This document shows, one piece after another, positions 1-64,000 of a stretch of 64,000 nt of DNA (position 1 is its first letter; every line of letters begins with the position of its first letter). Source of the DNA: Bacteriovoracaceae bacterium. GTDB lineage: Bacteria > Bdellovibrionota > Bacteriovoracia > Bacteriovoracales > Bacteriovoracaceae. The notes beneath the pieces were generated by a model. That model saw nothing but the letters and a program-made list of their open reading frames with translations. It searched no databases and had not been told where the DNA came from. Location of the stretch: contig JAEUWD010000002.1 in NCBI GenBank assembly GCA_016786485.1, positions 62,001 to 126,000 on the forward strand, read 5' to 3'. The position numbers were made by a program, and so were the translations under genes.

Positions 1-1255
1 AAAGAAAAACATCCTGAGTCACTAAAGAAAACTGCTCACGTAAACTGTGCAGCTTAATTTGAGGCAATGGCTTAGCATCAATAAGAATTTCGCCTTTCTG
101 TATATTATAAAGGCGCAAAAGCAGTGAAATCAAAGTTGATTTTCCAGAACCAGAAAGTCCAACAAGCCCAATTTTTTGGCCCTTCTTAATTTGTAAACTA
201 AAGTCTTTTAGAACTTCATTGTCACCATAGCTAAAACTGATATTTTTAAACTCTATTCCTTGTGAAAAATTCTCAATAACTTCATTGCCCTGATCAGTTT
301 CGTCGGGCTTTTCTAAAATTTGCAGGATGCGTTCACCTGCGGCGACAGCTTGATTGATTTTTACGTTAGCATGAGAAAACTTTCTTACGGGATCCATAAA
401 AAGCGCCAGGGCCGCCACAAAACTCATAAAGCCACCCGTAGTAAGTTCACCACTGACGATACGATGATGAGCAAAGATAACAACTCCGCCAAAACCTAGT
501 GCTCCAACTAATTCAATTAAAGGATGGGAATGCTCTTCCACTTTTAAAAAGTCCTTAAACTTACGCATATAAGCTTTGGTTGCTCGATTAAATCTTAAAT
601 TAATATAATTTTGCAAATTGAAGGCCTTGATGATTTTTTGCCCCATGATACCTTCAGCAATTTCATGATTAATATTGGCCGATTCTTCACGTATACCTAA
701 TTCATGATGTCTTAATTTTTTTCCAGTTTTATCAAAAATTAGAATAAAAAAAGGCGATACAATCAGAATAACGATAGTGAGCTGCCAGTCTTGATAAAAG
801 GCTACTCCTAAAAGTCCCATAGCAGTTAGTGGCTCACGTATTAAATCAATAATATTTCTAAAACCTTGTGAAAACTGATTTGTATCTGCCATCGTTATCG
901 AGATGATTTTTCCTTGTTTAGTTTGACCAAAAAAACTTACCGGTAGCGTTTGCAATTTTTTGGTTAGAGCGGAACGCAAATCATTTGTAATCGATTCAAC
1001 GACACTCTTAACATAATAAAAATGCGTGAAACGAATTGGGTAATTCAGAATCGCTAAGCCTATTAAGATAAAACCCATCTGGTATGCCGTCTCTGCTCCC
1101 GATTCCGGGGTGAAGCCTTCATCAATAATCTTTTTTACAAAATAAGCTTCATATGACTTTATTGCGGCCATAGGAATTGACATGGCCACCCCAACGAGAG
1201 CACGCCGCCAGTATTTCATCAAGAATGGTTTTAAAAAGCGTAATAATTTTTTCAT
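1..1255 (-). CDS. ABC transporter, fused permease-ATPase, MsbA-like (C-terminus beyond window)
   Basis: The gene enters from the left edge; the visible part starts at the ATG at 1253-1255 and is open to base 1. The N-terminal ~300 residues hold the hydrophobic segments of a type-1 ABC exporter membrane domain. A nucleotide-binding domain follows, with the Walker A motif GLSGSGKST at about 134-160 and a Q-loop VTQDVFLF next to base 1. Signature, Walker B and H-loop lie outside. The fused TMD-NBD layout fits MsbA-type lipid or drug half-exporters. The GmhB-like gene just upstream on the other strand would suit a lipid A/LPS role, but the substrate cannot be read from sequence. Confidence 0.88.
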   Translation of the reverse strand, partial: MKKLLRFLKPFLMKYWRRALVGVAMSIPMAAIKSYEAYFVKKIIDEGFTPESGAETAYQMGFILIGLAILNYPIRFTHFYYVKSVVESITNDLRSALTKKLQTLPVSFFGQTKQGKIISITMADTNQFSQGFRNIIDLIREPLTAMGLLGVAFYQDWQLTIVILIVSPFFILIFDKTGKKLRHHELGIREESANINHEIAEGIMGQKIIKAFNLQNYINLRFNRATKAYMRKFKDFLKVEEHSHPLIELVGALGFGGVVIFAHHRIVSGELTTGGFMSFVAALALFMDPVRKFSHANVKINQAVAAGERILQILEKPDETDQGNEVIENFSQGIEFKNISFSYGDNEVLKDFSLQIKKGQKIGLVGLSGSGKSTLISLLLRLYNIQKGEILIDAKPLPQIKLHSLREQFSLVTQDVFL

Positions 1256-1301
1256 CTGCTTTACATGATACTTTTTAAGCAAAATCATGTAAAACTAAAT
1301 T

Positions 1302-1811
1302 ATGAAGGCGATTTTCCTCGATCGAGACGGCACCATTATTCATGACGGCGGCTATCTCTATAAACCTACCGAAATAAAATATTTTTCTGATACCTTTGAC
1401 GTTCTTAAAAAACTACAAAACTTAGGTTACGCGCTTTTCATGGTAACGAATCAATCAGGTGTCGCAAAAAAAATGTTCTGCGAAGCCGATATCATCAAGG
1501 TTTATAATAAAATTCAATCAGATCTTAAGGCGCAAGGAATAAAGCCTTTTGTGGAAATGGCCTATTGCCCCCATGGCCCGGAAGATGATTGCGCCTGTCG
1601 CAAACCTAAATCCAAAATGATTGATGATTTGGTGGCCAAATGGAAAATCGATAAAAAAAACAGCGTTATGGTCGGTGATAAATTAATTGATGCTGAATGT
1701 GGTAAAAATGCCGGCATTCACGGCGTAGTCCTAGGTCAAGATTCAAAAGATTACCCTTCAGTAAAAAACCTGACTGAATTTTATGAATGGCTAAAAAAGC
1801 ATCTGGGTTGA
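1302..1811 (+). CDS. gmhB: D-glycero-D-manno-heptose 1,7-bisphosphate 7-phosphatase (HAD family, GmhB-like)
   Basis: A 169-residue HAD-IIIA phosphatase. It has the nucleophile motif DRDGT near residue 8, TNQSG as motif II, CRKPK supplying the motif III lysine, and GDK..D as motif IV. The CPH...C.C cluster at about 88-100 matches the zinc-binding loop typical of GmhB. The enzyme removes the 7-phosphate of heptose bisphosphate in the ADP-heptose route to LPS core. The length is slightly below the usual ~185 residues. The ATG has no Shine-Dalgarno; a TAAAAC box ends 6 bases before it, so the message may be leaderless. The 3' end overlaps recO convergently by 21 bases. Confidence 0.85.
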   Translation: MKAIFLDRDGTIIHDGGYLYKPTEIKYFSDTFDVLKKLQNLGYALFMVTNQSGVAKKMFCEADIIKVYNKIQSDLKAQGIKPFVEMAYCPHGPEDDCACRKPKSKMIDDLVAKWKIDKKNSVMVGDKLIDAECGKNAGIHGVVLGQDSKDYPSVKNLTEFYEWLKKHLG

Positions 1812-2573
1812 TTTAAATTTATTGAGTTCAAAATGAAATTGAAACGATAAGTAACGCAATAATATTTTCGACCAATCGTAATGACTTAATTCAAATTTTC
1901 CAATCTCGGCGTAAGGAACTCGCAAGGCGCGAATCATAAAGTGACGAATACCTTGGGCGTCCATATCACTACTAAATTCTATTTGCTCTTGGCTTAAACA
2001 ACAAGAAAAGCCACCTTGATTGCTCTCCAGATGAATGCGCTTGTCAGCCAAATCACTTCCACAATGAGTACAGTGGTCGAGGTCGGGCAGTACTCCGACT
2101 TTGTTGAGCAGCTTGGTAAGAAAGAATAATAATTGACCGGGTGAATTTAAATTTTTTGCTTCAACACTTTTTTCTAAATAGAAAATAGCATTACTAAGCA
2201 CATTAAAAATGCCCTCATGTTCGGTCTCTTCCACGTTTTTCATATCTTCTTGTACACCCAAAGATTGAATCACTTCCAAAAATAAACACATTAAATAAAA
2301 TGCTTCGTGATTATCACGAATCTGCTTGTAGTCCCACTTGAGTGCCCATTCACGGGCGGAATACAGTTCCGTCACTTTCGTCGTGGCCTTGAGTTCAACA
2401 CTCAAGAGAAAACCCAATTCAATAATGGAAGATTTTTGGCTTTTACCACCGCCGCGTCCGCCATAGAACAGTACCGATAAGAGCTTGCCACTGCGTAAAA
2501 GAATTTTCGCAATCACATCGCGATCACGATAAAAACTTTTCTGTAATACGATACCTTCAATCTTGGTTTGCAA
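1791..2573 (-). CDS. recO: DNA repair protein RecO
   Basis: A 260-residue protein with the RecO layout: an N-terminal OB-fold opening with the typical G.VL....Y.D.D.I pattern, a helical middle domain, and a cysteine cluster (C.HCG.DL ... CC) at about 168-192, where RecO proteins carry a zinc finger. RecO loads RecA onto SSB-coated single-stranded DNA within RecFOR. Its start overlaps the end of the helicase gene by 17 bases, so the two are probably co-translated. Length is normal for the family. Confidence 0.88.
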   Translation of the reverse strand: MQTKIEGIVLQKSFYRDRDVIAKILLRSGKLLSVLFYGGRGGGKSQKSSIIELGFLLSVELKATTKVTELYSAREWALKWDYKQIRDNHEAFYLMCLFLEVIQSLGVQEDMKNVEETEHEGIFNVLSNAIFYLEKSVEAKNLNSPGQLLFFLTKLLNKVGVLPDLDHCTHCGSDLADKRIHLESNQGGFSCCLSQEQIEFSSDMDAQGIRHFMIRALRVPYAEIGKFELSHYDWSKILLRYLSFQFHFELNKFKSTQMLF

Positions 2574-3576
2574 TGCCGATTCCTTCTAAGAATTCATAAT
2601 ATACGGCGCGGAAGCGATTGCCAAAAGCCGCTGCCAGTCGCGAGGTGAACGACTTTTCTAGCACATCCATATGATAAAGTTCAAAATTTTCACCTTTTCT
2701 TCCCCCGCGTCCCACCATTTGAATCCAAAGCGAAAGGTTCTTTACTGGATAGGTAATAAAAATCTTTTTAATCTGGGGTAAATTCACTCCATGACTTAAA
2801 ACGGTGGTGGTAATAATCCCGTCCAGATTCTGCGAAGAACTAAGCTCTTGAATAAAATTCGCTACTCTCCCACCTTTAGCACCAATAAAATTCTTTCCGT
2901 GCTTTTCGCCCCAGTTAAGCCAACGATTGACTTCTTCACGATACGCGACAAAAACGAGATACACTTCATCCGGTTTCTTCATTTTCATCTGAAGTTTTAT
3001 CATTTCCTCTAATAATGGCCTTTGGTGTTCTGGATAATAATAGACCTGCACCGGATGATTTTTTAAAAGCAGATTTCCTATATTGAAAACATAATTGTCA
3101 TCGTAGTTAAGTCGTACTTCTTGTTCCCAGCGCTGCAGATTTTCCTCACTAAAGGTGGCGCTCAGAGCGAGCAAGTGATGCTCATAACCCGAAAGCTCAT
3201 GAAAAAAATCCATCAATTTCGGTCTAAAATCTTCCCAAAGATAATTCAAATGAAACTCGTCCCACACAACAACTATCGGCGCTTTTATATGACAGTCGGA
3301 TAATTCCGGAAAACTCTCAGGCGTTGTTATATAGATAAACTCTGTCGTCATTTCCCGCAGGTCGCTTCTTACGTTAACCACCTTAAAGTCTGCTTGCTTG
3401 AGCTTTTCTTCGAACTCATTGGCCAGAGCACGCAAGGGAGAAATAAAGAGCCAGACAAAGCTTCGCTCCTGAAACAACCCCAGAAGAAGATGGGTTTTAC
3501 CCCATGCCGGCGGGGCAAGGAATAGGATTGAGGTCATGGCCGTACTGTTTTTTAAGATAATTTTAAGTTCCTGCAT
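2557..3576 (-). CDS. Compact SF2 DEAD/DEAH-type helicase
   Basis: At 339 residues this is barely larger than the two RecA-like domains of a superfamily 2 helicase. Visible motifs are a Walker A variant APPAWGKT at 21-28 (first Gly replaced by Ala), TTPES, DEFH as motif II near 105, SAT as motif III, a GVNLP segment, and QMVGRGGRKG as motif VI. It carries no obvious accessory domain. It overlaps recO and probably shares its transcript, which hints at a role in recombinational repair or restart (inference). Its closest named relative cannot be decided by eye. Confidence 0.8.
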   Translation of the reverse strand: MQELKIILKNSTAMTSILFLAPPAWGKTHLLLGLFQERSFVWLFISPLRALANEFEEKLKQADFKVVNVRSDLREMTTEFIYITTPESFPELSDCHIKAPIVVVWDEFHLNYLWEDFRPKLMDFFHELSGYEHHLLALSATFSEENLQRWEQEVRLNYDDNYVFNIGNLLLKNHPVQVYYYPEHQRPLLEEMIKLQMKMKKPDEVYLVFVAYREEVNRWLNWGEKHGKNFIGAKGGRVANFIQELSSSQNLDGIITTTVLSHGVNLPQIKKIFITYPVKNLSLWIQMVGRGGRKGENFELYHMDVLEKSFTSRLAAAFGNRFRAVYYEFLEGIGIANQD

Positions 3577-3729
3577 TCTCGGACACTTGCAAGAATAAAA
3601 AACACACCAAAGTCTCCAAGCTCCTGATTTTACTAGAGGTTAAAATGAAAAAGCGGCAAGAATTTCCTAGTAATTTACTAAAGTTTTCCAGAAAACTAGC
3701 CGATGAAACACTTAAGAGGAATTAAGCTT

Positions 3730-4242
3730 ATGCAAAAATTTATCACAATGGCGTTAGTAGTAGTTGGTTTTACCGTAAGCTATTACAGATTCAGTTCTAG
3801 CTCACTTGATATTCATGAAGTTGAATTTTTAAAAGTGGGATTATCGAGTTCTGAAATTGTTGAAAAACTCGGTCAGCCGGTCAAAACAGAACAGCATTCT
3901 TGGCACTATAAATTAGAAAACAAATCGATGTTAATTCTCACCATCAAAGAAAATAAATTAAAAGGCGCAGTCTTAAAATTCACTGATCCGCAAAATTTTG
4001 ACCTTGTCGCCCATACTGAAAAAGAAATGGTAAAAATCGGCGAAGGTAACTCACCTCAAAACGACAATCAAAAATGGGTCCTTATCGGTATTCCAGAAAA
4101 AGGTAAGCTTTGGAAAATCCTCGAAGATAAAAGCGTAGAAAGTATTTCGTGGATTCGTCCTTTCAAGAGCGAAACTCCGCGCAAAAACCCAGAAACACTT
4201 TTGGCAGAGTTCCAAGGATTGAAAACTACTGCCCAAAAATAA
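3730..4242 (+). CDS. Membrane-anchored protein with BamE/SmpA-like segment
   Basis: A 170-residue protein starting at ATG 3730, chosen because AAGAGGA lies 9 bases upstream; an in-frame ATG at 3703 has no ribosome site. The N-terminus is a single hydrophobic segment (MALVVVGFTV) that could be a signal anchor. It is followed by a short domain with the pattern GLSSSEIVEKLGQP, resembling the turn-helix-GxP motif of BamE/SmpA proteins, where it mediates contacts in the outer-membrane assembly machine. No lipobox is visible. Function is unassigned. The reading frame at 26003 has a similar segment. Confidence 0.6.
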   Translation: MQKFITMALVVVGFTVSYYRFSSSSLDIHEVEFLKVGLSSSEIVEKLGQPVKTEQHSWHYKLENKSMLILTIKENKLKGAVLKFTDPQNFDLVAHTEKEMVKIGEGNSPQNDNQKWVLIGIPEKGKLWKILEDKSVESISWIRPFKSETPRKNPETLLAEFQGLKTTAQK

Positions 4243-4249
4243 GTAGCTG

Positions 4250-4258
4250 TGGTATACA
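4250..4258 (+). promoter_or_regulatory. Extended -10 element abutting the NifU-like gene
   Basis: TG-G-TATACA ends 6 bases before the ATG at 4265, with no Shine-Dalgarno between them. Transcription starting about 7 bases after the -10 would begin at the start codon, suggesting a leaderless message. No good -35 is visible. Confidence 0.4.
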
Positions 4259-4264
4259 GGCTAC

Positions 4265-4519
4265 ATGATTCATAACCTCGAAAAACTATTTAATGAACAA
4301 GTTCGACCGGCCCTCGCTCAACACGGCGGTAATGTTGAAATTATCGACGTAGACAACGGTAAACTCTTTGTGCGCTTGCATGGCGGCTGCCAAGGCTGTT
4401 CGAGCTCAAAGGCGACATTAAAGGGCGGAATCGAGACACTGGTAAAGAGTACCTTTCCCGAGATCACTGAAGTGGTCGACCTAACGGACCATGCCACTGG
4501 CGATAATCCCTACATGTAA
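4265..4519 (+). CDS. NifU C-terminal-domain iron-sulfur scaffold
   Basis: An 84-residue stand-alone NifU C-terminal domain (Nfu type). It has the diagnostic GGCQGCSSS motif, whose CxxC pair binds a [4Fe-4S] cluster at a dimer interface, after the standard HGGNVE opening. Such proteins carry clusters to target apoproteins. A NifS-like cysteine desulfurase lies at 46974 in the same window but is not adjacent. There is no ribosome-binding site before the ATG (see the -10 element at 4250-4258). Confidence 0.9.
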   Translation: MIHNLEKLFNEQVRPALAQHGGNVEIIDVDNGKLFVRLHGGCQGCSSSKATLKGGIETLVKSTFPEITEVVDLTDHATGDNPYM

Positions 4520-4581
4520 ATCTTTCAAGAAATTCAGATACTTATTGGCAAAAACAACGCTGATTGTCATATTGCCGACCT

Positions 4582-5241
4582 ATGAAGTTTTTAGCACTTA
4601 TTTTGCTCGCCACACTCCTCTCCTCTCACACTTCAGTCCCCATGTTGCAACTGCAGGAAGTTTGTAATTCCAATCTCCTGGATCATTCGAAAATGAAGAG
4701 TGTTGAAGAGAGTTTAGAGCTTTTCAAAAAAATTAAAGCACCAGTAAGAAGACAACTCTCAAACATTGGTATCGACTATGATGTTCTCAGTGATTTTATG
4801 TCACCGGAAGAATTCATGGTGCAGATTGGTTATCGCGCGGTGAAGTTCAAAAATACCTTAAAATTTGCCATGGATTCTAATGTCGTAATGACGGATGCCT
4901 GGATGCATAGTTGGACCGGAATTCTAGCGGTCCATTTTTTGGCCGACAGAGGTTTGCTCCTCACTCCTGTCAAAATGGAAACAAAAGAAAAAGTTTATTT
5001 TATCGTACAAGCAAATCTGGCCCCACTCTATATTACTCCTGACAATATCACTGGCGTTGGCACCTCTTTATTCAACCAATACGAAGGTTATCAAATCCCG
5101 GTTGAATTTGACTCGGCCATTGTTGAAATGGGAATGCAGGGTTATGAATTTAAGGATTATGGTTGGCGCAAAATTCCTGAGGAAGAACCTACATCAGAAA
5201 CGTATCTACAGGCACTGACAGACGCTCCCGATATCGATTAA
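4582..5241 (+). CDS. Exported protein of unknown function
   Basis: A 219-residue protein with a clear signal peptide at the ATG at 4582 (MKFLALILLATLLSS). A TTG 18 bases upstream is in frame but would disrupt the signal peptide. The mature part has a conserved-looking centre (DAWMHSWTGILAVHFLADRG) and an acidic tail. I do not recognise the family. A -35/-10 pair (TTGGCA at 4545-4550, CATATT at 4568-4573, 17-base spacer) places the likely transcript start at the ATG. The 3' end overlaps the convergent amidase gene by 53 bases. Confidence 0.6.
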   Translation: MKFLALILLATLLSSHTSVPMLQLQEVCNSNLLDHSKMKSVEESLELFKKIKAPVRRQLSNIGIDYDVLSDFMSPEEFMVQIGYRAVKFKNTLKFAMDSNVVMTDAWMHSWTGILAVHFLADRGLLLTPVKMETKEKVYFIVQANLAPLYITPDNITGVGTSLFNQYEGYQIPVEFDSAIVEMGMQGYEFKDYGWRKIPEEEPTSETYLQALTDAPDID

Positions 5242-5992
5242 TTTGCTCGAGATCGAGTTCTGCCGTGATTAACTTCTCGCCTTCACCTGCATCGGCCATC
5301 ACTTCCCCCCAAGGATTCACAATTAAGGAATGACCAAAGGTTGATATTTTAGCATTATGCTGACCCCACTGAGCTGCGGCCACGACATAACTTTGTGTTT
5401 CAATCGCACGCGCACGCAGTAAAGTATGCCAATGAGCTTTGCCAGTTGGGACAGTGAACGCCGCCGAAACAGTAAAGAGGTTCGCGCCCATTTTATAATA
5501 TTTGCGAAACATTTCAGGAAAACGCACATCAAAGCAGATGGTAGTACCCATCGTAAATTCTTCAATCGGTAATAAACATAATTTATCGCCAGGAGAATAG
5601 ATGGCACTTTCATTTAGCACGGTTTGGCTCGGGTGATTTAATAGATTACATGCAAACAAATGGATCTTATCGTAACTAGCAAGCAACTTGCCTTTCGGAT
5701 CAAAGTGATAAGCACGATTAATAATTTTTCCATCCACTAATGTTGCTGCTGAACCACCCAATAAATAAATCTGATAGTCTTTTGCGAGCTTTTGAATATT
5801 TTTAAAATGCTCATTCTCGCCTTCAATCAGATAAGTCGTAGGCTTCGTGCCATCTGAAATAGAATAAAAAACTTCCGGTAGAAAAACCGCTTGAACGTTT
5901 TGCTTTTTAGCATCGTCTAAAAAAGTTCGAATTTTTTTTAAATTAATTTCTGGTTCGAGAACTGAGGTTAATTGAATAACTCCAATTTTCAT
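5189..5992 (-). CDS. Carbon-nitrogen hydrolase, nitrilase superfamily (Nit1/omega-amidase-like)
   Basis: A 267-residue nitrilase-fold hydrolase with the Glu-Lys-Cys triad readable: Glu in FLPEVF, Lys in YDKIHLF, and Cys in TTICFDVRFPE. The triad spacing and RFPE after the Cys match the Nit1/YafV branch, which repairs deaminated glutathione or acts as an omega-amidase. The exact substrate is not certain. Its ATG overlaps the ugd stop by 4 bases, so it is the last gene of the long minus-strand string that begins with trkH. Confidence 0.82.
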   Translation of the reverse strand: MKIGVIQLTSVLEPEINLKKIRTFLDDAKKQNVQAVFLPEVFYSISDGTKPTTYLIEGENEHFKNIQKLAKDYQIYLLGGSAATLVDGKIINRAYHFDPKGKLLASYDKIHLFACNLLNHPSQTVLNESAIYSPGDKLCLLPIEEFTMGTTICFDVRFPEMFRKYYKMGANLFTVSAAFTVPTGKAHWHTLLRARAIETQSYVVAAAQWGQHNAKISTFGHSLIVNPWGEVMADAGEGEKLITAELDLEQINRYRERLSVPVDTFLM

Positions 5993-7299
5993 TCAATTCT
6001 TTTCCCAATGGCGTAGTACTTAAAGCCGAGTGATAAAACTTTGTTCGTCTTAAGTAAGTTACGAGCATCGAACAATACCGGCTGATTTAAATTTGCCTTT
6101 ATTTTATCATAGTCAGGGTTACTGAATTCGCGCCACTCAGTTAAGATCACAAGTGCATCAGCTCCAGCAAGACACTCATACTGGCCATCCACTTTCTGAA
6201 CTGGCACACCGATTTCTTTCATGTATTTGCCGTAATTATCTGCTGCGACTGGATCATAAAATTTCACATTAGCACCAGCTTTATGTAGAAGTTCTGCAAT
6301 ACGAATCGCGGCAGTTTCACGAATATCATCTGTGTTAGCTTTGAAAGCCACTCCCCAGAAAGCAAAAGTTTTACCCTTTAACTGAGTGAAGTGTGTTTTG
6401 ATTTTATTGAAAACATAACTACGTTGTTCGTCATTAACTGCTTCAGCCGCATCCACAATCTTAAGGTTCATGCCATAAGCTTCTGCTGTTCGCATAAGTG
6501 CTTTAACGTCTTTAGGGAAACAGCTACCGCCGTAACCTGGACCTGGATATAAGAAATGATGACCAATTCTTACGTCTGACTTGATACCATCACGAACTTG
6601 TTCGATATCGGCACCAGTCGCATCACAAAGTTTTGCTATTTCATTGATGAAAGAAATTTTTGTCGCAAGAAAACAATTGGCCGCATATTTAGTCATTTCC
6701 GCAGAGATATTACTCATACGAATTAACGGATTCCCTTGTCTCACTAATTGTGAATACATTTCATCCATCACTGCAAAAGCTTCTTCACTGTCTGAACCGA
6801 TAATAACTCGGTCTGGACGCATGAAATCTTCAACCGCAGAGCCTTCTTTTAAAAATTCTGGGTTGTTCACAATATAGAAATTCTTTTTGCTTTTCTGCGC
6901 TAGTCTTTCAGTCATTTTACCGGCCGTGCCAACTGGAACAGTTGATTTAATAATCATCAGAGCATTGTCACGAATATGTTTAACGACTTCATCCGCGGCA
7001 GCATATAAATAAGTCAGGTTCGCTTCACCATTGTCTGATGAAGGTGTACCAACCGCCAAAAAAGTCGCATCAGCGTATTCGACTGATTGATAATTAGTTG
7101 AAAAATGAAGTCTGCCGTTTTTAATATTTCGAGTGATTAATTCCGTTAAACCTGGTTCATAAATCGGTGATTTACCTTCCATCAGTAGAGCAATTTTGCG
7201 TTCATCAATATCAATACAGGTAACATCATGACCGATTTCGGCAAAACATGTTCCTGAAACTAAACCGACATAACCGGTTCCAATGATTGAAATCTTCAT
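5989..7299 (-). CDS. ugd: UDP-glucose 6-dehydrogenase
   Basis: A 436-residue enzyme of full family length. It shows the N-terminal Rossmann motif GTGYVGL, the central helix region, the catalytic-cysteine motif GSCFPKD at about 258-264, and the C-terminal domain with WGVAFKANTDDIRE. It oxidises UDP-glucose to UDP-glucuronate in two NAD-dependent steps, for capsule or LPS sugar synthesis. It sits 11 bases after an unknown gene and overlaps the amidase gene by 4 bases. No other polysaccharide gene is adjacent. Confidence 0.95.
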   Translation of the reverse strand: MKISIIGTGYVGLVSGTCFAEIGHDVTCIDIDERKIALLMEGKSPIYEPGLTELITRNIKNGRLHFSTNYQSVEYADATFLAVGTPSSDNGEANLTYLYAAADEVVKHIRDNALMIIKSTVPVGTAGKMTERLAQKSKKNFYIVNNPEFLKEGSAVEDFMRPDRVIIGSDSEEAFAVMDEMYSQLVRQGNPLIRMSNISAEMTKYAANCFLATKISFINEIAKLCDATGADIEQVRDGIKSDVRIGHHFLYPGPGYGGSCFPKDVKALMRTAEAYGMNLKIVDAAEAVNDEQRSYVFNKIKTHFTQLKGKTFAFWGVAFKANTDDIRETAAIRIAELLHKAGANVKFYDPVAADNYGKYMKEIGVPVQKVDGQYECLAGADALVILTEWREFSNPDYDKIKANLNQPVLFDARNLLKTNKVLSLGFKYYAIGKRIE

Positions 7300-7310
7300 A
7301 AGATTATCCC

Positions 7311-7940
7311 CTAGGTAAAAATAAATATTTCATTAGGATCGATATGAGAATAACGCAAGTATTTTGTTTTAAGCGACTCAAGTTGCAGTAAGAATGCAAT
7401 TTCATCTTTTGGGTTATTCAATTTTCGAAGAGCTTTACATTTCTTTTTAAGACCTGAAACGATACCCGTCGGCAACAGACATACGCCACGTAGTAAGAAA
7501 TGGGTTCCGTCATAAACAACTGAGCGACCAGTAAAAATATCTCCCACAATCAGATTAATCGAGGTTTGTTCAGCGCCTAAAGTAATTTTTTTATCGTGAA
7601 GAATATCATAAAGAACAATTTCTTTTTTAAGGTTCACTTTTAAAAATTCAAAAACCGAGTGGTTAATGTTTTTTATAACGTCTTGAACTTTCTCTTCTAG
7701 CTCTGGATGATTATGCAAATAATCCGTACTCATCGAAGAACCTTCAGCATCGCGACGCTGAAACAGATACCAATTATTAAAGCAGTACATGCGCGACTCA
7801 TACTCTTCGTCTTCTTCCGTCAAACGACCAGTCAGAGCAACATACTCTTTCTTCGCCTGCATGAGAGTTTCGTAATACTCACCTCTTGTGTATTTGGTGA
7901 GCATGTTATCAATTGTGTTTTCAACTTTGGTTAATTTCAT
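7311..7940 (-). CDS. Cytosolic protein of unknown function
   Basis: A 209-residue soluble protein with no signal peptide or membrane segment. The N-terminal half is charged and helical; the C-terminal half has a compact beta-rich core (LIVGDIFTGRSVVYDGTHFLLRG). I do not recognise the family. It lies between lepA and ugd with 11-base gaps on both sides, so it is translated from the same transcript. Confidence 0.7.
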   Translation of the reverse strand: MKLTKVENTIDNMLTKYTRGEYYETLMQAKKEYVALTGRLTEEDEEYESRMYCFNNWYLFQRRDAEGSSMSTDYLHNHPELEEKVQDVIKNINHSVFEFLKVNLKKEIVLYDILHDKKITLGAEQTSINLIVGDIFTGRSVVYDGTHFLLRGVCLLPTGIVSGLKKKCKALRKLNNPKDEIAFLLQLESLKTKYLRYSHIDPNEIFIFT

Positions 7941-7951
7941 AGGCTTCTATC

Positions 7952-9751
7952 TTACTCTTCAACCTTAAGAACTGCCAAGAAGGCTTCTTGAGGAATTTCC
8001 ACATTCCCTACCATTTTCATCCTCTTTTTCCCTTCTTTCTGCTTCTCTAAAAGCTTTCTTTTACGGGATACGTCACCACCATAACACTTTGCTAAAACGT
8101 TTTTGCGAAGGGCCTTAACAGTTTCGCGGGCCACAACTTTAGAACCAATAGCAGCTTGGATGGCGATATCAAATTGCTGACGATCAATAATTTTTTGTAA
8201 TTTAGTCGTTAGCTCTCGGCCTTTGAAAAATGAATTCGCACGGTGACAAATAAGTGAAAGAGCATCCACATTGTCGCCGTTAAGGAGAACATCTAACTTC
8301 ACCAGATCCGCAGCTTGGTAGCCTTTGTATTCATAATCCATACTCGCATAGCCCTTACTGATGGATTTTAACTGATCATAAAAATCATAAACCATTTCAC
8401 TTAAAGGCAATTCATAAGTTATCTGAACGCGATCTTGAGTAATATAATTAATATTTTTTTGAACACCACGACGGTCTTCACAAAGCTTAATGATCTTTCC
8501 AACATATTCGTTTGGCACGTGAATATTTAATTCCACTACTGGCTCAGAAATGGTCTCAATACTACCAACGTCAGGAAGATCAGAAGGATTCTTCACGAAA
8601 ATAGTTTCATTCGCCGTCGTCAGAACTTCGTAATTCACGGACGGAGCGGTTGAAATGAGATTCAAATTAAACTCACGCTCTAAGCGCTCTTGAATAATAT
8701 TCATGTGTAATAAGCCTAAGAATCCACAACGAAATCCGAACCCAAGAGCTTGGGAAGTTTCTGGTTCATAGGTGAAAGAAGCATCGTTAAGGGCCAATTT
8801 CTCGAGAGCATCTTTTTGTAAGTGGTAGTCATTTGAATCAACCGGGAAAATCCCGCAAAAAACCATCGGCTTAACTTCTTTGTAACCTTTTAGCAGTGGA
8901 GTCTCAGGACTATCAGCATGAATAACCGTATCGCCGACCTTTACATCGCGAATGGTTTTGATCCCGCAAACCACAATCCCTACTTCTCCTGCGCCTAATT
9001 CGGTTAGTTCATGAACAAATGGTGTATGAACGGCCAGGCTTAAAATTTCATGGGCCTGATTTGAAGCTTTTAATAAAATCTTATCTTTAAGTTTCATCTT
9101 CCCTTCAAAAACTCGCACCAAAATAACAACACCACGGTAAGGGTCAAACCATGAGTCAAAGATCAAGGCCTGTAGTGGTTTTTCGCTTTTACCCGTTGGT
9201 GGCGGAACCCGCTTTACAATTTCTTCCAGTAAGTCTTCAACACCCATGCCGGTTTTGGCCGAAACACGAGGCGCCTCAGAAGCATCAATGCCAATCAAAT
9301 CTTCAATTTCATTTTTGACTTTATCTGGGTCAGCATGCGGAAGATCAACTTTATTTAAAACTGGGATAATTTCGAGATTATTATCAATCGCCATGTAAAC
9401 GTTGGCCAAGGTCTGTGCCTCAACCCCTTGAGAAGCATCAACGACCAGCAGGGCGCCTTCACAAGAAGCCAGAGAGCGTGAAACTTCATAAGTAAAATCC
9501 ACGTGCCCCGGAGTATCAATCAAATTGAGATAATAGGTTTGCCCATCTTTAGCTTTATAGGCCAAACGAACGGTTTGGGCCTTAATGGTAATCCCACGTT
9601 CCTTTTCAATATCCATATTATCCAAGAACTGGTCACTCATCTCACGTTGTGAGATAGAATTAGTCTTTTCGATAATTCGATCCGCTAGGGTCGATTTACC
9701 GTGATCAATGTGCGCGATAATTGAGAAATTTCGAATAAACTTATTGTCCAT
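7952..9751 (-). CDS. lepA: Elongation factor 4, LepA
   Basis: A 599-residue translational GTPase of exactly LepA size. It has the G1 motif AHIDHGKST, switch [10 protein letters not shown], and NKVD as G4. The C-terminal domain runs to the conserved [26 protein letters not shown] region (read here in parts), which is unique to LepA. It acts on stalled or mistranslocated ribosomes. It follows the HAMP/PAS gene by 37 bases in the minus-strand string, not the more common lepA-lepB arrangement. Confidence 0.97.
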
Positions 9752-9788
9752 GGTTCTAAACTTCTATCAAAAATTATGGGCTTAGTAA

Positions 9789-10958
9789 TTAAGAAAAAAC
9801 TTCTTCTGATAATATCATTAAATAGTAGTCAGATGAGCTATCTTTACCTCGAATAGGGATAACGGTCGCAAAACCCTTAAAAATGAGCTTTCGCTCTTCT
9901 GGTTCATGGTAACCCGTCTCATCTTGCTCGGTATGATGGTGGTCAAAGATAGTAATTTCAGCATTTTCAATCTTCGAACGACGCTTAATCGCCAAATCCA
10001 TTGTTTCCACAATCGAATCAGAAATCAGGGTATCGGCAATACTCTTGTTCAGAACGTCGTCAGTTTGGAAATCAAGCAACGAATAAAGCGAGTTATTTAA
10101 GTAAATCAACTCACCTTTCGCATTTGAAATGAGCACCATTTTCTTCAGCATGTTGGCCAGAGCATCAAACTTTCGGTGCTCCATTTGAATTCGATTGGCG
10201 CGCAATTCATCGAAGGTTTTCATACTGCTGATCATTTTATTGATCTCGCGTGAAAGTTCGCCGATTTCATCATCCTGGTCATAATAAATGGAAACGTCGA
10301 AATTACATTCCTGCAATTCGCGAATCGCATCATTGATTTTCTTAAATGGCAGGGCAATCTTTCCTGGAATAACCAGTGTCAGCAAAATGGTAAACAAAAA
10401 CGTAATAATCAGTGTGATCAGCATATTACGTTTCGTCTCTTCGATAATTTTTTGAACCTGGCGATCACGCTCTTCTAACTGAATCCGCTGGATGTCCTGG
10501 AAGTTGGAGAAGGTATCGAGAATTTTATCGGCCAAATCACTGATGGTCGAAAAACTCGCCCCATCTCGCGCCTGTAACGAGGTTTTACTAACAATGGTTT
10601 TAAGTGAATCAACGTAACCCAAAAGTTTTGCAATAATTTTTTTAATTTCAACATCAGAATAAAACACATCTAGCTGCTGTAATTGTGATTGAATATTTTC
10701 ACAAGTCACAACTAGGTTTCTTAAGTCTTCAGAAATGGCTTTTTGGGTTAAAATTTTTCTTTGTGTCTTTAATAATGAAACGGTTTGAATTCTTACGTCA
10801 AAGGTTAAGTCGTAAGCTTTCTTTGAATTATCTGTGATCTGTTCTATTTCTTGATTAAGATTATTCAAAAAGAAGAAAACGGTAAAACCTAATGTTAGAA
10901 CCATAGCAGTAACAATGATAAAACTAACGGCTATACGATTTTTTAATGATAAATTCAT
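9789..10958 (-). CDS. Membrane sensor with HAMP and PAS domains, no output domain
   Basis: A 389-residue protein with a first transmembrane helix at about 9-31, an extracytoplasmic helical region of ~145 residues, and a second helix near 178-198. A HAMP domain follows (P..KINDAIRELQECNF ... DEIGELSREINKM), then a PAS-like domain (SNAKGELIYLNNSLYSLL). It ends there: no histidine kinase, GGDEF, EAL or methyl-accepting signalling domain. Only one base separates it from the trkA stop, so it is tightly linked to the potassium-uptake genes. An osmotic or ionic sensing role is an inference from position. Confidence 0.75.
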   Translation of the reverse strand: MNLSLKNRIAVSFIIVTAMVLTLGFTVFFFLNNLNQEIEQITDNSKKAYDLTFDVRIQTVSLLKTQRKILTQKAISEDLRNLVVTCENIQSQLQQLDVFYSDVEIKKIIAKLLGYVDSLKTIVSKTSLQARDGASFSTISDLADKILDTFSNFQDIQRIQLEERDRQVQKIIEETKRNMLITLIITFLFTILLTLVIPGKIALPFKKINDAIRELQECNFDVSIYYDQDDEIGELSREINKMISSMKTFDELRANRIQMEHRKFDALANMLKKMVLISNAKGELIYLNNSLYSLLDFQTDDVLNKSIADTLISDSIVETMDLAIKRRSKIENAEITIFDHHHTEQDETGYHEPEERKLIFKGFATVIPIRGKDSSSDYYLMILSEEVFS

Positions 10959-10959
10959 A

Positions 10960-11655
10960 TTAAACTTCTGCTATCTCATCAAATAATTTATTAAAATTCT
11001 TTTCACTACCAACAAGAACAATAATGTCGTCTTCACCAATAACATCCATCGGCAATGGACTGTCATTAATTTCAATTCGGTATGAAGCCCGGCCATCCTC
11101 GTTAACATAAGGAACACGTTTTTGGATCGCGACGATGTTCAGTGAGTAACTCTGACGAATCTGACTTTCGACCAGCGTTTTGCCAGCAAAACTACTGCCT
11201 AACTTAATTTCAACGATCGAATAACCAGCTGCGAAGTTATAACGTTGCAGAACGTGAGGAGCGACAATTTTAGAAGCAATGATTTCGCCCATTTCTTCTT
11301 CAACTTTAATAATTTCACTAGCGCCAATTTCTTTTAATACGTGCTCATGTAATTTATCGGTGGCACGAGCAATAACTCGCCCAACACCTAACTTTCTTAA
11401 CATCGCAACTGACAAGATACTCATTTCGATATTGTCACCGATCGCAACAATCGCGACATCACAATCTGAAATATTAATCGTACGTGCGGCACGCTCATCA
11501 GTGACATCAATACAAACCGCATGTGTTACACGATCTTTGATCTTTTCAACCAACTCAACGTTACTATCAATCGCAATAACTTCTGCCCCTTTTTCAAAAA
11601 GACGCGAAGCTGTTTTCGCTCCGAATGTACCTAAACCAATAACTGCAACGATCAT
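10960..11655 (-). CDS. Potassium uptake regulatory subunit, TrkA/KtrA type
   Basis: A 231-residue RCK protein: N-terminal Rossmann nucleotide-binding domain opening with VIGLGTFG and an acidic end of strand 2 (IAIDSN), and a C-terminal RCK_C domain (IVEIKLGSSFAGKTL...). A single RCK-N/RCK-C pair is the KtrA layout; E. coli TrkA is twice as long. It forms the cytosolic gating ring on the TrkH/KtrB channel encoded 5 bases upstream, binding ATP or NAD. Confidence 0.92.
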   Translation of the reverse strand: MIVAVIGLGTFGAKTASRLFEKGAEVIAIDSNVELVEKIKDRVTHAVCIDVTDERAARTINISDCDVAIVAIGDNIEMSILSVAMLRKLGVGRVIARATDKLHEHVLKEIGASEIIKVEEEMGEIIASKIVAPHVLQRYNFAAGYSIVEIKLGSSFAGKTLVESQIRQSYSLNIVAIQKRVPYVNEDGRASYRIEINDSPLPMDVIGEDDIIVLVGSEKNFNKLFDEIAEV

Positions 11656-11660
11656 ATTTC

Positions 11661-13394
11661 CTATCCTATCATGATTTTCGTTTCAGGGTATTCTAGCGCT
11701 CCCTGAATAGAACTTTTTTGCCCAATCGCTAAGGCCAACGTTAACGGGCCAACCCGACCAATATACATGAGCGTAATAATAACCAACTTCCCTGCAACTG
11801 TTAAGTATGGAGTGAGACCTAAACTTAATCCAACAGTGCCAAAAGCACTAATAGATTCAAAAAATAACGTTAAAAATGTTTGTTGTGTTTCGACTTTCAT
11901 AATAACGAGTAGGAAAAAACTTATCATCATCAAAGAAATAATGACAATTGAAGTCGAAGTAACAACCAACTGACTAGGAACTTTCCTTTTAAAAAATTCA
12001 ACATGAGGCCGGCCTCTTAAAGTTGAACGGACAGATTGAATGAGAATTGCAAAAGTGGTGGTTTTAATCCCGCCCGCAGTTGAACCAGGTGAACCGCCGA
12101 TAAACATTAAAATGCACATAAAGTACAAGGTATGAGAATAAAAACTATTCAGACCGACAGAATTAAAGCCTGCTGTTCTGGTTGTCACGGATTGAAAAAA
12201 CGCTACTTGAATTTTATCCAACAAATCAAAACTATCTAAGCCATGCATATATTCGCTAAAGAAAATATAAAAAGCTCCTATTGTTATGAGAATAAAAGTA
12301 GTGTTAATGGCCAAACGAGAATGTACTGTCATAGTGTGATATGGCTTTCTTTCAACGACTGTTTGTTTAATTTCTTTTAAAACAATAAAACCAAGTCCAC
12401 CCAAAATAATTAGTACTGATATTGTTCCACTAATAAGTGGGCTGCTGGCATAACTCTCAAGACTGTTATTGAGTAAACCAAAACCAGCGTTACAAAAAGC
12501 TGAAATGGCGTGAAAAAAACCAAAATAGAGTGCCTGGCCAAATTCATAACCTTCAAACGAAAAGCCAATGGTCAGTACGACTACGCCCCAGAGTTCGATA
12601 AAAAAAGTATATTTTAAAATATTTACTATCATCGTGATAAGATCCGCCATACTTCCTATATCAAGTACGTCTTGCATAACGACTCGATGTCTCATCGCCA
12701 TGTTTTTCCCAAGAAAAATTGTCATCGAAGAATAAAGGGTCATAATTCCCAAACCACCCATTTGTATCAAGGCGAGTAATACAAGCTGACCAAATAAGCT
12801 CAATTGATCGGCGACCGAAACACTAGCGAGTCCCGTCACACAAACTGCAGAAGTCGACATAAAAAGCGCATCGATCAGTGACAAACTTTTTCCAGGTGGT
12901 GAAGCGACAGGCAAAATCAGCAAAACGGTTCCAAATAAAATTAAGCCGATAAAAGACAAAATAACAAATTGGGCCGGACGCATTTTGAGTTTGTATAGAA
13001 AAGTTGCTTCCATAACGGTTTGTACGTCTTTAGTTTTATTTTGATCAATTTCGTACAATGAAAGAAAAGAAGAAAACAAATGGACTGTCACTAACCAATA
13101 AGAAAATTCTTGGTCACCCAAGGTCAGCAGCAACGGAACGAAAACGATAAGCGAGAAAACATATTTACGTAAAAAATCCTGCAGATTTTCAGACTTCAAA
13201 TAATTAATAATCAGAACGACTAAAATAACGATGGGAACTATGTAAGCCCCGATATCTAGGTAACTTTGAATTTGTTCTTCCGATAAAATACGATGAGGAA
13301 TTTTTTTATTTTGATTGAGGGTAAATAGTAGGATATACGATCCATTAAGTAAGGCCTCTAAAAAAAAAGAAATTCGGCGTAGGAATAATTGCAT
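11661..13394 (-). CDS. Potassium transporter membrane subunit, TrkH/KtrB type
   Basis: A 577-residue integral membrane protein. The first ~130 residues hold extra hydrophobic segments. The rest follows the SKT four-repeat layout, with selectivity-filter-like segments such as STSAVCVTGLAS, SAFCNAGFGL, TRTAGFN and SAFGTVGLSLG. The intracellular-gate glycine segment GGSPGSTAGGIKTTT is also present. It moves K+ under control of the KtrA-like partner next door and heads the long minus-strand string down to 5189. Confidence 0.93.
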   Translation of the reverse strand: MQLFLRRISFFLEALLNGSYILLFTLNQNKKIPHRILSEEQIQSYLDIGAYIVPIVILVVLIINYLKSENLQDFLRKYVFSLIVFVPLLLTLGDQEFSYWLVTVHLFSSFLSLYEIDQNKTKDVQTVMEATFLYKLKMRPAQFVILSFIGLILFGTVLLILPVASPPGKSLSLIDALFMSTSAVCVTGLASVSVADQLSLFGQLVLLALIQMGGLGIMTLYSSMTIFLGKNMAMRHRVVMQDVLDIGSMADLITMIVNILKYTFFIELWGVVVLTIGFSFEGYEFGQALYFGFFHAISAFCNAGFGLLNNSLESYASSPLISGTISVLIILGGLGFIVLKEIKQTVVERKPYHTMTVHSRLAINTTFILITIGAFYIFFSEYMHGLDSFDLLDKIQVAFFQSVTTRTAGFNSVGLNSFYSHTLYFMCILMFIGGSPGSTAGGIKTTTFAILIQSVRSTLRGRPHVEFFKRKVPSQLVVTSTSIVIISLMMISFFLLVIMKVETQQTFLTLFFESISAFGTVGLSLGLTPYLTVAGKLVIITLMYIGRVGPLTLALAIGQKSSIQGALEYPETKIMIG

Positions 13395-13444
13395 ATACTT
13401 ATTTTATGACAAAGTAGCGTAACTGTAACTCTGGAAAAAAACGC

Positions 13445-14524
13445 ATGAAAGACACATTTAAAATCGAAAACATGGATACTTTGGGACAAGGAGTATCAAA
13501 AAAGGAAGGGAAAGTCCTATTTATTAAAAAAGTCCTACCAGAAGAACAAGGAGAGGCCACTATTTTACGTTCGGCCAAAGGCGTGCATTTTGGTAAAGTA
13601 AAAAAATTAGAACAAACATCACCAAAAAGAATTGAGCCAGAATGCGAACATTTTCAAGATTGTCCTGGTTGTGACTATCTTCACACCAGTTATGAAAATG
13701 AATTTGCATTTAAACGGGAAAGCTTTCAAAGAATTTTTTCGTTTTTGAAACCTATTAACGATATCGATTACATCGCCGCCAAAAATCGCCTCCATTATCG
13801 AAACCGCGTGCAACTCCATTACCATCAAATTAAAAATCAATTCGGCTTTGTGAATTCATTAGAAAATAAAATTGTTTCTATTCCAAATTGCCAAATAACA
13901 GTGCCACCTTTGGCCGTAAAAATTCGCGAGCTAACCGAGTCACAAAATTGGCGCAAATTATGTCAAAAACCAGAGGGGCATTTAGAATTTTACTACACAG
14001 GTAACGAAGTTAAAATTCAAGCTGATGCTCGTTATAGCCATGAGGGTTTTACACAAGTTAATTCTGAAATGAATCAAGTTTTAATCGAATATTTAGATAA
14101 AGTTTTTGAAGAACAAAAATTTAAAAACGTGGTTGAACTTTTTGCAGGCGACGGAAATTTAACAAAAAAACAAAAATTTTCTTATCACTTGATGGTGGAT
14201 TACTACACTAAAACTCCTGCCGATAAAACATCTCTAAATCTTGATCTGTATTCACCCAAAGCACTTGCTGAATTACAAAAAAAATTGGGCAAAAATTCCA
14301 TCGATTGCTTATTACTTGATCCTCCGCGAAGTGGATTCAAAACTCTAAATGAATGGACCGAATGCTTACAACCTCGGACTATCCTTTATGTCAGCTGTGA
14401 TCCCCAAACTCTGGCCCGCGATCTTAGGTCACTCAAACGACCTTATCAGGTTAAGAAGCTAGCACTGCTCGATTTGTTCCCATCTACACATCATTTTGAG
14501 AGTGTTTCTTTCATTGCCTTTTAA
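13445..14524 (+). CDS. 23S rRNA/tRNA (uracil-5-)-methyltransferase, RlmD/TrmA family
   Basis: A 359-residue enzyme: N-terminal TRAM-like RNA-binding domain, an iron-sulfur cysteine set (CEHFQDCPGC near 60-69 plus a later IPNC), a SAM-binding motif ELFAGDGNLT, LLLDPPRSGF, and a catalytic-cysteine motif YVSCDP. The cluster cysteines favour the RlmD/RlmCD branch over TrmA. It is shorter than E. coli RlmD (~430). A purine-rich tract lies ahead of the ATG. It is divergent from trkH. Confidence 0.85.
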   Translation: MKDTFKIENMDTLGQGVSKKEGKVLFIKKVLPEEQGEATILRSAKGVHFGKVKKLEQTSPKRIEPECEHFQDCPGCDYLHTSYENEFAFKRESFQRIFSFLKPINDIDYIAAKNRLHYRNRVQLHYHQIKNQFGFVNSLENKIVSIPNCQITVPPLAVKIRELTESQNWRKLCQKPEGHLEFYYTGNEVKIQADARYSHEGFTQVNSEMNQVLIEYLDKVFEEQKFKNVVELFAGDGNLTKKQKFSYHLMVDYYTKTPADKTSLNLDLYSPKALAELQKKLGKNSIDCLLLDPPRSGFKTLNEWTECLQPRTILYVSCDPQTLARDLRSLKRPYQVKKLALLDLFPSTHHFESVSFIAF

Positions 14525-14571
14525 TCCCCATAAGATATGATATTTTATGATCTTTTAAGAAGGAGTTTTTC

Positions 14572-15393
14572 ATGCGTTTTTTATTATGCTTATCTTTGCT
14601 GACTTTGTTTGTGGGATGTGCTTCCAACGAAAAAGATACACTCGCGAAAAGAGCTGATATTCACTACAGTCACGGCACCACCAGCATGATGCAAAAAGAC
14701 TACACGACAGCATTAGAACATCTTCTTGAAGCTGATAAATTGAACCCAAACAATAGTGAAATCAACAATAATTTAGGAATGGCATATTACTTCAAGGGCG
14801 AACAAAAACTTGCTCTCGCTCGTATCAGAAGATCTATTGAGCTTGATGAGAAAAATACTGATGCAAAAATGAATATTGCTTCTATCTATCTGCAAAATAA
14901 CAACCTAACTGATGCCGAGAAACTCTATAATGAAGTACTTAAAGATCTTATCTACCAGCATCAATACCGCACTTATTACAACCTCGGCGTACTTGAAATG
15001 AAACGAGAAAACCCGACTAAAGCATTCGAGTACTTTAAAGAATCAGTTAAGATCAAAGAGAATTATTGCCCGGCCTATTTTCAACTTGGCTTGATCGATT
15101 ACGACAACCAAAAATATGATGATGCATTCCAAAACTTCCAAGCATCGGCCAACGGAGTATGCCACGTAAACCCAGCACCACATTATCATCTAGGGCTTAC
15201 CATGATCAAACAACAACGTTACGACACTGCTCGAATTAAACTTGATGAAGTGGTTCGACGTTTCCGCGGCTCTGGCTATGACGCTAAAGCCCATGCAAAA
15301 ATTGCTGAGATGGATCAAATCATAGAACAAGATAATATTAGAAATGTAGAACACGCAAAAAATACAAACAAGATTTTTTCGCCGGATTTTTAA
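14572..15393 (+). CDS. TPR lipoprotein, PilF/Tgl-like
   Basis: A 273-residue lipoprotein: signal peptide ending in the lipobox FVGC with the acylated Cys at about 16. About six tetratricopeptide repeats follow, with the usual A...G...Y/L, A...A and P spacing. This layout matches PilF/PilW/Tgl pilotins that help assemble the secretin of type IV pili in the outer membrane. The four prepilin genes at 28.9-36.8 kb make this reading attractive but do not prove it. A strong AAGGAG precedes the ATG. Confidence 0.75.
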   Translation: MRFLLCLSLLTLFVGCASNEKDTLAKRADIHYSHGTTSMMQKDYTTALEHLLEADKLNPNNSEINNNLGMAYYFKGEQKLALARIRRSIELDEKNTDAKMNIASIYLQNNNLTDAEKLYNEVLKDLIYQHQYRTYYNLGVLEMKRENPTKAFEYFKESVKIKENYCPAYFQLGLIDYDNQKYDDAFQNFQASANGVCHVNPAPHYHLGLTMIKQQRYDTARIKLDEVVRRFRGSGYDAKAHAKIAEMDQIIEQDNIRNVEHAKNTNKIFSPDF

Positions 15394-15427
15394 TATTAGC
15401 GAAGAATTTTAAATAGGTAGTATAATC

Positions 15428-16717
15428 ATGGAAGTAGAAAAAACTAGAGATAATTTAAATTACCAACAACCAAAGAAGAAAGATAAACCTATGTCACACC
15501 AAAAAATCGGCGACTACCTCGCAAATCTAAGAGAAGCAAAAAACTTAAAACTTGTGCAAATCTCTGATTACACAAAAATCAATTTGAATGTTCTAAAGCG
15601 ACTTGAATCCACTGATTTTCCAGCATTACCAAGCAAAGCCTATGTTAGAGGATTTGTCATGAGTTATATCCGCGCGGTAAAAGGAAATCAAAAAGAAGCT
15701 CTGGCCATTCTTGATAAGTCATACGCTGAATACCAAGGTATTGGTCATGAGGTAGCAGAAGAAAAAATTTCGGATGCACAATCTGCCAACATCACTTCTC
15801 TGCTTCCAACTCAGGCTGAACTTAAAAGAACATTTGGCAAAGTTCCGCAATCAGTTGAGCCATCTGTTTATTTTGAACTGTTAAACAAAATATCTTCGCT
15901 TGCTAAAAATAAAACCGTTACCATTCCAGCAGCGATTCTTTTTGGCTTTATTGTTTTAGCACTTCTTATTACAAATTATGTAAAAACAAATATTTTAGAA
16001 AACAAAACAGAAACAATAGCCGCTATTGAGCCAGAAATTAAAGATAAAGATTCTTCACTTTTCGTTCTTGAAAAAGCGAAGGAACTTCGTGGTGAAACAA
16101 CTGCTGCAGCACCTGCTCCAACGACTCCAGCCGCACCAGAGCGTACTTTCCAAAAAGTTATCGAAGAAATTCGAGCACTGGATATTGTTGTTCAGACTCC
16201 AGAAGATCTAAGAAATGGTCGCGTAGTTCGTGAAAAGAAAGAAGAAGATGCTGGCAAATATCCATACGTTAAGTTCTCAGCGATGAAAACTAGTGATTTA
16301 TTCGAAACAATTGCTGATGCACCAGAAAATTCAGACCCAGAGTTGATCCCAGACGTAGTTAAAGAAGCTTACGTTCCAGGAAAACAAAATGTTTTCGTAA
16401 GATCGATGAACGGAGAAAGCTGGTTAACTTATAAAATTGAAAATAAAGAAGTGAAGTCACTCGTTCTAAGACAAGGCAAAGCTCTCTTTCTACAAGGTGA
16501 TCAAATTCAACTTTTCATGGGTAACGTTAATGTAACCAAGATTTTCTACAATAATCAATTAATGAAAATTGATTCACGCTCTGGTGTAAAAAGTTTAATT
16601 TTCCCGAAAGAAAATTCGTCAAATTTTATATTACCACTTTTCGTACAAAATACGGATGGCGTACTTTTCACCGCTCAAGACTATCAAAAATTGATGGATG
16701 AGAAACCGGAAGAATAG
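15428..16717 (+). CDS. RodZ-like cytoskeletal membrane protein
   Basis: A 429-residue protein with a cytoplasmic helix-turn-helix domain of the RodZ type (IGDYLANLREAK...Y.KI.L..L..LE), a single transmembrane helix around residues 162-182, an Ala/Pro-rich linker, and a C-terminal beta-rich domain like RodZ's DUF4115. RodZ links MreB to the wall elongation machinery. The start is uncertain: TATAAT directly precedes the ATG at 15428, and the in-frame ATG at 15491 gives the usual RodZ beginning (MSHQKIGDYL). Its stop abuts the convergent permease gene. Confidence 0.82.
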   Translation: MEVEKTRDNLNYQQPKKKDKPMSHQKIGDYLANLREAKNLKLVQISDYTKINLNVLKRLESTDFPALPSKAYVRGFVMSYIRAVKGNQKEALAILDKSYAEYQGIGHEVAEEKISDAQSANITSLLPTQAELKRTFGKVPQSVEPSVYFELLNKISSLAKNKTVTIPAAILFGFIVLALLITNYVKTNILENKTETIAAIEPEIKDKDSSLFVLEKAKELRGETTAAAPAPTTPAAPERTFQKVIEEIRALDIVVQTPEDLRNGRVVREKKEEDAGKYPYVKFSAMKTSDLFETIADAPENSDPELIPDVVKEAYVPGKQNVFVRSMNGESWLTYKIENKEVKSLVLRQGKALFLQGDQIQLFMGNVNVTKIFYNNQLMKIDSRSGVKSLIFPKENSSNFILPLFVQNTDGVLFTAQDYQKLMDEKPEE

Positions 16718-17857
16718 TTAACTACCGATCCAATCTAGCTTTTTATAATTAAAATAAACATATCCTGCGACGAGCAAGCTTGGGACGAATGTCGTAAACC
16801 ACACAGGTAATGTTCCCTTTAGTCCTAGTGAAATTAATCCAAAGAATATTCCGTAATAACATAAAATAATCACTAAACTGATGACACCGATGTTTTTCTT
16901 TTTACCTCGGTTATCTTGAATGCCGATACATGCGCCTAGCAGAGTAAACAGAACACAGAGGAGTGGTGTATTTATTCGACTCCAATATTCAAAACTCATT
17001 TTAGGAAGAAGACTCTCTTTGATTTTATTTTTTTTTAGCTCTTCCGGACTCATCTTCAAAATTTCCGATATACGAGAGCTGACCATAACACTTGGCTTAT
17101 TAGAAGCTGAACTAGGCTTAAAACTTCCATCGGTAATTGGAAAGTCATAACCTTTAAACAAGATCTTTTCGATAGATTCTCCGTCCAGTTTGGCGGTATT
17201 GATGTTTCCATCTTCAAGAACTAAGCGTAATGATTCTTGTGCTGTCTCAAAGTCTCTCTTCTTAATCATGTGACCGGATTTTGCGAAAATAGTTTTTTCC
17301 GTGTTAGACGAAGGGGTATCTATATGAATAAAGATATTTTCTAAATATTTACCATCGTCCGAGACTTTTTCTGAAAAAATCACAACATTGGGGATACTAT
17401 TAAAAAATCGACCTTCCTTGATATCGGCCAAGAACTGTGATGATTCCAGGGATGAAATAATATTTTTTAAACGAACTTCAGAATATGGAATCACACTTCT
17501 TCCGAGCATAAGAATAATCAGACCCAAAATCGCGGAAGCAAGCAAGAAAGGCAATAGAATTTGGTTTCGATTCATTCCAAGTGATCGCATAGCGATATAC
17601 TCCGAATCTCCACTCAGTTTACTCATACAAAAGATGGCCGAAAATAAACAGGCCAAAGGGAAACCCATGGGTAAGAGAGAGACCGCCATATACGCAAAGA
17701 GTTCGAGTGCTACAAAAACCGATAGACCTTTATTTACAATCAATGAGGTCAAACTGAAGAGCCTAAAAGACAGAAGAAACGCCACAAAAAAAGAACAACT
17801 GACCAAAAAGGCCAAGAGATAATTGATAGTTAAATACTTTTGTAACAACAGTTTCAT
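16718..17857 (-). CDS. LptF/LptG family permease
   Basis: A 379-residue YjgP/YjgQ-family membrane protein: three N-terminal transmembrane segments, a periplasmic beta-jellyroll domain of ~150 residues, and three C-terminal segments ending at IGS. As part of LptB2FG it extracts LPS from the inner membrane. LptF and LptG cannot be separated by eye, and the partner gene is not in the window. It converges on the RodZ-like gene with no gap. Confidence 0.85.
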   Translation of the reverse strand: MKLLLQKYLTINYLLAFLVSCSFFVAFLLSFRLFSLTSLIVNKGLSVFVALELFAYMAVSLLPMGFPLACLFSAIFCMSKLSGDSEYIAMRSLGMNRNQILLPFLLASAILGLIILMLGRSVIPYSEVRLKNIISSLESSQFLADIKEGRFFNSIPNVVIFSEKVSDDGKYLENIFIHIDTPSSNTEKTIFAKSGHMIKKRDFETAQESLRLVLEDGNINTAKLDGESIEKILFKGYDFPITDGSFKPSSASNKPSVMVSSRISEILKMSPEELKKNKIKESLLPKMSFEYWSRINTPLLCVLFTLLGACIGIQDNRGKKKNIGVISLVIILCYYGIFFGLISLGLKGTLPVWFTTFVPSLLVAGYVYFNYKKLDWIGS

Positions 17858-17948
17858 AAATTACTCGTCCTCCTAGAATATCTAAAGCAACTACCTTAGA
17901 CAATAAAATCAATTTTTGATAACCTCTAACCTACTTCAAGGAGTTAAT

Positions 17949-19457
17949 ATGCAAATTAAAGTTGATGCCAATGCTGCTACGGACCTACAAGCCGACATTA
18001 AAGTCTTCGGCGTTTTTCAAACAGTTGAAAAAAAGGGCAAAGTGACGGAACGTTATTACGATGAATCATCGATTAAAGACTCGTACGTTAGAAAAGAATT
18101 AAAAAATATTGCTCTCGCTTCTACTTTTGATGCTTCATTAGGAAGCTTATTTAGTTTCAACTGCAGCCAAGGCGGAACTTATCTTCTGATGGGTCTTGGG
18201 GAAAAGAAAAACCTTACGCGTGAACAACTAAGAAGAAATATTGCAAAACTTTTAAGTTATAAAAACAAAGTGACGAGCTTAGCGGTTGATGCCAGTTCGT
18301 TCTTCTTAGGCAATACCGAAGATTCTATCGTTGCGATGTATGAAGGCTTGATGCTAGCTAATTACGATTTTCAAAAATATAAATCAAATCCGAAAACACC
18401 AAAGCTTAAAACAATTACTTTATCTGTTCCAAAAAAAAATCACGCCCTCTTCGCTCAGATCCAGAAGAAGACAACGATTTTAGCTCAATCGGTGAATTTT
18501 TCACGTGATCTCGTAAATGAAGTGCCAAATGTACTTCATTCTGAAAAATACGCACAAATCATCGCTGAAGATGCTCGTAAAAATTTAAAAGGCGTTAAAG
18601 TTAAAATTTTAAATAAAGCTCAAGTGAAAGCTGAAAAAATGAATTTGTTCCTTTCAGTCAACGCAGGCTCGGCCTATGAACCTCGTTTCGTTCACTTAAG
18701 TTACACTCCAAGTAAAGCAGCTAAAAAAGCTAAACATATTGCGCTGGTTGGTAAAGGTATTACTTTTGATACTGGCGGTTACAGTTTAAAACCTGCGGCC
18801 AATATGACGAGTATGAAGTATGACATGGCAGGCTCGGCCACTGTCTATGCTGCCTTTAGAACAGCTGTTCTCAACAAGTGTCCGCACAAGCTTACGTGCT
18901 TAATGGCCATCACTGACAACGCTGTTAACGAAAATGCAACAGTACCAGATGCCGTTGTCACTTCACGGCGTGGAAAAACCGTTGAAATTTTAAATACCGA
19001 TGCTGAAGGTCGCTTGATTCTCGCCGACGCACTTGATTACGCCTGTGATCTAAAACCAGATGTTATTTTAGATGCGGCCACACTGACCGGTGCCGTGTTA
19101 GTCGCTTTGGGTGATGAAGTTTGTGGGATCATGTCGAATAACGATAAATTGGTAAAAGACTTACTAACTTCAGCTAAAGAGTCTGATGAGTACTTGTGGC
19201 AATTACCACTGATTGATGAATATCGTGATGCTATCAAATCGAAAGTAGCTGACTTAAAAAATATTGGAAAACCCATGAAAGCTGGGACTGCTATCGGTGG
19301 CGTTTTTCTTGAAGAATTTATTAAAGACGGAATTGCTTGGGCCCATTTTGATATTGCTGGTGTCGCTCACGATCAAGCTCATCTTCCATACTGCCCTTCT
19401 CAAGGCGCATCTGGCTTGATGGTTCGTACAATGGTTAATTATATTTTTAATGAATAA
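17949..19457 (+). CDS. pepA: Leucyl aminopeptidase (M17 family)
   Basis: A 502-residue enzyme starting at ATG 17949, selected because AAGGAG lies 5 bases upstream; an in-frame TTG at 17916 has no such site. The C-terminal domain carries the M17 signature NTDAEGRL plus the GKGITFDTGGYSLKP and MKYDMAGSA metal/active-site blocks. It is a hexameric two-metal aminopeptidase; some relatives also bind DNA as XerA/CarP, but nothing here bears on that. It overlaps trmL by 8 bases. Confidence 0.94.
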   Translation: MQIKVDANAATDLQADIKVFGVFQTVEKKGKVTERYYDESSIKDSYVRKELKNIALASTFDASLGSLFSFNCSQGGTYLLMGLGEKKNLTREQLRRNIAKLLSYKNKVTSLAVDASSFFLGNTEDSIVAMYEGLMLANYDFQKYKSNPKTPKLKTITLSVPKKNHALFAQIQKKTTILAQSVNFSRDLVNEVPNVLHSEKYAQIIAEDARKNLKGVKVKILNKAQVKAEKMNLFLSVNAGSAYEPRFVHLSYTPSKAAKKAKHIALVGKGITFDTGGYSLKPAANMTSMKYDMAGSATVYAAFRTAVLNKCPHKLTCLMAITDNAVNENATVPDAVVTSRRGKTVEILNTDAEGRLILADALDYACDLKPDVILDAATLTGAVLVALGDEVCGIMSNNDKLVKDLLTSAKESDEYLWQLPLIDEYRDAIKSKVADLKNIGKPMKAGTAIGGVFLEEFIKDGIAWAHFDIAGVAHDQAHLPYCPSQGASGLMVRTMVNYIFNE

Positions 19458-19911
19458 GAAAAAATTTAAAATTGTTCTGCATTCACCCGATATTCCCGGG
19501 AACACCGGGAGTATCGGTAGAACTTGCGTGGCGCTCGATATAGAATTAATTCTCATTAAGCCGATTGCTTTTGATATTTCAGAAAAAGCTGTCCGACGCG
19601 CTGGCCTTGATTATTGGAAGTTTATCAATCTTCGCGTTTATGAAAACTGGGAAGATTTCTTAACTCAAGAAAAACCAGAAAATATGATTTTTTTATCCAA
19701 GCTCGCTAAGAAAAATTATTTCGAAGCGGACTACGCAGAAAATTGCTATTTGATTTTTGGTTCTGAAACCAAGGGTCTGCCGGATGATTTACATAAAAAG
19801 TATTCAGAAAGATTTTTTTCCATGCCGATGTTTTCTGAAAATGTACGCTCACTAAACTTATCAAACGCTGCTACTGCCGTTGCCTACGAATGTTTACGGC
19901 AATTGAACTAA
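19450..19911 (+). CDS. trmL: tRNA (cytidine(34)-2'-O)-methyltransferase, SPOUT family
   Basis: A 153-residue minimal SPOUT methyltransferase. It shows the N-terminal HSPDIPGNTG.I.R block, the knot motif GSETKGLP, and VRSLNLSNAATAVAYE at the C-terminus. This size and motif set is TrmL, which 2'-O-methylates the wobble base of tRNA-Leu. Its start overlaps pepA by 8 bases (coupled translation). Its stop overlaps the convergent ORF6N gene by 4 bases. Confidence 0.93.
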   Translation: MNKKKFKIVLHSPDIPGNTGSIGRTCVALDIELILIKPIAFDISEKAVRRAGLDYWKFINLRVYENWEDFLTQEKPENMIFLSKLAKKNYFEADYAENCYLIFGSETKGLPDDLHKKYSERFFSMPMFSENVRSLNLSNAATAVAYECLRQLN

Positions 19912-20411
19912 TTTAACCCAATTTTCTTGCGATTCGGCTTTAATTTCGGAGCATTTTCTTCTACTAAATCGAGTCTTTGAAAAACTATTCTAAATAATTT
20001 ATTTGTGCTCTGCTCTAGTTTATCAACTTTTTCACTTAAAGAATTATCCATGGCCAGAAAACTGCGGAGTCTTATAAATGTACGTATTATAGAAATATTT
20101 ACCTTTGATGCGCGTTCGCTATTCAAAACGCTGGATAACATTGCTACACCACCCTCTGAAAAAACAAAAGGTAAGTATCGCCGACCACCTTTCTTTGAGG
20201 TTCCAAATTGGAACCTCAAGCACTCTGACTCTTGTTCATTTAATTGAAACATAAAATCATCCGGGAAACGGTCAATATTACGCTTAACTGCTTTATTTAA
20301 ATTCTTAGTTACAACACCATATAGTTTTGCCAAGTCTGAATCTAACATGACCTTCTGCCCTCTAATGACATAAATCATTTTTTCAATTTTCAAAGAATTG
20401 ATTTCTTGCAT
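19908..20411 (-). CDS. ORF6N-domain DNA-binding protein (copy A)
   Basis: A 167-residue protein with an N-terminal ORF6N domain (IRGQKVMLDSDLAKLYGV ... RFPDDFMFQL ... GVAMLSSVLNS), a helical linker, and a C-terminal coiled-coil-like tail ending RKKIGLN. ORF6N is a presumed DNA-binding domain of phage and bacterial regulators, related in context to KilA-N and Bro proteins. A good GGGAGAATGAA ribosome site precedes the ATG. Inside the gene, 20195-20219 is a perfect 25-base palindrome. Paralogs lie at 26548 and 57679. No toxin, integrase or phage gene accompanies it. Confidence 0.9.
   Translation of the reverse strand: MQEINSLKIEKMIYVIRGQKVMLDSDLAKLYGVVTKNLNKAVKRNIDRFPDDFMFQLNEQESECLRFQFGTSKKGGRRYLPFVFSEGGVAMLSSVLNSERASKVNISIIRTFIRLRSFLAMDNSLSEKVDKLEQSTNKLFRIVFQRLDLVEENAPKLKPNRKKIGLN
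20195..20219. repeat. Perfect palindrome inside ORF6N copy A
   Basis: Two 12-base arms (TTGAGGTTCCAA and its exact reverse complement) flank one central base. On the coding strand it spells L-R-F-Q-F-G-T-S. The dyad centre is the first base of the codon after Gln. The other two ORF6N genes have different palindromes at the same codon. Confidence 0.95.
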
Positions 20412-20511
20412 TTCATTCTCCCGCTAAATTTAATGCAAAGAATGTATATAAATAAATATGACAAAACTATTAATTGCTAATTTTAGAATCGACTTATTTC
20501 ACAATTGAACT

Positions 20512-20541
20512 AAAAAAAAGGGCCTGCCGAAGCAAGCCCTT
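20512..20541 (-). terminator. Rho-independent terminator of the barrel gene at 20567
   Basis: Read on the minus strand: a GC-rich hairpin (AAGGGC..TGC / GCA.GCCCTT with a TTCG-type loop) followed by a run of T. It sits about 25 bases after the stop of the outer-membrane protein gene. Confidence 0.85.
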
Positions 20542-20566
20542 ACAAATTTATTTCTATTTCAAAAAA

Positions 20567-21076
20567 TTAAAATTTACGAACGTAAGCTACACCGATACCT
20601 GAACCATCAACATCGCCACCTGTAGCATCTTCACCAACTGTTGTTAGGTTCATCTCATAGAAAGCATCAATACTATTAAGCGAATCAAGAACAAAGTTAG
20701 CACCGAAGCGCAAAGCAAAGAAGAAAGTCTCAAGATCTAGATCATCATCTTCAAGATTGAAAGCTAGGACTGGACCACCTAACAAAGTCACTGTTTGATT
20801 AAGTGAGTGCATATATAAAGCCGGGACATCGATGTACTTAGTGTTAAAATCAACAGTACCTATAGAGCTTTTTCTTTGAGTGTAAATGACGCCAGTGCGA
20901 ACATTTCCAAACTGTAATTTAGTTTGATACAAACCGCCCAGAAAAATTCCGTTTTCGGCATCAACAGAAGCGCCATCAGCATCAAACTCGTAGTTGAAAA
21001 TACCGACTGTTCCTGACCATTGAGCAAATGATTTAAGCGGTAAACAAATAAGCATCGCTAATAACAATTTTTTCAT
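20567..21076 (-). CDS. Small outer-membrane beta-barrel protein
   Basis: A 169-residue protein. The start at 21076 gives a standard signal peptide (MKKLLLAMLICLPLKSFA) with GGGAG upstream; the ATG 12 bases earlier overlaps that ribosome site. The mature chain alternates polar and hydrophobic residues in short strands separated by acidic turns and ends in an aromatic residue (VRKF), as OMPs do. No ligand or family can be named. A strong terminator follows. Confidence 0.7.
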   Translation of the reverse strand: MKKLLLAMLICLPLKSFAQWSGTVGIFNYEFDADGASVDAENGIFLGGLYQTKLQFGNVRTGVIYTQRKSSIGTVDFNTKYIDVPALYMHSLNQTVTLLGGPVLAFNLEDDDLDLETFFFALRFGANFVLDSLNSIDAFYEMNLTTVGEDATGGDVDGSGIGVAYVRKF

Positions 21077-21131
21077 AAATTCTCCCATTTAATATATTGA
21101 TAAACATGTAACCAGATGATGGACATGTTCG

Positions 21132-21974
21132 TCAATCCCATAGATCCTGGAGTTCTTCTTCGTCTTCTGCTGAAAGTTCATCTTCTAGCTCAGCATTGTC
21201 AGTTTCAGAAATTTGCGTGTCTTCTGCTGGATCGACAATTTCCCAATTGAAGTGATCAGAACGCATGAATAGATATTGCTCTTCAGTGATGACATGAACC
21301 GCTTTCATTTTTCGTAAAATATCCCGCACTCTTTGGCGCGCAAAAGCCGTTAACTGTTTTTTGCGAAATGATTCTGAATATTTTTTAGGATTAGGTAGTA
21401 ACATTGCAATAAACGCCGCTTCACGAGCATCGAGTTCACTCGCATTTTTGCCAAAATAATGTTGGGCCCCTTTCTGGACACCGTACAAACCAGGCCCCAC
21501 TTCGATGACGTTCAAATATAATTCGAGAATTCGATACTTAGTTAAAGTCATTTCCATTTTCTTAGCGAGTACGATTTCTTTCATTTTTCGCCAAATGGTT
21601 TTATCCGGATAAAGCAGAATATTTTTAACCAGCTGTTGAGTGATTGTTGAACCACCACGAGTGAAACGACGGGAAACTAAAAATTCCTGGACAATAACTC
21701 GGACCTGATTAAAGTCGACACCCTCATGGTCATAGAAGGCCCAGTCTTCTGTGATGACAACTGCTCGTCTCATCGGTGAAGAAATTTGATCCAGCCTCAC
21801 CCAATGGGCAGGCGGTCTTGGTTTAAATTCATAATTCACTTTTTTGCCATCCATACCCACGGTATGAGGATAATGAGTTTTGAGAATTTCGATATCAGTC
21901 GTGAAATAAATAAACACAAGCGACAAAAGAAAAAGCGCAACAGAAGTGAATAATATGTATAAGAATTTAAGCAT
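21132..21974 (-). CDS. mtgA: Monofunctional peptidoglycan glycosyltransferase (GT51)
   Basis: A 280-residue protein with one N-terminal transmembrane helix and a GT51 domain. It shows the catalytic motif EDWAFYDHEGVD (motif I), RGGSTITQQL (motif II), and KEIVLAKKME..L.K..ILELYLN (motifs III-IV). It polymerises lipid II glycans without a transpeptidase domain. A ~40-residue very acidic C-terminal extension (EDTQISETDNAELEDE...) is unusual for MtgA. It appears monocistronic. Confidence 0.9.
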   Translation of the reverse strand: MLKFLYILFTSVALFLLSLVFIYFTTDIEILKTHYPHTVGMDGKKVNYEFKPRPPAHWVRLDQISSPMRRAVVITEDWAFYDHEGVDFNQVRVIVQEFLVSRRFTRGGSTITQQLVKNILLYPDKTIWRKMKEIVLAKKMEMTLTKYRILELYLNVIEVGPGLYGVQKGAQHYFGKNASELDAREAAFIAMLLPNPKKYSESFRKKQLTAFARQRVRDILRKMKAVHVITEEQYLFMRSDHFNWEIVDPAEDTQISETDNAELEDELSAEDEEELQDLWD

Positions 21975-22121
21975 AAACGGAGATTAACATTGGTAAAATA
22001 TTCTGCCTAATCAAAAAGCACTGAATAATTTTAATAGCTTATAATTTTGAAAAATTTGGGCGTTTTTGCAGAAAACCACATTAATAAAATGTAAAAATCA
22101 TCCGAAATAAGGAGTAGAAAA

Positions 22122-22472
22122 GTGATTAATACCATCGAATTTAGCCGCCGTTTAGAAGGTTCTGGCTTCAAACGAGAACAGGCAGAAGGGATAATGACTG
22201 TGAATCTAGAACTTATTGAGCTTCACTTGCCAAGTAAAGTTGAAGTCGAACTCCTAAATGCTCGAATCGATGCTCTTGAAACAAAAATTGCTCTTCGATT
22301 TGAGCGAATGGAAGAAAAATTTGATTTGAAACTAGAAAAATTAGAAACAAAAATGGATAAAAGATTTGAGCAAATCGATAATTGCTTCAATAATCTTAAT
22401 AAAGTACTGATGTGGGCATTCGGACTTTTATTTTCAACACAACTAGCAATAATTTTCAAAATATTTTTCTAA
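22122..22472 (+). CDS. Coiled-coil membrane protein, DUF1640/CCDC90-like (copy 1)
   Basis: A 116-residue protein beginning at GTG 22122 with a strong AAGGAG 7 bases upstream. Layout: an N-terminal LE.SGF.R.QAE motif, a long charged coiled coil with repeated KLE/KM heptads, and a C-terminal transmembrane helix (WAFGLLFSTQLAIIFKIFF). This is the pattern of DUF1640-type tail-anchored coiled coils. A paralog is at 37684. Role unknown. Confidence 0.65.
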   Translation: MINTIEFSRRLEGSGFKREQAEGIMTVNLELIELHLPSKVEVELLNARIDALETKIALRFERMEEKFDLKLEKLETKMDKRFEQIDNCFNNLNKVLMWAFGLLFSTQLAIIFKIFF

Positions 22473-22499
22473 AAAAAAGGCCACGCATAAAGCGTGGCC
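22471..22499 (-). terminator. Rho-independent terminator of the barrel gene at 22527
   Basis: GGCCACGC-ATAAA-GCGTGGCC is a perfect 8-bp stem. Read on the minus strand it is followed by eight T residues. It lies 28 bases beyond the stop of the minus-strand gene and touches the end of the plus-strand coiled-coil gene. Confidence 0.9.
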
Positions 22500-22526
22500 C
22501 TCATCGAACTATTAACTAACTTTTAA

Positions 22527-23099
22527 TTAAAAAAGAACGTCAATTTTTAGGATGTTAAGAGTCCAACCTGTTTTATCTGCATCTTCAGTGCCGTCATCAA
22601 CACTTCCAGCAACTTGGTAAGCAAAAGATGGTGACCAGTTGAAGTTAGCAGCGCCGATTGAACCAAGGCTCATTCTCTTACCAACTTCTAAAACGATTGC
22701 TGTTGAATCTTCTTCTGTAGCAGCAACATCTTCTTCAATATTTTGGATTACGTAGCTAGCGCCAACATAAAGAGATTTTTTGAAATCTGTATCAAAGTTC
22801 CAAATAGCTCCAACACCATAAGTCATCATTGTAGCATCTGAAGTTGTACCTGTTTGATCTTCAACTTCTTCAGTAGCGTAACCTAAGATAGCTTTTACTT
22901 GTACATTTGAGTGAACTTTCCAAGCGTAGTTAACAAGAATGTTCATAGTAGTTGTGTCTTCATCGCCAGCAGCTTTTTCAACTGTTGTAGAAGAATAAAG
23001 AGCGCCGATACCACCAAGGTCAAATGAAACCATGTTTTTGTCTTGAGCGAAAGCAGACACTGAGCCTACTAGAACTAAAGCAGCAATTAAATTTTTCAT
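22527..23099 (-). CDS. Outer-membrane beta-barrel protein
   Basis: A 190-residue protein with a signal peptide (MKNLIAALVLVGSVSAFAQ) and amphipathic strands throughout, rich in acidic Thr/Glu turns, ending in DVLF with the C-terminal Phe of BAM substrates. It resembles generic OmpW/porin-like small barrels, but no specific family is recognisable. A GGAAGTT-type ribosome site precedes it and a strong terminator follows, so it is probably a monocistronic, well-expressed OMP. Confidence 0.72.
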   Translation of the reverse strand: MKNLIAALVLVGSVSAFAQDKNMVSFDLGGIGALYSSTTVEKAAGDEDTTTMNILVNYAWKVHSNVQVKAILGYATEEVEDQTGTTSDATMMTYGVGAIWNFDTDFKKSLYVGASYVIQNIEEDVAATEEDSTAIVLEVGKRMSLGSIGAANFNWSPSFAYQVAGSVDDGTEDADKTGWTLNILKIDVLF

Positions 23100-23192
23100 A
23101 GAACTTCCTTTTGTTGTAAGTTTCTAGAGTTAATAAAATTATTTGTTAATTAAATTTAAAAGCATTTTAAAAATTTTGGCAAGCTTTTTTAA

Positions 23193-24344
23193 CTAGTTAG
23201 ACGATGGCGCGCTGAGCGAGTCATTAAATTGACAGAGAGAAATCAGCGTTCGCGGAAAATATTTTAACTCATCTGCAGAAATTTTTTCGCGAATATTTTT
23301 TGCAATGGGTGAACACTGTCCTAAGAAAAAGAATCCATCCAAATCATGAGTGGCATAATCAAAGTAAAGATCATCATTAACGGAATCAACAAACATATTT
23401 TCTTCGAAAATAATTGATTCCTTAATGTTGGCTGGCATTTTTTCGAAAATGCGCTGTAATGTGCGTTTTAAGAGGAGAATTTTCTTCGATAATTCTTCTG
23501 TATTAAAATCTTCTTCATGAATTTGCGCCTGAAAAGTAAATTCCTGACCATTGTTTTCAGAAAAAAATTCGCCCAAAAAATATCCATGTTCATGCGTGAT
23601 ACTTTGTGGAATTAAGACCGAAGTATTTTCCGTAAAAAGTTTTTCGTTTGAAGAAAAAGTCATCGAGTATCCAGCGGTCTCTACGATCGACTGAAAAAAC
23701 TGGAGTGTATTAGTATGGAATTGATCTTTGTTAGTTAAATAATTTAAAAATTTCTTAGCTGAAGCTGCCCAAAAGAGATTTTCACAGCTTAAAATTTGCG
23801 TATCACTACAACGAATTTCCCATTTATTAACGTTTACCAGATCATTTTCTTGAGTTTTCTTCACTTCAACTACCGCTTTATCTTGACGGTAAGCTGCAAT
23901 AATCTCATCTAAATTTGCCCAATCGTTGGCCTTAATTTGTAGTAAAGAAAGCAGCTTTTCCAAGCTCAGTGAAAGCAATGGCTTAGCAAAAAAACTTTCA
24001 CGTCCCAAAAATGGCGCCGGTAATGATTGTTTTTCGGTATATAACTTAAACTCAGCATTCTTATAGATCATCGTCTCAAGTGTTGGCTGTGCGAAGTAGG
24101 CTGCCAGTGCACTACCTCTTAACTGATTGAGCTGGGCCTTAAGCTTAAGCTCTAATAGCGACTTATTAAAACGATCTGAAGCGATAAAAAGGAGTTTTTC
24201 CGGAGCACAACTATCTTTCAATTTAAGCAAGGTCGCAATTGCAGAGATATCCTCACCCACAATAATGTTTTGGTAAAATTTATTGGTAATTTTAGTTTCA
24301 GTTTTCTCTTTAAGATTTTGAAATTTCTTTAAACCAAAGGCCAC
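23193..24344 (-). CDS. Protein of unknown function with Rossmann-like start
   Basis: A 383-residue soluble protein without signal peptide. An early segment (NIIVGEDISAIATLLKLK) looks like a degenerate dinucleotide-binding strand-turn-helix. A late FFFLGQCSP segment is placed where FAD oxidoreductases contact the flavin again. The glycine pattern is too eroded for a firm call. It lies 35 bases after mltD on the same strand and is probably co-transcribed. Function unknown. Confidence 0.6.
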   Translation of the reverse strand: MAFGLKKFQNLKEKTETKITNKFYQNIIVGEDISAIATLLKLKDSCAPEKLLFIASDRFNKSLLELKLKAQLNQLRGSALAAYFAQPTLETMIYKNAEFKLYTEKQSLPAPFLGRESFFAKPLLSLSLEKLLSLLQIKANDWANLDEIIAAYRQDKAVVEVKKTQENDLVNVNKWEIRCSDTQILSCENLFWAASAKKFLNYLTNKDQFHTNTLQFFQSIVETAGYSMTFSSNEKLFTENTSVLIPQSITHEHGYFLGEFFSENNGQEFTFQAQIHEEDFNTEELSKKILLLKRTLQRIFEKMPANIKESIIFEENMFVDSVNDDLYFDYATHDLDGFFFLGQCSPIAKNIREKISADELKYFPRTLISLCQFNDSLSAPSSN

Positions 24345-24379
24345 GTTTACTCCTCAATTAAGGAGAAAAGTGGAAGGTT

Positions 24380-25864
24380 TTATCTAATTCCTAGCTTATC
24401 TCCAGGTACAATCTGGCGCGACTTCACCAATGGTAGATTACTTCTAATCAAAGTGTCTAGCGAGACACCTGTTTTTTTAGAAACATCCCATAAAGTATCA
24501 CCTTTTTGCACGACATAATGCTGTGTTGGATTGCTAATGAGCTCCCCTTTAGAAACAGCATTGGCAATTCTACGTCTATAAGCTTGGCGCTCACGTGTCT
24601 TTCTTGGAGGTAATTCATAAATATCCGCATACATATTCTCACGTTTGCTATGACCATTTCTGAATGGTAATACTACTGCGGTTTTAGCATAAAGAGATTT
24701 CGTTGATGATAGAGTCGGGTTTAATTCCTGAAGAATTTTTTCTGGAACTTTGAACTTACGACTAACATCTTTTAGAGTCATACTCTTCGTTACAACATGC
24801 ATTTGATAGTCATTAGCTACGAATTGAGCTGGTTGACAGCAAGACTTGAAGTCACTCGCGAGGCCCTTAGGTAAACGAAGTGGATATTTATCCATATCGC
24901 TTGGTGTTTGCCAACGAATCAATTCTGGATTGAGTTTCTTTAATTCATCGAAATCTACATCAAGCGCATCTGCCACTTGGTATAAGTCAGTCATGGCGGC
25001 CACTTCAACGATATCGAAATCTAGAGGCTCATGATAATCGATTGATTCGAAACCAAAAGATTCTAAGTTCTTTCCAACGATGGCAAGTGCCATAATTTTA
25101 GGAACATAGTTTTTTGTTTCTGATTTTAAATAACGACCTTCACGAAGTTTCCAAAAGTTTTGTGTCTTATAACGACGAATCGCTCGTGAGATTTTCCCTT
25201 CACCTGCGTTGTAACCAGCGGCTGCTAGTTCCCATGAGCCGAATAATTTATTTAATTCCGATAAGTAACTGATTGCTGCTTGAGTTGAGTGAATTGGATC
25301 ACGTCTTTGATCCACATACCAGTCAATTCTTAGACCATATTTTTTTCCTGTATATGGCATGAATTGCCAAGGACCTACGGCACGTGCCCACGATTTCGCG
25401 TTAGTTTGAAATCCACTTTCCGCCATCGCCAAGTAGATCAAATCATGTGGCATATCATTGTCACGTAGAAGCTTACTTAAAATAGGAGAATATCTTCCCG
25501 CTCTTTGAGAATAAAGTTCGAACATCTCACGACCACGACCAGTCGTAAAATATTTGATCCATTTTTTTACTGAATCGTTATAAACAACAGGGATATCAAA
25601 ATAATAATTTTTTAGATTTAAATGTTCAGCACCATAAAGATAATAAATTGTTTTTGAAGAATCTTCTAAATTGGTTGAAGCTGAAGAACCAATCAAACAA
25701 CCTTCACATGTATCAGCTTCAATATTTCTCGCAATCTTTTTACCATTGAATCCTTCATCATTTGAAGGGTCAACAATATCTGAAAGAGAAATCTTTTTGG
25801 TTTCAACTTGAGCGCAAGAAAAACCGAGTAATAAGATCAGGGAAGATAAAATTTTAAGACGCAT
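24380..25864 (-). CDS. mltD: Membrane-bound lytic murein transglycosylase D-like lipoprotein with LysM
   Basis: A ~494-residue lipoprotein (lipobox LGFSC). The second ATG at 25864 is chosen because AGGAG is 9 bases away; the first at 25870 is only 3 bases away. An SLT domain follows, with the catalytic Glu in AMAESGF, then GPWQFMP and AAGYNAGEGK. The C-terminus has two LysM-type modules: one weak near 355-400, and a clear last one (HYVVQKGDTLWDVSKKTG). It cleaves glycan strands with 1,6-anhydro ends. Confidence 0.9.
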   Translation of the reverse strand: MRLKILSSLILLLGFSCAQVETKKISLSDIVDPSNDEGFNGKKIARNIEADTCEGCLIGSSASTNLEDSSKTIYYLYGAEHLNLKNYYFDIPVVYNDSVKKWIKYFTTGRGREMFELYSQRAGRYSPILSKLLRDNDMPHDLIYLAMAESGFQTNAKSWARAVGPWQFMPYTGKKYGLRIDWYVDQRRDPIHSTQAAISYLSELNKLFGSWELAAAGYNAGEGKISRAIRRYKTQNFWKLREGRYLKSETKNYVPKIMALAIVGKNLESFGFESIDYHEPLDFDIVEVAAMTDLYQVADALDVDFDELKKLNPELIRWQTPSDMDKYPLRLPKGLASDFKSCCQPAQFVANDYQMHVVTKSMTLKDVSRKFKVPEKILQELNPTLSSTKSLYAKTAVVLPFRNGHSKRENMYADIYELPPRKTRERQAYRRRIANAVSKGELISNPTQHYVVQKGDTLWDVSKKTGVSLDTLIRSNLPLVKSRQIVPGDKLGIR

Positions 25865-25987
25865 CCGCATGTACTCCTAACTAGAATAAATATATCATCA
25901 TATTAACGTCATGTGTGAGAGATAACTGAAATAATATTTTCCACATTATAAGAAAATAATTCCTTACTGGTTTTCTCTGATATCAAG

Positions 25988-25996
25988 TGTTAAAAT
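25988..25996 (+). promoter_or_regulatory. Extended -10 element abutting the gene at 26003
   Basis: TG-T-TAAAAT ends 6 bases before the ATG at 26003 and no Shine-Dalgarno lies between. The expected transcript start falls on the ATG, implying a leaderless mRNA. GTGTTAAAAT also occurs upstream of the prepilin genes at 28931 and 34197. Confidence 0.5.
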
Positions 25997-26002
25997 CGTC
26001 CT

Positions 26003-26551
26003 ATGTATTATTTCAATATTACGTTAAAAATTCTAGTTTTAATTTTTAGTTTAAATTTAAACGCGAAAGTTGATCCCCCCAATTACAATTTTAGCCTCGA
26101 TGAACTTGCGATTTTTAATCCTGGAAGCAGCATCTCCGAAATTGAAAAAAAATATGGGCCAGGTTTAATCATTGAAAAAAAAGGCGAGATAACAATTTTT
26201 CGTTTTTTTGTATCGCAACTTCGTTATAAATTCCCCGTGATCGTGCAGGCAAAATCAGCCGAAGTTTTAGATTTTTACGCCACTTTACCAAGTTATTTTT
26301 TACATGATGTTTTTCATCAATCCCTGATTAATCGTATCGGAAAACAAAATCAGTACCTATTAAGGGACGAACATGCCGTGTATGTTTGGAATAATGTTAA
26401 AAATTTGAAGCACACTTATAGTGCTGCCTGCACCATTACCTGCTTCCCTATTTTCTATTCTGTTTCACGCATTGACGGTGAAAGATATCAGCCACTGATT
26501 GATCTTTTTATCGAAAATGAAAAGAGTGTGAGAAACCAGAAAAAGAATTAA
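26003..26551 (+). CDS. Exported protein with BamE-like segments, function unknown
   Basis: A 182-residue protein with an N-terminal signal-like segment (ILVLIFSLNLNAK). A domain follows with the pattern SISEIEKKYGPG, like the turn-helix-GxP of BamE/SmpA; a second, weaker copy (LINRIGKQNQYLL..HAVYVW) comes later. I cannot assign a function. The ATG has no ribosome site and sits at the predicted +1 of an extended -10 promoter. The stop overlaps the convergent ORF6N gene by 4 bases. Confidence 0.6.
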   Translation: MYYFNITLKILVLIFSLNLNAKVDPPNYNFSLDELAIFNPGSSISEIEKKYGPGLIIEKKGEITIFRFFVSQLRYKFPVIVQAKSAEVLDFYATLPSYFLHDVFHQSLINRIGKQNQYLLRDEHAVYVWNNVKNLKHTYSAACTITCFPIFYSVSRIDGERYQPLIDLFIENEKSVRNQKKN

Positions 26552-27054
26552 TTCTTTTTGATCCCGATTTTTTTTCGTTCTTTCGGAACATTTGGATAAA
26601 TGATTTCATCGACGGAATCGAGTCTTTCGAAAATAATTTTAAAAGTCTTTTCAGTATTTTCTTCGAGTTTCGTTAATCGCTTTTCTGTTTCATTATTTAG
26701 CACGAGATAACTTCGTAGTTTGGTAAAAATTCGAATAATTGAGATATTCATTTGAATCGCTTGTTCCGAATTCAGAACACTCGACAACATGGCGATACCA
26801 TTTTCAGTAAAAACGTAAGGACGTTTTCTTATCCCACCGTGCAAACTTGATGTCACAAATTGTGACATCAAGTTTGTAAACTCTTGAAAAGACAGCTGAA
26901 ACATGAAGTCTTCAGGGAATCTAGAAAAGTTACGTTTCACGGCTTGATTAAATACTCTTGTTTCTACGCCGTACAACTGGGCCAAGTCAGAATCCAGCAT
27001 CACCCGCTGGCCACGTATCAAATAAATAATTTGAGAAAGTTTTAATTCATCCAT
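26548..27054 (-). CDS. ORF6N-domain DNA-binding protein (copy B)
   Basis: A 168-residue paralog of copy A: IRGQRVMLDSDLAQLYGVE, RFPEDFMFQL, ENGIAMLSSVLNS, then a coiled-coil tail ending ERKKIGIKKN. The middle of the domain (residues ~60-70) is encoded by the longest of the three palindromes, 26842-26876. There is no ribosome site. TG-T-TAATAA ends 6 bases before the ATG, so the mRNA may be leaderless. It lies alone between an exported-protein gene (4-base overlap of stops) and lgt. Confidence 0.9.
   Translation of the reverse strand: MDELKLSQIIYLIRGQRVMLDSDLAQLYGVETRVFNQAVKRNFSRFPEDFMFQLSFQEFTNLMSQFVTSSLHGGIRKRPYVFTENGIAMLSSVLNSEQAIQMNISIIRIFTKLRSYLVLNNETEKRLTKLEENTEKTFKIIFERLDSVDEIIYPNVPKERKKIGIKKN
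26842..26876. repeat. Perfect 35-base palindrome inside ORF6N copy B
   Basis: Two 17-base arms, exact reverse complements (CAAACTTGATGTCACAA / TTGTGACATCAAGTTTG), flank one central base. On the coding strand it spells N-L-M-S-Q-F-V-T-S-S-L. The centre is the first base of the codon after Gln, as in the other two ORF6N genes. Confidence 0.97.
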
Positions 27055-27112
27055 GCCGTTTTATTAACAGCAAAATTTTTGAAAAGCACAATTTATCGAT
27101 TTTGAATTTGTT

Positions 27113-27901
27113 TTATTTCTTATTTGAAACAGGCAGCGAAACTTTTTTAGCATAAAGATACATGAAGATACTTGCTACCATCATCAGCAAACAAAGAATT
27201 TGTCCCATGGTTGTGGTGCCACCAAAATAATATCCAAGTTGGGAATCAGGCTCACGGAAAAATTCCACCACGTAGCGAAAAAATCCATAACCTAAAAGAA
27301 AAACGGCCGAAAGTGCGCCGTAAATACGAACACGAGAAAGTAAAAACCAAAGAACAGCTGAAAGAACAATTCCTTCTAAAATACCTTCATATAATTGTGA
27401 AGCATGGCGGGGATAAGGACCACCGTTAGCAAAAACAATTCCAATCGGTGAATCAGTTACACGACCATAAAGTTCGCCGTTAATAAAATTCCCCAAACGT
27501 CCAAAAAATAATCCCTGTGTTCCTGCCAATGCCATCGCATCGCCGATATGGAAAAAATGTAGATTGTTTTTCTTTGCAAACATCCAAGAAGCCACGCTCA
27601 TACCAACGACTGCACCGTGAAAACTTAAGCCACCTTTCCAAACTGAAAAAATATCTACCAGATGAAGTGAATAATAGTCCCAGTTATACACAAAAACGTA
27701 AGCTAAGCGGGCACCAATCAACATCCCAATAATAATATAAAAAACGTACGAATCAATTTTGTTCTCAGGGATTTTAAAAAAGCCTCGGCGACTTAAAATT
27801 TTAAGCAACTGCGTCCCTAGGGTATACCCTATAACATACATAAGCCCATACCAACGGACTTGAATCGGACCTAACGAAAATAAAACTGGATCAATATTCA
27901 T
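27113..27901 (-). CDS. lgt: Prolipoprotein diacylglyceryl transferase
   Basis: A 262-residue, seven-helix membrane enzyme. It has the conserved VRWYGLMY start, GGLSFHGA..G, the signature GRLGNFINGELYGR (central Asn/Glu/Arg), and PRHASQLYE. It transfers diacylglycerol from phosphatidylglycerol to the lipobox cysteine, and so serves the many lipoproteins of this organism, including those at 14572, 24380 and 48121. The gene at 27926 upstream may share its transcript (24-base gap). Confidence 0.96.
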   Translation of the reverse strand: MNIDPVLFSLGPIQVRWYGLMYVIGYTLGTQLLKILSRRGFFKIPENKIDSYVFYIIIGMLIGARLAYVFVYNWDYYSLHLVDIFSVWKGGLSFHGAVVGMSVASWMFAKKNNLHFFHIGDAMALAGTQGLFFGRLGNFINGELYGRVTDSPIGIVFANGGPYPRHASQLYEGILEGIVLSAVLWFLLSRVRIYGALSAVFLLGYGFFRYVVEFFREPDSQLGYYFGGTTTMGQILCLLMMVASIFMYLYAKKVSLPVSNKK

Positions 27902-27925
27902 GTGATTAAGATAACGAGTTCGAGC

Positions 27926-28711
27926 TTAAGCGGCAAGTTGTTTTCGCGGAAGAAAACTACTCTCTGGATAATAGATGCCTTGAGCAAATTGCGCTAAATA
28001 AAGTATATTCTTTTTGAATTGATAATCTAAACCGCTCAATGAGAAATATGTACAGTAGTGAGTCAAAAGACTCGCAAGTTCTTCGATTTTCATTTGTTTC
28101 ATTTCATTGGCCAACGAAGAATCAAGTTTCATAATTTGAAATGGATGCTCTAAATCTTTAACACCATCAATCGTAAATAATTTATGGTTGTGAATATCAA
28201 TGAAAACAGCTTCACCTTTTGAGTCCGATTGCTTCATAATAACAATACCTTGATCAACGGTAGCACCCCAGAATCCCATGATATTTTCGCTCGCGAGAGC
28301 GAAACTTAGAAAACGAGTTAAAACCACTCGCATTTTTTCTTTATCAACTTTACCAATCAGACCCAGCTCCCAAATCGGTTTTGATGATGAATAAACCATC
28401 AAGCCTACGCCCTTAAAACGATAAACATTGTAGTCTGGTTTTGGAGTTAGACTTTCTTCACCGTACTTATCTAAATCACTGACTGTTCCAATCTGTTTTG
28501 CCACAAGAGGATTCGCCATGACGATTTTTAGAACTTTTAATTTTTCAGGAGCAAATTTATTTTTAAGAACATCTTCTTTGCAAGCTTCAAAACCTTGTTC
28601 TTTGATCATTTGAGTCATTGATTCTGCCAATATGGGTGATTCAATACAGATAAAGAGAGGAATCCCTAACTCTTTACGAAATTGAAAATATGTTTTGCCT
28701 GGTTTCTGCAT
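27926..28711 (-). CDS. Cytosolic protein of unknown function
   Basis: A 261-residue protein without signal or membrane segment. Notable features are a C.ES start region (IPLFICIESPILAESM) and a Gly-containing core (RFKGVGLMVYSSSKPIWELGLIG). It ends PRKQLAA. I do not recognise it. It is preceded by AAGGATTC and followed 24 bases later by lgt on the same strand. Confidence 0.65.
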   Translation of the reverse strand: MQKPGKTYFQFRKELGIPLFICIESPILAESMTQMIKEQGFEACKEDVLKNKFAPEKLKVLKIVMANPLVAKQIGTVSDLDKYGEESLTPKPDYNVYRFKGVGLMVYSSSKPIWELGLIGKVDKEKMRVVLTRFLSFALASENIMGFWGATVDQGIVIMKQSDSKGEAVFIDIHNHKLFTIDGVKDLEHPFQIMKLDSSLANEMKQMKIEELASLLTHYCTYFSLSGLDYQFKKNILYLAQFAQGIYYPESSFLPRKQLAA

Positions 28712-28930
28712 AGAATCCTTTCTTGCTGCTAACTTCTCGGATTTTATTTAGTGGAACTTTAGCTGAAATTAAGCAGAAAAAATTGGCACTACGTACTTTC
28801 AATACTTAAGAAAATCGCTCAATCAAATCAACAAGATAGGCAATTGTAAAAAAGCCTTATTTACCCTACTCTTAGATAAAATCAAAAATGTGTTAAAATT
28901 TAAGTTGTTAATATTAGGAAAAAACGAGTT

Positions 28931-30097
28931 ATGAGAAAGCTGTTTTTGAAACATTTAGGCTTCAGTCTTGTCGAAGTCATGCTGGCGGTAGGTGTGGGTT
29001 CTATCGTCACACTTTCAGTGATGAGCCTAATGCAAAACGCGGCCCGACAAAAAGCTAGTATGGAAAGAGATAGTGATGTCGGAGTAGCTATCACATATCT
29101 CGAAAATGCTTTGGCCAATAATGATGTTTTCGAAGACAATTTTGTTACACCAGGTATTACTTGTACCAATTATCGTGACGATTCCGTTTGTGATAATTTA
29201 CCACTCGTTATCAATGGAGCTGGTATCGCCGTCGGTGGCCAGCAAGTCTTTCAAGCTGGTACACGCTTTGGTCGAATTACTGTTGGTCAAATCAGAATCT
29301 TAGAAATTCGTCCGCTCACAGATACTGTTTCAGCCAATGCAGGCACAACACTTCCAGGTATAATTGAGATTGAAGCTAATTTTAATAAAAATGATATCGT
29401 AGGTGGTAAAAAAGTGACGTATGGTTCGGGTACTGCTCAAGCCACGATAAAACTCACAACACGTTTAACTGAAAACGCAGCGGGTGATTTAACTATTACG
29501 GATTTAATGTACTCTCAAAACTCGCGCACTGTTGCACTTCAAGATAACTGTGATCAATTAACAGGTGCGGCAGGAAACTGGAATTTCGATCCAACATATC
29601 AAAACATGCAGTTAATACCTTACACTGACACGAATGGTGGTTCACAAGATATTCTCATTTCAGGTACAAACATCGGAACACAAGGTGAGCTTTCAACTTT
29701 TGGCCGTTGTAATCACAATTATTTTGAAGAAACATGTGAAGACTTTTCTCGAGGATACGATGTCGCCGTTGGTGTTGATACTGTTTACACTGATAACGAA
29801 GCCGTCGCTTGGCATAACCGTTGTCAAAACGCTAATGAAGTTGTTTGTTTGGCACTCGGAAGACAGTGGTCAGAAGACATTGAGAATCCAGGCGTATTTC
29901 GTTGTTATGATCAATGCTTGTGTGAAAACGTTTTATGTGGACCCAACTCAGCTAATTTAAAAAATTGTGGGCAGTGCTGCGCGCCTATGACCTGTGTTTT
30001 AGGTGACGCTAATGATATGGCCAATGATAGTACTGCTAACGGAATATGTACTTGTGGTGCAGACACGACTGCACCAATTGCATGTCAGACACCATAG
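28931..30097 (+). CDS. Prepilin-like protein with cysteine-rich C-terminus
   Basis: A 388-residue protein with a class III prepilin leader: a basic start, cleavage site G|FSLVE with the +5 Glu, and a ~20-residue hydrophobic helix (VMLAVGVGSIVTLSVMSLM). The globular part is long, and the last ~120 residues carry about 20 cysteines, including a C.QCC knot and CTCG. PilW-like minor pilins are the nearest analog. AGGA lies 12 bases before the ATG. It is the first of three closely spaced prepilin genes (8-base gaps) and likely starts the transcript. Confidence 0.82.
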   Translation: MRKLFLKHLGFSLVEVMLAVGVGSIVTLSVMSLMQNAARQKASMERDSDVGVAITYLENALANNDVFEDNFVTPGITCTNYRDDSVCDNLPLVINGAGIAVGGQQVFQAGTRFGRITVGQIRILEIRPLTDTVSANAGTTLPGIIEIEANFNKNDIVGGKKVTYGSGTAQATIKLTTRLTENAAGDLTITDLMYSQNSRTVALQDNCDQLTGAAGNWNFDPTYQNMQLIPYTDTNGGSQDILISGTNIGTQGELSTFGRCNHNYFEETCEDFSRGYDVAVGVDTVYTDNEAVAWHNRCQNANEVVCLALGRQWSEDIENPGVFRCYDQCLCENVLCGPNSANLKNCGQCCAPMTCVLGDANDMANDSTANGICTCGADTTAPIACQTP

Positions 30098-30105
30098 GAA
30101 TATTT

Positions 30106-33100
30106 ATGAAGATAAAAAATTTATTTAATGCAAAAGGCTTTACTCTAACCGAGGTGATTATTGGTGGCGCCATCGTTGCTATAACTGGACTTGGTGTTAT
30201 GCAAGGTTTAGAGATTTCGAGCAACTCAAATAAATTAAAAAAGCGTACGGTTCAAGCCGACAGACTCCATAAAAGAATTGTTGGTCAACTTGCCATACGA
30301 GCAACTTGTAAGGCCACTTTTAGTGCGACCAATACGCCTGCAACAGTTGCCGGATATTCCGTCAACGGTTCCGTAATCGGTGGTGAGTTTAATGAAATTG
30401 GAATTAACTCGGTCACTATTCCTGCTGTCGCGGCTTCTCCTAACGTTCAAACAGGTCAACTGGTTATTGTTTATAATCTCGATGTGAATAATCGTGGTGT
30501 TTCGGGAGGTGGAGTGGCAACCAAATCCACTACCATTTATATCCGAAGAACTGCGAGTAATTTTGAATGTTCAACCGCATTCTTAGATGAAGAAAGTTAT
30601 CGTCAAAATTGTATAGGCTCAGGTGGAACATGGGACTCTGATGCACAAACATGTAACATCAATACTGGAAGTGGTAATGAAATTTTATCCGCCATCAATG
30701 CCTCAAAACAAAAATGTCAAAATTTAATTGGCGGTACCGCTATCACCGCTGGCGGTGGACAAACGTGTGATGCCGATGAAGCTATGTGTGAAGGTATCGG
30801 CGGTTGCTGGAATTGGGTACATCCAATAACTGGAACGAATTATCCCGGCTGTAATTTTGAAACTGCCGGAACTTGGGGATGGATCAACACAGTTCCACCT
30901 ACAACATGGTCAGATTGCTCATCTTGTAATCGATCTCGCCAACAAGAATGTCAGGTTGGTATGTGTGATGATGTAGGTACTTGTACCGGAGCTGGTCCAC
31001 AACCTGCCCCAGAAGTTTACCCTGCCGGTGTTGGTGGCTCACTTGAAACACCTTTTGCATCAGGTGGCTCACCAGTCGGAGCTGGTGTCATTGGTGCCTT
31101 TAATCCAATACCAACCTGTGCTATTTATGGTCAATATACAATCCCGAGTCCAGGTGTTTACAGTTGTGCCATCGCTGATGGTTTTCAGTCAGGAAATTCC
31201 TGTTACGAAGATATCAGTTGTTCAGGCTCAGCGTGTGGAGCTAATTGCGATCCAAACAGTGCAACAAACTCACCAAGACCAAGTTTATCTGGAACACAAA
31301 GTTTTGGTAATATATCAACTTCGCTTAACTCTTCCAATGGTCGTCGATACGATACCGCCGCGGTTTGCGGACCTGCTGGTACATGGCCGGCTACAATTCC
31401 AGGTGGGGCTTGGGGAGCATGCTCGAGCTGCTCTCAAACTGCGACAATTAGTTGTAATTTAGGAAGCTGCGGAGGCACATGCCCTACTGCTGCTTTTAAT
31501 ATCGGCTCAGCTAACTGTGTTCCAAATGGAACCGGAACTTCTGCTACTTGTACTCAAGCCTGCGGAACTGTTCCTGGTACTTGGACAACACCAAGTTATC
31601 CCGCCTGTCCCGCTGCTCAAACAGCAACGGTCACATGTACACCTGGAGCTTGCGGTGGAGACTGCTCGTCAGTGACACCTCCAACTGGATGTGATGGCTC
31701 TGGAAATTGCACAGGTTCAGCTTGTCCACCTTCAACCTGTGTTAATGGTGCAAGTTGTACAAGCGATGCTGCCTGTGTAACAGGCACATGTACTGGAGCT
31801 AGTTCATCAACAACCTGTAGCGATTTTTATGCAGGTTCTTCGATTGAAAATTGCAGTTCAGCTAATGCAACAGCACAGCTTCCACTTTGTACTGCGAGTT
31901 GTGGTGGTGATACTAATTGTTCTTGCCAATGTCTGGGCGGATTTTCATATGGACCTATGGACAGTTGCTCAGCAAGTCTGGGATGGCCATCTCCATATGT
32001 GGGTGGATTTCACATAAGAAAATTTATTACAAGCTCGACAGCAGGCACATGCTCATGTCCAGTTACTTCATGTACTGTCGGAGCCAGCTGTACCACAGAT
32101 CCAAGTTGCGGAGCAGGTGGTACATGTAATGGATATACCCCAGCTGGTCCAAACTACGCTGGTACATGCTGGGGCGATCCATTTGCGTGCGGTGGAGGTC
32201 CTACCGGCCCTGACTACTCTGAGGGGACACCTTGCAATAGCGGAGCTGATTGTCCAGCACGTGTAGTTGACTCATACGGAGATTGTGGTGGCTATGAACC
32301 GCCAGGCACAGAGCAAACGGGAACAGATTATTACTGCAATACTGGTTTTCCAATCACTGGAACAGAAGTACTCGGTTCTTGTTCTTGTGGATGTACACCG
32401 ACAACCTCATGCTCTGCAATCGCAGCAGGTATTTGTACCGGTGTGGATGCAGGAAACGACTCATGCGGAAATGATTGTGGAAATGGAACAAAAACCGATG
32501 GTGCTTGTGCTGGCGGTACTTGTACCGTTGGAGCAAACTGTAATAGCGATGCCTCTTGTGGAACTGGAGGAAATTGCAATATTGCTTCATGTAATATTGG
32601 TGATAGTTGCGTCAATGACTCGAATTGTACTGGTGGCTCTAGCTGCGTGAATATACCAATAACAACTCCAGGTGATTGTTCAATCAGTGTTACTGGATGT
32701 GTAGGCAGTTCATATTCAGTTGGACCTGGTGGGTGTACCCCTGGTTCGAGTTGTAATATTGTTGAATGCGGTCAGTATGGTAACGTGAACGAATGTGTTG
32801 ATTGCTCATGTGGTGGTGATGTAACGACTGACAATTATACATGCCAAAATTGTCCAGCAATAGGTACATGTTCTTGCTCGGCTTCATGTACTCCAAATTG
32901 CTCGAATGCATCAAATGTTTGCGCAGGAGTTCAGTTTAGTGATGCTAACGGATGTGGCACGAATAACTGTACCGGAACAAAAAATCCTGCTTATGGGACT
33001 TGGAACTACGGAGGATGGGGTGCGTGTATAGGTAGTAACGATAGCACATGGGGAACAAGAACAAGAACCGCTACTTGCAGTGGAACGAGTAACGGGTGCG

Positions 33101-33357
33101 GTGTTGTATGTCCAGGTACACCAGCAACAACAGAATATTGCATGGACGTTGGTCAATATTACAATGAAAGTATAGCGTGTAGCGGGTGGAACGTTTGCTG
33201 TACATTCGACACGCCACAACCTTGGTCATCATCTGGAACGTTGCTTGAATGCCGAACAGTAGATGGATTTCAAGACGCTTGGTGTGACAATGCTCCTGAG
33301 GGTGGTGCTAGTTTATATGAGTGTAGACTTGCGGTGCCCGTACCGGCGTACCCATAG
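30106..33357 (+). CDS. Giant prepilin-like cysteine-rich surface protein (1083 residues)
   Basis: The start at ATG 30106 is chosen because it follows AGGA and gives a prepilin leader (AKG|FTLTEVIIGG) with the +5 Glu. After a ~200-residue pilin-like head, the protein is ~850 residues of Cys/Gly/Thr/Ser-rich repeats. Units such as CTVGASCTTDPSCG..G.C recur, and W-rich segments (GTWGWINT...WSDCSSC, YGTWNYGGWGAC) resemble thrombospondin type 1 repeats. Disulfide-rich repeats on a pilin helix suggest a pilus-tip or surface adhesin. Far longer than usual pilins. Parts are related to the protein at 34197. Confidence 0.8.
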   Translation: MKIKNLFNAKGFTLTEVIIGGAIVAITGLGVMQGLEISSNSNKLKKRTVQADRLHKRIVGQLAIRATCKATFSATNTPATVAGYSVNGSVIGGEFNEIGINSVTIPAVAASPNVQTGQLVIVYNLDVNNRGVSGGGVATKSTTIYIRRTASNFECSTAFLDEESYRQNCIGSGGTWDSDAQTCNINTGSGNEILSAINASKQKCQNLIGGTAITAGGGQTCDADEAMCEGIGGCWNWVHPITGTNYPGCNFETAGTWGWINTVPPTTWSDCSSCNRSRQQECQVGMCDDVGTCTGAGPQPAPEVYPAGVGGSLETPFASGGSPVGAGVIGAFNPIPTCAIYGQYTIPSPGVYSCAIADGFQSGNSCYEDISCSGSACGANCDPNSATNSPRPSLSGTQSFGNISTSLNSSNGRRYDTAAVCGPAGTWPATIPGGAWGACSSCSQTATISCNLGSCGGTCPTAAFNIGSANCVPNGTGTSATCTQACGTVPGTWTTPSYPACPAAQTATVTCTPGACGGDCSSVTPPTGCDGSGNCTGSACPPSTCVNGASCTSDAACVTGTCTGASSSTTCSDFYAGSSIENCSSANATAQLPLCTASCGGDTNCSCQCLGGFSYGPMDSCSASLGWPSPYVGGFHIRKFITSSTAGTCSCPVTSCTVGASCTTDPSCGAGGTCNGYTPAGPNYAGTCWGDPFACGGGPTGPDYSEGTPCNSGADCPARVVDSYGDCGGYEPPGTEQTGTDYYCNTGFPITGTEVLGSCSCGCTPTTSCSAIAAGICTGVDAGNDSCGNDCGNGTKTDGACAGGTCTVGANCNSDASCGTGGNCNIASCNIGDSCVNDSNCTGGSSCVNIPITTPGDCSISVTGCVGSSYSVGPGGCTPGSSCNIVECGQYGNVNECVDCSCGGDVTTDNYTCQNCPAIGTCSCSASCTPNCSNASNVCAGVQFSDANGCGTNNCTGTKNPAYGTWNYGGWGACIGSNDSTWGTRTRTATCSGTSNGCGVVCPGTPATTEYCMDVGQYYNESIACSGWNVCCTFDTPQPWSSSGTLLECRTVDGFQDAWCDNAPEGGASLYECRLAVPVPAYP

Positions 33358-33365
33358 GATAAAAA

Positions 33366-34049
33366 ATGATTAAAAAAAACGGTTTCACATTAATCGAAAT
33401 GATGGTCGGAGTAGGAATACTTTCGGTAGTTTCGTTAGGCTTTATGTACGCCAGTCGCGTTCAAGTCGAATCAACTCAAACCGCCAAAAAAGCCAAGCAA
33501 CAACTTGAGCTTTTAAGTGATCTTAATGAAACACTCAAAGACCAAAACGTTTGCGAAACGAGCCTAAAGAATCTAGCTGAAAATGCCTCGGTGACGGAAA
33601 TAAAAGGAACGATTAATCACTTTCAAGTTGGTACACCAATAACTCAATATCCAGGCGTAAGTATTAAATCGATGACAGTGAAAAATTTTGGGACGATGAG
33701 TGACAGAGATCTTGTACAGCTGGAAGTTATCTTAATCAAAAAAGCCAATAGCTCGAAAGCTAGCGATATAGAATCAGTCCATCTTATTTCACTGGGAGCT
33801 GTTGTTAAATCGGCCAAAATTGAAACTTGCTCGGCTGGATTTCTAGAAGAAAAAAATCGTGAAGTCACTTGTGAATCAATTGGTGGCACTTTTGGAAACA
33901 GAAACTGCAACAATACGTTTGTTCAAGATAATTGCGAAAAAACAGGTGGTGTATACAACACCTCAACGAAGAAATGTCTTCGTACTAAACAGTCCGATTG
34001 CGTCGCTCTGGGTGGGCAATGGGTAGCTGGTAACTGCACCAAACTATAG
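33366..34049 (+). CDS. Prepilin-like protein with C-terminal C..GG.W motifs
   Basis: A 227-residue protein with a textbook prepilin leader (KKNG|FTLIEMMVGVG, +5 Glu). It follows the giant gene by 8 bases with its own AGGA. The C-terminal ~75 residues contain three units of C..(I/T/L)GG.(F/Y/W)....C type (CESIGGTFGNRNC, CEKTGGVYNTSTKKC, CVALGGQWVAGNC). The same unit appears once or twice in the neighbouring prepilins, so it is a shared module of this cluster. Confidence 0.82.
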   Translation: MIKKNGFTLIEMMVGVGILSVVSLGFMYASRVQVESTQTAKKAKQQLELLSDLNETLKDQNVCETSLKNLAENASVTEIKGTINHFQVGTPITQYPGVSIKSMTVKNFGTMSDRDLVQLEVILIKKANSSKASDIESVHLISLGAVVKSAKIETCSAGFLEEKNREVTCESIGGTFGNRNCNNTFVQDNCEKTGGVYNTSTKKCLRTKQSDCVALGGQWVAGNCTKL

Positions 34050-34066
34050 GTCACCAAGCTTAGTTG

Positions 34067-34141
34067 GCACTATGTAAGTTATTAAATTTGCATATATGAA
34101 AAAAGCATAATAAAATTAATAACTTATAATGTGCTTTTTTT
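34067..34141 (+). terminator. Long imperfect inverted repeat with T-run, probable terminator
   Basis: Arms GCACTATGTAAGTTATTAA (34067-34085) and TTAATAACTTATAATGTGC (34116-34134) pair at about 16 of 19 positions across a 30-base A/T-rich loop. A run of T follows. It lies between the third and fourth prepilin genes and probably ends the first transcript; the fourth gene then has its own TGTTAAAAT element near 34160. Confidence 0.65.
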
Positions 34142-34196
34142 ATCTCATAGGAACCTCAAAACCTTGTGTTAAAATAAAGTAATAGCAGGAAAACAA

Positions 34197-36797
34197 ATGT
34201 TTACGCCTTTACTTAAAAAACTACTAACAACTAAGGGTGCTTCACTTATTCAAGTGATGGTGATTGTTGGCGTTATGGGCATTATGACTGGTGTTTTCAT
34301 TCAAGAAGCCGATCTTCAAAATAAACAAACATATGGAATTAGAAAAAAAGGTGAAACAGATGAACTCTTAAATGAAATTCGTCTGCAATTAGGTAATCCA
34401 ACGAACGTAGCCGATATGTTGGTAGGCACACAAACCGCTTCATCAGGTTCTGTCACTTTGCCATTTGCGTTGAGTGCTTCAAGTGTAGCCGTTTCAGGAA
34501 TTAACTTTACAGTCGCAACTCCAGCCGTCGGAACATTAAATCCACCAATTGAACCCAATGAAGTTATTTATACACTAGATATAGCAATCAGAAGAAATGC
34601 TGCCGGCAGCCGCGGAATGAATATTGCTTCTGTTGTTAATCGCCAACTTACCCTCCGTGTTTTTCGAGATGCGACTGCTGTCTACACTGGCTACACTGAA
34701 GAATCAGAAGCTTACTATGCTCGTATCTTTTGTAAAATGGTCGGTGGCCGAATTTTAGGTAACGGCCAGTGTGATAACCAATTTGAAGCAAAATCATGTC
34801 TCATGATGGGTGGGCGTTGGATTCCAGACGCTAACGGTTTATTAACACCACCAATGAGTGCTATCGGAACTTGCGAAAAAGGTAAAGACACTTGCGCTTG
34901 GCTGACAAAACCGGAACTAGCTGCAGATGATCCTCTTAGATATGAATGTTGGAATGCAGCTTTAAATAAATGTGAATTTCCGACTGCGGGAACTTGGACG
35001 ACGGTATTTACCAACCCTCCTCAAGTGACAAATCCATGGAAAGCTTGCGCGGATGGGCCAGACGCGGGAGCAACTGTATGCGAAAGACAAAAAGATCCTG
35101 AGTGTATCGAAGGTTTTTGTAATGGTAATTGCATCGATGCACCTCCGACCGGCTTGTTTGCTGATGCTCAATTTGGGGCGGCGAAGCCTGCGGCCAGTCT
35201 TACAGTCTTAGCATACGGACAAAATCCAAATACGGTTTCAAATTTTACAACTTATACGACTGACAGTCTTCCTCCCACATGTGCCGTCTATGGACAATAT
35301 GTAGACTCTCCAGCTGGCTCTGGGCCATGGGCTTGCGACACAACTTTAAATGATTGCTATGAAGCCTTAAATTGCACTGGATATTCATGTATTTCGTCGT
35401 CCGCCAATTACTGCGATCCAAGCAATACTTCAAACTCTCCTGTACCCCTTAGTGGTTCTCAATATTCGGGCAGCATGAGCGGAAGCGGTGGACGTCGATA
35501 TGATCCAACCATTTTAAACAGTGGCGGACCTTATGCCGGTGGAACTTGTGGCGTCAACTGGTCTGGCTCAGTCACATGGTCAGGGAGCTGTAATTCTGGC
35601 ACATGTCGTGAAACGGGAACCATGAGCTGTAATTCAAATGGTTGTGGAAATTGCGCTCTCATAACTCCACCTGCTATCGGTGGTGCAACACTTTTATCTT
35701 ACAACGGAACAACTGCTAACTACGATAGAGCTTGTGTTATCAATGCCACGTGGCCAGCTCCAAGTTTTGCTTGTTCTGGTTGTGTTGAAAAGGCTTATCC
35801 AGTTTGTGGTGCCCAATGCGGTGGAACATGCTCAGGTTTAGATTCAAGATGTACAGCTGCAAATAATAATGGTGGAACCGCTGCAGATTGTACTATTCCA
35901 CAAGGTTCTACATCTTGTGGTGATGTTAATGGAGGTTGGAGTGCAAAAATTTATGGCACAACAACATTTGGAAGTTGTTCAGCAGTTTGTCCAACAACAA
36001 CTGGAACAAGAAGTGTATCTGAGCCTTGGACCCTAACATGTACCAATCCTACACCAACATGTGATGGCATTACATGTAGTGGTGCAAGTTCAGGAACTGA
36101 CAGCTCATCTGAGGCTTGCAGTACGACTTGCGCACCAGCGGCAGACTGTCAAAATGGGGTCTCATGCTCAATCACAGCTTGTACTGGCGGAACATGCTCC
36201 GGCTCAACTAAGCGATGCCAAAGAACTGTCGAAAGAGATGCAGGAAATGATTGTGGTGATATGGACATCATCATACAAAATTTCATAGCCACTCCAGCGA
36301 CATGCACATCAGATAGCGATTGTCCGGCTACAGTAAATACATTTCCATCCGGAAAGTGTAGTGATGGCGGTAATGTCGCAGATGGAACAATGGTAACGGA
36401 CTATGCATGTATAACGGATACTTCCGCACAAACCTGTGGCGGATGCCTTGTGGCTTGTACACCTTCATGTCCTGCAACTAGTACATATTGCGCCGGTGAT
36501 GAACCAAGTGATGGCTGCTCTGGCACATGTCCGACAGGTACAAAATCTTCCGGGTGCGGAGATTGCGATGCGAGTGGATTAATCGCATCGTCCGCAACTT
36601 ATGGAACGCCCGCGATTTCATGTTCATATAATGCCGGACAAATAATTCTAATTTGGGACCCCGCTGGAACTGTTCAGCCGTGCGGGATACATGACTCCAT
36701 ACAATACAGATGTGAATCTGATGGCTCATGGACTTATTTAGGGTATGCATGCCACCCTGATCCTGACCTTCCAAGAACGTCAACATGCACACCTTAA
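34197..36797 (+). CDS. Large prepilin-like cysteine-rich protein lacking the +5 Glu
   Basis: An 866-residue protein with a leader like a prepilin (TTKG|ASLIQVMVIVGVMG), but Ala replaces Phe at +1 and Gln replaces Glu at +5. Pseudopilins lacking Glu5, such as GspK, sit at the tip of the pseudopilus. After a ~190-residue head come ~650 residues of Cys-rich repeats. Several blocks match the 30106 protein: a TCA.YGQY..P block, a CYE...C.G..C block, and an N.CDP......SP....GSQ..G...GRRYD block. AGGA precedes the ATG. Confidence 0.78.
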   Translation: MFTPLLKKLLTTKGASLIQVMVIVGVMGIMTGVFIQEADLQNKQTYGIRKKGETDELLNEIRLQLGNPTNVADMLVGTQTASSGSVTLPFALSASSVAVSGINFTVATPAVGTLNPPIEPNEVIYTLDIAIRRNAAGSRGMNIASVVNRQLTLRVFRDATAVYTGYTEESEAYYARIFCKMVGGRILGNGQCDNQFEAKSCLMMGGRWIPDANGLLTPPMSAIGTCEKGKDTCAWLTKPELAADDPLRYECWNAALNKCEFPTAGTWTTVFTNPPQVTNPWKACADGPDAGATVCERQKDPECIEGFCNGNCIDAPPTGLFADAQFGAAKPAASLTVLAYGQNPNTVSNFTTYTTDSLPPTCAVYGQYVDSPAGSGPWACDTTLNDCYEALNCTGYSCISSSANYCDPSNTSNSPVPLSGSQYSGSMSGSGGRRYDPTILNSGGPYAGGTCGVNWSGSVTWSGSCNSGTCRETGTMSCNSNGCGNCALITPPAIGGATLLSYNGTTANYDRACVINATWPAPSFACSGCVEKAYPVCGAQCGGTCSGLDSRCTAANNNGGTAADCTIPQGSTSCGDVNGGWSAKIYGTTTFGSCSAVCPTTTGTRSVSEPWTLTCTNPTPTCDGITCSGASSGTDSSSEACSTTCAPAADCQNGVSCSITACTGGTCSGSTKRCQRTVERDAGNDCGDMDIIIQNFIATPATCTSDSDCPATVNTFPSGKCSDGGNVADGTMVTDYACITDTSAQTCGGCLVACTPSCPATSTYCAGDEPSDGCSGTCPTGTKSSGCGDCDASGLIASSATYGTPAISCSYNAGQIILIWDPAGTVQPCGIHDSIQYRCESDGSWTYLGYACHPDPDLPRTSTCTP

Positions 36798-36921
36798 AAC
36801 AGAGACTGAGCAACAAGAGTAAAAGCGCACCCACTGCTTACTCATAAATAATTGCATTATAGAAATTGATATCTTGCTTGCATCCTACTTGACCCTTTTA
36901 ATTAAAGGTCATTAAGTCAGC

Positions 36922-36950
36922 TTGACATCCCCCAACATATGCCTTAAAAC
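36922..36950 (+). promoter_or_regulatory. Sigma-70-type promoter of rplU-rpmA
   Basis: TTGACA (36922-36927), a 17-base spacer and TAAAAC (36945-36950). The predicted start at about 36957 leaves a ~65-base leader before rplU. Confidence 0.7.
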
Positions 36951-36952
36951 CA

Positions 36953-37002
36953 CTAGTCTAAACTAGCATTCTTTCAGGTCTAAGTGGCTTAGTCCCGCCT
37001 GA
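36953..37002 (+). promoter_or_regulatory. Structured 5' leader of rplU
   Basis: CTAG/CTAG can pair at 36953-36966. A nested stem follows: TCAGG (36974-36978) with CCTGA (36998-37002) enclosing CTAAG (36980-36984) with CTTAG (36988-36992) around a TGG loop. Such a compact structure just ahead of the ribosome site suggests autoregulation by a ribosomal protein, as known for L21 leaders elsewhere. This one is not recognisably a described class. Confidence 0.4.
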
Positions 37003-37022
37003 TGAAGCGTAAGGAGTTCTCT

Positions 37023-37358
37023 ATGTCTACGTATGCAATTGCACAAATCCAAGGTCATCAGTACCGAATCAATGTAGGAGAAATCCTAGACGTTGAACAA
37101 TTTGCTGAAGCGAAATTAGGCGATAAGCTTGAGTTCGACCAAGTTCTTTATGTTGGCGGCAAAGAAGCGGTTATTGGTAAGCCAACTGTAAAAGGTGCCA
37201 AAATCGTTGCCGAAGTTATTAAGCAAGGTAAAGGTCCAAAAGTTATTATTTTCAAGCGTAAACCAGGTCGCTACAATAGAAAAACTGGTCACCGTCAGCC
37301 TTTCACAGGGTTAAGAATTAAAGAAATTCATGATGGTCAAGGTAACGTAACTAAATAA
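37023..37358 (+). CDS. rplU: Ribosomal protein L21 (bL21)
   Basis: A 111-residue protein with the L21 pattern: YAIAQIQGHQYRI at the start, KVGDKLE.D.VL-like region, and KVIIFKRKPGRYNRKTGHRQPFT, the basic rRNA-binding stretch. The ATG at 37023 is chosen because AAGGAG lies 6 bases before it; an upstream ATG (37002) overlaps this site. It is first in the conserved rplU-rpmA pair, with the promoter at 36922-36950. Confidence 0.97.
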   Translation: MSTYAIAQIQGHQYRINVGEILDVEQFAEAKLGDKLEFDQVLYVGGKEAVIGKPTVKGAKIVAEVIKQGKGPKVIIFKRKPGRYNRKTGHRQPFTGLRIKEIHDGQGNVTK

Positions 37359-37371
37359 TTAGGAGTCAACA

Positions 37372-37623
37372 ATGGCACATAAGAAATCGGGTGGTTCAAC
37401 GAGTAACGGACGTGATTCCAACCCAAAATTCAGAGGCGTTAAAAAATTCGGTGGTGAAGTAGTAAAAACAGGCGAGATTATTGTTCGTCAAAAAGGTACT
37501 AAGTTTCATCCAGGTAAGAACGTAGGTATGGGTCGTGATTTCACGATTTATGCTGCAGTTCCAGGAACAGTTACTTTTGGTTGGTTGAACAAAAAGACCA
37601 AGACTGTTTCAGTTGTAGCTTAA
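37372..37623 (+). CDS. rpmA: Ribosomal protein L27 (bL27)
   Basis: An 83-residue protein starting [16 protein letters not shown], the canonical L27 N-terminus that reaches the peptidyl-transferase centre, with no Firmicutes-type cleavable extension. AGGAGTC precedes the ATG. It follows rplU by 13 bases and is closed by a terminator at 37648-37678. Confidence 0.98.
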
Positions 37624-37647
37624 TTTACTTTAAAAGCTAAATATAAG

Positions 37648-37678
37648 AAAAAGCCCGGCCACTCAGCTGGGCTTTTTT
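37648..37678 (+). terminator. Terminator after rpmA (bidirectional)
   Basis: AAAAAGCCC.GCCACTCAGC.GGGCTTTTTT: a GC-rich stem with A- and T-tracts on either side, so it can serve both rpmA and the convergent coiled-coil gene at 37684. Confidence 0.9.
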
Positions 37679-37683
37679 ATTGG

Positions 37684-37992
37684 TTATTTTGTAAACTGAA
37701 TCATTGTAAACATAATCGCTAAGCCAGCTGTTAGCATTCCACCTAAGCGAATCGTTAATTTATCTCCGAGGGAATTCATTTCTTGTCGAACTTGTGAGAA
37801 TTCATGTTTCATTTCTTGGCGTAGCTTATCGATCTCATATTTCATATGAGACTTTACTTCACCGATGTCATTCTTGGTCGCAAATTCTTGGTTCATAACA
37901 TCCATTAGTACCTGAAGTGAGGCTTCGGCTTGGTTTCTAGTGAAGCCACTTTTTTCTAATTTTTCTACATAATCAAAAACATTCACAATCAT
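37684..37992 (-). CDS. Coiled-coil membrane protein, DUF1640/CCDC90-like (copy 2)
   Basis: A 102-residue protein. The start at ATG 37992 is chosen because AAGGAG lies 7 bases before it; an ATG 18 bases upstream overlaps that site. Layout: LEKSGFTRNQAEA motif, a coiled coil rich in K/E/Q heptads, and a C-terminal hydrophobic helix (LTAGLAIMFTMIQF). It is a paralog of the protein at 22122. It is inserted antisense between rpmA and obgE, which are usually adjacent. Confidence 0.65.
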   Translation of the reverse strand: MIVNVFDYVEKLEKSGFTRNQAEASLQVLMDVMNQEFATKNDIGEVKSHMKYEIDKLRQEMKHEFSQVRQEMNSLGDKLTIRLGGMLTAGLAIMFTMIQFTK

Positions 37993-38112
37993 TATCGTCT
38001 CCTTTTTCATCCTGCTTTAGGTCTGCAAAAGGGTGTTTTGAGATTAAACGTACAAGTCTTTGATAATACGGATGCGAATTAAGGGTCATGGCAATTTTAC
38101 CTGTCGAAAGCC

Positions 38113-38142
38113 TTGCTATTCACTGACAAAGTGTGTTAAAAA
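38113..38142 (+). promoter_or_regulatory. Promoter of obgE
   Basis: TTGCTA (38113-38118), an 18-base spacer and TG-T-TAAAAA (-10 at 38137-38142) lie 8 bases before the obgE ATG. There is no Shine-Dalgarno, so the transcript may start at or next to the ATG. Confidence 0.5.
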
Positions 38143-38150
38143 CCACCCCT

Positions 38151-39155
38151 ATGCGATTTATTGATGAAGTAAATATTGAAGTCATTTCTGGTGCCGGCGG
38201 CAACGGGGCTTCTTCATTCCGGCGTGAAAAATTCGTTCCCTTTGGCGGTCCTGACGGCGGTAACGGCGGCATGGGTGGCGACGTTATCTTTGAAGGTGAT
38301 GAAAACTTCAATACCTTGATTCACATTCGTGGTCGTAAGACTTACCAAGCTCCAGATGGCGGCAAAGGACTAGGTTCACAGTGTGACGGCGCTTGGGGTG
38401 AACCTCTCATTTTAAAAGTTCCAGTTGGTACCTTGGTTATTAATAAAGAAACAGATGAAATCATTCACGACATCACAGCTCACGGACAAAAAGTAACCGT
38501 GGCCAAAGGTGGACGTGGTGGACTTGGAAATGCACAATTTAAGTCTGCCACAAACCAAGCTCCTAGCTATTCGCAGCAAGGTACACCAGGTGAGAAATTC
38601 CAACTTAAACTTGAGTTAAAGCTACTCGCAGATATCGCACTGATTGGTTATCCAAACGCTGGTAAATCAACTTTAATCAGCTGTATTTCAGCAGCGAAGC
38701 CTAAAATTGCAGACTACCCTTTTACAACACTAGAGCCACATTTAGGTGTCGTGGCAATTGGAGATAAGTCCATAGTTGTGGCCGATGTTCCAGGATTAAT
38801 TGAAAACGCAGCAGAAGGTAAAGGTCTTGGTATAAAATTTTTAAAACATATTGAACGTACAAAAGCTTTAGTCCATTTAATTGATTGTTCAATGTTCATT
38901 GAAGATTATGAAGCGATTGAAGCTTACGCTACCATTCGACAAGAATTAGAAAAATTTAGTCCAGAGTTTTTAGAGAAAAAAGAATTGGTGTGCCTAACCA
39001 AAATCGACGCTATGACTGAAGAAGAAATTGATCGATTCAAAAAAGTTTTAGAAGAGCATTTAGATAAAAAAATATTACCCATTTCTGGTATATCAGGAAG
39101 AAACATTGATGTACTGAAACCACTTATGTTAAAGATGGTTCAAAGCGAGAATTAA
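38151..39155 (+). CDS. obgE: Ribosome-assembly GTPase Obg/CgtA
   Basis: A 334-residue GTPase. The glycine-rich Obg fold occupies residues 1-157 (MRFIDEVNIEVISGAGGNGA, GG.GG.GG repeats). The G domain has GYPNAGKST, DVPGLIENA and TKID motifs. The start at ATG 38151 gives the usual Obg N-terminus; a GTG 18 bases upstream is unlikely. It assists 50S maturation. It heads the obgE-rsfS-rlmH-pfkA run. Confidence 0.96.
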   Translation: MRFIDEVNIEVISGAGGNGASSFRREKFVPFGGPDGGNGGMGGDVIFEGDENFNTLIHIRGRKTYQAPDGGKGLGSQCDGAWGEPLILKVPVGTLVINKETDEIIHDITAHGQKVTVAKGGRGGLGNAQFKSATNQAPSYSQQGTPGEKFQLKLELKLLADIALIGYPNAGKSTLISCISAAKPKIADYPFTTLEPHLGVVAIGDKSIVVADVPGLIENAAEGKGLGIKFLKHIERTKALVHLIDCSMFIEDYEAIEAYATIRQELEKFSPEFLEKKELVCLTKIDAMTEEEIDRFKKVLEEHLDKKILPISGISGRNIDVLKPLMLKMVQSEN

Positions 39156-39156
39156 A

Positions 39157-39630
39157 ATGAGTCAGACCTATATTCAAAATGAAGTTGATAAAATTATTGA
39201 AGAGCGAAGTTTTCAAACGCCGTTAAATTACGCGATGGCAGCAGCTTGGATCATTGCTAATTTCAAAGGTATCAACATTAAGATTTATGACGTAAGCCAG
39301 TCGAGTGCACTTTCAGATTATTACGTTATTGGTACTGCGACGAACCCTATTCAAGGTCGTGCAGCGGTTGATGAAATTCTGGTGAACCTTAAGCGACATG
39401 GTCAAATGGCCATTTCAAAAGAAGGTATGGATTCAACTGATTGGGTACTTCTCGATTTAGGTGATGTCATGGTTCACATTCTACAAGAACATTCACGTGA
39501 TATTTATGATCTTGATAGTCTGTGGCGCCAGTATGAGCAAGTGGAAATTCCACATGACTTTTATTTCAGTCACCCAGAAGCAGGCAAAAAACCTAACAAC
39601 AACAACGACGATTCAAACGACTATTTCTAA
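39157..39630 (+). CDS. rsfS: Ribosomal silencing factor RsfS
   Basis: A 157-residue protein of the RsfS/Iojap family: D.S...LSDYYVIGTATNPIQ..A, the conserved block DSTDWVLLDLGDVMVHI, and LDSLW near the end. It binds L14 and blocks subunit joining under starvation. An N-terminal ~40-residue extension and an acidic Asn-rich tail frame the core. It starts one base after obgE stops and overlaps rlmH by one base. Confidence 0.94.
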   Translation: MSQTYIQNEVDKIIEERSFQTPLNYAMAAAWIIANFKGINIKIYDVSQSSALSDYYVIGTATNPIQGRAAVDEILVNLKRHGQMAISKEGMDSTDWVLLDLGDVMVHILQEHSRDIYDLDSLWRQYEQVEIPHDFYFSHPEAGKKPNNNNDDSNDYF

Positions 39631-40088
39631 TGGCGCGAGAAATTCATCTTATCGTTGTTGGTAAACTCAAAGATACAAATCTTGAAGCTATCGAACAAGA
39701 ATTCACCAAACGAATTCGTGATCCTCTTTTTCAATTACATGAAGTGAAGGCACACGCTGAATTTCCTGAAAAAGAAGCGGATGAAATTTTAAATAAAATC
39801 AAAGAACTTAAAAAAGAAAAATTTCCATTAATTCTTATGGATGAAGCGGGAAAAACTTTTACCAGTAGTGAATTTTCAAGCTGGCTTTTTGAACAGGTTG
39901 AAACACATTCGACACTCATCTTCGCGATTGGCGGCGCGCTTGGCCATGCCGAGAGCTTAAAAAAGAAGGCCCATAAGAAACTTTCACTTTCACCCCTTAC
40001 GTTTCCACACAAACTTGCTAGAATTATTCTTATCGAACAACTGTATAGGGCGATTACGATTAAGAGTGGTCATCCCTATCATCACTAA
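39630..40088 (+). CDS. rlmH: 23S rRNA (pseudouridine-1915-N3)-methyltransferase
   Basis: A 152-residue SPOUT enzyme with the RlmH signatures LMDEAGKTFTS..F, FAIGGALGH, LSLSPLTFPHKLARIIL.EQLYRA and the C-terminal HPYHH. It methylates the pseudouridine at 1915 in helix 69. The ATG overlaps the rsfS stop (TAATG). The rsfS-rlmH pairing is widely conserved. Confidence 0.97.
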   Translation: MAREIHLIVVGKLKDTNLEAIEQEFTKRIRDPLFQLHEVKAHAEFPEKEADEILNKIKELKKEKFPLILMDEAGKTFTSSEFSSWLFEQVETHSTLIFAIGGALGHAESLKKKAHKKLSLSPLTFPHKLARIILIEQLYRAITIKSGHPYHH

Positions 40089-40100
40089 GAATAGGTCAAC

Positions 40101-41069
40101 ATGAAAAAAATAGGTTTTCTTTGCAGCGGCGGCGATAGTCCTGGGATGAACTGCGCGATTCGTGCCATCGTCAGAACGGCGCTTTATCATAATATAAAAC
40201 CAGTCGCCATTCACCAAGGATATGCAGGTTTACTTCAAGGCAAGTTCACACCAATGGATGCTTCGAGCGTTGGCAATATTATTCAACGTGGTGGAACGAT
40301 TATTCAAACTTCTCGCTGTCCTGAATTTCATGAAAAGAAAACACGCAAAAAAGCAGCGGAGCTTTTACGTAAACAAAAAATTGAAGGCCTAATTGTTATT
40401 GGTGGCGACGGATCTTTTAATGGTGCGCAACTTTTTTCAACAGAAAATAATTTCCCGGTGATTGGAATTCCAGGAACAATTGATAACGATATTTCTAGTA
40501 CTGAATATACGATTGGTTTTGATACCGCGATTCAAACCGCCATTGAAGCCGTGGATAGAATTCGCGATACCGCTTCGTCTCACGCACGCATTTTTCTCGT
40601 GGAAGTAATGGGCCGTAATTCATCTTCGATTGCCATGAAAGTCGCTGTTTGCACCGGTGCAGAAAATGTTATCGTTCCAAAAATCAAAGTGGATTATCAA
40701 GAAATAGCGGACGGTATTAATCGCGGTATTTCGCGTGGAAAAACTTCTAGCATTATCATAGTCGCCGAAGGTGAAAAAGAAGGTCGTTCTTATGAAATTC
40801 AAAAAAACCTTCGAGAAAAATTTCAACTTGATTCACGCGTTTGTATTCTAGGTCACGTTCAACGTGGTGGCAGTCCTTCAGCGCTTGATCGTTATGTGGC
40901 CTCTCACATGGGACATATCGCGGTGAAAGCTTTAATTGAAAAGAAATTTAACACAGTCGCTGTGGTTAAAAATGGCAAAGTTACCCTGGCACCACTGAGC
41001 GAGTGTTTAGCAAAAACTGATCCATTCAAAGAAGATCACTTACTCTTGGCTAAAATTTTATCGATTTAA
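40101..41069 (+). CDS. pfkA: 6-phosphofructokinase
   Basis: A 322-residue ATP-type phosphofructokinase: GGDSPGMN at the ATP site, GGDGSFNGA, GIPGTIDNDI with the catalytic Asp, VMGRNSSSIA, and GHVQRGGSPSALDR. Gly rather than Asp/Lys positions at the start (GGDGS) indicate ATP and not pyrophosphate as donor. It commits fructose-6-phosphate to glycolysis. It lies 12 bases after rlmH and overlaps the stop of the convergent ComM fragment by 4 bases. Confidence 0.95.
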   Translation: MKKIGFLCSGGDSPGMNCAIRAIVRTALYHNIKPVAIHQGYAGLLQGKFTPMDASSVGNIIQRGGTIIQTSRCPEFHEKKTRKKAAELLRKQKIEGLIVIGGDGSFNGAQLFSTENNFPVIGIPGTIDNDISSTEYTIGFDTAIQTAIEAVDRIRDTASSHARIFLVEVMGRNSSSIAMKVAVCTGAENVIVPKIKVDYQEIADGINRGISRGKTSSIIIVAEGEKEGRSYEIQKNLREKFQLDSRVCILGHVQRGGSPSALDRYVASHMGHIAVKALIEKKFNTVAVVKNGKVTLAPLSECLAKTDPFKEDHLLLAKILSI

Positions 41070-41566
41070 CAAATTCGAATGGCTGGGATATTCTCTAAAA
41101 TTTTCTCTAGTGGTAGATACGGGTATTTTCTTTCACCTTCATTCAATAAAGGAACCAGTTTTTTATCCACCACATAATCTTCTAATTTCGCATTCAGCGG
41201 TAAATGATAAATATCGCCACTGATGTGCAGATACCCTCCACACAAACAATTTTCTAGAGAGCGGATGGAGATTTTTTTCATTAGCTGTAAAAAAAGTAAA
41301 AAGATGGGGAGTTCTATCCACTGGATCTCATTTGTATCGAGGCCATCAAGACAAGCATGGTTGTCGAGGCAGATCATAAACCGTTGCAATGGCATCGGAA
41401 TCGAACGCGAACGACACAAATAAACCAGTTTCTCTTTTATCTGTTTCGAGTACTTACCAAGCCCTACCAATTCAATTCCTGGTAGGCCCTTGGAGGTGTA
41501 ACCAAAAAAGGTCACGACATGATAAGAAGTTTTACCTTTAATAATCGCTTTGATCGAATGCTCCAT
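41066..41566 (-). CDS. Orphan N-terminal domain of ComM/Mg-chelatase-like protein
   Basis: A 166-residue protein matching only the N-terminal S5-like domain of YifB/ComM: FFGYTSKGLPGIELVGLGK....IKEKL at the start, then a degenerate counterpart of the N.AP.....G...DLP...LLA block (ICLDNHA.LDG......ELPIFLLFLQ). The AAA+ and C-terminal parts that make ComM a helicase are absent. It has an AAGGAG site and an intact frame, so it is a maintained short form, not debris with stops. The second of two adjacent ATGs (41566) is better spaced. Confidence 0.6.
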   Translation of the reverse strand: MEHSIKAIIKGKTSYHVVTFFGYTSKGLPGIELVGLGKYSKQIKEKLVYLCRSRSIPMPLQRFMICLDNHACLDGLDTNEIQWIELPIFLLFLQLMKKISIRSLENCLCGGYLHISGDIYHLPLNAKLEDYVVDKKLVPLLNEGERKYPYLPLEKILENIPAIRIC

Positions 41567-41638
41567 CATCGCTCCTTAAAGCATAGATGTGCAATCGCGT
41601 GGACACGTTCAAAAAGCTAAGACCTTTAATTTAAATGC

Positions 41639-41851
41639 TTATTTTAAATACGTAAGAAATTTTTCCGCAATATCGAAGTAAAAAAATCCCCAAATCGCTA
41701 ACCAAAATACAATCCCAACAAAGTAATCCATGAGCATAGGGCCATAGTCTTTTTCAAGAAATTGCATAAACCGTTGATGACGGTTTAAAAACAACCAGCG
41801 CATAACCATGGATGGAGTTGTAACGGCAAAATCAAAGAGAAATTTAAACAC
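41639..41851 (-). CDS. Small membrane protein
   Basis: A 70-residue reading frame starting at GTG 41851 with AGAAGGG upstream, 10 bases after the glutamate dehydrogenase stop on the same strand. It holds one clear hydrophobic helix (MDYFVGIVFWLAIWGFFYF) and a basic N-terminal half. Spacing and ribosome site favour a real gene. Function unknown. Confidence 0.5.
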   Translation of the reverse strand: MFKFLFDFAVTTPSMVMRWLFLNRHQRFMQFLEKDYGPMLMDYFVGIVFWLAIWGFFYFDIAEKFLTYLK

Positions 41852-41861
41852 AGGACCCTTC

Positions 41862-43136
41862 TTAAGCTGGCCAGATACCTCTAAGTCTCATGGCAGCGTC
41901 TAGTCGTGAAAGGGCCGAAATAGTTGCGGCTTTCTTCATATCGACCTTGTACTTATCTGCACAATCTGCGACGCGATGGAAAGCGTTATTTAAGATACCG
42001 TATAATTTATTGTTGATCTGATCTAAATCCCAGAAGAAGTGAGCTAGACCTTGAACCCATTCAAAGTATGAAACGGTAACACCACCAGCATTACAAAGAA
42101 TATCTGGAATAACAAAAACACCTTTTTCTGTTAGAATATCAATAGCAGGACCAGTACATGGACCGTTCGCACCTTCGGCGATAACTTTCGCCTTAATCTT
42201 AGCCGCGTTCTTCTCAGTAATAACTCCAGAGATAGCAGCTGGAATGAGAACATCAACATCCAAGCACAATAAATCTTCGTTCGAAATTTTTTCTACGTTT
42301 GGCATATCCTTTAAAACTTTGCCTGATTTTACCCATTCAATTGTTTCTTGCAGATTAATTCCACGAGAATTGTAGATACCACCGGTATAGTCACTAACAG
42401 CAACAATACGTGCACCTTGAGCTGCTAAATCTTGGGCCGCAGGAACACCAACTTTACCAAAACCATGAATTGCTACTTTTGTATTTGAATCTAATCTTAA
42501 ACCCAATTTTTCAAAAGCGAATTGAATACAAAAAGCGACACCTTTACCAGTTGATTCAGCACGACCAAGAGAGCCGCCGATACCAATTGGTTTACCAGTA
42601 ACAACACCATGAACAGCGTAACCAGTTTGTTGAGAATATGTATCCATAAACCAAGCCATCGTCTGACCATCAGTACCGATATCTGGAGCTGGAATATCTT
42701 TATCAGGGCCAACGAATGGACCAATTTCAACCGCATATCGACGAGTCAGTGCTTGCAACTCCTGACGAGAAAGTAAATTTGGATCAACACGAACGCCACC
42801 TTTTGCTCCACCTAACGGAAGACCAACCAGCGCACACTTAAATGTCATTAGCATGGCAAGCGCAGCTGTTTGTGAAAGGTTCACGTCTTGGTGAAAACGA
42901 ATCCCACCCTTACCTGGGCCTAAAGTCATATTGTGCTGAACACGGTAAGCTTCAAAAACTTTTACCGTTCCGTCATCTAAACGAATGGGAACTGAAACTT
43001 GAATCGCTCTTTTTGGATAACGAAGTCTTTCCAAAATATTTGGATCTAAATTCATAATACTAGAAGCGCTTTCCAGCTGACTAATAGCATCTTGGAACAA
43101 CGGACTTTGAAACAACGGGCTCTGCGAATTCTGCAT
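41862..43136 (-). CDS. gdhA: Glu/Leu/Phe/Val dehydrogenase, glutamate dehydrogenase type
   Basis: A 424-residue enzyme of the hexameric glutamate dehydrogenase family: GPGKGGIRFH, the catalytic-lysine motif LPLGGAKGG, PAPDIGTDGQTM, the nucleotide-binding turn GFGKVG, and EGANGP near the end. It interconverts glutamate and 2-oxoglutarate; cofactor preference is not clear from sequence. An AGGAG site precedes the ATG. The N-terminus carries a small tandem duplication (SPLFQ twice). Confidence 0.93.
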   Translation of the reverse strand: MQNSQSPLFQSPLFQDAISQLESASSIMNLDPNILERLRYPKRAIQVSVPIRLDDGTVKVFEAYRVQHNMTLGPGKGGIRFHQDVNLSQTAALAMLMTFKCALVGLPLGGAKGGVRVDPNLLSRQELQALTRRYAVEIGPFVGPDKDIPAPDIGTDGQTMAWFMDTYSQQTGYAVHGVVTGKPIGIGGSLGRAESTGKGVAFCIQFAFEKLGLRLDSNTKVAIHGFGKVGVPAAQDLAAQGARIVAVSDYTGGIYNSRGINLQETIEWVKSGKVLKDMPNVEKISNEDLLCLDVDVLIPAAISGVITEKNAAKIKAKVIAEGANGPCTGPAIDILTEKGVFVIPDILCNAGGVTVSYFEWVQGLAHFFWDLDQINNKLYGILNNAFHRVADCADKYKVDMKKAATISALSRLDAAMRLRGIWPA

Positions 43137-43193
43137 ATATTATGACTCCTAAAAATTTTGGTCATTATACAGATTTCTGTTTTGGGCTGGCCA

Positions 43194-44018
43194 CTAAAAA
43201 GAAAAATTGTAACGTAGCTGAATGCTCTGCTCATTGCGCATTTTTGGATCTTCGAGAGTGTCATCGTGAATGGTCGAAAGTCGGGCAACAATGTTCTTGA
43301 TCAGTCGCTGATCGACAGAAGCAATAAAAATTCGGTTACTTAACTGATAGCTGATAAAGGCGGTGGTACCTGTATCGTAAGTTTTTCGCGCGTTAAATTC
43401 CGTACGACCGTTGATACCGGCGTTGAATTCTAAGTCCAGATATGGGTTTACCAGTTTCGTCGTCACTAATCCGCGATAAACCTTTGGAGTGATGGTGAAT
43501 TTATAGCGACGGCTAATGGCAATTTCTTTTTTGGTAGCATTCTTAGTGCCTAAATCGTTCAAAGTTTGTTGCGAACTCGCATAATCGACCTCATCCTGGC
43601 TGTTATTCCAACGATCCCACCAGTTGGAAACTGAAGCTTTATAAGGTTCACCAGCTTCCGTCGTAAAATAACGAAGGAATTGGCGGTTAACGAAAGCTTT
43701 CTTCTCTTCAGGCGTTGGCATTGGAAATCCCGTATCTTCCAATTTCCAGCTTTGCATAAATTCATTTTGGATTTGCCACTGCAGGGCCGTTTCCTTCATA
43801 CGAATAATCTTCGGATTGATTTTTCCGTTATCCATACGAATCAAAGAATCGATATAATCTTCCTTCACTTCAACCGGCACGAAAATGATGTCATCATCAG
43901 GTGAGAAATTGGCTGGCGCGCGGCTTGGACCAGCATAAGCTATTGAATTTATTAGACAAAAAAAGCCCATACCATAACGGCACAAGTGTCTAATCAATCG
44001 ACAAGCTAGGTTCAACAT
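43194..44018 (-). CDS. Exported, probably outer-membrane protein of unknown function
   Basis: A 274-residue protein with a long basic n-region and a signal-like core (YGMGFFCLINSIAYA|G). The first ~130 mature residues are helical and charged. The last ~110 are alternating strands (YKFTITPKVYRGLVTTKL, TAFISYQLSNRIFIAS) ending LRYNFSF, a C-terminal Phe pattern of outer-membrane barrels. It may be a small barrel with a periplasmic domain. Not recognised. Confidence 0.6.
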   Translation of the reverse strand: MLNLACRLIRHLCRYGMGFFCLINSIAYAGPSRAPANFSPDDDIIFVPVEVKEDYIDSLIRMDNGKINPKIIRMKETALQWQIQNEFMQSWKLEDTGFPMPTPEEKKAFVNRQFLRYFTTEAGEPYKASVSNWWDRWNNSQDEVDYASSQQTLNDLGTKNATKKEIAISRRYKFTITPKVYRGLVTTKLVNPYLDLEFNAGINGRTEFNARKTYDTGTTAFISYQLSNRIFIASVDQRLIKNIVARLSTIHDDTLEDPKMRNEQSIQLRYNFSF

Positions 44019-44102
44019 ATCTCCCCTAATTCATTGAAATCATTAGGTTTTATTAATGATTTCCCTTCCTTAAGGTAAGTAATTGCAAGCGTCGTACCAG
44101 AA

Positions 44103-44118
44103 CGGTCCGGTAGGACCG
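44103..44118. other. Perfect GC-rich hairpin downstream of parB
   Basis: CGGTCC-GGTA-GGACCG is a 6-bp perfect stem in an AT-rich gap, 9 bases after the parB stop on the minus strand. No T-run follows, so it is a weak terminator candidate. Confidence 0.4.
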
Positions 44119-44126
44119 CCTATAAC

Positions 44127-45005
44127 TTAAGCCTGGGCCTGTGTTTCGGCGACTAACTTTTTAAGTAGTTTTTCAGTATTTTTATCGAGTGCTATGTCTT
44201 TAGTTTTACTCTTGAGCGCCAAAATCAGCTCTTCAGTTGATAAATTTTGGGTTTTCTTCGCACTACTTTTTTGTGCGTTTTTAGTCTTGGCCTTTGAGCT
44301 CGAAACCGCCCGAGACAGTTGTGTTCTCTTGGTAATAACACCACTAAGAATTTTCTGTTTGATCTGATTTTTACTCTCAGATTCTTCCAAATTATCCCAT
44401 TCAAGTAATACGTATTTTTCAATATTATGTAGTTTCGCCGCCTCTTTAATATCTGTCGGAAGTTTCGCTATTAACAAACAACGATGAACTTCTGATTTTG
44501 AAGTTCCAAGCGCCGCTTGAATCTTGCGCTCACTCGCGCCAGTTAATTGTTGGTAGCCAAAAATACTATCGGCTTGATCGATGTAGTGTAGTTCTTCACG
44601 AGCTGAGTTTTCAGAAAACTGAATCGCCATCAATTCTTGATGTGTTTTATTTTCTAAAACAAAACATGGCGCTTCATTCATTTCAGCGATAGTGCTCATC
44701 GCGCGGAATCTTCTCTCACCACAAATCAGCACGAATTTCGAACCATCTCGATGAATGACGAGTGGTTGAATCAAACCATTTTCACGAATGTTATCCGCTA
44801 GTTCTTTGATTGAATCATCATTAAATTTTGTTCGTACTTGCTTACGAACTTCTATCTTGCTGAGTTTTATATTCTGAAGTTGAGCGCCTCGAAGAAGTTT
44901 TTCATCGTTCAAATCAAAAATTTTTCTATCGATTGAAAGATTTTCAGTGAGGTCAATTTTTACTCGTTCACTCTTTGTTACACGTGGCTTAAACGTTTTG
45001 CTCAT
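44127..45005 (-). CDS. ParB-family partition protein
   Basis: A 292-residue ParB: ParB/sulfiredoxin-like CTPase domain (DSIKELADNIRENGLIQPLVI ... CGERRFRA), a KorB-like helix-turn-helix (YQQLTGASERKIQAALGTSKSEVHR), and a Lys-rich linker to a C-terminal domain. The ATG at 45005 has GAGGAGG before it; an upstream ATG (45020) covers that site. It overlaps parA by 17 bases. The N-terminus lacks the GRGLDALI-type box of chromosomal ParB, so a plasmid or accessory origin is possible. Confidence 0.88.
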   Translation of the reverse strand: MSKTFKPRVTKSERVKIDLTENLSIDRKIFDLNDEKLLRGAQLQNIKLSKIEVRKQVRTKFNDDSIKELADNIRENGLIQPLVIHRDGSKFVLICGERRFRAMSTIAEMNEAPCFVLENKTHQELMAIQFSENSAREELHYIDQADSIFGYQQLTGASERKIQAALGTSKSEVHRCLLIAKLPTDIKEAAKLHNIEKYVLLEWDNLEESESKNQIKQKILSGVITKRTQLSRAVSSSKAKTKNAQKSSAKKTQNLSTEELILALKSKTKDIALDKNTEKLLKKLVAETQAQA

Positions 45006-45792
45006 TTTGTGCCTCCTCACCTAAACCAAGAGATTTCCATAATTCAACAAAGTCACCTTTGCCTTTTGAATTTTTACCTAACATGAAAACTGGTTTTCTA
45101 AGTGAAATCGATTCTTGCATCTCAACTAAATTTCTAATAGCTGGTGCGGTATTAAACGATTGCGACAATTCTTCAAGACGTGAACGTTCAATTTTTCTTC
45201 GCATATTAACCATTGAAGGAATAATGGAAAATTTTAATTCTGGATTTTCAGTTTCTTTAATAATTTCGAAAGTGTCCATTAACTCTTCAAGACCATCAAT
45301 TGAATAATCTTGGGCCTGAGTTGGGATGAGAACTAATTGACTTGCAACCAGTGACATAATTAATTCATCACCAAGCATCGGAGGAGTATCAATCACCACG
45401 TAATCAAAGTCTCCTGCAATATCTTGTAATCTAAGTTTTAAAAGTCTCTCTTTACGACCGGCATTTTTACGAACTTCGCTTTCTGAAAGAATGAGAAGTT
45501 TCGCCAGATTTGCTAAATGTCGACTTGATGGAATTAAGAATAGGTTTTTATAAAAATCATATTCGCCTTCAGTCGGAACAATAACGTCTTTAACTTCAAC
45601 ATCGCCGATGAGCCATTCAGGAATTAATGTTCTTGAAACATTCACACCAAGAGTTGAACTGAGGTTGGCCTGAGAATCGAGGTCGACCGCTAAAACGCGC
45701 TTACCTTGATTGGCCAAGTAACATGCCAATTGGTAACACTGCATGGTTTTACCCACTCCGCCTTTATTATTCCCGATGGTAATGATTTTCAT
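44989..45792 (-). CDS. ParA-family partition ATPase
   Basis: A 267-residue ParA with the deviant Walker A NNKGGVGKT, the A' motif DLDSQANLS and Walker B VVIDTPP. Upstream on the minus strand lies TTGACG (45861-45866), an 18-base spacer and TAAACT, with the palindrome CTATTATTAATAG near the start site. GGGAGGA precedes the ATG. With the overlapping parB it forms a partition pair. The canonical neighbours gidA/gidB are absent, so whether it segregates the chromosome is open. Confidence 0.9.
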   Translation of the reverse strand: MKIITIGNNKGGVGKTMQCYQLACYLANQGKRVLAVDLDSQANLSSTLGVNVSRTLIPEWLIGDVEVKDVIVPTEGEYDFYKNLFLIPSSRHLANLAKLLILSESEVRKNAGRKERLLKLRLQDIAGDFDYVVIDTPPMLGDELIMSLVASQLVLIPTQAQDYSIDGLEELMDTFEIIKETENPELKFSIIPSMVNMRRKIERSRLEELSQSFNTAPAIRNLVEMQESISLRKPVFMLGKNSKGKGDFVELWKSLGLGEEAQNEQNV

Positions 45793-45825
45793 AAATAAGT
45801 CCTCCCGACTCGTGTTAAAAACATC

Positions 45826-45866
45826 CTATTATTAATAGTTTAAAGAACTTATCTATGGTTCGTCAA
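45826..45866 (-). promoter_or_regulatory. parA promoter with dyad at the start site
   Basis: TTGACG/18/TAAACT on the minus strand. CTATTA-T-TAATAG (45826-45838) overlaps the downstream edge of the -10 and the likely +1, a position suited to autorepression by ParA or ParB. Binding is an inference. Confidence 0.4.
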
Positions 45867-45884
45867 AATTTAAAAAAACCAGAG

Positions 45885-46784
45885 TTATTTCGTCGGACTT
45901 AAGCTCAGATCATACGTCTTCGAAAAACTTAATCCACTCGTATTGATGTTGGCTTGTTTTGGAATATTGTATTTTGTTTTGAATCCGTCTTTTGCACTCA
46001 CGACAAATTTTATGTCGTAGAATTTTTTGTTGCGCAATTTGTGAAACGAATTTAGTTGTTCGAAATCAAAAACAACTTTGGTGAGATTGCCGACAGCATC
46101 GAAATCAACAGTAGCAGGCTTAATCGATTTTTCAGATATTCTGATATTGTACTCATTTTTGTTCGGATAAACTTTAAGTGCAATATTAAATAAATCGATA
46201 TCACTAAATTCACCTTCAAAATAAACCGTCAGGCTTTTTTTAGTCAGAACTGAAAGTTCCTTTTTAAGTTTCGTATAATTTTTTACGACAGCCGGTAATG
46301 CTTGATAATGAATAGTGGCTTGTGTTTCCAGAAATTCCGTACGGCCGTCATAATTAATTTTTGAAGTTTTCTTTTTAATATAAACATATTGCTCGGCTTG
46401 TCCGGTTACAGAAAAATAAGTTTCACGATTGCGAATAGAAACGGCGACTGGAAATCGTGTAAACTGGGCCACATCTGTAAAATCGAGAGTGATTTTATTT
46501 TCTAAGAAACGATCGAAAACATCGTAATTAATAGTTTCATACTGTGTACAAGGATTCGTGTAGTATTTTTGTGAAATCGGACTATAGGTCTCACACATCG
46601 AACTATATGACACGGTTTTACTTTCTTGACGATAAATTTTGGTCACCAAATTAGCACCGAGGACTTCCGATGTTTCACCTTTTTTGTAAACCAGGCTAGT
46701 TCCCTCCGCGATGGATTCTTGAGCTGACAGCGTGTTGATAATAAAACAAATAGCGAACACAAATAGCAAAATAACTTTTTTCAT
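45885..46784 (-). CDS. Exported protein of unknown function
   Basis: A 299-residue protein with a clean signal peptide (MKKVILLFVFAICFIINTLSA|Q). The mature part is beta-rich, with two cysteines near the front (MCETYSPI...NPCTQYE) that could form a disulfide, and repeated K/N/Y-rich strands. GGGAGAG precedes the ATG. I do not recognise a family. It ends upstream of parA on the same strand but has its own gap. Confidence 0.6.
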   Translation of the reverse strand: MKKVILLFVFAICFIINTLSAQESIAEGTSLVYKKGETSEVLGANLVTKIYRQESKTVSYSSMCETYSPISQKYYTNPCTQYETINYDVFDRFLENKITLDFTDVAQFTRFPVAVSIRNRETYFSVTGQAEQYVYIKKKTSKINYDGRTEFLETQATIHYQALPAVVKNYTKLKKELSVLTKKSLTVYFEGEFSDIDLFNIALKVYPNKNEYNIRISEKSIKPATVDFDAVGNLTKVVFDFEQLNSFHKLRNKKFYDIKFVVSAKDGFKTKYNIPKQANINTSGLSFSKTYDLSLSPTK

Positions 46785-46973
46785 TTCTTCTCTCCCTTTG
46801 ATTAAATAAAATTTGATGCGTGTTAATTATGCAAAAAGTGGACCAACTTAATCAGTCGGTAATTTCATTCTCAGCATTTTCTTTGGTGTCGCGTCATCAC
46901 TTTCAGTAACAAAGTGATACTACACTTGAAACATCATTGACCCTCATTTAGAGTAAAACCTTAAGGAGTCATT

Positions 46974-48110
46974 TTGATTTACGCAGACTACAACGGTTCA
47001 TCTTTTCCGTGCCCAGAAGTTATTTCGCATCTACAAAAACGCCTGAGTGAAGGACCGTTTGGAAATCCGAATGCTGTTCATGGTCTTGGCCAAAAACTCA
47101 TTGGCGAAATCGAAAAAGCTCGTCGCATATGCGCTGAAGTCTTAGGTGCAAAGCCTTCACAAATAATTTTTAATTCGGGTTCTTCGGAAGGAATTTCTCA
47201 CGTTTTCCATTCGATATTGAGCCAAACAAAGAAAAAGAAAATTCTCGTTTCTGGAATTGAGCACTCAGCTGTCGTTCATGCGTGCAAAATTTATGCTGGT
47301 CGTGGTTTTGATATCCATAAAGTTCCTGTAGCACAAAATGGAATTGTTGATTTCAATGCCTTCAAAAAATTAATGGATGAACATGCTAACGATATGGCGA
47401 TGGTTTCGATTATGGCCGCCAATAATGAAACTGGTGTCATTCAACCCTCAAAAGAAATTGCTCAGTACTGCCAGAAAAAAAATGTTCCTTATTTTTCAGA
47501 TACCACACAGTACATTGGTAAAACTGATTTTTCATTTGAAGATTCAGGCATGGACTATGCCGTTTTGTCTGGGCATAAAGTCGGCGCCTTGATTGGTAGT
47601 GGAATTTTACTCGTCAAAAATCCTGAGCAATTACAGCCGTTAATTTATGGAGGCGGTCAGGAATGTGGTCTGCGCGGCGGCACACAAAATTATATGGCGA
47701 TTGAAACGCTAGCGATTGCGCTCAAGGAATTTCATTCCCAAAAAAGCAAATTAGATCAATGTCGAAAAAACCGTGAACAATTTGAAGCTCAAATCAAAAA
47801 AGAGTTTCCAGAAGCTGTTATTATCGGTGACGATTCACCTCGTTTGGCTTCAACCACCCTTATCGCATTACCGGGTATTTCTGGTCAGCGCGTCCAAATG
47901 GACCTTGAATCCCAAAACATTTATGTGACTACCTCATCAGCTTGCTCGGACAATGAAGAAGCTTCATCAAAAGTGCTCAAAGCAATGGGAATTACCGAAG
48001 AAATTGGTCGGAGTGTAGTAAGAATTTCCTTATGCCTGGAACAGAAAGATCACGAGTATAATGAAATCTATAAAGCCGTTTGTAAAACGTATAAAAAACT
48101 TAAAAAATAA
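46974..48110 (+). CDS. Cysteine desulfurase, NifS/IscS-like (TTG start)
   Basis: A 378-residue PLP enzyme. It starts at TTG 46974: AAGGAG sits 5 bases upstream, no ATG is available, and the product begins MIYADYNGSS, as NifS proteins begin (M.YLD.NATT). The PLP lysine is in SGHKVGA, and the persulfide cysteine is in TSSACSDNEEASS. It supplies sulfur for Fe-S clusters or tRNA thiolation. The usual HAS.....HVL-type SNEXAXXVLXAXG pattern is altered. The lipoprotein gene follows by 10 bases. Confidence 0.9.
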   Translation: MIYADYNGSSFPCPEVISHLQKRLSEGPFGNPNAVHGLGQKLIGEIEKARRICAEVLGAKPSQIIFNSGSSEGISHVFHSILSQTKKKKILVSGIEHSAVVHACKIYAGRGFDIHKVPVAQNGIVDFNAFKKLMDEHANDMAMVSIMAANNETGVIQPSKEIAQYCQKKNVPYFSDTTQYIGKTDFSFEDSGMDYAVLSGHKVGALIGSGILLVKNPEQLQPLIYGGGQECGLRGGTQNYMAIETLAIALKEFHSQKSKLDQCRKNREQFEAQIKKEFPEAVIIGDDSPRLASTTLIALPGISGQRVQMDLESQNIYVTTSSACSDNEEASSKVLKAMGITEEIGRSVVRISLCLEQKDHEYNEIYKAVCKTYKKLKK

Positions 48111-48120
48111 GAATATCCAC

Positions 48121-50019
48121 ATGAAGAATCAAACATTACTGCTTATTGCGCTATTATCCTCTATCCTGCTTTTTAATTCCTGCACCTTTCGAAAAGGTGG
48201 CGCAAGAAACGAAGTAGCACAAGGCCATTTTCAACTTTATTCTCACCCCGACTATGAAGAAACAAAAACAGAAGAAACCAATCGGCGTCTAGTGATTGTT
48301 TCAACCAATGATCTCTACGGCCATATCATTCCGGAAAATGAAACAGTCGTTTCTCCTGATAATCAAAATCAAAAGAATTATCCGGTCGGAGGTATGAGTT
48401 ACTTTTCAACTTACCTTAAAATTTTACGTGAGAGATATCCCAACCAAGTCATGTTAGTAGATGCAGGGGACTTTTTCCAAGGTACACTTCTTTCTAACAG
48501 CTTAATGGGTCAGCCGATTGTCGATGTTTATGAATATCTTGGTTATGATGCCGTTAACATCGGTGATAACGATTTTTACTTTTTAAATAATACTAAAAAT
48601 GATGATCAAAATTATTTTAGAAATTTAGTAAAAAAATCCAAATTTCCTTATTTACTAAGTAACCTCTATGAAATTTCTTCGGCCAAAAATATTAATTGGG
48701 AGAACATCAAGCCTTTCGTGATTAAAGAAGTGAATGGCATTAAAGTCGGTATCATTGGTGTTATGACAAAAGAAATTTTAGATAAAAGCATTAAAGAAGC
48801 GTTAACCGGTTTATATATCGAAGATTTAAACAAAGCCGTTATTCGTCATTCACATTTAGCAAAACGCGCTGGCGCGCAAGTCGTATTATTGCTTGCTCAC
48901 TCAGATATTCTTTGTGGAACTCAATCCGCTTTAAAAAAAGAATTACCGATCAGCAAAGTCAATTTCTCACCAAATGATGCTGAGGCTTGCGATTCTAATT
49001 CTGAATTAACTCAGATGTTAAAAATGATCCCACCAAATACGGTAGACTTGGTAGTTTCAGGTAATCAATTAGGCAAAGTCGCAAACTTCATTGAAGGTGT
49101 TCCAGTCGCGCAAAACTTCGGGCTCGGAAGATATTTTTCAAGAATTGAATTAGTTTATGATTTAAAAAAGCAAAGAGTAGATCAAGAAAAAACCATTATT
49201 TATCAACCCACAAAAATTTGTCATAATTTCTTTTCTGAGACTGAAGATTGCTTCACCCAAGATATCAGCGTTAATCATGACTTAGTCACAACTGCAAAAT
49301 TTTTGGGCCAAGATATTTATGAAGATCAAAACTTAAAAAATCTAATTGAGCCATTTCAACAAAAAGTGAACAAACTAGCTAACCAGAAAATCAAAGATCT
49401 AGAAAACGATTTTCCACACACCAAAAACTCACTTTCACCCTTTGGCAGCTTTGTGGCAGAAACTATTCGTAAAAAACTGAATGCGCAAATCAGTATACTT
49501 AATGCTAATGCTGTTCAAGACGGTCTGACTAAAGGCGAATTAACTTACGGCTCACTCTTCCAATCACTACCTCATGATAATTTAATCATGCGTGTAAAAC
49601 TCTTTGGTCGTGATCTAAAAAGCCTTATCAAACTTAGCATCACTGATGATTATCACGTGAGCGCTTATTATTCAGGCATCAAAATTAGTTTTACTGGTGC
49701 CAATTCACAAGGCGACGATGCACTAGAAAATGAAACCTGGAAGCGTTCAAAAAACGTAAACCTCACACTCGAAGACGGGACACTGATTAATGACAATCAG
49801 GTTTATGATGTAGCAACGGTGAATTACCTAGGTCACACCAGCAAGGATTCTTTTGGGCAAATTCTCAATAACATCCATTATTCGAATAAAAAACTTTATG
49901 ATCGCAACTATCGCGACATCATCGCAGAAGAAATTAAGAATAATCGATTGTTTGAAAATGTCATCATTCGTTTTAATTCAGCGGCCAACACACTTCAGAA
50001 TCACTCACAAACTAAGTAA
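48121..50019 (+). CDS. 5'-nucleotidase/UshA-like lipoprotein with altered metal-site residues
   Basis: A 632-residue lipoprotein (ATG 48121; lipobox LFNSC, Cys 21). It has the two-domain UshA layout: metallophosphatase (about 55-330) and the C-terminal 5'-nucleotidase substrate domain (LSPFGSFVAETIRK...). Several metal positions differ: TNDxHG is TNDLYG (64-67), GNHE is GDND (148-151), and GGHSQ/H is SGNQLG (313-318). DAGD (114-117) and a possible His 260 remain. It may therefore be a binding or inactive relative. No good ribosome site; it follows the desulfurase by 10 bases. Confidence 0.75.
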   Translation: MKNQTLLLIALLSSILLFNSCTFRKGGARNEVAQGHFQLYSHPDYEETKTEETNRRLVIVSTNDLYGHIIPENETVVSPDNQNQKNYPVGGMSYFSTYLKILRERYPNQVMLVDAGDFFQGTLLSNSLMGQPIVDVYEYLGYDAVNIGDNDFYFLNNTKNDDQNYFRNLVKKSKFPYLLSNLYEISSAKNINWENIKPFVIKEVNGIKVGIIGVMTKEILDKSIKEALTGLYIEDLNKAVIRHSHLAKRAGAQVVLLLAHSDILCGTQSALKKELPISKVNFSPNDAEACDSNSELTQMLKMIPPNTVDLVVSGNQLGKVANFIEGVPVAQNFGLGRYFSRIELVYDLKKQRVDQEKTIIYQPTKICHNFFSETEDCFTQDISVNHDLVTTAKFLGQDIYEDQNLKNLIEPFQQKVNKLANQKIKDLENDFPHTKNSLSPFGSFVAETIRKKLNAQISILNANAVQDGLTKGELTYGSLFQSLPHDNLIMRVKLFGRDLKSLIKLSITDDYHVSAYYSGIKISFTGANSQGDDALENETWKRSKNVNLTLEDGTLINDNQVYDVATVNYLGHTSKDSFGQILNNIHYSNKKLYDRNYRDIIAEEIKNNRLFENVIIRFNSAANTLQNHSQTK

Positions 50020-50876
50020 CCGCCTTCACATTCAGGAGCCGCACCATTAGAACAAGTACCTAGTTGTTTTAACTCAGAGCATTTGCGAAGAGTTTTATTA
50101 GTCATTTGTGCTTGCTTTGGACAGGCCGGTAAGCCTTTTTGACCACATTCAAAACGAGAGCAAATTTTATCGTATTTTCCCCAGCAATCACCGCCAACGA
50201 CTTCAGTAAAGCCTTCACAAGTTTCACATTGTGAAATAATCGCACCACAAGCGGTATTATATTTTTCACAAAACTCGGCTTTATCCAAATTTATCTTGCT
50301 CGTGATTTCCATAGGTTTCGCACGAACGAATTTTAGCGGTTCAGGCAGTAGTATTACGCCTTCAAGTGCCGCAGGAAAAAAGCCGTCAGCCAGTTTTTTA
50401 TTTTTATATCCTGTGTAGTTTGGTTGTAAGCGATTGAAGGTAACACTGAGTTTTTCTGGTCGTGTTTTATCTAAACCCGCTTCGTAATCAAAAATAATGG
50501 TCGGAGCTTTCATTGTTACTTTCAAATAATGAATATTAGAAATATGCACCAAGCTATTTTTCACGCTGGTGAATTCGCATTTTCCAGTCACACGTGTCAA
50601 TGCCAGTTCTCCGATACTTTTCTCATCTTCACCTTTAAAGGGTGTCTTATAGAGTAGGCAGAATTCTTGTTGAGCAATATTTTTATATTTTAAAATCGGA
50701 AGCCAGATATTTTTTGGTTCGGTAATCGTTTCATTTTTTTTTGCCAACTCATTTGTGATCTCAAATTGGGTGGCTTGTTGCAGATGATACTTTAACTCGC
50801 CCCAACCTGGTGTTGCTAAAAGTTTTGTGCTTATGCTCAAAGCCAAAAAAATTAATATGATTTTATTTCGTAACAT
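50001..50876 (-). CDS. Exported protein with cysteine-rich C-terminus, unknown
   Basis: A 291-residue protein with a signal peptide (ILIFLALSISTKLLA|T). The N-terminal two thirds are beta-rich. The last ~90 residues contain 14 cysteines in pairs (CETCEG, CSRFECG, CPKQ...CSELKQLGTC...CEGGYLVC), a likely disulfide-stabilised module like a small follistatin/EGF-type fold. It overlaps the upstream FGE-like gene by 25 bases, so the two are probably made together. Its end overlaps the lipoprotein gene by 19 bases. Confidence 0.6.
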   Translation of the reverse strand: MLRNKIILIFLALSISTKLLATPGWGELKYHLQQATQFEITNELAKKNETITEPKNIWLPILKYKNIAQQEFCLLYKTPFKGEDEKSIGELALTRVTGKCEFTSVKNSLVHISNIHYLKVTMKAPTIIFDYEAGLDKTRPEKLSVTFNRLQPNYTGYKNKKLADGFFPAALEGVILLPEPLKFVRAKPMEITSKINLDKAEFCEKYNTACGAIISQCETCEGFTEVVGGDCWGKYDKICSRFECGQKGLPACPKQAQMTNKTLRKCSELKQLGTCSNGAAPECEGGYLVCE

Positions 50877-52036
50877 CTAAATCCTATTTTCACTTGTGTT
50901 TCTTCAGCTGGTGGAACTTCGTAATTATTTCCCCAGGTAATATCATTGACTCCGAACTCTTCGCCCTCCCAGCGTCCAAAAGCATTCAAGCGATGAAGCG
51001 CAGAAGTTCGCTCAAAATAAAAACTTGAAAGCTTAAGATTGTCATGTTCTGAATCGAAAACTTCAAGCGGACCACCCAAAGAAAGATTCATACCCGTCCA
51101 AGTTAAATAACCGCCATAGTAAGCATTAAACGGAATAATCTTATGACACTCACGAGTATAATTAAGTCCACACAACTTTTGATATTCGTCTTTGGTTAAT
51201 TCTTCTTGTGTGTGCAAAACGTCGTCTTTGAAACGTGACCATGGATAAGGATTTAATTTTAACATGGCCGCTTGCGAATTATCATCATCCGGCATAACGG
51301 CTGCAGCTTGAAAATATTCTGGCGTTAATAATTTCTTACCACGAAACTCGCAGTATTCTTTCCGTTCCTTAAGTTTCAAATCATAACTTGGTTGATGATT
51401 TTCATTTGAGAACTTCGGTGCTTCATTTTTAAAACTACGCCATTCATTGACTTGAAAATTATTAACTAAATATTTATCAATATAAATTTGCCGCCCGATA
51501 TTATTCCACTTTGTCGTTACGTTTTTATTTCGAATGGTCGCTCGTCCGAAATAAGTATAATTTTTTTCAGGTAAGTAAACTTGATGGCATGAAGCTTCCA
51601 GTGCAATGGGATAAATTCGATCCGAACCATTCAATTTTAATTCAAGATAATAAAAACTATATGGCAGATGATTTTTTTCTGGCACATCGGCTTTGAATCT
51701 TAACTGAATTTTTTGTGTCAATTCCATTTTACTTTTTGACTGGCCCGTTTGCCCGTTTAAAAAACATTCGAGATATTCGGGGTTACATTGAAAATAAGCT
51801 GGATCAATTTTTTGTTTATTCGAAATTTGCGGGCAGTTAAACTTATTTGCCGAATAATAGTTCTCAATATCACCCATCCGCCAGCGATCAGATACCTGAC
51901 TTAAAAGCTTGTCTATTATTTCTTGCTGTTGAACATCCGTGAGTTTTTTTTCTTTTGAATTGAAATTCAGTGTCAAATAGCCACCGACAACAAGTGCAAA
52001 AAATACAATGACTGTCTTCATCAGACGCGCTGGCAT
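50852..52036 (-). CDS. Exported protein with FGE/SUMF-like C-terminal domain
   Basis: A 394-residue protein with an N-terminal hydrophobic segment (VIVFFALVVGGYLTL). From about residue 190 it follows the formylglycine-generating-enzyme/C-type-lectin fold: IYIDKYLVNNFQVNEW, YCEFRGKKLLTPEYF, YPWSRF, and a closing IGFRCY. The active-site CxxxC pair of true FGE is not evident, so it more likely binds something or serves as a structural scaffold. AGGA lies ~11 bases before the ATG. Confidence 0.6.
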   Translation of the reverse strand: MPARLMKTVIVFFALVVGGYLTLNFNSKEKKLTDVQQQEIIDKLLSQVSDRWRMGDIENYYSANKFNCPQISNKQKIDPAYFQCNPEYLECFLNGQTGQSKSKMELTQKIQLRFKADVPEKNHLPYSFYYLELKLNGSDRIYPIALEASCHQVYLPEKNYTYFGRATIRNKNVTTKWNNIGRQIYIDKYLVNNFQVNEWRSFKNEAPKFSNENHQPSYDLKLKERKEYCEFRGKKLLTPEYFQAAAVMPDDDNSQAAMLKLNPYPWSRFKDDVLHTQEELTKDEYQKLCGLNYTRECHKIIPFNAYYGGYLTWTGMNLSLGGPLEVFDSEHDNLKLSSFYFERTSALHRLNAFGRWEGEEFGVNDITWGNNYEVPPAEETQVKIGFRCYEIKSY

Positions 52037-52122
52037 AAAAGTTTAATCCTAAAGATGACTTTGAGTCAGAAGTAATTATAAAATAGTCTAGAGGACTCGA
52101 AACCTAAAATCTAAGGAAAAAA

Positions 52123-54327
52123 ATGGATTGGCAGCAAGGAATTAAACAAGAACAAGACGAATTCAGCAAAACGCTAGCGTTTGATGACTATATGGATGTT
52201 TTTGAAGCGCATCCAGAACGTGAACTTCGTATCACCTGTCATTACCTACGAGACATGTTTAATTTTTATGGAAAAAATGAAGAAGGCGGTTTCAATTTAT
52301 TTTCTCGTGTTCACCCAGACTCTCCGGCGGTTTTCGGTCAGCATCAAACGCAAGAATATATTTATCGCAATTTAGAAAACTTCGCAGAAGAAGGTTATAA
52401 CAATAAATTTTTACTCTTAGTTGGGCCAAATGGTTCTTCAAAATCAACGCTCGTGAAAAAAATCATGAAAGTGGCCGAAGATTATTCAAGAACAGATGAA
52501 GGTTCGCTTTACACTTTCAGTTGGATTTTCCCTATCGATAATTACGTGAAAGGTTCTTTAGGTCTTGGTGGCAGTACTCCGTCAAAAAGCAATCTTCAAA
52601 GTTATGCCCACCTGGATGATAAAGAAATCAGCGCCATTTTGACTTCGGAATTAAAAGATCATCCGATACTCTTATTGCCACAAAATGTTCGTCAAAAAAT
52701 GTTTGAATCAGTTTTCAAAAATAAGCCAAAACAGCTAGAACAAGTGAAAAAATCATATCTATATAACGGCGACCTTTCAAAACGCAACCGCATGATTGTG
52801 GATGCGCTTTTGAAAAACTACAAAGGTGATTACCGCGAAGTTTTCAAACACGTTCGCGTTGAACGCTTCTTGATCGATAAACGTTATTCAAATAGCGCTG
52901 CAACGATTGAACCACAAGTCCACGTAGATGCTCGCCTCCAACAGATTACAATGGATAAACGTTTGGCCAACCTGCCACCAAGTTTACAATCATTAAACTT
53001 ATTTAATATGAACGGTGAAGTGGTGCTTGCGAATCGAGGGATTTTAGAATTCTCAGACCTTTTAAAGCGACCTCTCGATGCTTTCAAATACTTATTAATG
53101 ACAATGGAATCGCGTACGATTAACCTTCACGGTATTTTAACTGAGCTGGATATTTTCTTTGTTGGTAGTTCGAACGAAGTTCACTTTTCAGCTTTTAAAC
53201 AACATCCAGATTTCAATTCATTCAAAGGCCGCTTCAATTTTATTCGCGTCCCGTACTTATTGAAATACACAGAAGAAGAAATGATTTACAAAGAGCAGCT
53301 GGAAAACATCAAAGAAAAAACTCGCTTTGAACCGCACGCCTTGCACATTTTAGGTCTCTGGGCAGTTATGACTCGTTACCGCGCTCCCCTTAACAAGAAC
53401 TACAAGGATCAAAAATTAGGTAAAATCGCAGCAGCTTTGAATCCACTAGAGAAAGCACTCCTGTTGTCGGAATCAATCACGCCAGATAATTTGGATAGTG
53501 ATGGCAAGCAAACACTTAAGCGTGGTGCTTCACAAATCTTAAAAGAATACGCCAACGACAGTTTATACGAAGGGAAATTTGGTATTTCACCTCGTGAGGT
53601 TAAGCAAATTATCTATGAACTCTCGTCACAGTACTCTGATGTTTCATCGATAGAAATTCTGGAGTATTTAAAAGACATCAGCGAAAGAAAAATAGAATAC
53701 GACTTTTTAAATATAGCCCCTCAAGGTGATTACCATAATCCGAAGAAATTCTTGGATTTATTAGAAGAATATTCACTCGATCTCTTTGATTCTGAAGTCC
53801 GTTCTGCTCTTGGTTTAGTCGACGAACGCTCATACGAAGATTATATTTCGAAATATATCATTAACATCAATGCGCTTATTAAAGGTGAAAAAATTAAGAA
53901 TAAGGTAACGGGTAAATTTGAACCATCAGACATGTTCTTTGTGCGCGAATTTGAGACTAATATCAACCTGAACGAACCACCTGAGAAATTCCGTTCTCAC
54001 CTGATTTCTCGTCTTGGAGCTTACTATCTAGATAATCCAGGTAAGAGTATTGTTTACGGCGATGTCTTCGAAGATATGGTCAAATTATTGCAAGAATCTT
54101 TCCGTAACGAACAGAAGAAAATCATCGATAAAGTGGCAAAAAACCTCGTGATTTATCTCGAGGAATACACTGAAGAAAGTGAAGGTGAAAAGTCACTTTC
54201 AGGTCAGTTAAACCGCGAAGTTGGTGACCAGATTCGTGGAATAATTTCAAATCTAACGAATAAATTTGGATACTCTGAAAAAGGTGCTATTAATATCCTC
54301 AAAAATCTTATTAAGAAAAGATACTGA
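52123..54327 (+). CDS. prkA: PrkA-type serine protein kinase/AAA+ ATPase
   Basis: A 734-residue PrkA/YeaG homolog. Walker A GPNGSSKST is at 101-109. The conserved PrkA core includes ILTELDIFFVGSSNE and the C-terminal kinase-like domain. About 90 residues longer than E. coli YeaG, with extra sequence at the C-terminus. PrkA proteins govern stress and stationary-phase responses; the partners YeaH and SpoVR are not adjacent. A clear AAGGA site. It is followed 5 bases later by the pseudouridine synthase. Confidence 0.92.
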   Translation: MDWQQGIKQEQDEFSKTLAFDDYMDVFEAHPERELRITCHYLRDMFNFYGKNEEGGFNLFSRVHPDSPAVFGQHQTQEYIYRNLENFAEEGYNNKFLLLVGPNGSSKSTLVKKIMKVAEDYSRTDEGSLYTFSWIFPIDNYVKGSLGLGGSTPSKSNLQSYAHLDDKEISAILTSELKDHPILLLPQNVRQKMFESVFKNKPKQLEQVKKSYLYNGDLSKRNRMIVDALLKNYKGDYREVFKHVRVERFLIDKRYSNSAATIEPQVHVDARLQQITMDKRLANLPPSLQSLNLFNMNGEVVLANRGILEFSDLLKRPLDAFKYLLMTMESRTINLHGILTELDIFFVGSSNEVHFSAFKQHPDFNSFKGRFNFIRVPYLLKYTEEEMIYKEQLENIKEKTRFEPHALHILGLWAVMTRYRAPLNKNYKDQKLGKIAAALNPLEKALLLSESITPDNLDSDGKQTLKRGASQILKEYANDSLYEGKFGISPREVKQIIYELSSQYSDVSSIEILEYLKDISERKIEYDFLNIAPQGDYHNPKKFLDLLEEYSLDLFDSEVRSALGLVDERSYEDYISKYIININALIKGEKIKNKVTGKFEPSDMFFVREFETNINLNEPPEKFRSHLISRLGAYYLDNPGKSIVYGDVFEDMVKLLQESFRNEQKKIIDKVAKNLVIYLEEYTEESEGEKSLSGQLNREVGDQIRGIISNLTNKFGYSEKGAINILKNLIKKRY

Positions 54328-54332
54328 GGTCT

Positions 54333-55391
54333 ATGTCCCAAGTTTTTAAGAGTTTCGGCAGTGATAAATACGAAATTATTTATCCCGTATTACCTGAGCA
54401 TGATGGCCTTAGGCTCGATCAATTCTTGATGCCTTATTTCGCGACCTTTTCACGGGAAACGCTCAAAAAGAAAATTCAATCGGGTGAAGTTCGTATTCTC
54501 AAGCGCCCTTTCCCACATCGTCCAAGCGTAAAGGTCTATCACGGAGAACAGATCCAAGTCGTAACTCACAACTACGGTCTTGAGGACGAGTTCTGGAACG
54601 GGCATAAAATCCGTTTTGATAAGCCTGAAATCTTGTTTGAAAATAAAGATGTTTTTGTCATCAATAAGCCACCATTTATGGCGACCCACCCGACAGGTAA
54701 ACATCTTTTTAATTGCGCTACTGTTTTTTACGAGCAAATTTATGGGCATACTATTCACTCTGTTCACCGCCTGGATCGTGAAACCAGCGGCTGCTTAATC
54801 TTAGGCAAAAATCCCGCCGCGACGAATACTTTTACTAATTATTTTGAAAATGCAGAAGTTCGAAAATGCTATCTTTTGATTGCTCATAAATATCAAGATG
54901 TCACTTTTCCACTAACCGCTGAAGAAAACCTCGGACAAAAAGAAGGTTTTATCCCTCGCACTTTCACTCACGCTTTTCCAAAAGATTCAGGTGAAGGTAA
55001 AGTGGCGAAAACATATTTTGAAATGCTTTTTGAAAACGATCGCTATTATATCGCTTTGGCCTTCCCAAAAACAGGTCGCCAACATCAGATTCGTGCTCAT
55101 GCTTACACTCACGGCTTCCCACTAATTGGGGACAAGCTCTACGGCAAAGACCCAAGTGTTTTCATGCGCTTTAAAGACGGTAACCCGACTCTAGCAGATC
55201 ATCAGCAAATGCAGATTCCACGACATGGCCTCCATGCCATTTCGCTTTATTTTCCAAAAACAAAGCTCGCACCGTTCTACTGTCCGATCTCAACTGACAT
55301 CTTAAATTGGATTGAAGCAAATTTTTATTTGAGTGAAGAGGATGTTCTAGGTAAGGCCCGCGCTGTTATCGATAAAAACTTTGGTCTTTAA
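54333..55391 (+). CDS. RluA-family pseudouridine synthase
   Basis: A 352-residue enzyme: N-terminal S4-like RNA-binding region (LRLDQFLMPYF...RETLKKKI.SGEV), then the RluA catalytic domain with the motif HRLDRETSG carrying the catalytic Asp, and GRQHQIRAHA. Which rRNA or tRNA uridine it modifies (RluA/C/D group) is not decidable. TGAGGT precedes the ATG, 5 bases from prkA. It overlaps the convergent HAD gene by 45 bases. Confidence 0.9.
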   Translation: MSQVFKSFGSDKYEIIYPVLPEHDGLRLDQFLMPYFATFSRETLKKKIQSGEVRILKRPFPHRPSVKVYHGEQIQVVTHNYGLEDEFWNGHKIRFDKPEILFENKDVFVINKPPFMATHPTGKHLFNCATVFYEQIYGHTIHSVHRLDRETSGCLILGKNPAATNTFTNYFENAEVRKCYLLIAHKYQDVTFPLTAEENLGQKEGFIPRTFTHAFPKDSGEGKVAKTYFEMLFENDRYYIALAFPKTGRQHQIRAHAYTHGFPLIGDKLYGKDPSVFMRFKDGNPTLADHQQMQIPRHGLHAISLYFPKTKLAPFYCPISTDILNWIEANFYLSEEDVLGKARAVIDKNFGL

Positions 55392-56090
55392 ATAATTCAA
55401 TACACCTTTGGCCGCAATATTTTTCTCGCCCTTCAGAATAACTTTCGGGTGATGTTTTAATTTTCCTAAAACGCTCTCGATATTACTCACACCAACAGTA
55501 TGGGGTAGTTTTTCAAACATCGATTCATCATTGAGCGAATCACCAAAATAGAGCACGTTATCTAAACCCACACCGGTGCGATATCGATACAGAAATTTCT
55601 CAACCGCCGTATATTTAGTGTGATCGCCCAGCCAAAAATTAATATGCACGTCTGACTGATTGAAGTTCACTTGTTTTTCACAGAGAAAAAGCTTGATTTC
55701 ATCGATCATTTTTTCATCTTGCCCAAGAAACTCAATCGCGCGATCCGTTTTACGTCCGAATGAATCCACCGACAACGGACAACCCGGAAACTGCTGCATC
55801 AGATTCATAGTGATTTCATCCAAGACCAATTGATCATTTTCACTAATCAACAGCTCTTCTTTAATATTTCCCTTATTGTCGCTTAATAAAATAGCACCGC
55901 CACCTTCAGTGATCACCACGCTCATTGGAAAATGAGTTAATAAAAAATGGCCCCAAGAAATGGAACGACCAGTAACGACAATAAATTCAGCATTATTCTT
56001 ATGCGTAAGATTTAAGATATCGAAAAATTGAGACCCTAACATTCGGTTATGAGTTAGGGTCCCATCAAAATCAGAAAAAATTATTTTCAT
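55347..56090 (-). CDS. HAD-superfamily phosphatase, sucrose-phosphatase/Cof-like
   Basis: A 247-residue HAD hydrolase of the IIB type: motif I FSDFDGTLT, motif II VVTGRS, a C2-type cap, and motif IV FGDSLNDESMF. Such enzymes dephosphorylate sugar phosphates or trehalose/sucrose-phosphate-type substrates. The specific substrate is not evident. It precedes the barrel gene's stop (9-base gap) and may be co-transcribed with it. Confidence 0.85.
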   Translation of the reverse strand: MKIIFSDFDGTLTHNRMLGSQFFDILNLTHKNNAEFIVVTGRSISWGHFLLTHFPMSVVITEGGGAILLSDNKGNIKEELLISENDQLVLDEITMNLMQQFPGCPLSVDSFGRKTDRAIEFLGQDEKMIDEIKLFLCEKQVNFNQSDVHINFWLGDHTKYTAVEKFLYRYRTGVGLDNVLYFGDSLNDESMFEKLPHTVGVSNIESVLGKLKHHPKVILKGEKNIAAKGVLNYLKTKVFIDNSAGLT

Positions 56091-56099
56091 TAAGAAAGT

Positions 56100-56708
56100 T
56101 TAATTAAGAGGAACAGAAATACCAAGAACAATAGCATTATAACTATTTCTTAAATTAAACTGAGTTTCAAGGTTAGCTATTATCACGTCAGATGAATTAT
56201 CTAATTGAATTCGACCAGTTACACCTAAGGCCAGTGTATTCACAGTTTGATAGTTATTTGCCGTAGAGTTCAACTGTAATTGAAGTGGAATCGCAACGAA
56301 TGGGAAAACTTCGTTTCCATTCACATTAAAGCCTTTCGAAATTGTTGGCGCAAAACCGATGCGGTGAAGCTTTTGATCAAACTCTTTACCGTATGAGTAC
56401 ATACCTTTAACTGAAATACGTGGTTGATAACCATAATCAGGAAATAAACGATAATCAGTCCCAAGGAAGAAACGGTTTTCACGATCACCACTATTTACGC
56501 CATAACCAACGTCCATATTTACGTCGTCAGCTAAACGATTATAGTATCGAAGGTTAACACCTGTGCCTGTGCCGTTGCTGGTATTGTTAGCAAGTTCTGC
56601 GTTGATAACTGAGCTCTTAAGTGAAAATGGGTGAGTTGAAACACCAATATTTTGAGCAAATGCTCTTAGGCTGAATAACATAGCAAGAACGATTAAAATG
56701 TTTTTCAT
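56100..56708 (-). CDS. Outer-membrane beta-barrel protein
   Basis: A 202-residue protein with a signal peptide (MKNILIVLAMLFSLRAFA|Q) and a succession of amphipathic strands with Asn/Gly turns (GVNLRYYNRLADDVNMDVGYG, GTDYRLFPDYGYQPRISVKGMYSYG read in parts). Not recognised beyond a generic small barrel. AGAGAGG precedes the ATG. The HAD phosphatase gene follows 9 bases later. Confidence 0.7.
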   Translation of the reverse strand: MKNILIVLAMLFSLRAFAQNIGVSTHPFSLKSSVINAELANNTSNGTGTGVNLRYYNRLADDVNMDVGYGVNSGDRENRFFLGTDYRLFPDYGYQPRISVKGMYSYGKEFDQKLHRIGFAPTISKGFNVNGNEVFPFVAIPLQLQLNSTANNYQTVNTLALGVTGRIQLDNSSDVIIANLETQFNLRNSYNAIVLGISVPLN

Positions 56709-56787
56709 AAGTACCTCTCTAAAATGTTTTATGAGGCCATTAAACGCTCAATGTCATAGATTGTCTAGTGGGTTTGTGTTTTTTACG

Positions 56788-57450
56788 CTATATCGCGTCA
56801 ATCACGACAATTTCACCATTTTTGATATCTAAAATTGTATTAAAACTACTAAGGTCGCCGCCGGCTTTGCGATTCATAACATCAAACAAATGTCTAAGTT
56901 GTTGTTTTCTAAAGTCTGGAACGTTAGGGTGGCGAAACAGGTACTCAAGCGCAACGCCTTCTCGATATCCAATGACTGCGAGTTTTTGCAGTGGCGAATA
57001 AACCTCAATATCGACCGTTGGAATGCCACGCCCACGCCAAAATTTAAGCAATTCGATGTTCTCTTTTTGATGTTCATTAGCTTGGTCCTTGAAAAATTTT
57101 AGGACCTTTTTTTCACCCGGGCGACCTTCAATCAGCTCACGAACAACATAGTTCTCACCCTCGGCCCCTCCACCTAAAAAATATTCAACCTGATAAACCT
57201 TATCATTAACACCATACTTGGTGCCTTTTGGAATTGAACCGCTAGTATTATAAACACGATGAGGATTAAGCAAATACTCTTCACGAATCTCAGATAAGAC
57301 TTTTTTAAAATCCTTATCCAAATCAAGACTATATTGGCGCGAGCGAGTGAGCGTTTGCTTGATTCGTTTTAGACAACTGGTTATGGCCAGAGCTTCAAAA
57401 CTCTGGATTACCAACAAAAAACTTAAAACTAAAAAGAATCGTCCTTTCAC
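56788..57450 (-). CDS. Exported protein-kinase-like protein
   Basis: About 220 residues from GTG 57450, which gives a good signal peptide (GRFFLVLSFLLVIQSFEALA). An in-frame GTG at 57549 would lie inside the tRNA-His promoter and is unlikely. The mature part resembles a small kinase fold: a glycine loop GGGAEGENYVV, a Lys in KVLKFFK, a catalytic-loop match GGDLSSFN (D+5=N), and a closing IVVIDAI in place of DFG, at the C-terminus. A His is absent before the Asp. Activity is uncertain; an exported kinase-like fold is unusual. Confidence 0.55.
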   Translation of the reverse strand: MKGRFFLVLSFLLVIQSFEALAITSCLKRIKQTLTRSRQYSLDLDKDFKKVLSEIREEYLLNPHRVYNTSGSIPKGTKYGVNDKVYQVEYFLGGGAEGENYVVRELIEGRPGEKKVLKFFKDQANEHQKENIELLKFWRGRGIPTVDIEVYSPLQKLAVIGYREGVALEYLFRHPNVPDFRKQQLRHLFDVMNRKAGGDLSSFNTILDIKNGEIVVIDAI

Positions 57451-57514
57451 CTTGGCTTTATCGGCAAATTGGCCCTTGAACCTTTGACGACCGACTGAAA
57501 GGCTCAAGAAATGA

Positions 57515-57543
57515 TTGACTAATATGGCCTTAAAAATTATAAA
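57515..57543 (+). promoter_or_regulatory. Sigma-70-type promoter of tRNA-His
   Basis: TTGACT (57515-57520), a 17-base spacer and TATAAA (57538-57543), 12 bases ahead of the tRNA. It is close to consensus. Confidence 0.8.
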
Positions 57544-57554
57544 AGACACTCGAG

Positions 57555-57631
57555 CGGTGGCTGTAGTTCAGTTGGTAGAGCAACGGATTGTGATTCCGTG
57601 TGTCGCGGGTTCAAGCCCCGTCAGCCACCCC
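57555..57631 (+). tRNA. tRNA-His (GTG)
   Basis: A full cloverleaf: acceptor GTGGCTG/CAGCCAC, D-arm, anticodon stem ACGGA/TCCGT around loop TTGTGAT with anticodon GTG, and a T-loop with GGTTCAAGC. The extra G-1 (57555) opposite C73 (57628), the identity mark of tRNA-His, is encoded, as is the 3' CCA (57629-57631). Confidence 0.97.
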
Positions 57632-57678
57632 ATTTTTCTTTCGAACTGTTTTCAAAACAACGCGTGATTATAATTAAC

Positions 57679-58203
57679 TCATTCATTTTTTAATCCTATT
57701 TTTTTTCGAATTGGATTGGGGATTTCCGGAAGTGATTCGAGATCGTCCAATCGTTCAAATACAATTTTGAATGTACGTCCTGTCTCATCCTTTAATTTAT
57801 AAATTTCATTTTGAAGACTTTGCTCAAGAACCGTATAACTTCTAAGCTTTGTAAAAATCCGCATGATAGCAATGTTGACTTGAATCGCTTGCTTGCTTTT
57901 AAGAACAGTGGAAAGCATGGCCACGCCATTTTCTGTAAAAAGATGGGGTCGGTATTTATTAATGTAATTATGTGTACTTAGATTGCCCAAGATCACATAT
58001 TGTGATCTTAGATAGGCTAACTCGCTGGAATTTGGTTGAAACATAAAATCTTCAGGAAATCTTTCAGTATTCCTTCTAACAACTTGATTGAGACTCCTTG
58101 TTTCAACTCCATAAAGCTTGGCCAAGTCTGAATCCAACATCACTCGCTGTCCACGAACCACATAAATCATTTTATCTATTTGCAAAACAAGTTCATCACT
58201 CAT
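57679..58203 (-). CDS. ORF6N-domain DNA-binding protein (copy C)
   Basis: A 174-residue paralog of copies A and B: VRGQRVMLDSDLAKLYGVE, RFPEDFMFQ, ENGVAMLSTVLKS, and a coiled-coil tail ending IRKKIGLKNE. The ATG at 58203 has AGGAGG five bases upstream; a GTG one codon earlier is less well placed. A 21-base palindrome at 57989-58009 lies at the same codon position as in the other copies. It ends 48 bases from the 3' end of tRNA-His. An eight-residue insertion (LGNLSTHNYINKYR region) distinguishes it. Confidence 0.9.
   Translation of the reverse strand: MSDELVLQIDKMIYVVRGQRVMLDSDLAKLYGVETRSLNQVVRRNTERFPEDFMFQPNSSELAYLRSQYVILGNLSTHNYINKYRPHLFTENGVAMLSTVLKSKQAIQVNIAIMRIFTKLRSYTVLEQSLQNEIYKLKDETGRTFKIVFERLDDLESLPEIPNPIRKKIGLKNE
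57989..58009. repeat. Near-perfect palindrome inside ORF6N copy C
   Basis: Nine-base arms AAGATCACA and TGTGATCTT flank three central bases. On the coding strand it spells L-R-S-Q-Y-V-I-L. The dyad centre is again the first base of the codon after Gln. The Tyr codon TAT breaks the symmetry by one base; TTT would lengthen it. Confidence 0.92.
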
Positions 58204-58336
58204 CACTACCTCCTACGATTGGAGGCATACTAATGATCAATTAGGCTTAAAGCGAATGTTAGAAGTATTTCGAAGTGTGCTTTTTCAATATTGAATTAAT
58301 GAACAAAAATATAATCATTGCTCACAACAGGCATCT

Positions 58337-59464
58337 ATGCTACCCCTTGGGGCTATGCGAAATTGGCTTATTTTATTCATCTTTTTGTTAGTTTCACCTC
58401 TGAGCGGACACGCCCAGAGCCAATATTCTCATCTCAATACTCCACTAGAAGCCGAAGTCGGACGTCCCTTGCAATTACCTGATTGGTTTTTAAATATGAT
58501 ACCTAAAAAGCTTCGCCCCAAACTATTTAAAAAACTTTTAAACGATATCAAAATTGAAACACCTGAAAGCATGTTAGAGCGAATGCAATTAGCTACAGGT
58601 GATTCTAGCGAATTATCTTACGGTTATAATGGTGTCGCCTTCAAAACCGATGAACTTGTCACAAAACTTAATATTCACGCTTTTTGTGATAGGGATTGGC
58701 AGCAAAAAGTTTTACGTCCATCGAGCACAAGTTGGTACCAATTATTACCGTTATTAAGCCCAGGGGCGATTGAGCGCCGAAATGAATTACTGGGCTGGGG
58801 TGGCGACACGAGCGCTTCACTTTATAAAGAAATTTTAGGTGCACTGATTTGGAAAACCTATAACCCAAAAGATACAACACGTTTGATAGTAAGCACTGAT
58901 TTCCAAGGCTTTCAACGGGCCTTTGTTCCTGGTGTTACGCTACGGCAGGTTTTAGCTGATTCTGATACTCCATATAATATGCAAGCTATTTGGAAACAAT
59001 TTGTGGTTTTGCAAAATACGGCAGAGAACATTTTGAAAGATACTGGACTTACGATCGATCTGATTAGTGCTGCCAACTTATTAGTTTCGGGCGAATACGA
59101 TCGGCCAGTCCTTACTCCGATTGATTTTGAACTGATGGTACCATCAGCAGAAACTTATCAATATTATGAAGCACGTAATACTAAGCTTCCTCTCACCGGG
59201 CAACCTTTGAATTTACAATGGGTCCGTTGGCCACTGATGCCAGAAAATATTTTGATTCAAAATCTATGGAACTTAAATTTTAATCAAGCGATCGATTATA
59301 TTAAAGCTCGTTTTAATATTACCAATACTGAAGCGGCCATTCGAAAACTGGCAACGATTCCTAAATTTCCTATACCGTTTTTTGATTTCGCACAAAACTA
59401 CAATAATATTGATGAAGCGATCAAGAGAACGACTACAGGCAAGTGCGATGGGTACATTTTTTAG
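58337..59464 (+). CDS. Exported protein, remotely kinase-like, unknown
   Basis: A 375-residue protein with a signal peptide (WLILFIFLLVSPLSGHA|Q). The ATG at 58337 has AGG nearby; another at 58355 is possible. A TATAAT at 58310-58315 suggests a promoter. Segments VAFKT...VTKLNI, FVPGVTLRQVL, and LISAANLL...LTPIDFE are arranged like the strand-Lys, hinge and N...DFE of phosphotransferase folds, but the catalytic Asp spacing is off by one. I rate this only as a hint. Confidence 0.55.
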   Translation: MLPLGAMRNWLILFIFLLVSPLSGHAQSQYSHLNTPLEAEVGRPLQLPDWFLNMIPKKLRPKLFKKLLNDIKIETPESMLERMQLATGDSSELSYGYNGVAFKTDELVTKLNIHAFCDRDWQQKVLRPSSTSWYQLLPLLSPGAIERRNELLGWGGDTSASLYKEILGALIWKTYNPKDTTRLIVSTDFQGFQRAFVPGVTLRQVLADSDTPYNMQAIWKQFVVLQNTAENILKDTGLTIDLISAANLLVSGEYDRPVLTPIDFELMVPSAETYQYYEARNTKLPLTGQPLNLQWVRWPLMPENILIQNLWNLNFNQAIDYIKARFNITNTEAAIRKLATIPKFPIPFFDFAQNYNNIDEAIKRTTTGKCDGYIF

Positions 59465-59468
59465 GAAC

Positions 59469-60206
59469 ATGGCACTCTTGCGCCAGTACAGTGGGTATGG
59501 GACGATAAGTTTCATGTTGATAACATTGCTTCTCTATTTTTCTTACCTCGCTTCAGCTAATTCACATTGTGATCTCAATATGACTATGCCTTGCTGGGTG
59601 GAAGCCAGTCGCATTCGTCCAACTCAGTTTGCTTTAGGTATGGGAACAGTACCAGATAATATTGCAAAACTTGAAAAAGCTTATGCTAAAGAAAAGATGT
59701 ACGATTTTTGGATCAAAAAAAATCTCAATGCCGTTCGCTCGCATGAAGGTTGGTATTATATTTCTGATGGCCATCACACGGTAGCAGGACTCATCTACTC
59801 CCAACAAATTCCGCTCGCTGCTAAGTATGTCATGTTTACTAGTCTAGAACAAATGGAGTACTTAAGTACTGAAGATTTTAAACGTTATTTGATTCAATCG
59901 AACAAAACTTTTCTCTATGATAATTTATTTAATTTAAGAACATTTGAAGAATTGCCAACTGATTTTTATCAAATGCAAGATAGTGCTTACCGCACTTTCT
60001 CCGAATTAGTTCTTGATAACGAAGGCTATTGCAAAGTTCCCGTTTTGTACTTGGAATTTATTTGGGCCCATTATTTTATGAATCAGCTTAATCGTCGCGG
60101 AATTTATTTCAGAAATTCTTTCGATAATCTAGAAAGTTACCTCGATCTAGGCTTACAACTGGCCCGAGACCAAGCCGCTAGTCAATTACCAGGGTATGGC
60201 TGCTAG
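59469..60206 (+). CDS. Exported ParBc_2-like protein
   Basis: A 245-residue protein. ATG 59469 gives a positive n-region and signal core (ITLLLYFSYLASA); ATG 59514 is the alternative. The mature part matches the ParBc_2 (putative ParB-like nuclease) pattern: S.IRPTQFALGMGTV near the front and YYISDGHHTVAGL with paired His. These proteins occur in exported bacterial sets; their chemistry is unproven. It starts 4 bases after the preceding gene ends and likely forms a transcript with it. Confidence 0.65.
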   Translation: MALLRQYSGYGTISFMLITLLLYFSYLASANSHCDLNMTMPCWVEASRIRPTQFALGMGTVPDNIAKLEKAYAKEKMYDFWIKKNLNAVRSHEGWYYISDGHHTVAGLIYSQQIPLAAKYVMFTSLEQMEYLSTEDFKRYLIQSNKTFLYDNLFNLRTFEELPTDFYQMQDSAYRTFSELVLDNEGYCKVPVLYLEFIWAHYFMNQLNRRGIYFRNSFDNLESYLDLGLQLARDQAASQLPGYGC

Positions 60207-60325
60207 TTCGTTTATCTTAGTTGAGAGATCTGAGCAATACCTGCAAAGCCACTTAGCGTTATTGACAATAATGTGTATTCAGTTTTTACTTTTATGAAAT
60301 AAAACTCTTTCACGAAGGAAGAAAC

Positions 60326-60898
60326 ATGAAAACACTGACGGTTTTAGTCTTTTTATTATCAATTTCTGTTGCTCAAGCCAGTTGTTTAAGCACTTACTAT
60401 TCAAAAAATATCAGAGTTCCAAATCAAAAATTAACTCGTATTGGTTACGGCACACTTGGTGTTATTGGTGCAGGTGTTGTCGCCGCTTATACGGGTGGCA
60501 TTGGAGCTTTCATGCCTTTTTTCGGCGCCACAACAGGAGCCGTTTTTTCAGGCGTAAAAATTTCCGCCAATGATAAAAGAGTAAAAGCGCTACGCTTAGT
60601 CGCTGAAGCGCGCGGAGAAACTGCTAAATATATGAGACAACTTCCGTATTTTGGTGATCGACGAGTGATTGATACAGATAGCTACTTCTCAGCTGAGTTG
60701 AATAAAAAAGAACTCGAGAAAACTTACACTAAAATCAATAAACATTATCAAAAAAAATATGGCCATTCGCTAGCGATGAATGTGTTTAAAGACGCGATTA
60801 TCCATGGTGATGAGAATAAAGCTTTCTGTAGCACCTCCAAAAAATTTAATAGTAAAACCATCATGGCTTACTTACGTTCTGAATTAATAGGTCAGTAA
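60326..60898 (+). CDS. Exported protein of unknown function
   Basis: A 190-residue protein with a signal peptide (VLVFLLSISVAQA|S) and an AAGGAAG ribosome site. A Gly/Ala-rich hydrophobic stretch (GYGTLGVIGAGVVAAYTGGIGAF) follows, which could insert in a membrane. The rest is basic and helical. No family recognised. The next gene starts 2 bases after its stop. Confidence 0.6.
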   Translation: MKTLTVLVFLLSISVAQASCLSTYYSKNIRVPNQKLTRIGYGTLGVIGAGVVAAYTGGIGAFMPFFGATTGAVFSGVKISANDKRVKALRLVAEARGETAKYMRQLPYFGDRRVIDTDSYFSAELNKKELEKTYTKINKHYQKKYGHSLAMNVFKDAIIHGDENKAFCSTSKKFNSKTIMAYLRSELIGQ

Positions 60899-60899
60899 T

Positions 60900-61451
60900 A
60901 TGAAATTCATCGTATTCGCAGGTTTTTTTTTAGCATCCGTTTTTGATTTGTACGCCTGTCAGGGTGGTCAAGAATTTACCATCCAAAAAGGTTCACACAA
61001 ATCGAAGCCCCGTAAATTTGCTTTTGTTTCGGGAAAAACTTTTAAGTTTTCTGCCTGCTTTGATTCATCAGCGAAATATAATCTCGGAAACGTGAATCAA
61101 TTTGATACGAATAAACTTTTTGGTCACTCCGATTGTACCGCCCTCCATACGAAGCACAGCGCTCGTTTTGGTTGGTTGTGGAATACAGAGAAACAAAAAA
61201 TCGACATCATGGCCTTTGTTCATGCAAATTCTCAATTCAGTTATGAATACATGGGAGAAATGGGAATCAATGAAAAAGCTGATTTTAAAATTCAAACACT
61301 CGACAATCATTATCAGTTTGAATTCAAAGGTAAGTCACTAAAGATGGCACGCGGATGTAGTCAAAAAAATCCAATTCGCTATAAGCTTTATCCCTATTTT
61401 GGCGGTAACGAAACAGCTCCACATAAAATTCAAATTAATATTTGGGATTAA
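60900..61451 (+). CDS. Exported protein of unknown function
   Basis: A 183-residue protein with a signal peptide (FIVFAGFFLASVFDLYA|C), possibly ending at a Cys but without a convincing lipobox. The chain is beta-rich, with three cysteines and a closing YFGGNETAPHKIQINI, which reads like a repeated motif of small secreted proteins in related bacteria (impression, not verified). It begins 2 bases after the preceding stop and precedes the MipA-like gene by 8 bases. Confidence 0.6.
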   Translation: MKFIVFAGFFLASVFDLYACQGGQEFTIQKGSHKSKPRKFAFVSGKTFKFSACFDSSAKYNLGNVNQFDTNKLFGHSDCTALHTKHSARFGWLWNTEKQKIDIMAFVHANSQFSYEYMGEMGINEKADFKIQTLDNHYQFEFKGKSLKMARGCSQKNPIRYKLYPYFGGNETAPHKIQINIWD

Positions 61452-61459
61452 AAAAATAA

Positions 61460-62242
61460 ATGCTCTTAAATTTACTTATTATCCTTTTAGGATTTTCTAC
61501 ACCCGCTTTGGCAGAAGAAAATCAGTATAACTTTGGCGTCGGGGTAATGAGTATATCCTTAAACCATTATCGCGGCTCAGACCAATCACTGAACTACACG
61601 TTTCCCATGCCCTACATTTACTACAAAGGTAAAAGAATAGAAGCTGATAGCTCACTGATTAATGGGAAATTCTACACTTCACGTTTTTTAACAGTAAAAT
61701 TAACTTTTTCTGCTAATCCCAGAGTCGAATCTGAAACTAACGTGGCCAGACAGGGTATGCCTGAGCTTAATTGGACTTTTGGTGTCGGTCCACTGCTTGT
61801 GTTTCATATTATAAAAACACCTCGGTTTGATTTTCAACTTGAACACGCCATAAGGCGTGAGTTTGAAACTGATTTTAAATACACCAAAGCTATTGGTATT
61901 TCCCAAGCCAGTTACATCACATTTAGAAAAAATCAGATTGGACCACGCGATTGGTCGATGGAAGTGGCCTTTGGTTACTTACAAGGCGATAAAAATCTGC
62001 ATAATTATTTTTATACTGTAGACCCTGCGTTTGCTAACGGTGGTCGCCCTGCTTATCAGGCCAAGGGTGGCTTTTCTGGGAAAACCGTCATCGCTACATA
62101 TCGCAATAGCTGGGGCAACGTTTTGATTTTCCCCTTCGTTCGCTATGATGATCTTAGTGGCGCCGTTTTCGAAGATAGTCCACTCGTAAAAAAGAAGAGC
62201 TACTTCATGGGCGGGGCCGGTTTATTCTATCTTTTTGACTAA
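61460..62242 (+). CDS. MipA/OmpV-family outer-membrane protein
   Basis: A 260-residue barrel with signal peptide (LLIILLGFSTPALA|E). It shows the MipA pattern: an opening YRGSDQS...FPMPYIYYKG, a GVGPLLVF strand, and a final ...GGAGLFYLFD. MipA/OmpV proteins are barrels, some interacting with the murein hydrolase MltA and PBP1B. It is the fourth gene of a plus-strand run of exported proteins. Confidence 0.75.
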   Translation: MLLNLLIILLGFSTPALAEENQYNFGVGVMSISLNHYRGSDQSLNYTFPMPYIYYKGKRIEADSSLINGKFYTSRFLTVKLTFSANPRVESETNVARQGMPELNWTFGVGPLLVFHIIKTPRFDFQLEHAIRREFETDFKYTKAIGISQASYITFRKNQIGPRDWSMEVAFGYLQGDKNLHNYFYTVDPAFANGGRPAYQAKGGFSGKTVIATYRNSWGNVLIFPFVRYDDLSGAVFEDSPLVKKKSYFMGGAGLFYLFD

Positions 62243-62274
62243 TTTATAGTCTCCTTCCATCCGATAATATCGCT

Positions 62275-62763
62275 ATGATGATATTGATTATACTTTTTTC
62301 AACATACTTAAATGCTCAGGTTTATAAAGAACCGAAAGATGCTTTAGAGCAATATCGAAAAGTTTACCAAGCTGAACAACAAAAACAATTTGGTGATATT
62401 GAATATATTATTATTTCCGATATCACACCAACCACGACTCACACACAACGAATTGAAAATAAGTGCGAAAAAACTGTTCGCTACACTTATCAAATCGCTG
62501 AGGATTTATGGTTTTACCAATTTTACAAACAACCTAAAAGTTACGGCGAAGTCGTGATTGAATGCGTTTCGGTTTTTGAAACTGGTGGCAAGGCTTGCTC
62601 CACTGTCGTTGATGAATATACTTATGCTCCTACTGTTTGCGCCTTCGTCACAGATACAATTCACTCAGATGGTACAGAAGTTAATCAAAATTCTCGAGGC
62701 ACGCTCAAATCACAAGAAATCGAAGAGCATAACAAACAAATTAAGCGTTCAAAGTCGCAATAA
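62275..62763 (+). CDS. Short exported protein of unknown function
   Basis: A 162-residue protein with a short signal-like start (MILIILFSTYLNA|Q). The middle is beta-rich with four cysteines (NKCEKTVRY, IECVSVF, KACSTVV, TVCAFV); the tail is polar. GATAAT ends 6 bases before the first ATG and no ribosome site is present, so a leaderless start is likely. Two adjacent ATGs (62275, 62278) are possible. It overlaps the convergent U32 gene by 23 bases. Confidence 0.55.
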   Translation: MMILIILFSTYLNAQVYKEPKDALEQYRKVYQAEQQKQFGDIEYIIISDITPTTTHTQRIENKCEKTVRYTYQIAEDLWFYQFYKQPKSYGEVVIECVSVFETGGKACSTVVDEYTYAPTVCAFVTDTIHSDGTEVNQNSRGTLKSQEIEEHNKQIKRSKSQ

Positions 62764-64000
62764 CTTTTTTACGATCTTTATAAATCTTAACATCATTTAA
62801 CTGCCCCGAACTTAACCCATACTTTTCAGTTAAACCTAGTTGATTCATAGCATCTGACAATGACAATTCTTGTGCAAAGAAAGCTAAGTATGTTTTGATT
62901 TTTACACTTAATTCAGCTGCGGTTTCATTGAGTAATTCTAAACGATAATGTTGAACACCTAATTGTTTCAATTCTTCTAATAAAAAAGCTGCTGATTGTG
63001 GAGTGCTCTTATAAAAAGTATTACGACATTCGTGATCGGCCTTAAGAAAGTGATTAATACCATAAGAATCTTTTAATTCTACCGTATGCTTTTCACAAGG
63101 CTTACCACAATCTTTAAAACTTGTTCCGTTACTTAAAGTAGCTGCGAACACACAATGCTCCATATGAAACTCAGGCATATAATGATGAAGCGTAACTTCG
63201 AGGCCTGATTCAGAAATTTGATTCGCTAATCCTAGTAATTGATTCTTGTTCAAATCATAAGAAGCATTAATAACTTTTAAGCCTTTCGCTTTTAGGTATT
63301 GATAACTTTCTGAGTTAGTCACATTTAGACTAAAATCTCCCCACACTTCGAAATTTTGCCCTAAGAAATAATGAGCAGCACCTAGGTTTCTCGCTAAGAT
63401 AAAATCAGGCGCCAAACGTTCAATAGTGCGGAGGTTATAATACTCTTTTGGTTTTAAAATTCGAGTGGTAGCGATACCCGTTTTGATTTTCTGAGTACGT
63501 AACGCCGTAAGTGAAGCTGAATAGTCTTTTCCAAATTCAAAATCTAAAATGACAACGCCCAAATGCTTGAGATTAAAATTTTCAAGTTCTGCAACAAAAG
63601 CCTCAACTTGTTCTTTTGAACGAAGAACTAAATTGAGTTGTGGCATGTCGACAAATGACTTTAAAGTTTTACTCGCCAACGAATATTCATTCACTTTCTC
63701 CGTATTCGGTTTTGTTCTTAGAGCATTTAAATTTTCGATCATTTCTTTTTTGATCTTTTTTAATTCTTTATGATGTAGAAAAACATCTCCCTTAATCATG
63801 ACATCACATTCAGTAATGGTATAAACGCTAGACGATAACGCATTTAATTCTTCAAGTGCCACTTCTTTACTAAGCTTGGAGGTTTTTGCTGGTTGTAAAA
63901 AGGCTTCGGATAAACAAACGACTTCATTATTATCAATATCTTTTGCTATCAGTTTTAAACGCTGACCAACTTCACCTTGCAACTGAATACGTAATGGGAT
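62741..64000 (-). CDS. Peptidase U32-family protein (N-terminus beyond window)
   Basis: The frame is open to base 64000, so the TTG at 63982 is only an internal codon and the true start lies outside. The visible ~419 residues contain the collagenase-like U32 segment with its cysteine signature (HHYMPEFHMEHCVFA...CGKPC, then ECRNTFYK), where family members such as RlhA bind a [4Fe-4S] cluster, after a DUF3656-like helical part. Likely function is rRNA/tRNA hydroxylation or a related radical-type chemistry; assignment beyond the family is uncertain. Confidence 0.85.
   Translation of the reverse strand: MPLRIQLQGEVGQRLKLIAKDIDNNEVVCLSEAFLQPAKTSKLSKEVALEELNALSSSVYTITECDVMIKGDVFLHHKELKKIKKEMIENLNALRTKPNTEKVNEYSLASKTLKSFVDMPQLNLVLRSKEQVEAFVAELENFNLKHLGVVILDFEFGKDYSASLTALRTQKIKTGIATTRILKPKEYYNLRTIERLAPDFILARNLGAAHYFLGQNFEVWGDFSLNVTNSESYQYLKAKGLKVINASYDLNKNQLLGLANQISESGLEVTLHHYMPEFHMEHCVFAATLSNGTSFKDCGKPCEKHTVELKDSYGINHFLKADHECRNTFYKSTPQSAAFLLEELKQLGVQHYRLELLNETAAELSVKIKTYLAFFAQELSLSDAMNQLGLTEKYGLSSGQLNDVKIYKDRKKVIATLNA

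Follow-up and report, generated by a model that had tools for sequence, protein, structure and literature searches.

In model diderm type IVa pili (T4aP), the adhesive and recognition job at the tip is done by PilY1, and known K-type subunits carry a hydrophobic residue at mature position 5 (+5), where Gln is unusual. The HIJK tip complex is capped by a subunit without Glu5 (PMC10191384), and the filament-starting subunit has a characteristic signature: it is the only non-Glu5 minor pilin, it is large, and it is encoded at the 3′ end (PMC5207764). Modular tip pilins are already known, as exemplified by PilB and PilC of S. sanguinis and the Kil Tips of the Tad system. In S. sanguinis PilABC, modules (vWA in PilB, a lectin in PilC) are grafted on tip pilins encoded in one operon, together with one non-Glu5 subunit (PMC9934059), while the Kil Tips of M. 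xanthus are minor-pilin sets of a Tad pilus whose variable domains are exposed to contact prey (PMC12075869). A large, variable, disulfide-containing tip module also characterizes the PilY1/PilC adhesin, myxobacterial models of which have up to 20 disulfides (PMC13190605). S74 domains on pilins already appeared in a 2021 InterPro survey of modular pilins (PMC8179133), and the S74-containing MAT fibres of Bdellovibrio, which are not prepilins, play a role in prey recognition (PMC10769870).

The locus described here lies in a window of 64,000 nucleotides (contig positions 62001-126000) from the genome of a Bacteriovoracaceae bacterium (2.98 Mb, 98% complete). It comprises four + strand genes encoding candidate minor pilins: W1 (28931..30097, 388 aa, 18 Cys), prepilin-like with Glu5; W2 (30106..33357, 1083 aa, 104 Cys), giant and modular with Glu5; W3 (33366..34049, 227 aa, 8 Cys), small with Glu5; and W4 (34197..36797, 866 aa, 64 Cys), giant and modular with Gln5, the 3′-terminal gene of the cluster. 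In the ORF list of the window all four are open and uninterrupted at the positions given by the original prediction, and ORFs, N termini and Cys counts agree with its description of four prepilin-like genes, two of them giant and Cys-rich. The length of W2 takes as start the ATG preceded by an AGGA box; its longest reading frame begins at 30046 and encodes 1103 aa. An AGGA-like box stands 5′ of each ATG of W1-W3. Because 8 nt separate W1 from W2 and W2 from W3 and the coordinates leave 147 nt between W3 and W4 (34050..34196, + strand), W1-W3 resemble a single operon, and W4 may be transcribed from a separate promoter; promoter-like matches in the 147-nt gap do not exceed the level of shuffled sequence. 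Recent foreign DNA was considered and rejected: the higher GC content is compositional, and GC3 (0.27-0.34) is like or below that of the neighbours (0.335).

All four products start with a short basic or hydrophilic leader ending in Gly, followed by a hydrophobic helix of ~21 residues, as in type IV pilins. Leader and first mature residues read MRKLFLKHLG / FSLVEV in W1, MKIKNLFNAKG / FTLTEV in W2, MIKKNG / FTLIEM in W3, and MFTPLLKKLLTTKG / ASLIQV in W4. Glu occupies mature position 5 in W1-W3; in W4 it is replaced by Gln (codon CAA, 34251..34253, + strand), and the +1 residue is Ala. The earlier statement that leaders and N-terminal helices are intact thus holds for W1-W3 and needs qualification for W4. 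With the Pfam whole-protein cut-off as pass mark, PF07963 (N_methyl) accepted only W3 when single proteins were searched (29.4 bits, E 5e-7; W1 at E 8e-4). The genome-wide search passed W3 (32.6 bits) and W1 (23.4 bits), W2 fell below the cut-off (17.9 bits), and W4 was absent from the matches. The best NCBIfam match of W1 is the N terminus of gspI (E 4e-4). No GspH/I/J/K or FimU/PilV/W/X model gave a match above its cut-off, W1 and W3 producing N-terminal matches below it only.

W1 consists of a pilin module (approximately residues 1-200) and a C-terminal arm of ~190 residues holding 16 of its 18 Cys. In W2 and W4, sizes and AlphaFold models place the boundary between the pilin module and an extra C-terminal module at about residues 170-200, leaving arms of ~900 and ~690 residues, respectively. 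The AlphaFold models contain a long helix (residues 14-63 in W2, 12-66 in W4) and beta strands (117-156 and 122-167) at pLDDT values of ~60-86 in W2 and mostly ~60-87 in W4. This topology is compatible with the pilin fold, i.e., a long helix on an antiparallel sheet; none of the PDB matches is significant, and the two P. aeruginosa pilins that rank near the top for the W2 model score weakly (Z 3.4-3.5). Sequence searches of the PDB returned only weak geopilin matches for W4 (E 0.24 and 0.51) and nothing for W2 and W3; profile A1, built from the N termini of Gln5-type proteins, matched geopilin at E 0.011. Foldseek/VIA structure comparison of the models found nothing significant, the arms being poorly modelled.

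The W2 and W4 arms are rich in Cys, Gly, Ser and Thr and are homologous to each other (26% over 588 aa, E about 4e-22 to 1e-26); the 56 other ORFs of the window contain on average 1.1% Cys. The Cys total of every W protein is even. Among mature related prepilins with at least 4 Cys, an even count was found in 94 of 106, versus 143 of 254 control ORFs (binomial P 6e-17, a value that takes no account of relatedness). Even counts, together with the presence of DsbA-family genes in the source genome, argue for full disulfide pairing of the arms. A role of the Cys residues in redox chemistry or in binding heme or metal was rejected, multiheme or zinc-type functions being unlikely: CxxCH does not occur in W1-W4, and W2 has fewer CxxC motifs than expected (4 vs 11.2).

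The best-modelled part of the W2 arm is a W/Cys block at residues 427-500 (31384..31605, + strand; AlphaFold block means ~53-81 at about 441-500). It has no significant match in the PDB, and segments like it occur in W4 and in the proteins of the nearest relative with the cluster, G021 (W.I.WSG.CN.SC.ETGT.SC, alignment A2). Residues 806-847 of W2 (32521..32646, + strand) have a Cys every ~6 residues, in CxxD/GxxC...GxC micro-repeats; the W2 arm is enriched in the CxxD/GxxC unit, which frequently has GxC after it (15 units vs 2.2 expected, a number reached in 0 of 3000 shuffles). The C-terminal end of W3 contains CxxxGGx[WF] segments (2 vs 0.0 expected, p 0.0025). Tandem or regular repeats are absent from the arms at the DNA level, and a Pfam scan of the arms found no domain at E<=5, nor an S74 (SDxxxK at the C terminus) or YadA module in W1-W4. 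The W segments had been described as thrombospondin-like; thrombospondin type 1 repeats had to be dismissed, with no Pfam match in the arms at that threshold and WxxC at the level of shuffled sequence (4 vs 1.9, p 0.11, in W2; 1 vs 1.2 in W4). Structure prediction, which had been proposed as a check, resolved the N-terminal module of W2 and W4 and left most of both arms at low pLDDT (<50 for most of the W2 arm, and near 30 over most of both models outside the N-terminal module and the W/Cys block). No known domain is recognised in the W arms, whereas the extra modules of S. sanguinis PilABC are known adhesive folds; PilY1 is a separate non-pilin beta-propeller protein, whereas the W arms sit on pilins.

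In G021, which belongs to another genus, the cluster is syntenic and consists of three genes encoding 659 (Glu5), 752 (Gln5) and 504 aa (Glu5), located as in the window between a divergent 261/268-aa gene and L21/ObgE. W1 shares 36% identity over 390 aa with the 659-aa ortholog (3e-62), and the ortholog of W4 likewise has Gln5. A scan of the genome collection with the W4/G021 alignment matched the G021 contig only. Whole-protein lengths vary strongly between the window and G021 (388/659, 1083/504 and 866/752), and, measured against the smaller set, the arm Cys common to the orthologs amount to 12 of 16, 24 of 29 and 31 of 46, counts to be read with the preference of aligners for Cys-Cys matches in mind.

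Within the family, profile A1 matched 125 of 129 genomes, representing 47 of 48 genera; in the phylum, it matched 149 of the 241 genomes sampled. It also detects Glu5 prepilins, and because its seed proteins were picked for Gln5, the sample of loci is biased towards such proteins. Among about 60 neighbourhoods inspected, 16 loci have at least three adjacent prepilin genes, and 15 of these include a non-Glu5 member, usually with Gln; some of the 16 are close kin (e.g., L036 and L037), and the assignment of L111 is doubtful. Exactly one non-Glu5 member per trio or quartet occurs in about eleven of the loci, at least two Gln5 members occur in L038, L090, L102 and L114, and L092 has none.

Several of these relatives carry arms of a different kind. 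Among 55 large prepilin-like proteins scanned (three from the window), Peptidase_S74 was found in 15 and YadA_head repeats in three; a local HMM added further S74 cases in related prepilins, and SDxxxK is kept in most. All six genes of L102 (two trios, 866-912 aa) and all three genes of L092 (525 aa each) are S74-terminated at matching positions. In carrying S74 arms, these relatives of the window proteins resemble the Bdellovibrio MAT fibres. Since the same pilin module bears interchangeable display arms in relatives, an adhesion or recognition function is favoured for the arms of the window, and by this analogy the comparison supports their display or adhesive role. The source genome also encodes one S74 fibre-like protein, 2545 aa long, whose signal peptide is of the ordinary kind.

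The source genome contains T4aP genes, namely Myxo-type PilA, a PilB-family ATPase (its match lies 0.65 bits under the cut-off), a PilT-family ATPase and a PilC/GspF-family protein; the W1-W4 cluster is not adjacent to these core genes. A separate full gsp operon (type II secretion system, T2SS) is located elsewhere. N_methyl was detected in eight genes of the genome (one PilA, four gsp and three of the window) and profile A1 in four; within reach of these two models, no further minor-pilin candidates were found. PF05567 (PilY1) was found in 0 of 97 genomes, the source genome included, and also in 0 of 14 control genomes, hence the search has no positive control.

Judging from these sequences, W1-W4 probably form the complex of minor pilins at the tip of a type IVa pilus, with W4 as K-type cap and the arms displayed at the tip. 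As in the HIJK/FimU-PilVWX sets of M. xanthus and P. aeruginosa, for which a tip position is expected (PMC10191384, PMC5207764), four genes are clustered and one, large and 3′-terminal, lacks Glu5; W4 (866 aa) is far above major-pilin size, and W2 is larger still. In contrast to these sets, the W pilins include Cys-rich arms of up to ~900 residues, position 5 of W4 is Gln and not hydrophobic, and no pilY1 stands beside the cluster. The non-Glu5 subunit of S. sanguinis PilABC is the small PilA, whereas here it is the giant W4. Prepilin peptidase would cut the leaders of W1-W4, and their N-terminal helices would pack into a cap initiating pilus growth. W4 would be the terminal, K-type subunit because Gln5 would leave the N terminus of an overlying subunit unneutralised. 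The complex would then leave the cell through the T4aP machine, the arm Cys would be oxidised in the periplasm to give disulfide-cross-linked arms, and the exported arms of W1, W2 and W4 would serve as adhesive or recognition modules at the tip. The original prediction of pilus or pseudopilus components with long disulfide-bonded arms is well supported, as a prediction, by the prepilin N termini, the AlphaFold module, the cassettes and the Cys parity. Several features speak against the tip reading: the Gln of W4 is not hydrophobic, some cassettes have several or no Gln5 members, the 147-nt gap sets W4 apart, the cluster lies away from the T4aP core genes, and W4 matches no GspK or PilX family model.

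T2SS and T4P can exchange their HIJK sets (PMC9934059), and, a T2SS operon being present in the genome, W1-W4 might instead be an alternative tip set of the T2SS pseudopilus, with arms that select or hold secreted substrates. This is unlikely: the pilus is favoured over the pseudopilus because five pseudopilin-type genes already belong to the gsp operon (one matched by the GspK model), the T4aP would then lack a tip in a genome where N_methyl and profile A1 found no other minor pilins, and giant exposed arms are easier to reconcile with a filament that exits the cell than with a pseudopilus confined to the periplasm. Slightly less probable still is that W1-W4 are non-core minor pilins located along the T4aP shaft or capping some pili, outside the priming complex. 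Modular pilins would fit in a shaft given a flexible linker (PMC8179133), and the strong variation of arm length among orthologs agrees with such a position; however, N_methyl and profile A1 found no alternative candidate for the priming complex in the genome, and recurring cassettes with a non-Glu5 member resemble tip sets.

The poor N_methyl scores of W2 and W4, as well as the Gln5 substitution, would also be expected if W1-W4 were never assembled and their hydrophobic N termini merely anchored periplasmic or surface arms in the membrane. That possibility appears the most improbable, as the Gly/leader, the +1 residue and the hydrophobic helix of W4-type proteins are conserved across genera in the A1 alignment, and most multi-gene loci place non-Glu5 proteins next to Glu5 prepilins of the canonical type.

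Returning to the type IVa tip complex, a broader proposal can be put forward only tentatively: Bacteriovoracia might possess, at the T4aP tip, a swappable recognition head that is part of the minor pilins, two Glu5 subunits and one Gln5 subunit, with arms that are either disulfide-armoured, as in the window, or of the S74/YadA type. All-S74 trios would form one trimeric tip tail-fibre, and the arms would take over the role of PilY1 and determine the target that the pilus grips, perhaps prey. Prey as the ligand is speculative, a guess from taxonomy, and the predatory lifestyle is itself read solely from taxonomy (Bacteriovoracia). The Kil Tips, which do contact prey, belong to a Tad system and resemble TadE/F/G-type minor pilins, whereas W1-W4 are T4aP-type prepilins with Cys-rich arms.

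Compared with the known modular tip pilins, what is new is how large and Cys-rich the arms are, that a Gln5 subunit recurs, and that disulfide-rich and fibre-type arms alternate across the family. Little is known of how predators of this lineage select their attachment targets, and descriptions of their T4aP tips are scarce; the cassettes would provide named, testable tip components in nearly all genomes of a large family. One pilin module would support two architectures, one held by disulfides and the other by a fibre-folding chaperone, and the recurring Gln5 subunit would represent a naturally occurring variation on the Glu5 rule of pilus assembly.

A trio of proteins of 355-372 aa in a relative's genome (L051:5597-8880, G018) has the N termini Glu5, Glu5 (glutamate at mature position 5) and GSALIL, and is flanked by a phosphofructokinase-like gene and a gene resembling that at 41862-43136 of the window. 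Because some window neighbours also occur at L051, this trio may be the positional equivalent of the window pilin cluster, with shorter arms. Elsewhere in the window, three dispersed minus-strand paralogs of ~170 aa (19908-20411, 26548-27054, and 57679-58206) look by eye like ORF6N-type DNA-binding proteins. A secreted-looking 291-aa protein (50001-50876, minus strand), whose position has no relation to the pilin cluster, has a Cys-rich C-terminal third that includes CETCEGFTEVVGGDCW.

A relative's 1335-aa Gln5 prepilin-like protein at L101:7980-11987 (G151) contains two Hint/intein-like domains (PT-HINT, 1.6e-30; residues ~437-580 and ~834-976), flanked by repeated Cys modules. A likeness to the MAT fibres of Bdellovibrio, which recognize prey, is seen in the 2545-aa S74 fibre-like protein of the own genome (L131:1794-9431, G000:C51), which bears an ordinary signal peptide. 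In other relatives, the S74 domain also ends every chain encoded by two trios of adjacent prepilin-like genes (866-912 aa, L102:1871-17998, G013) and by one such trio (525 aa, L092:7044-11769, G160). As this SDxxxK-bearing domain closes all chains at matching positions, three minor pilins would be predicted to form the base of a single trimeric tail-fibre.
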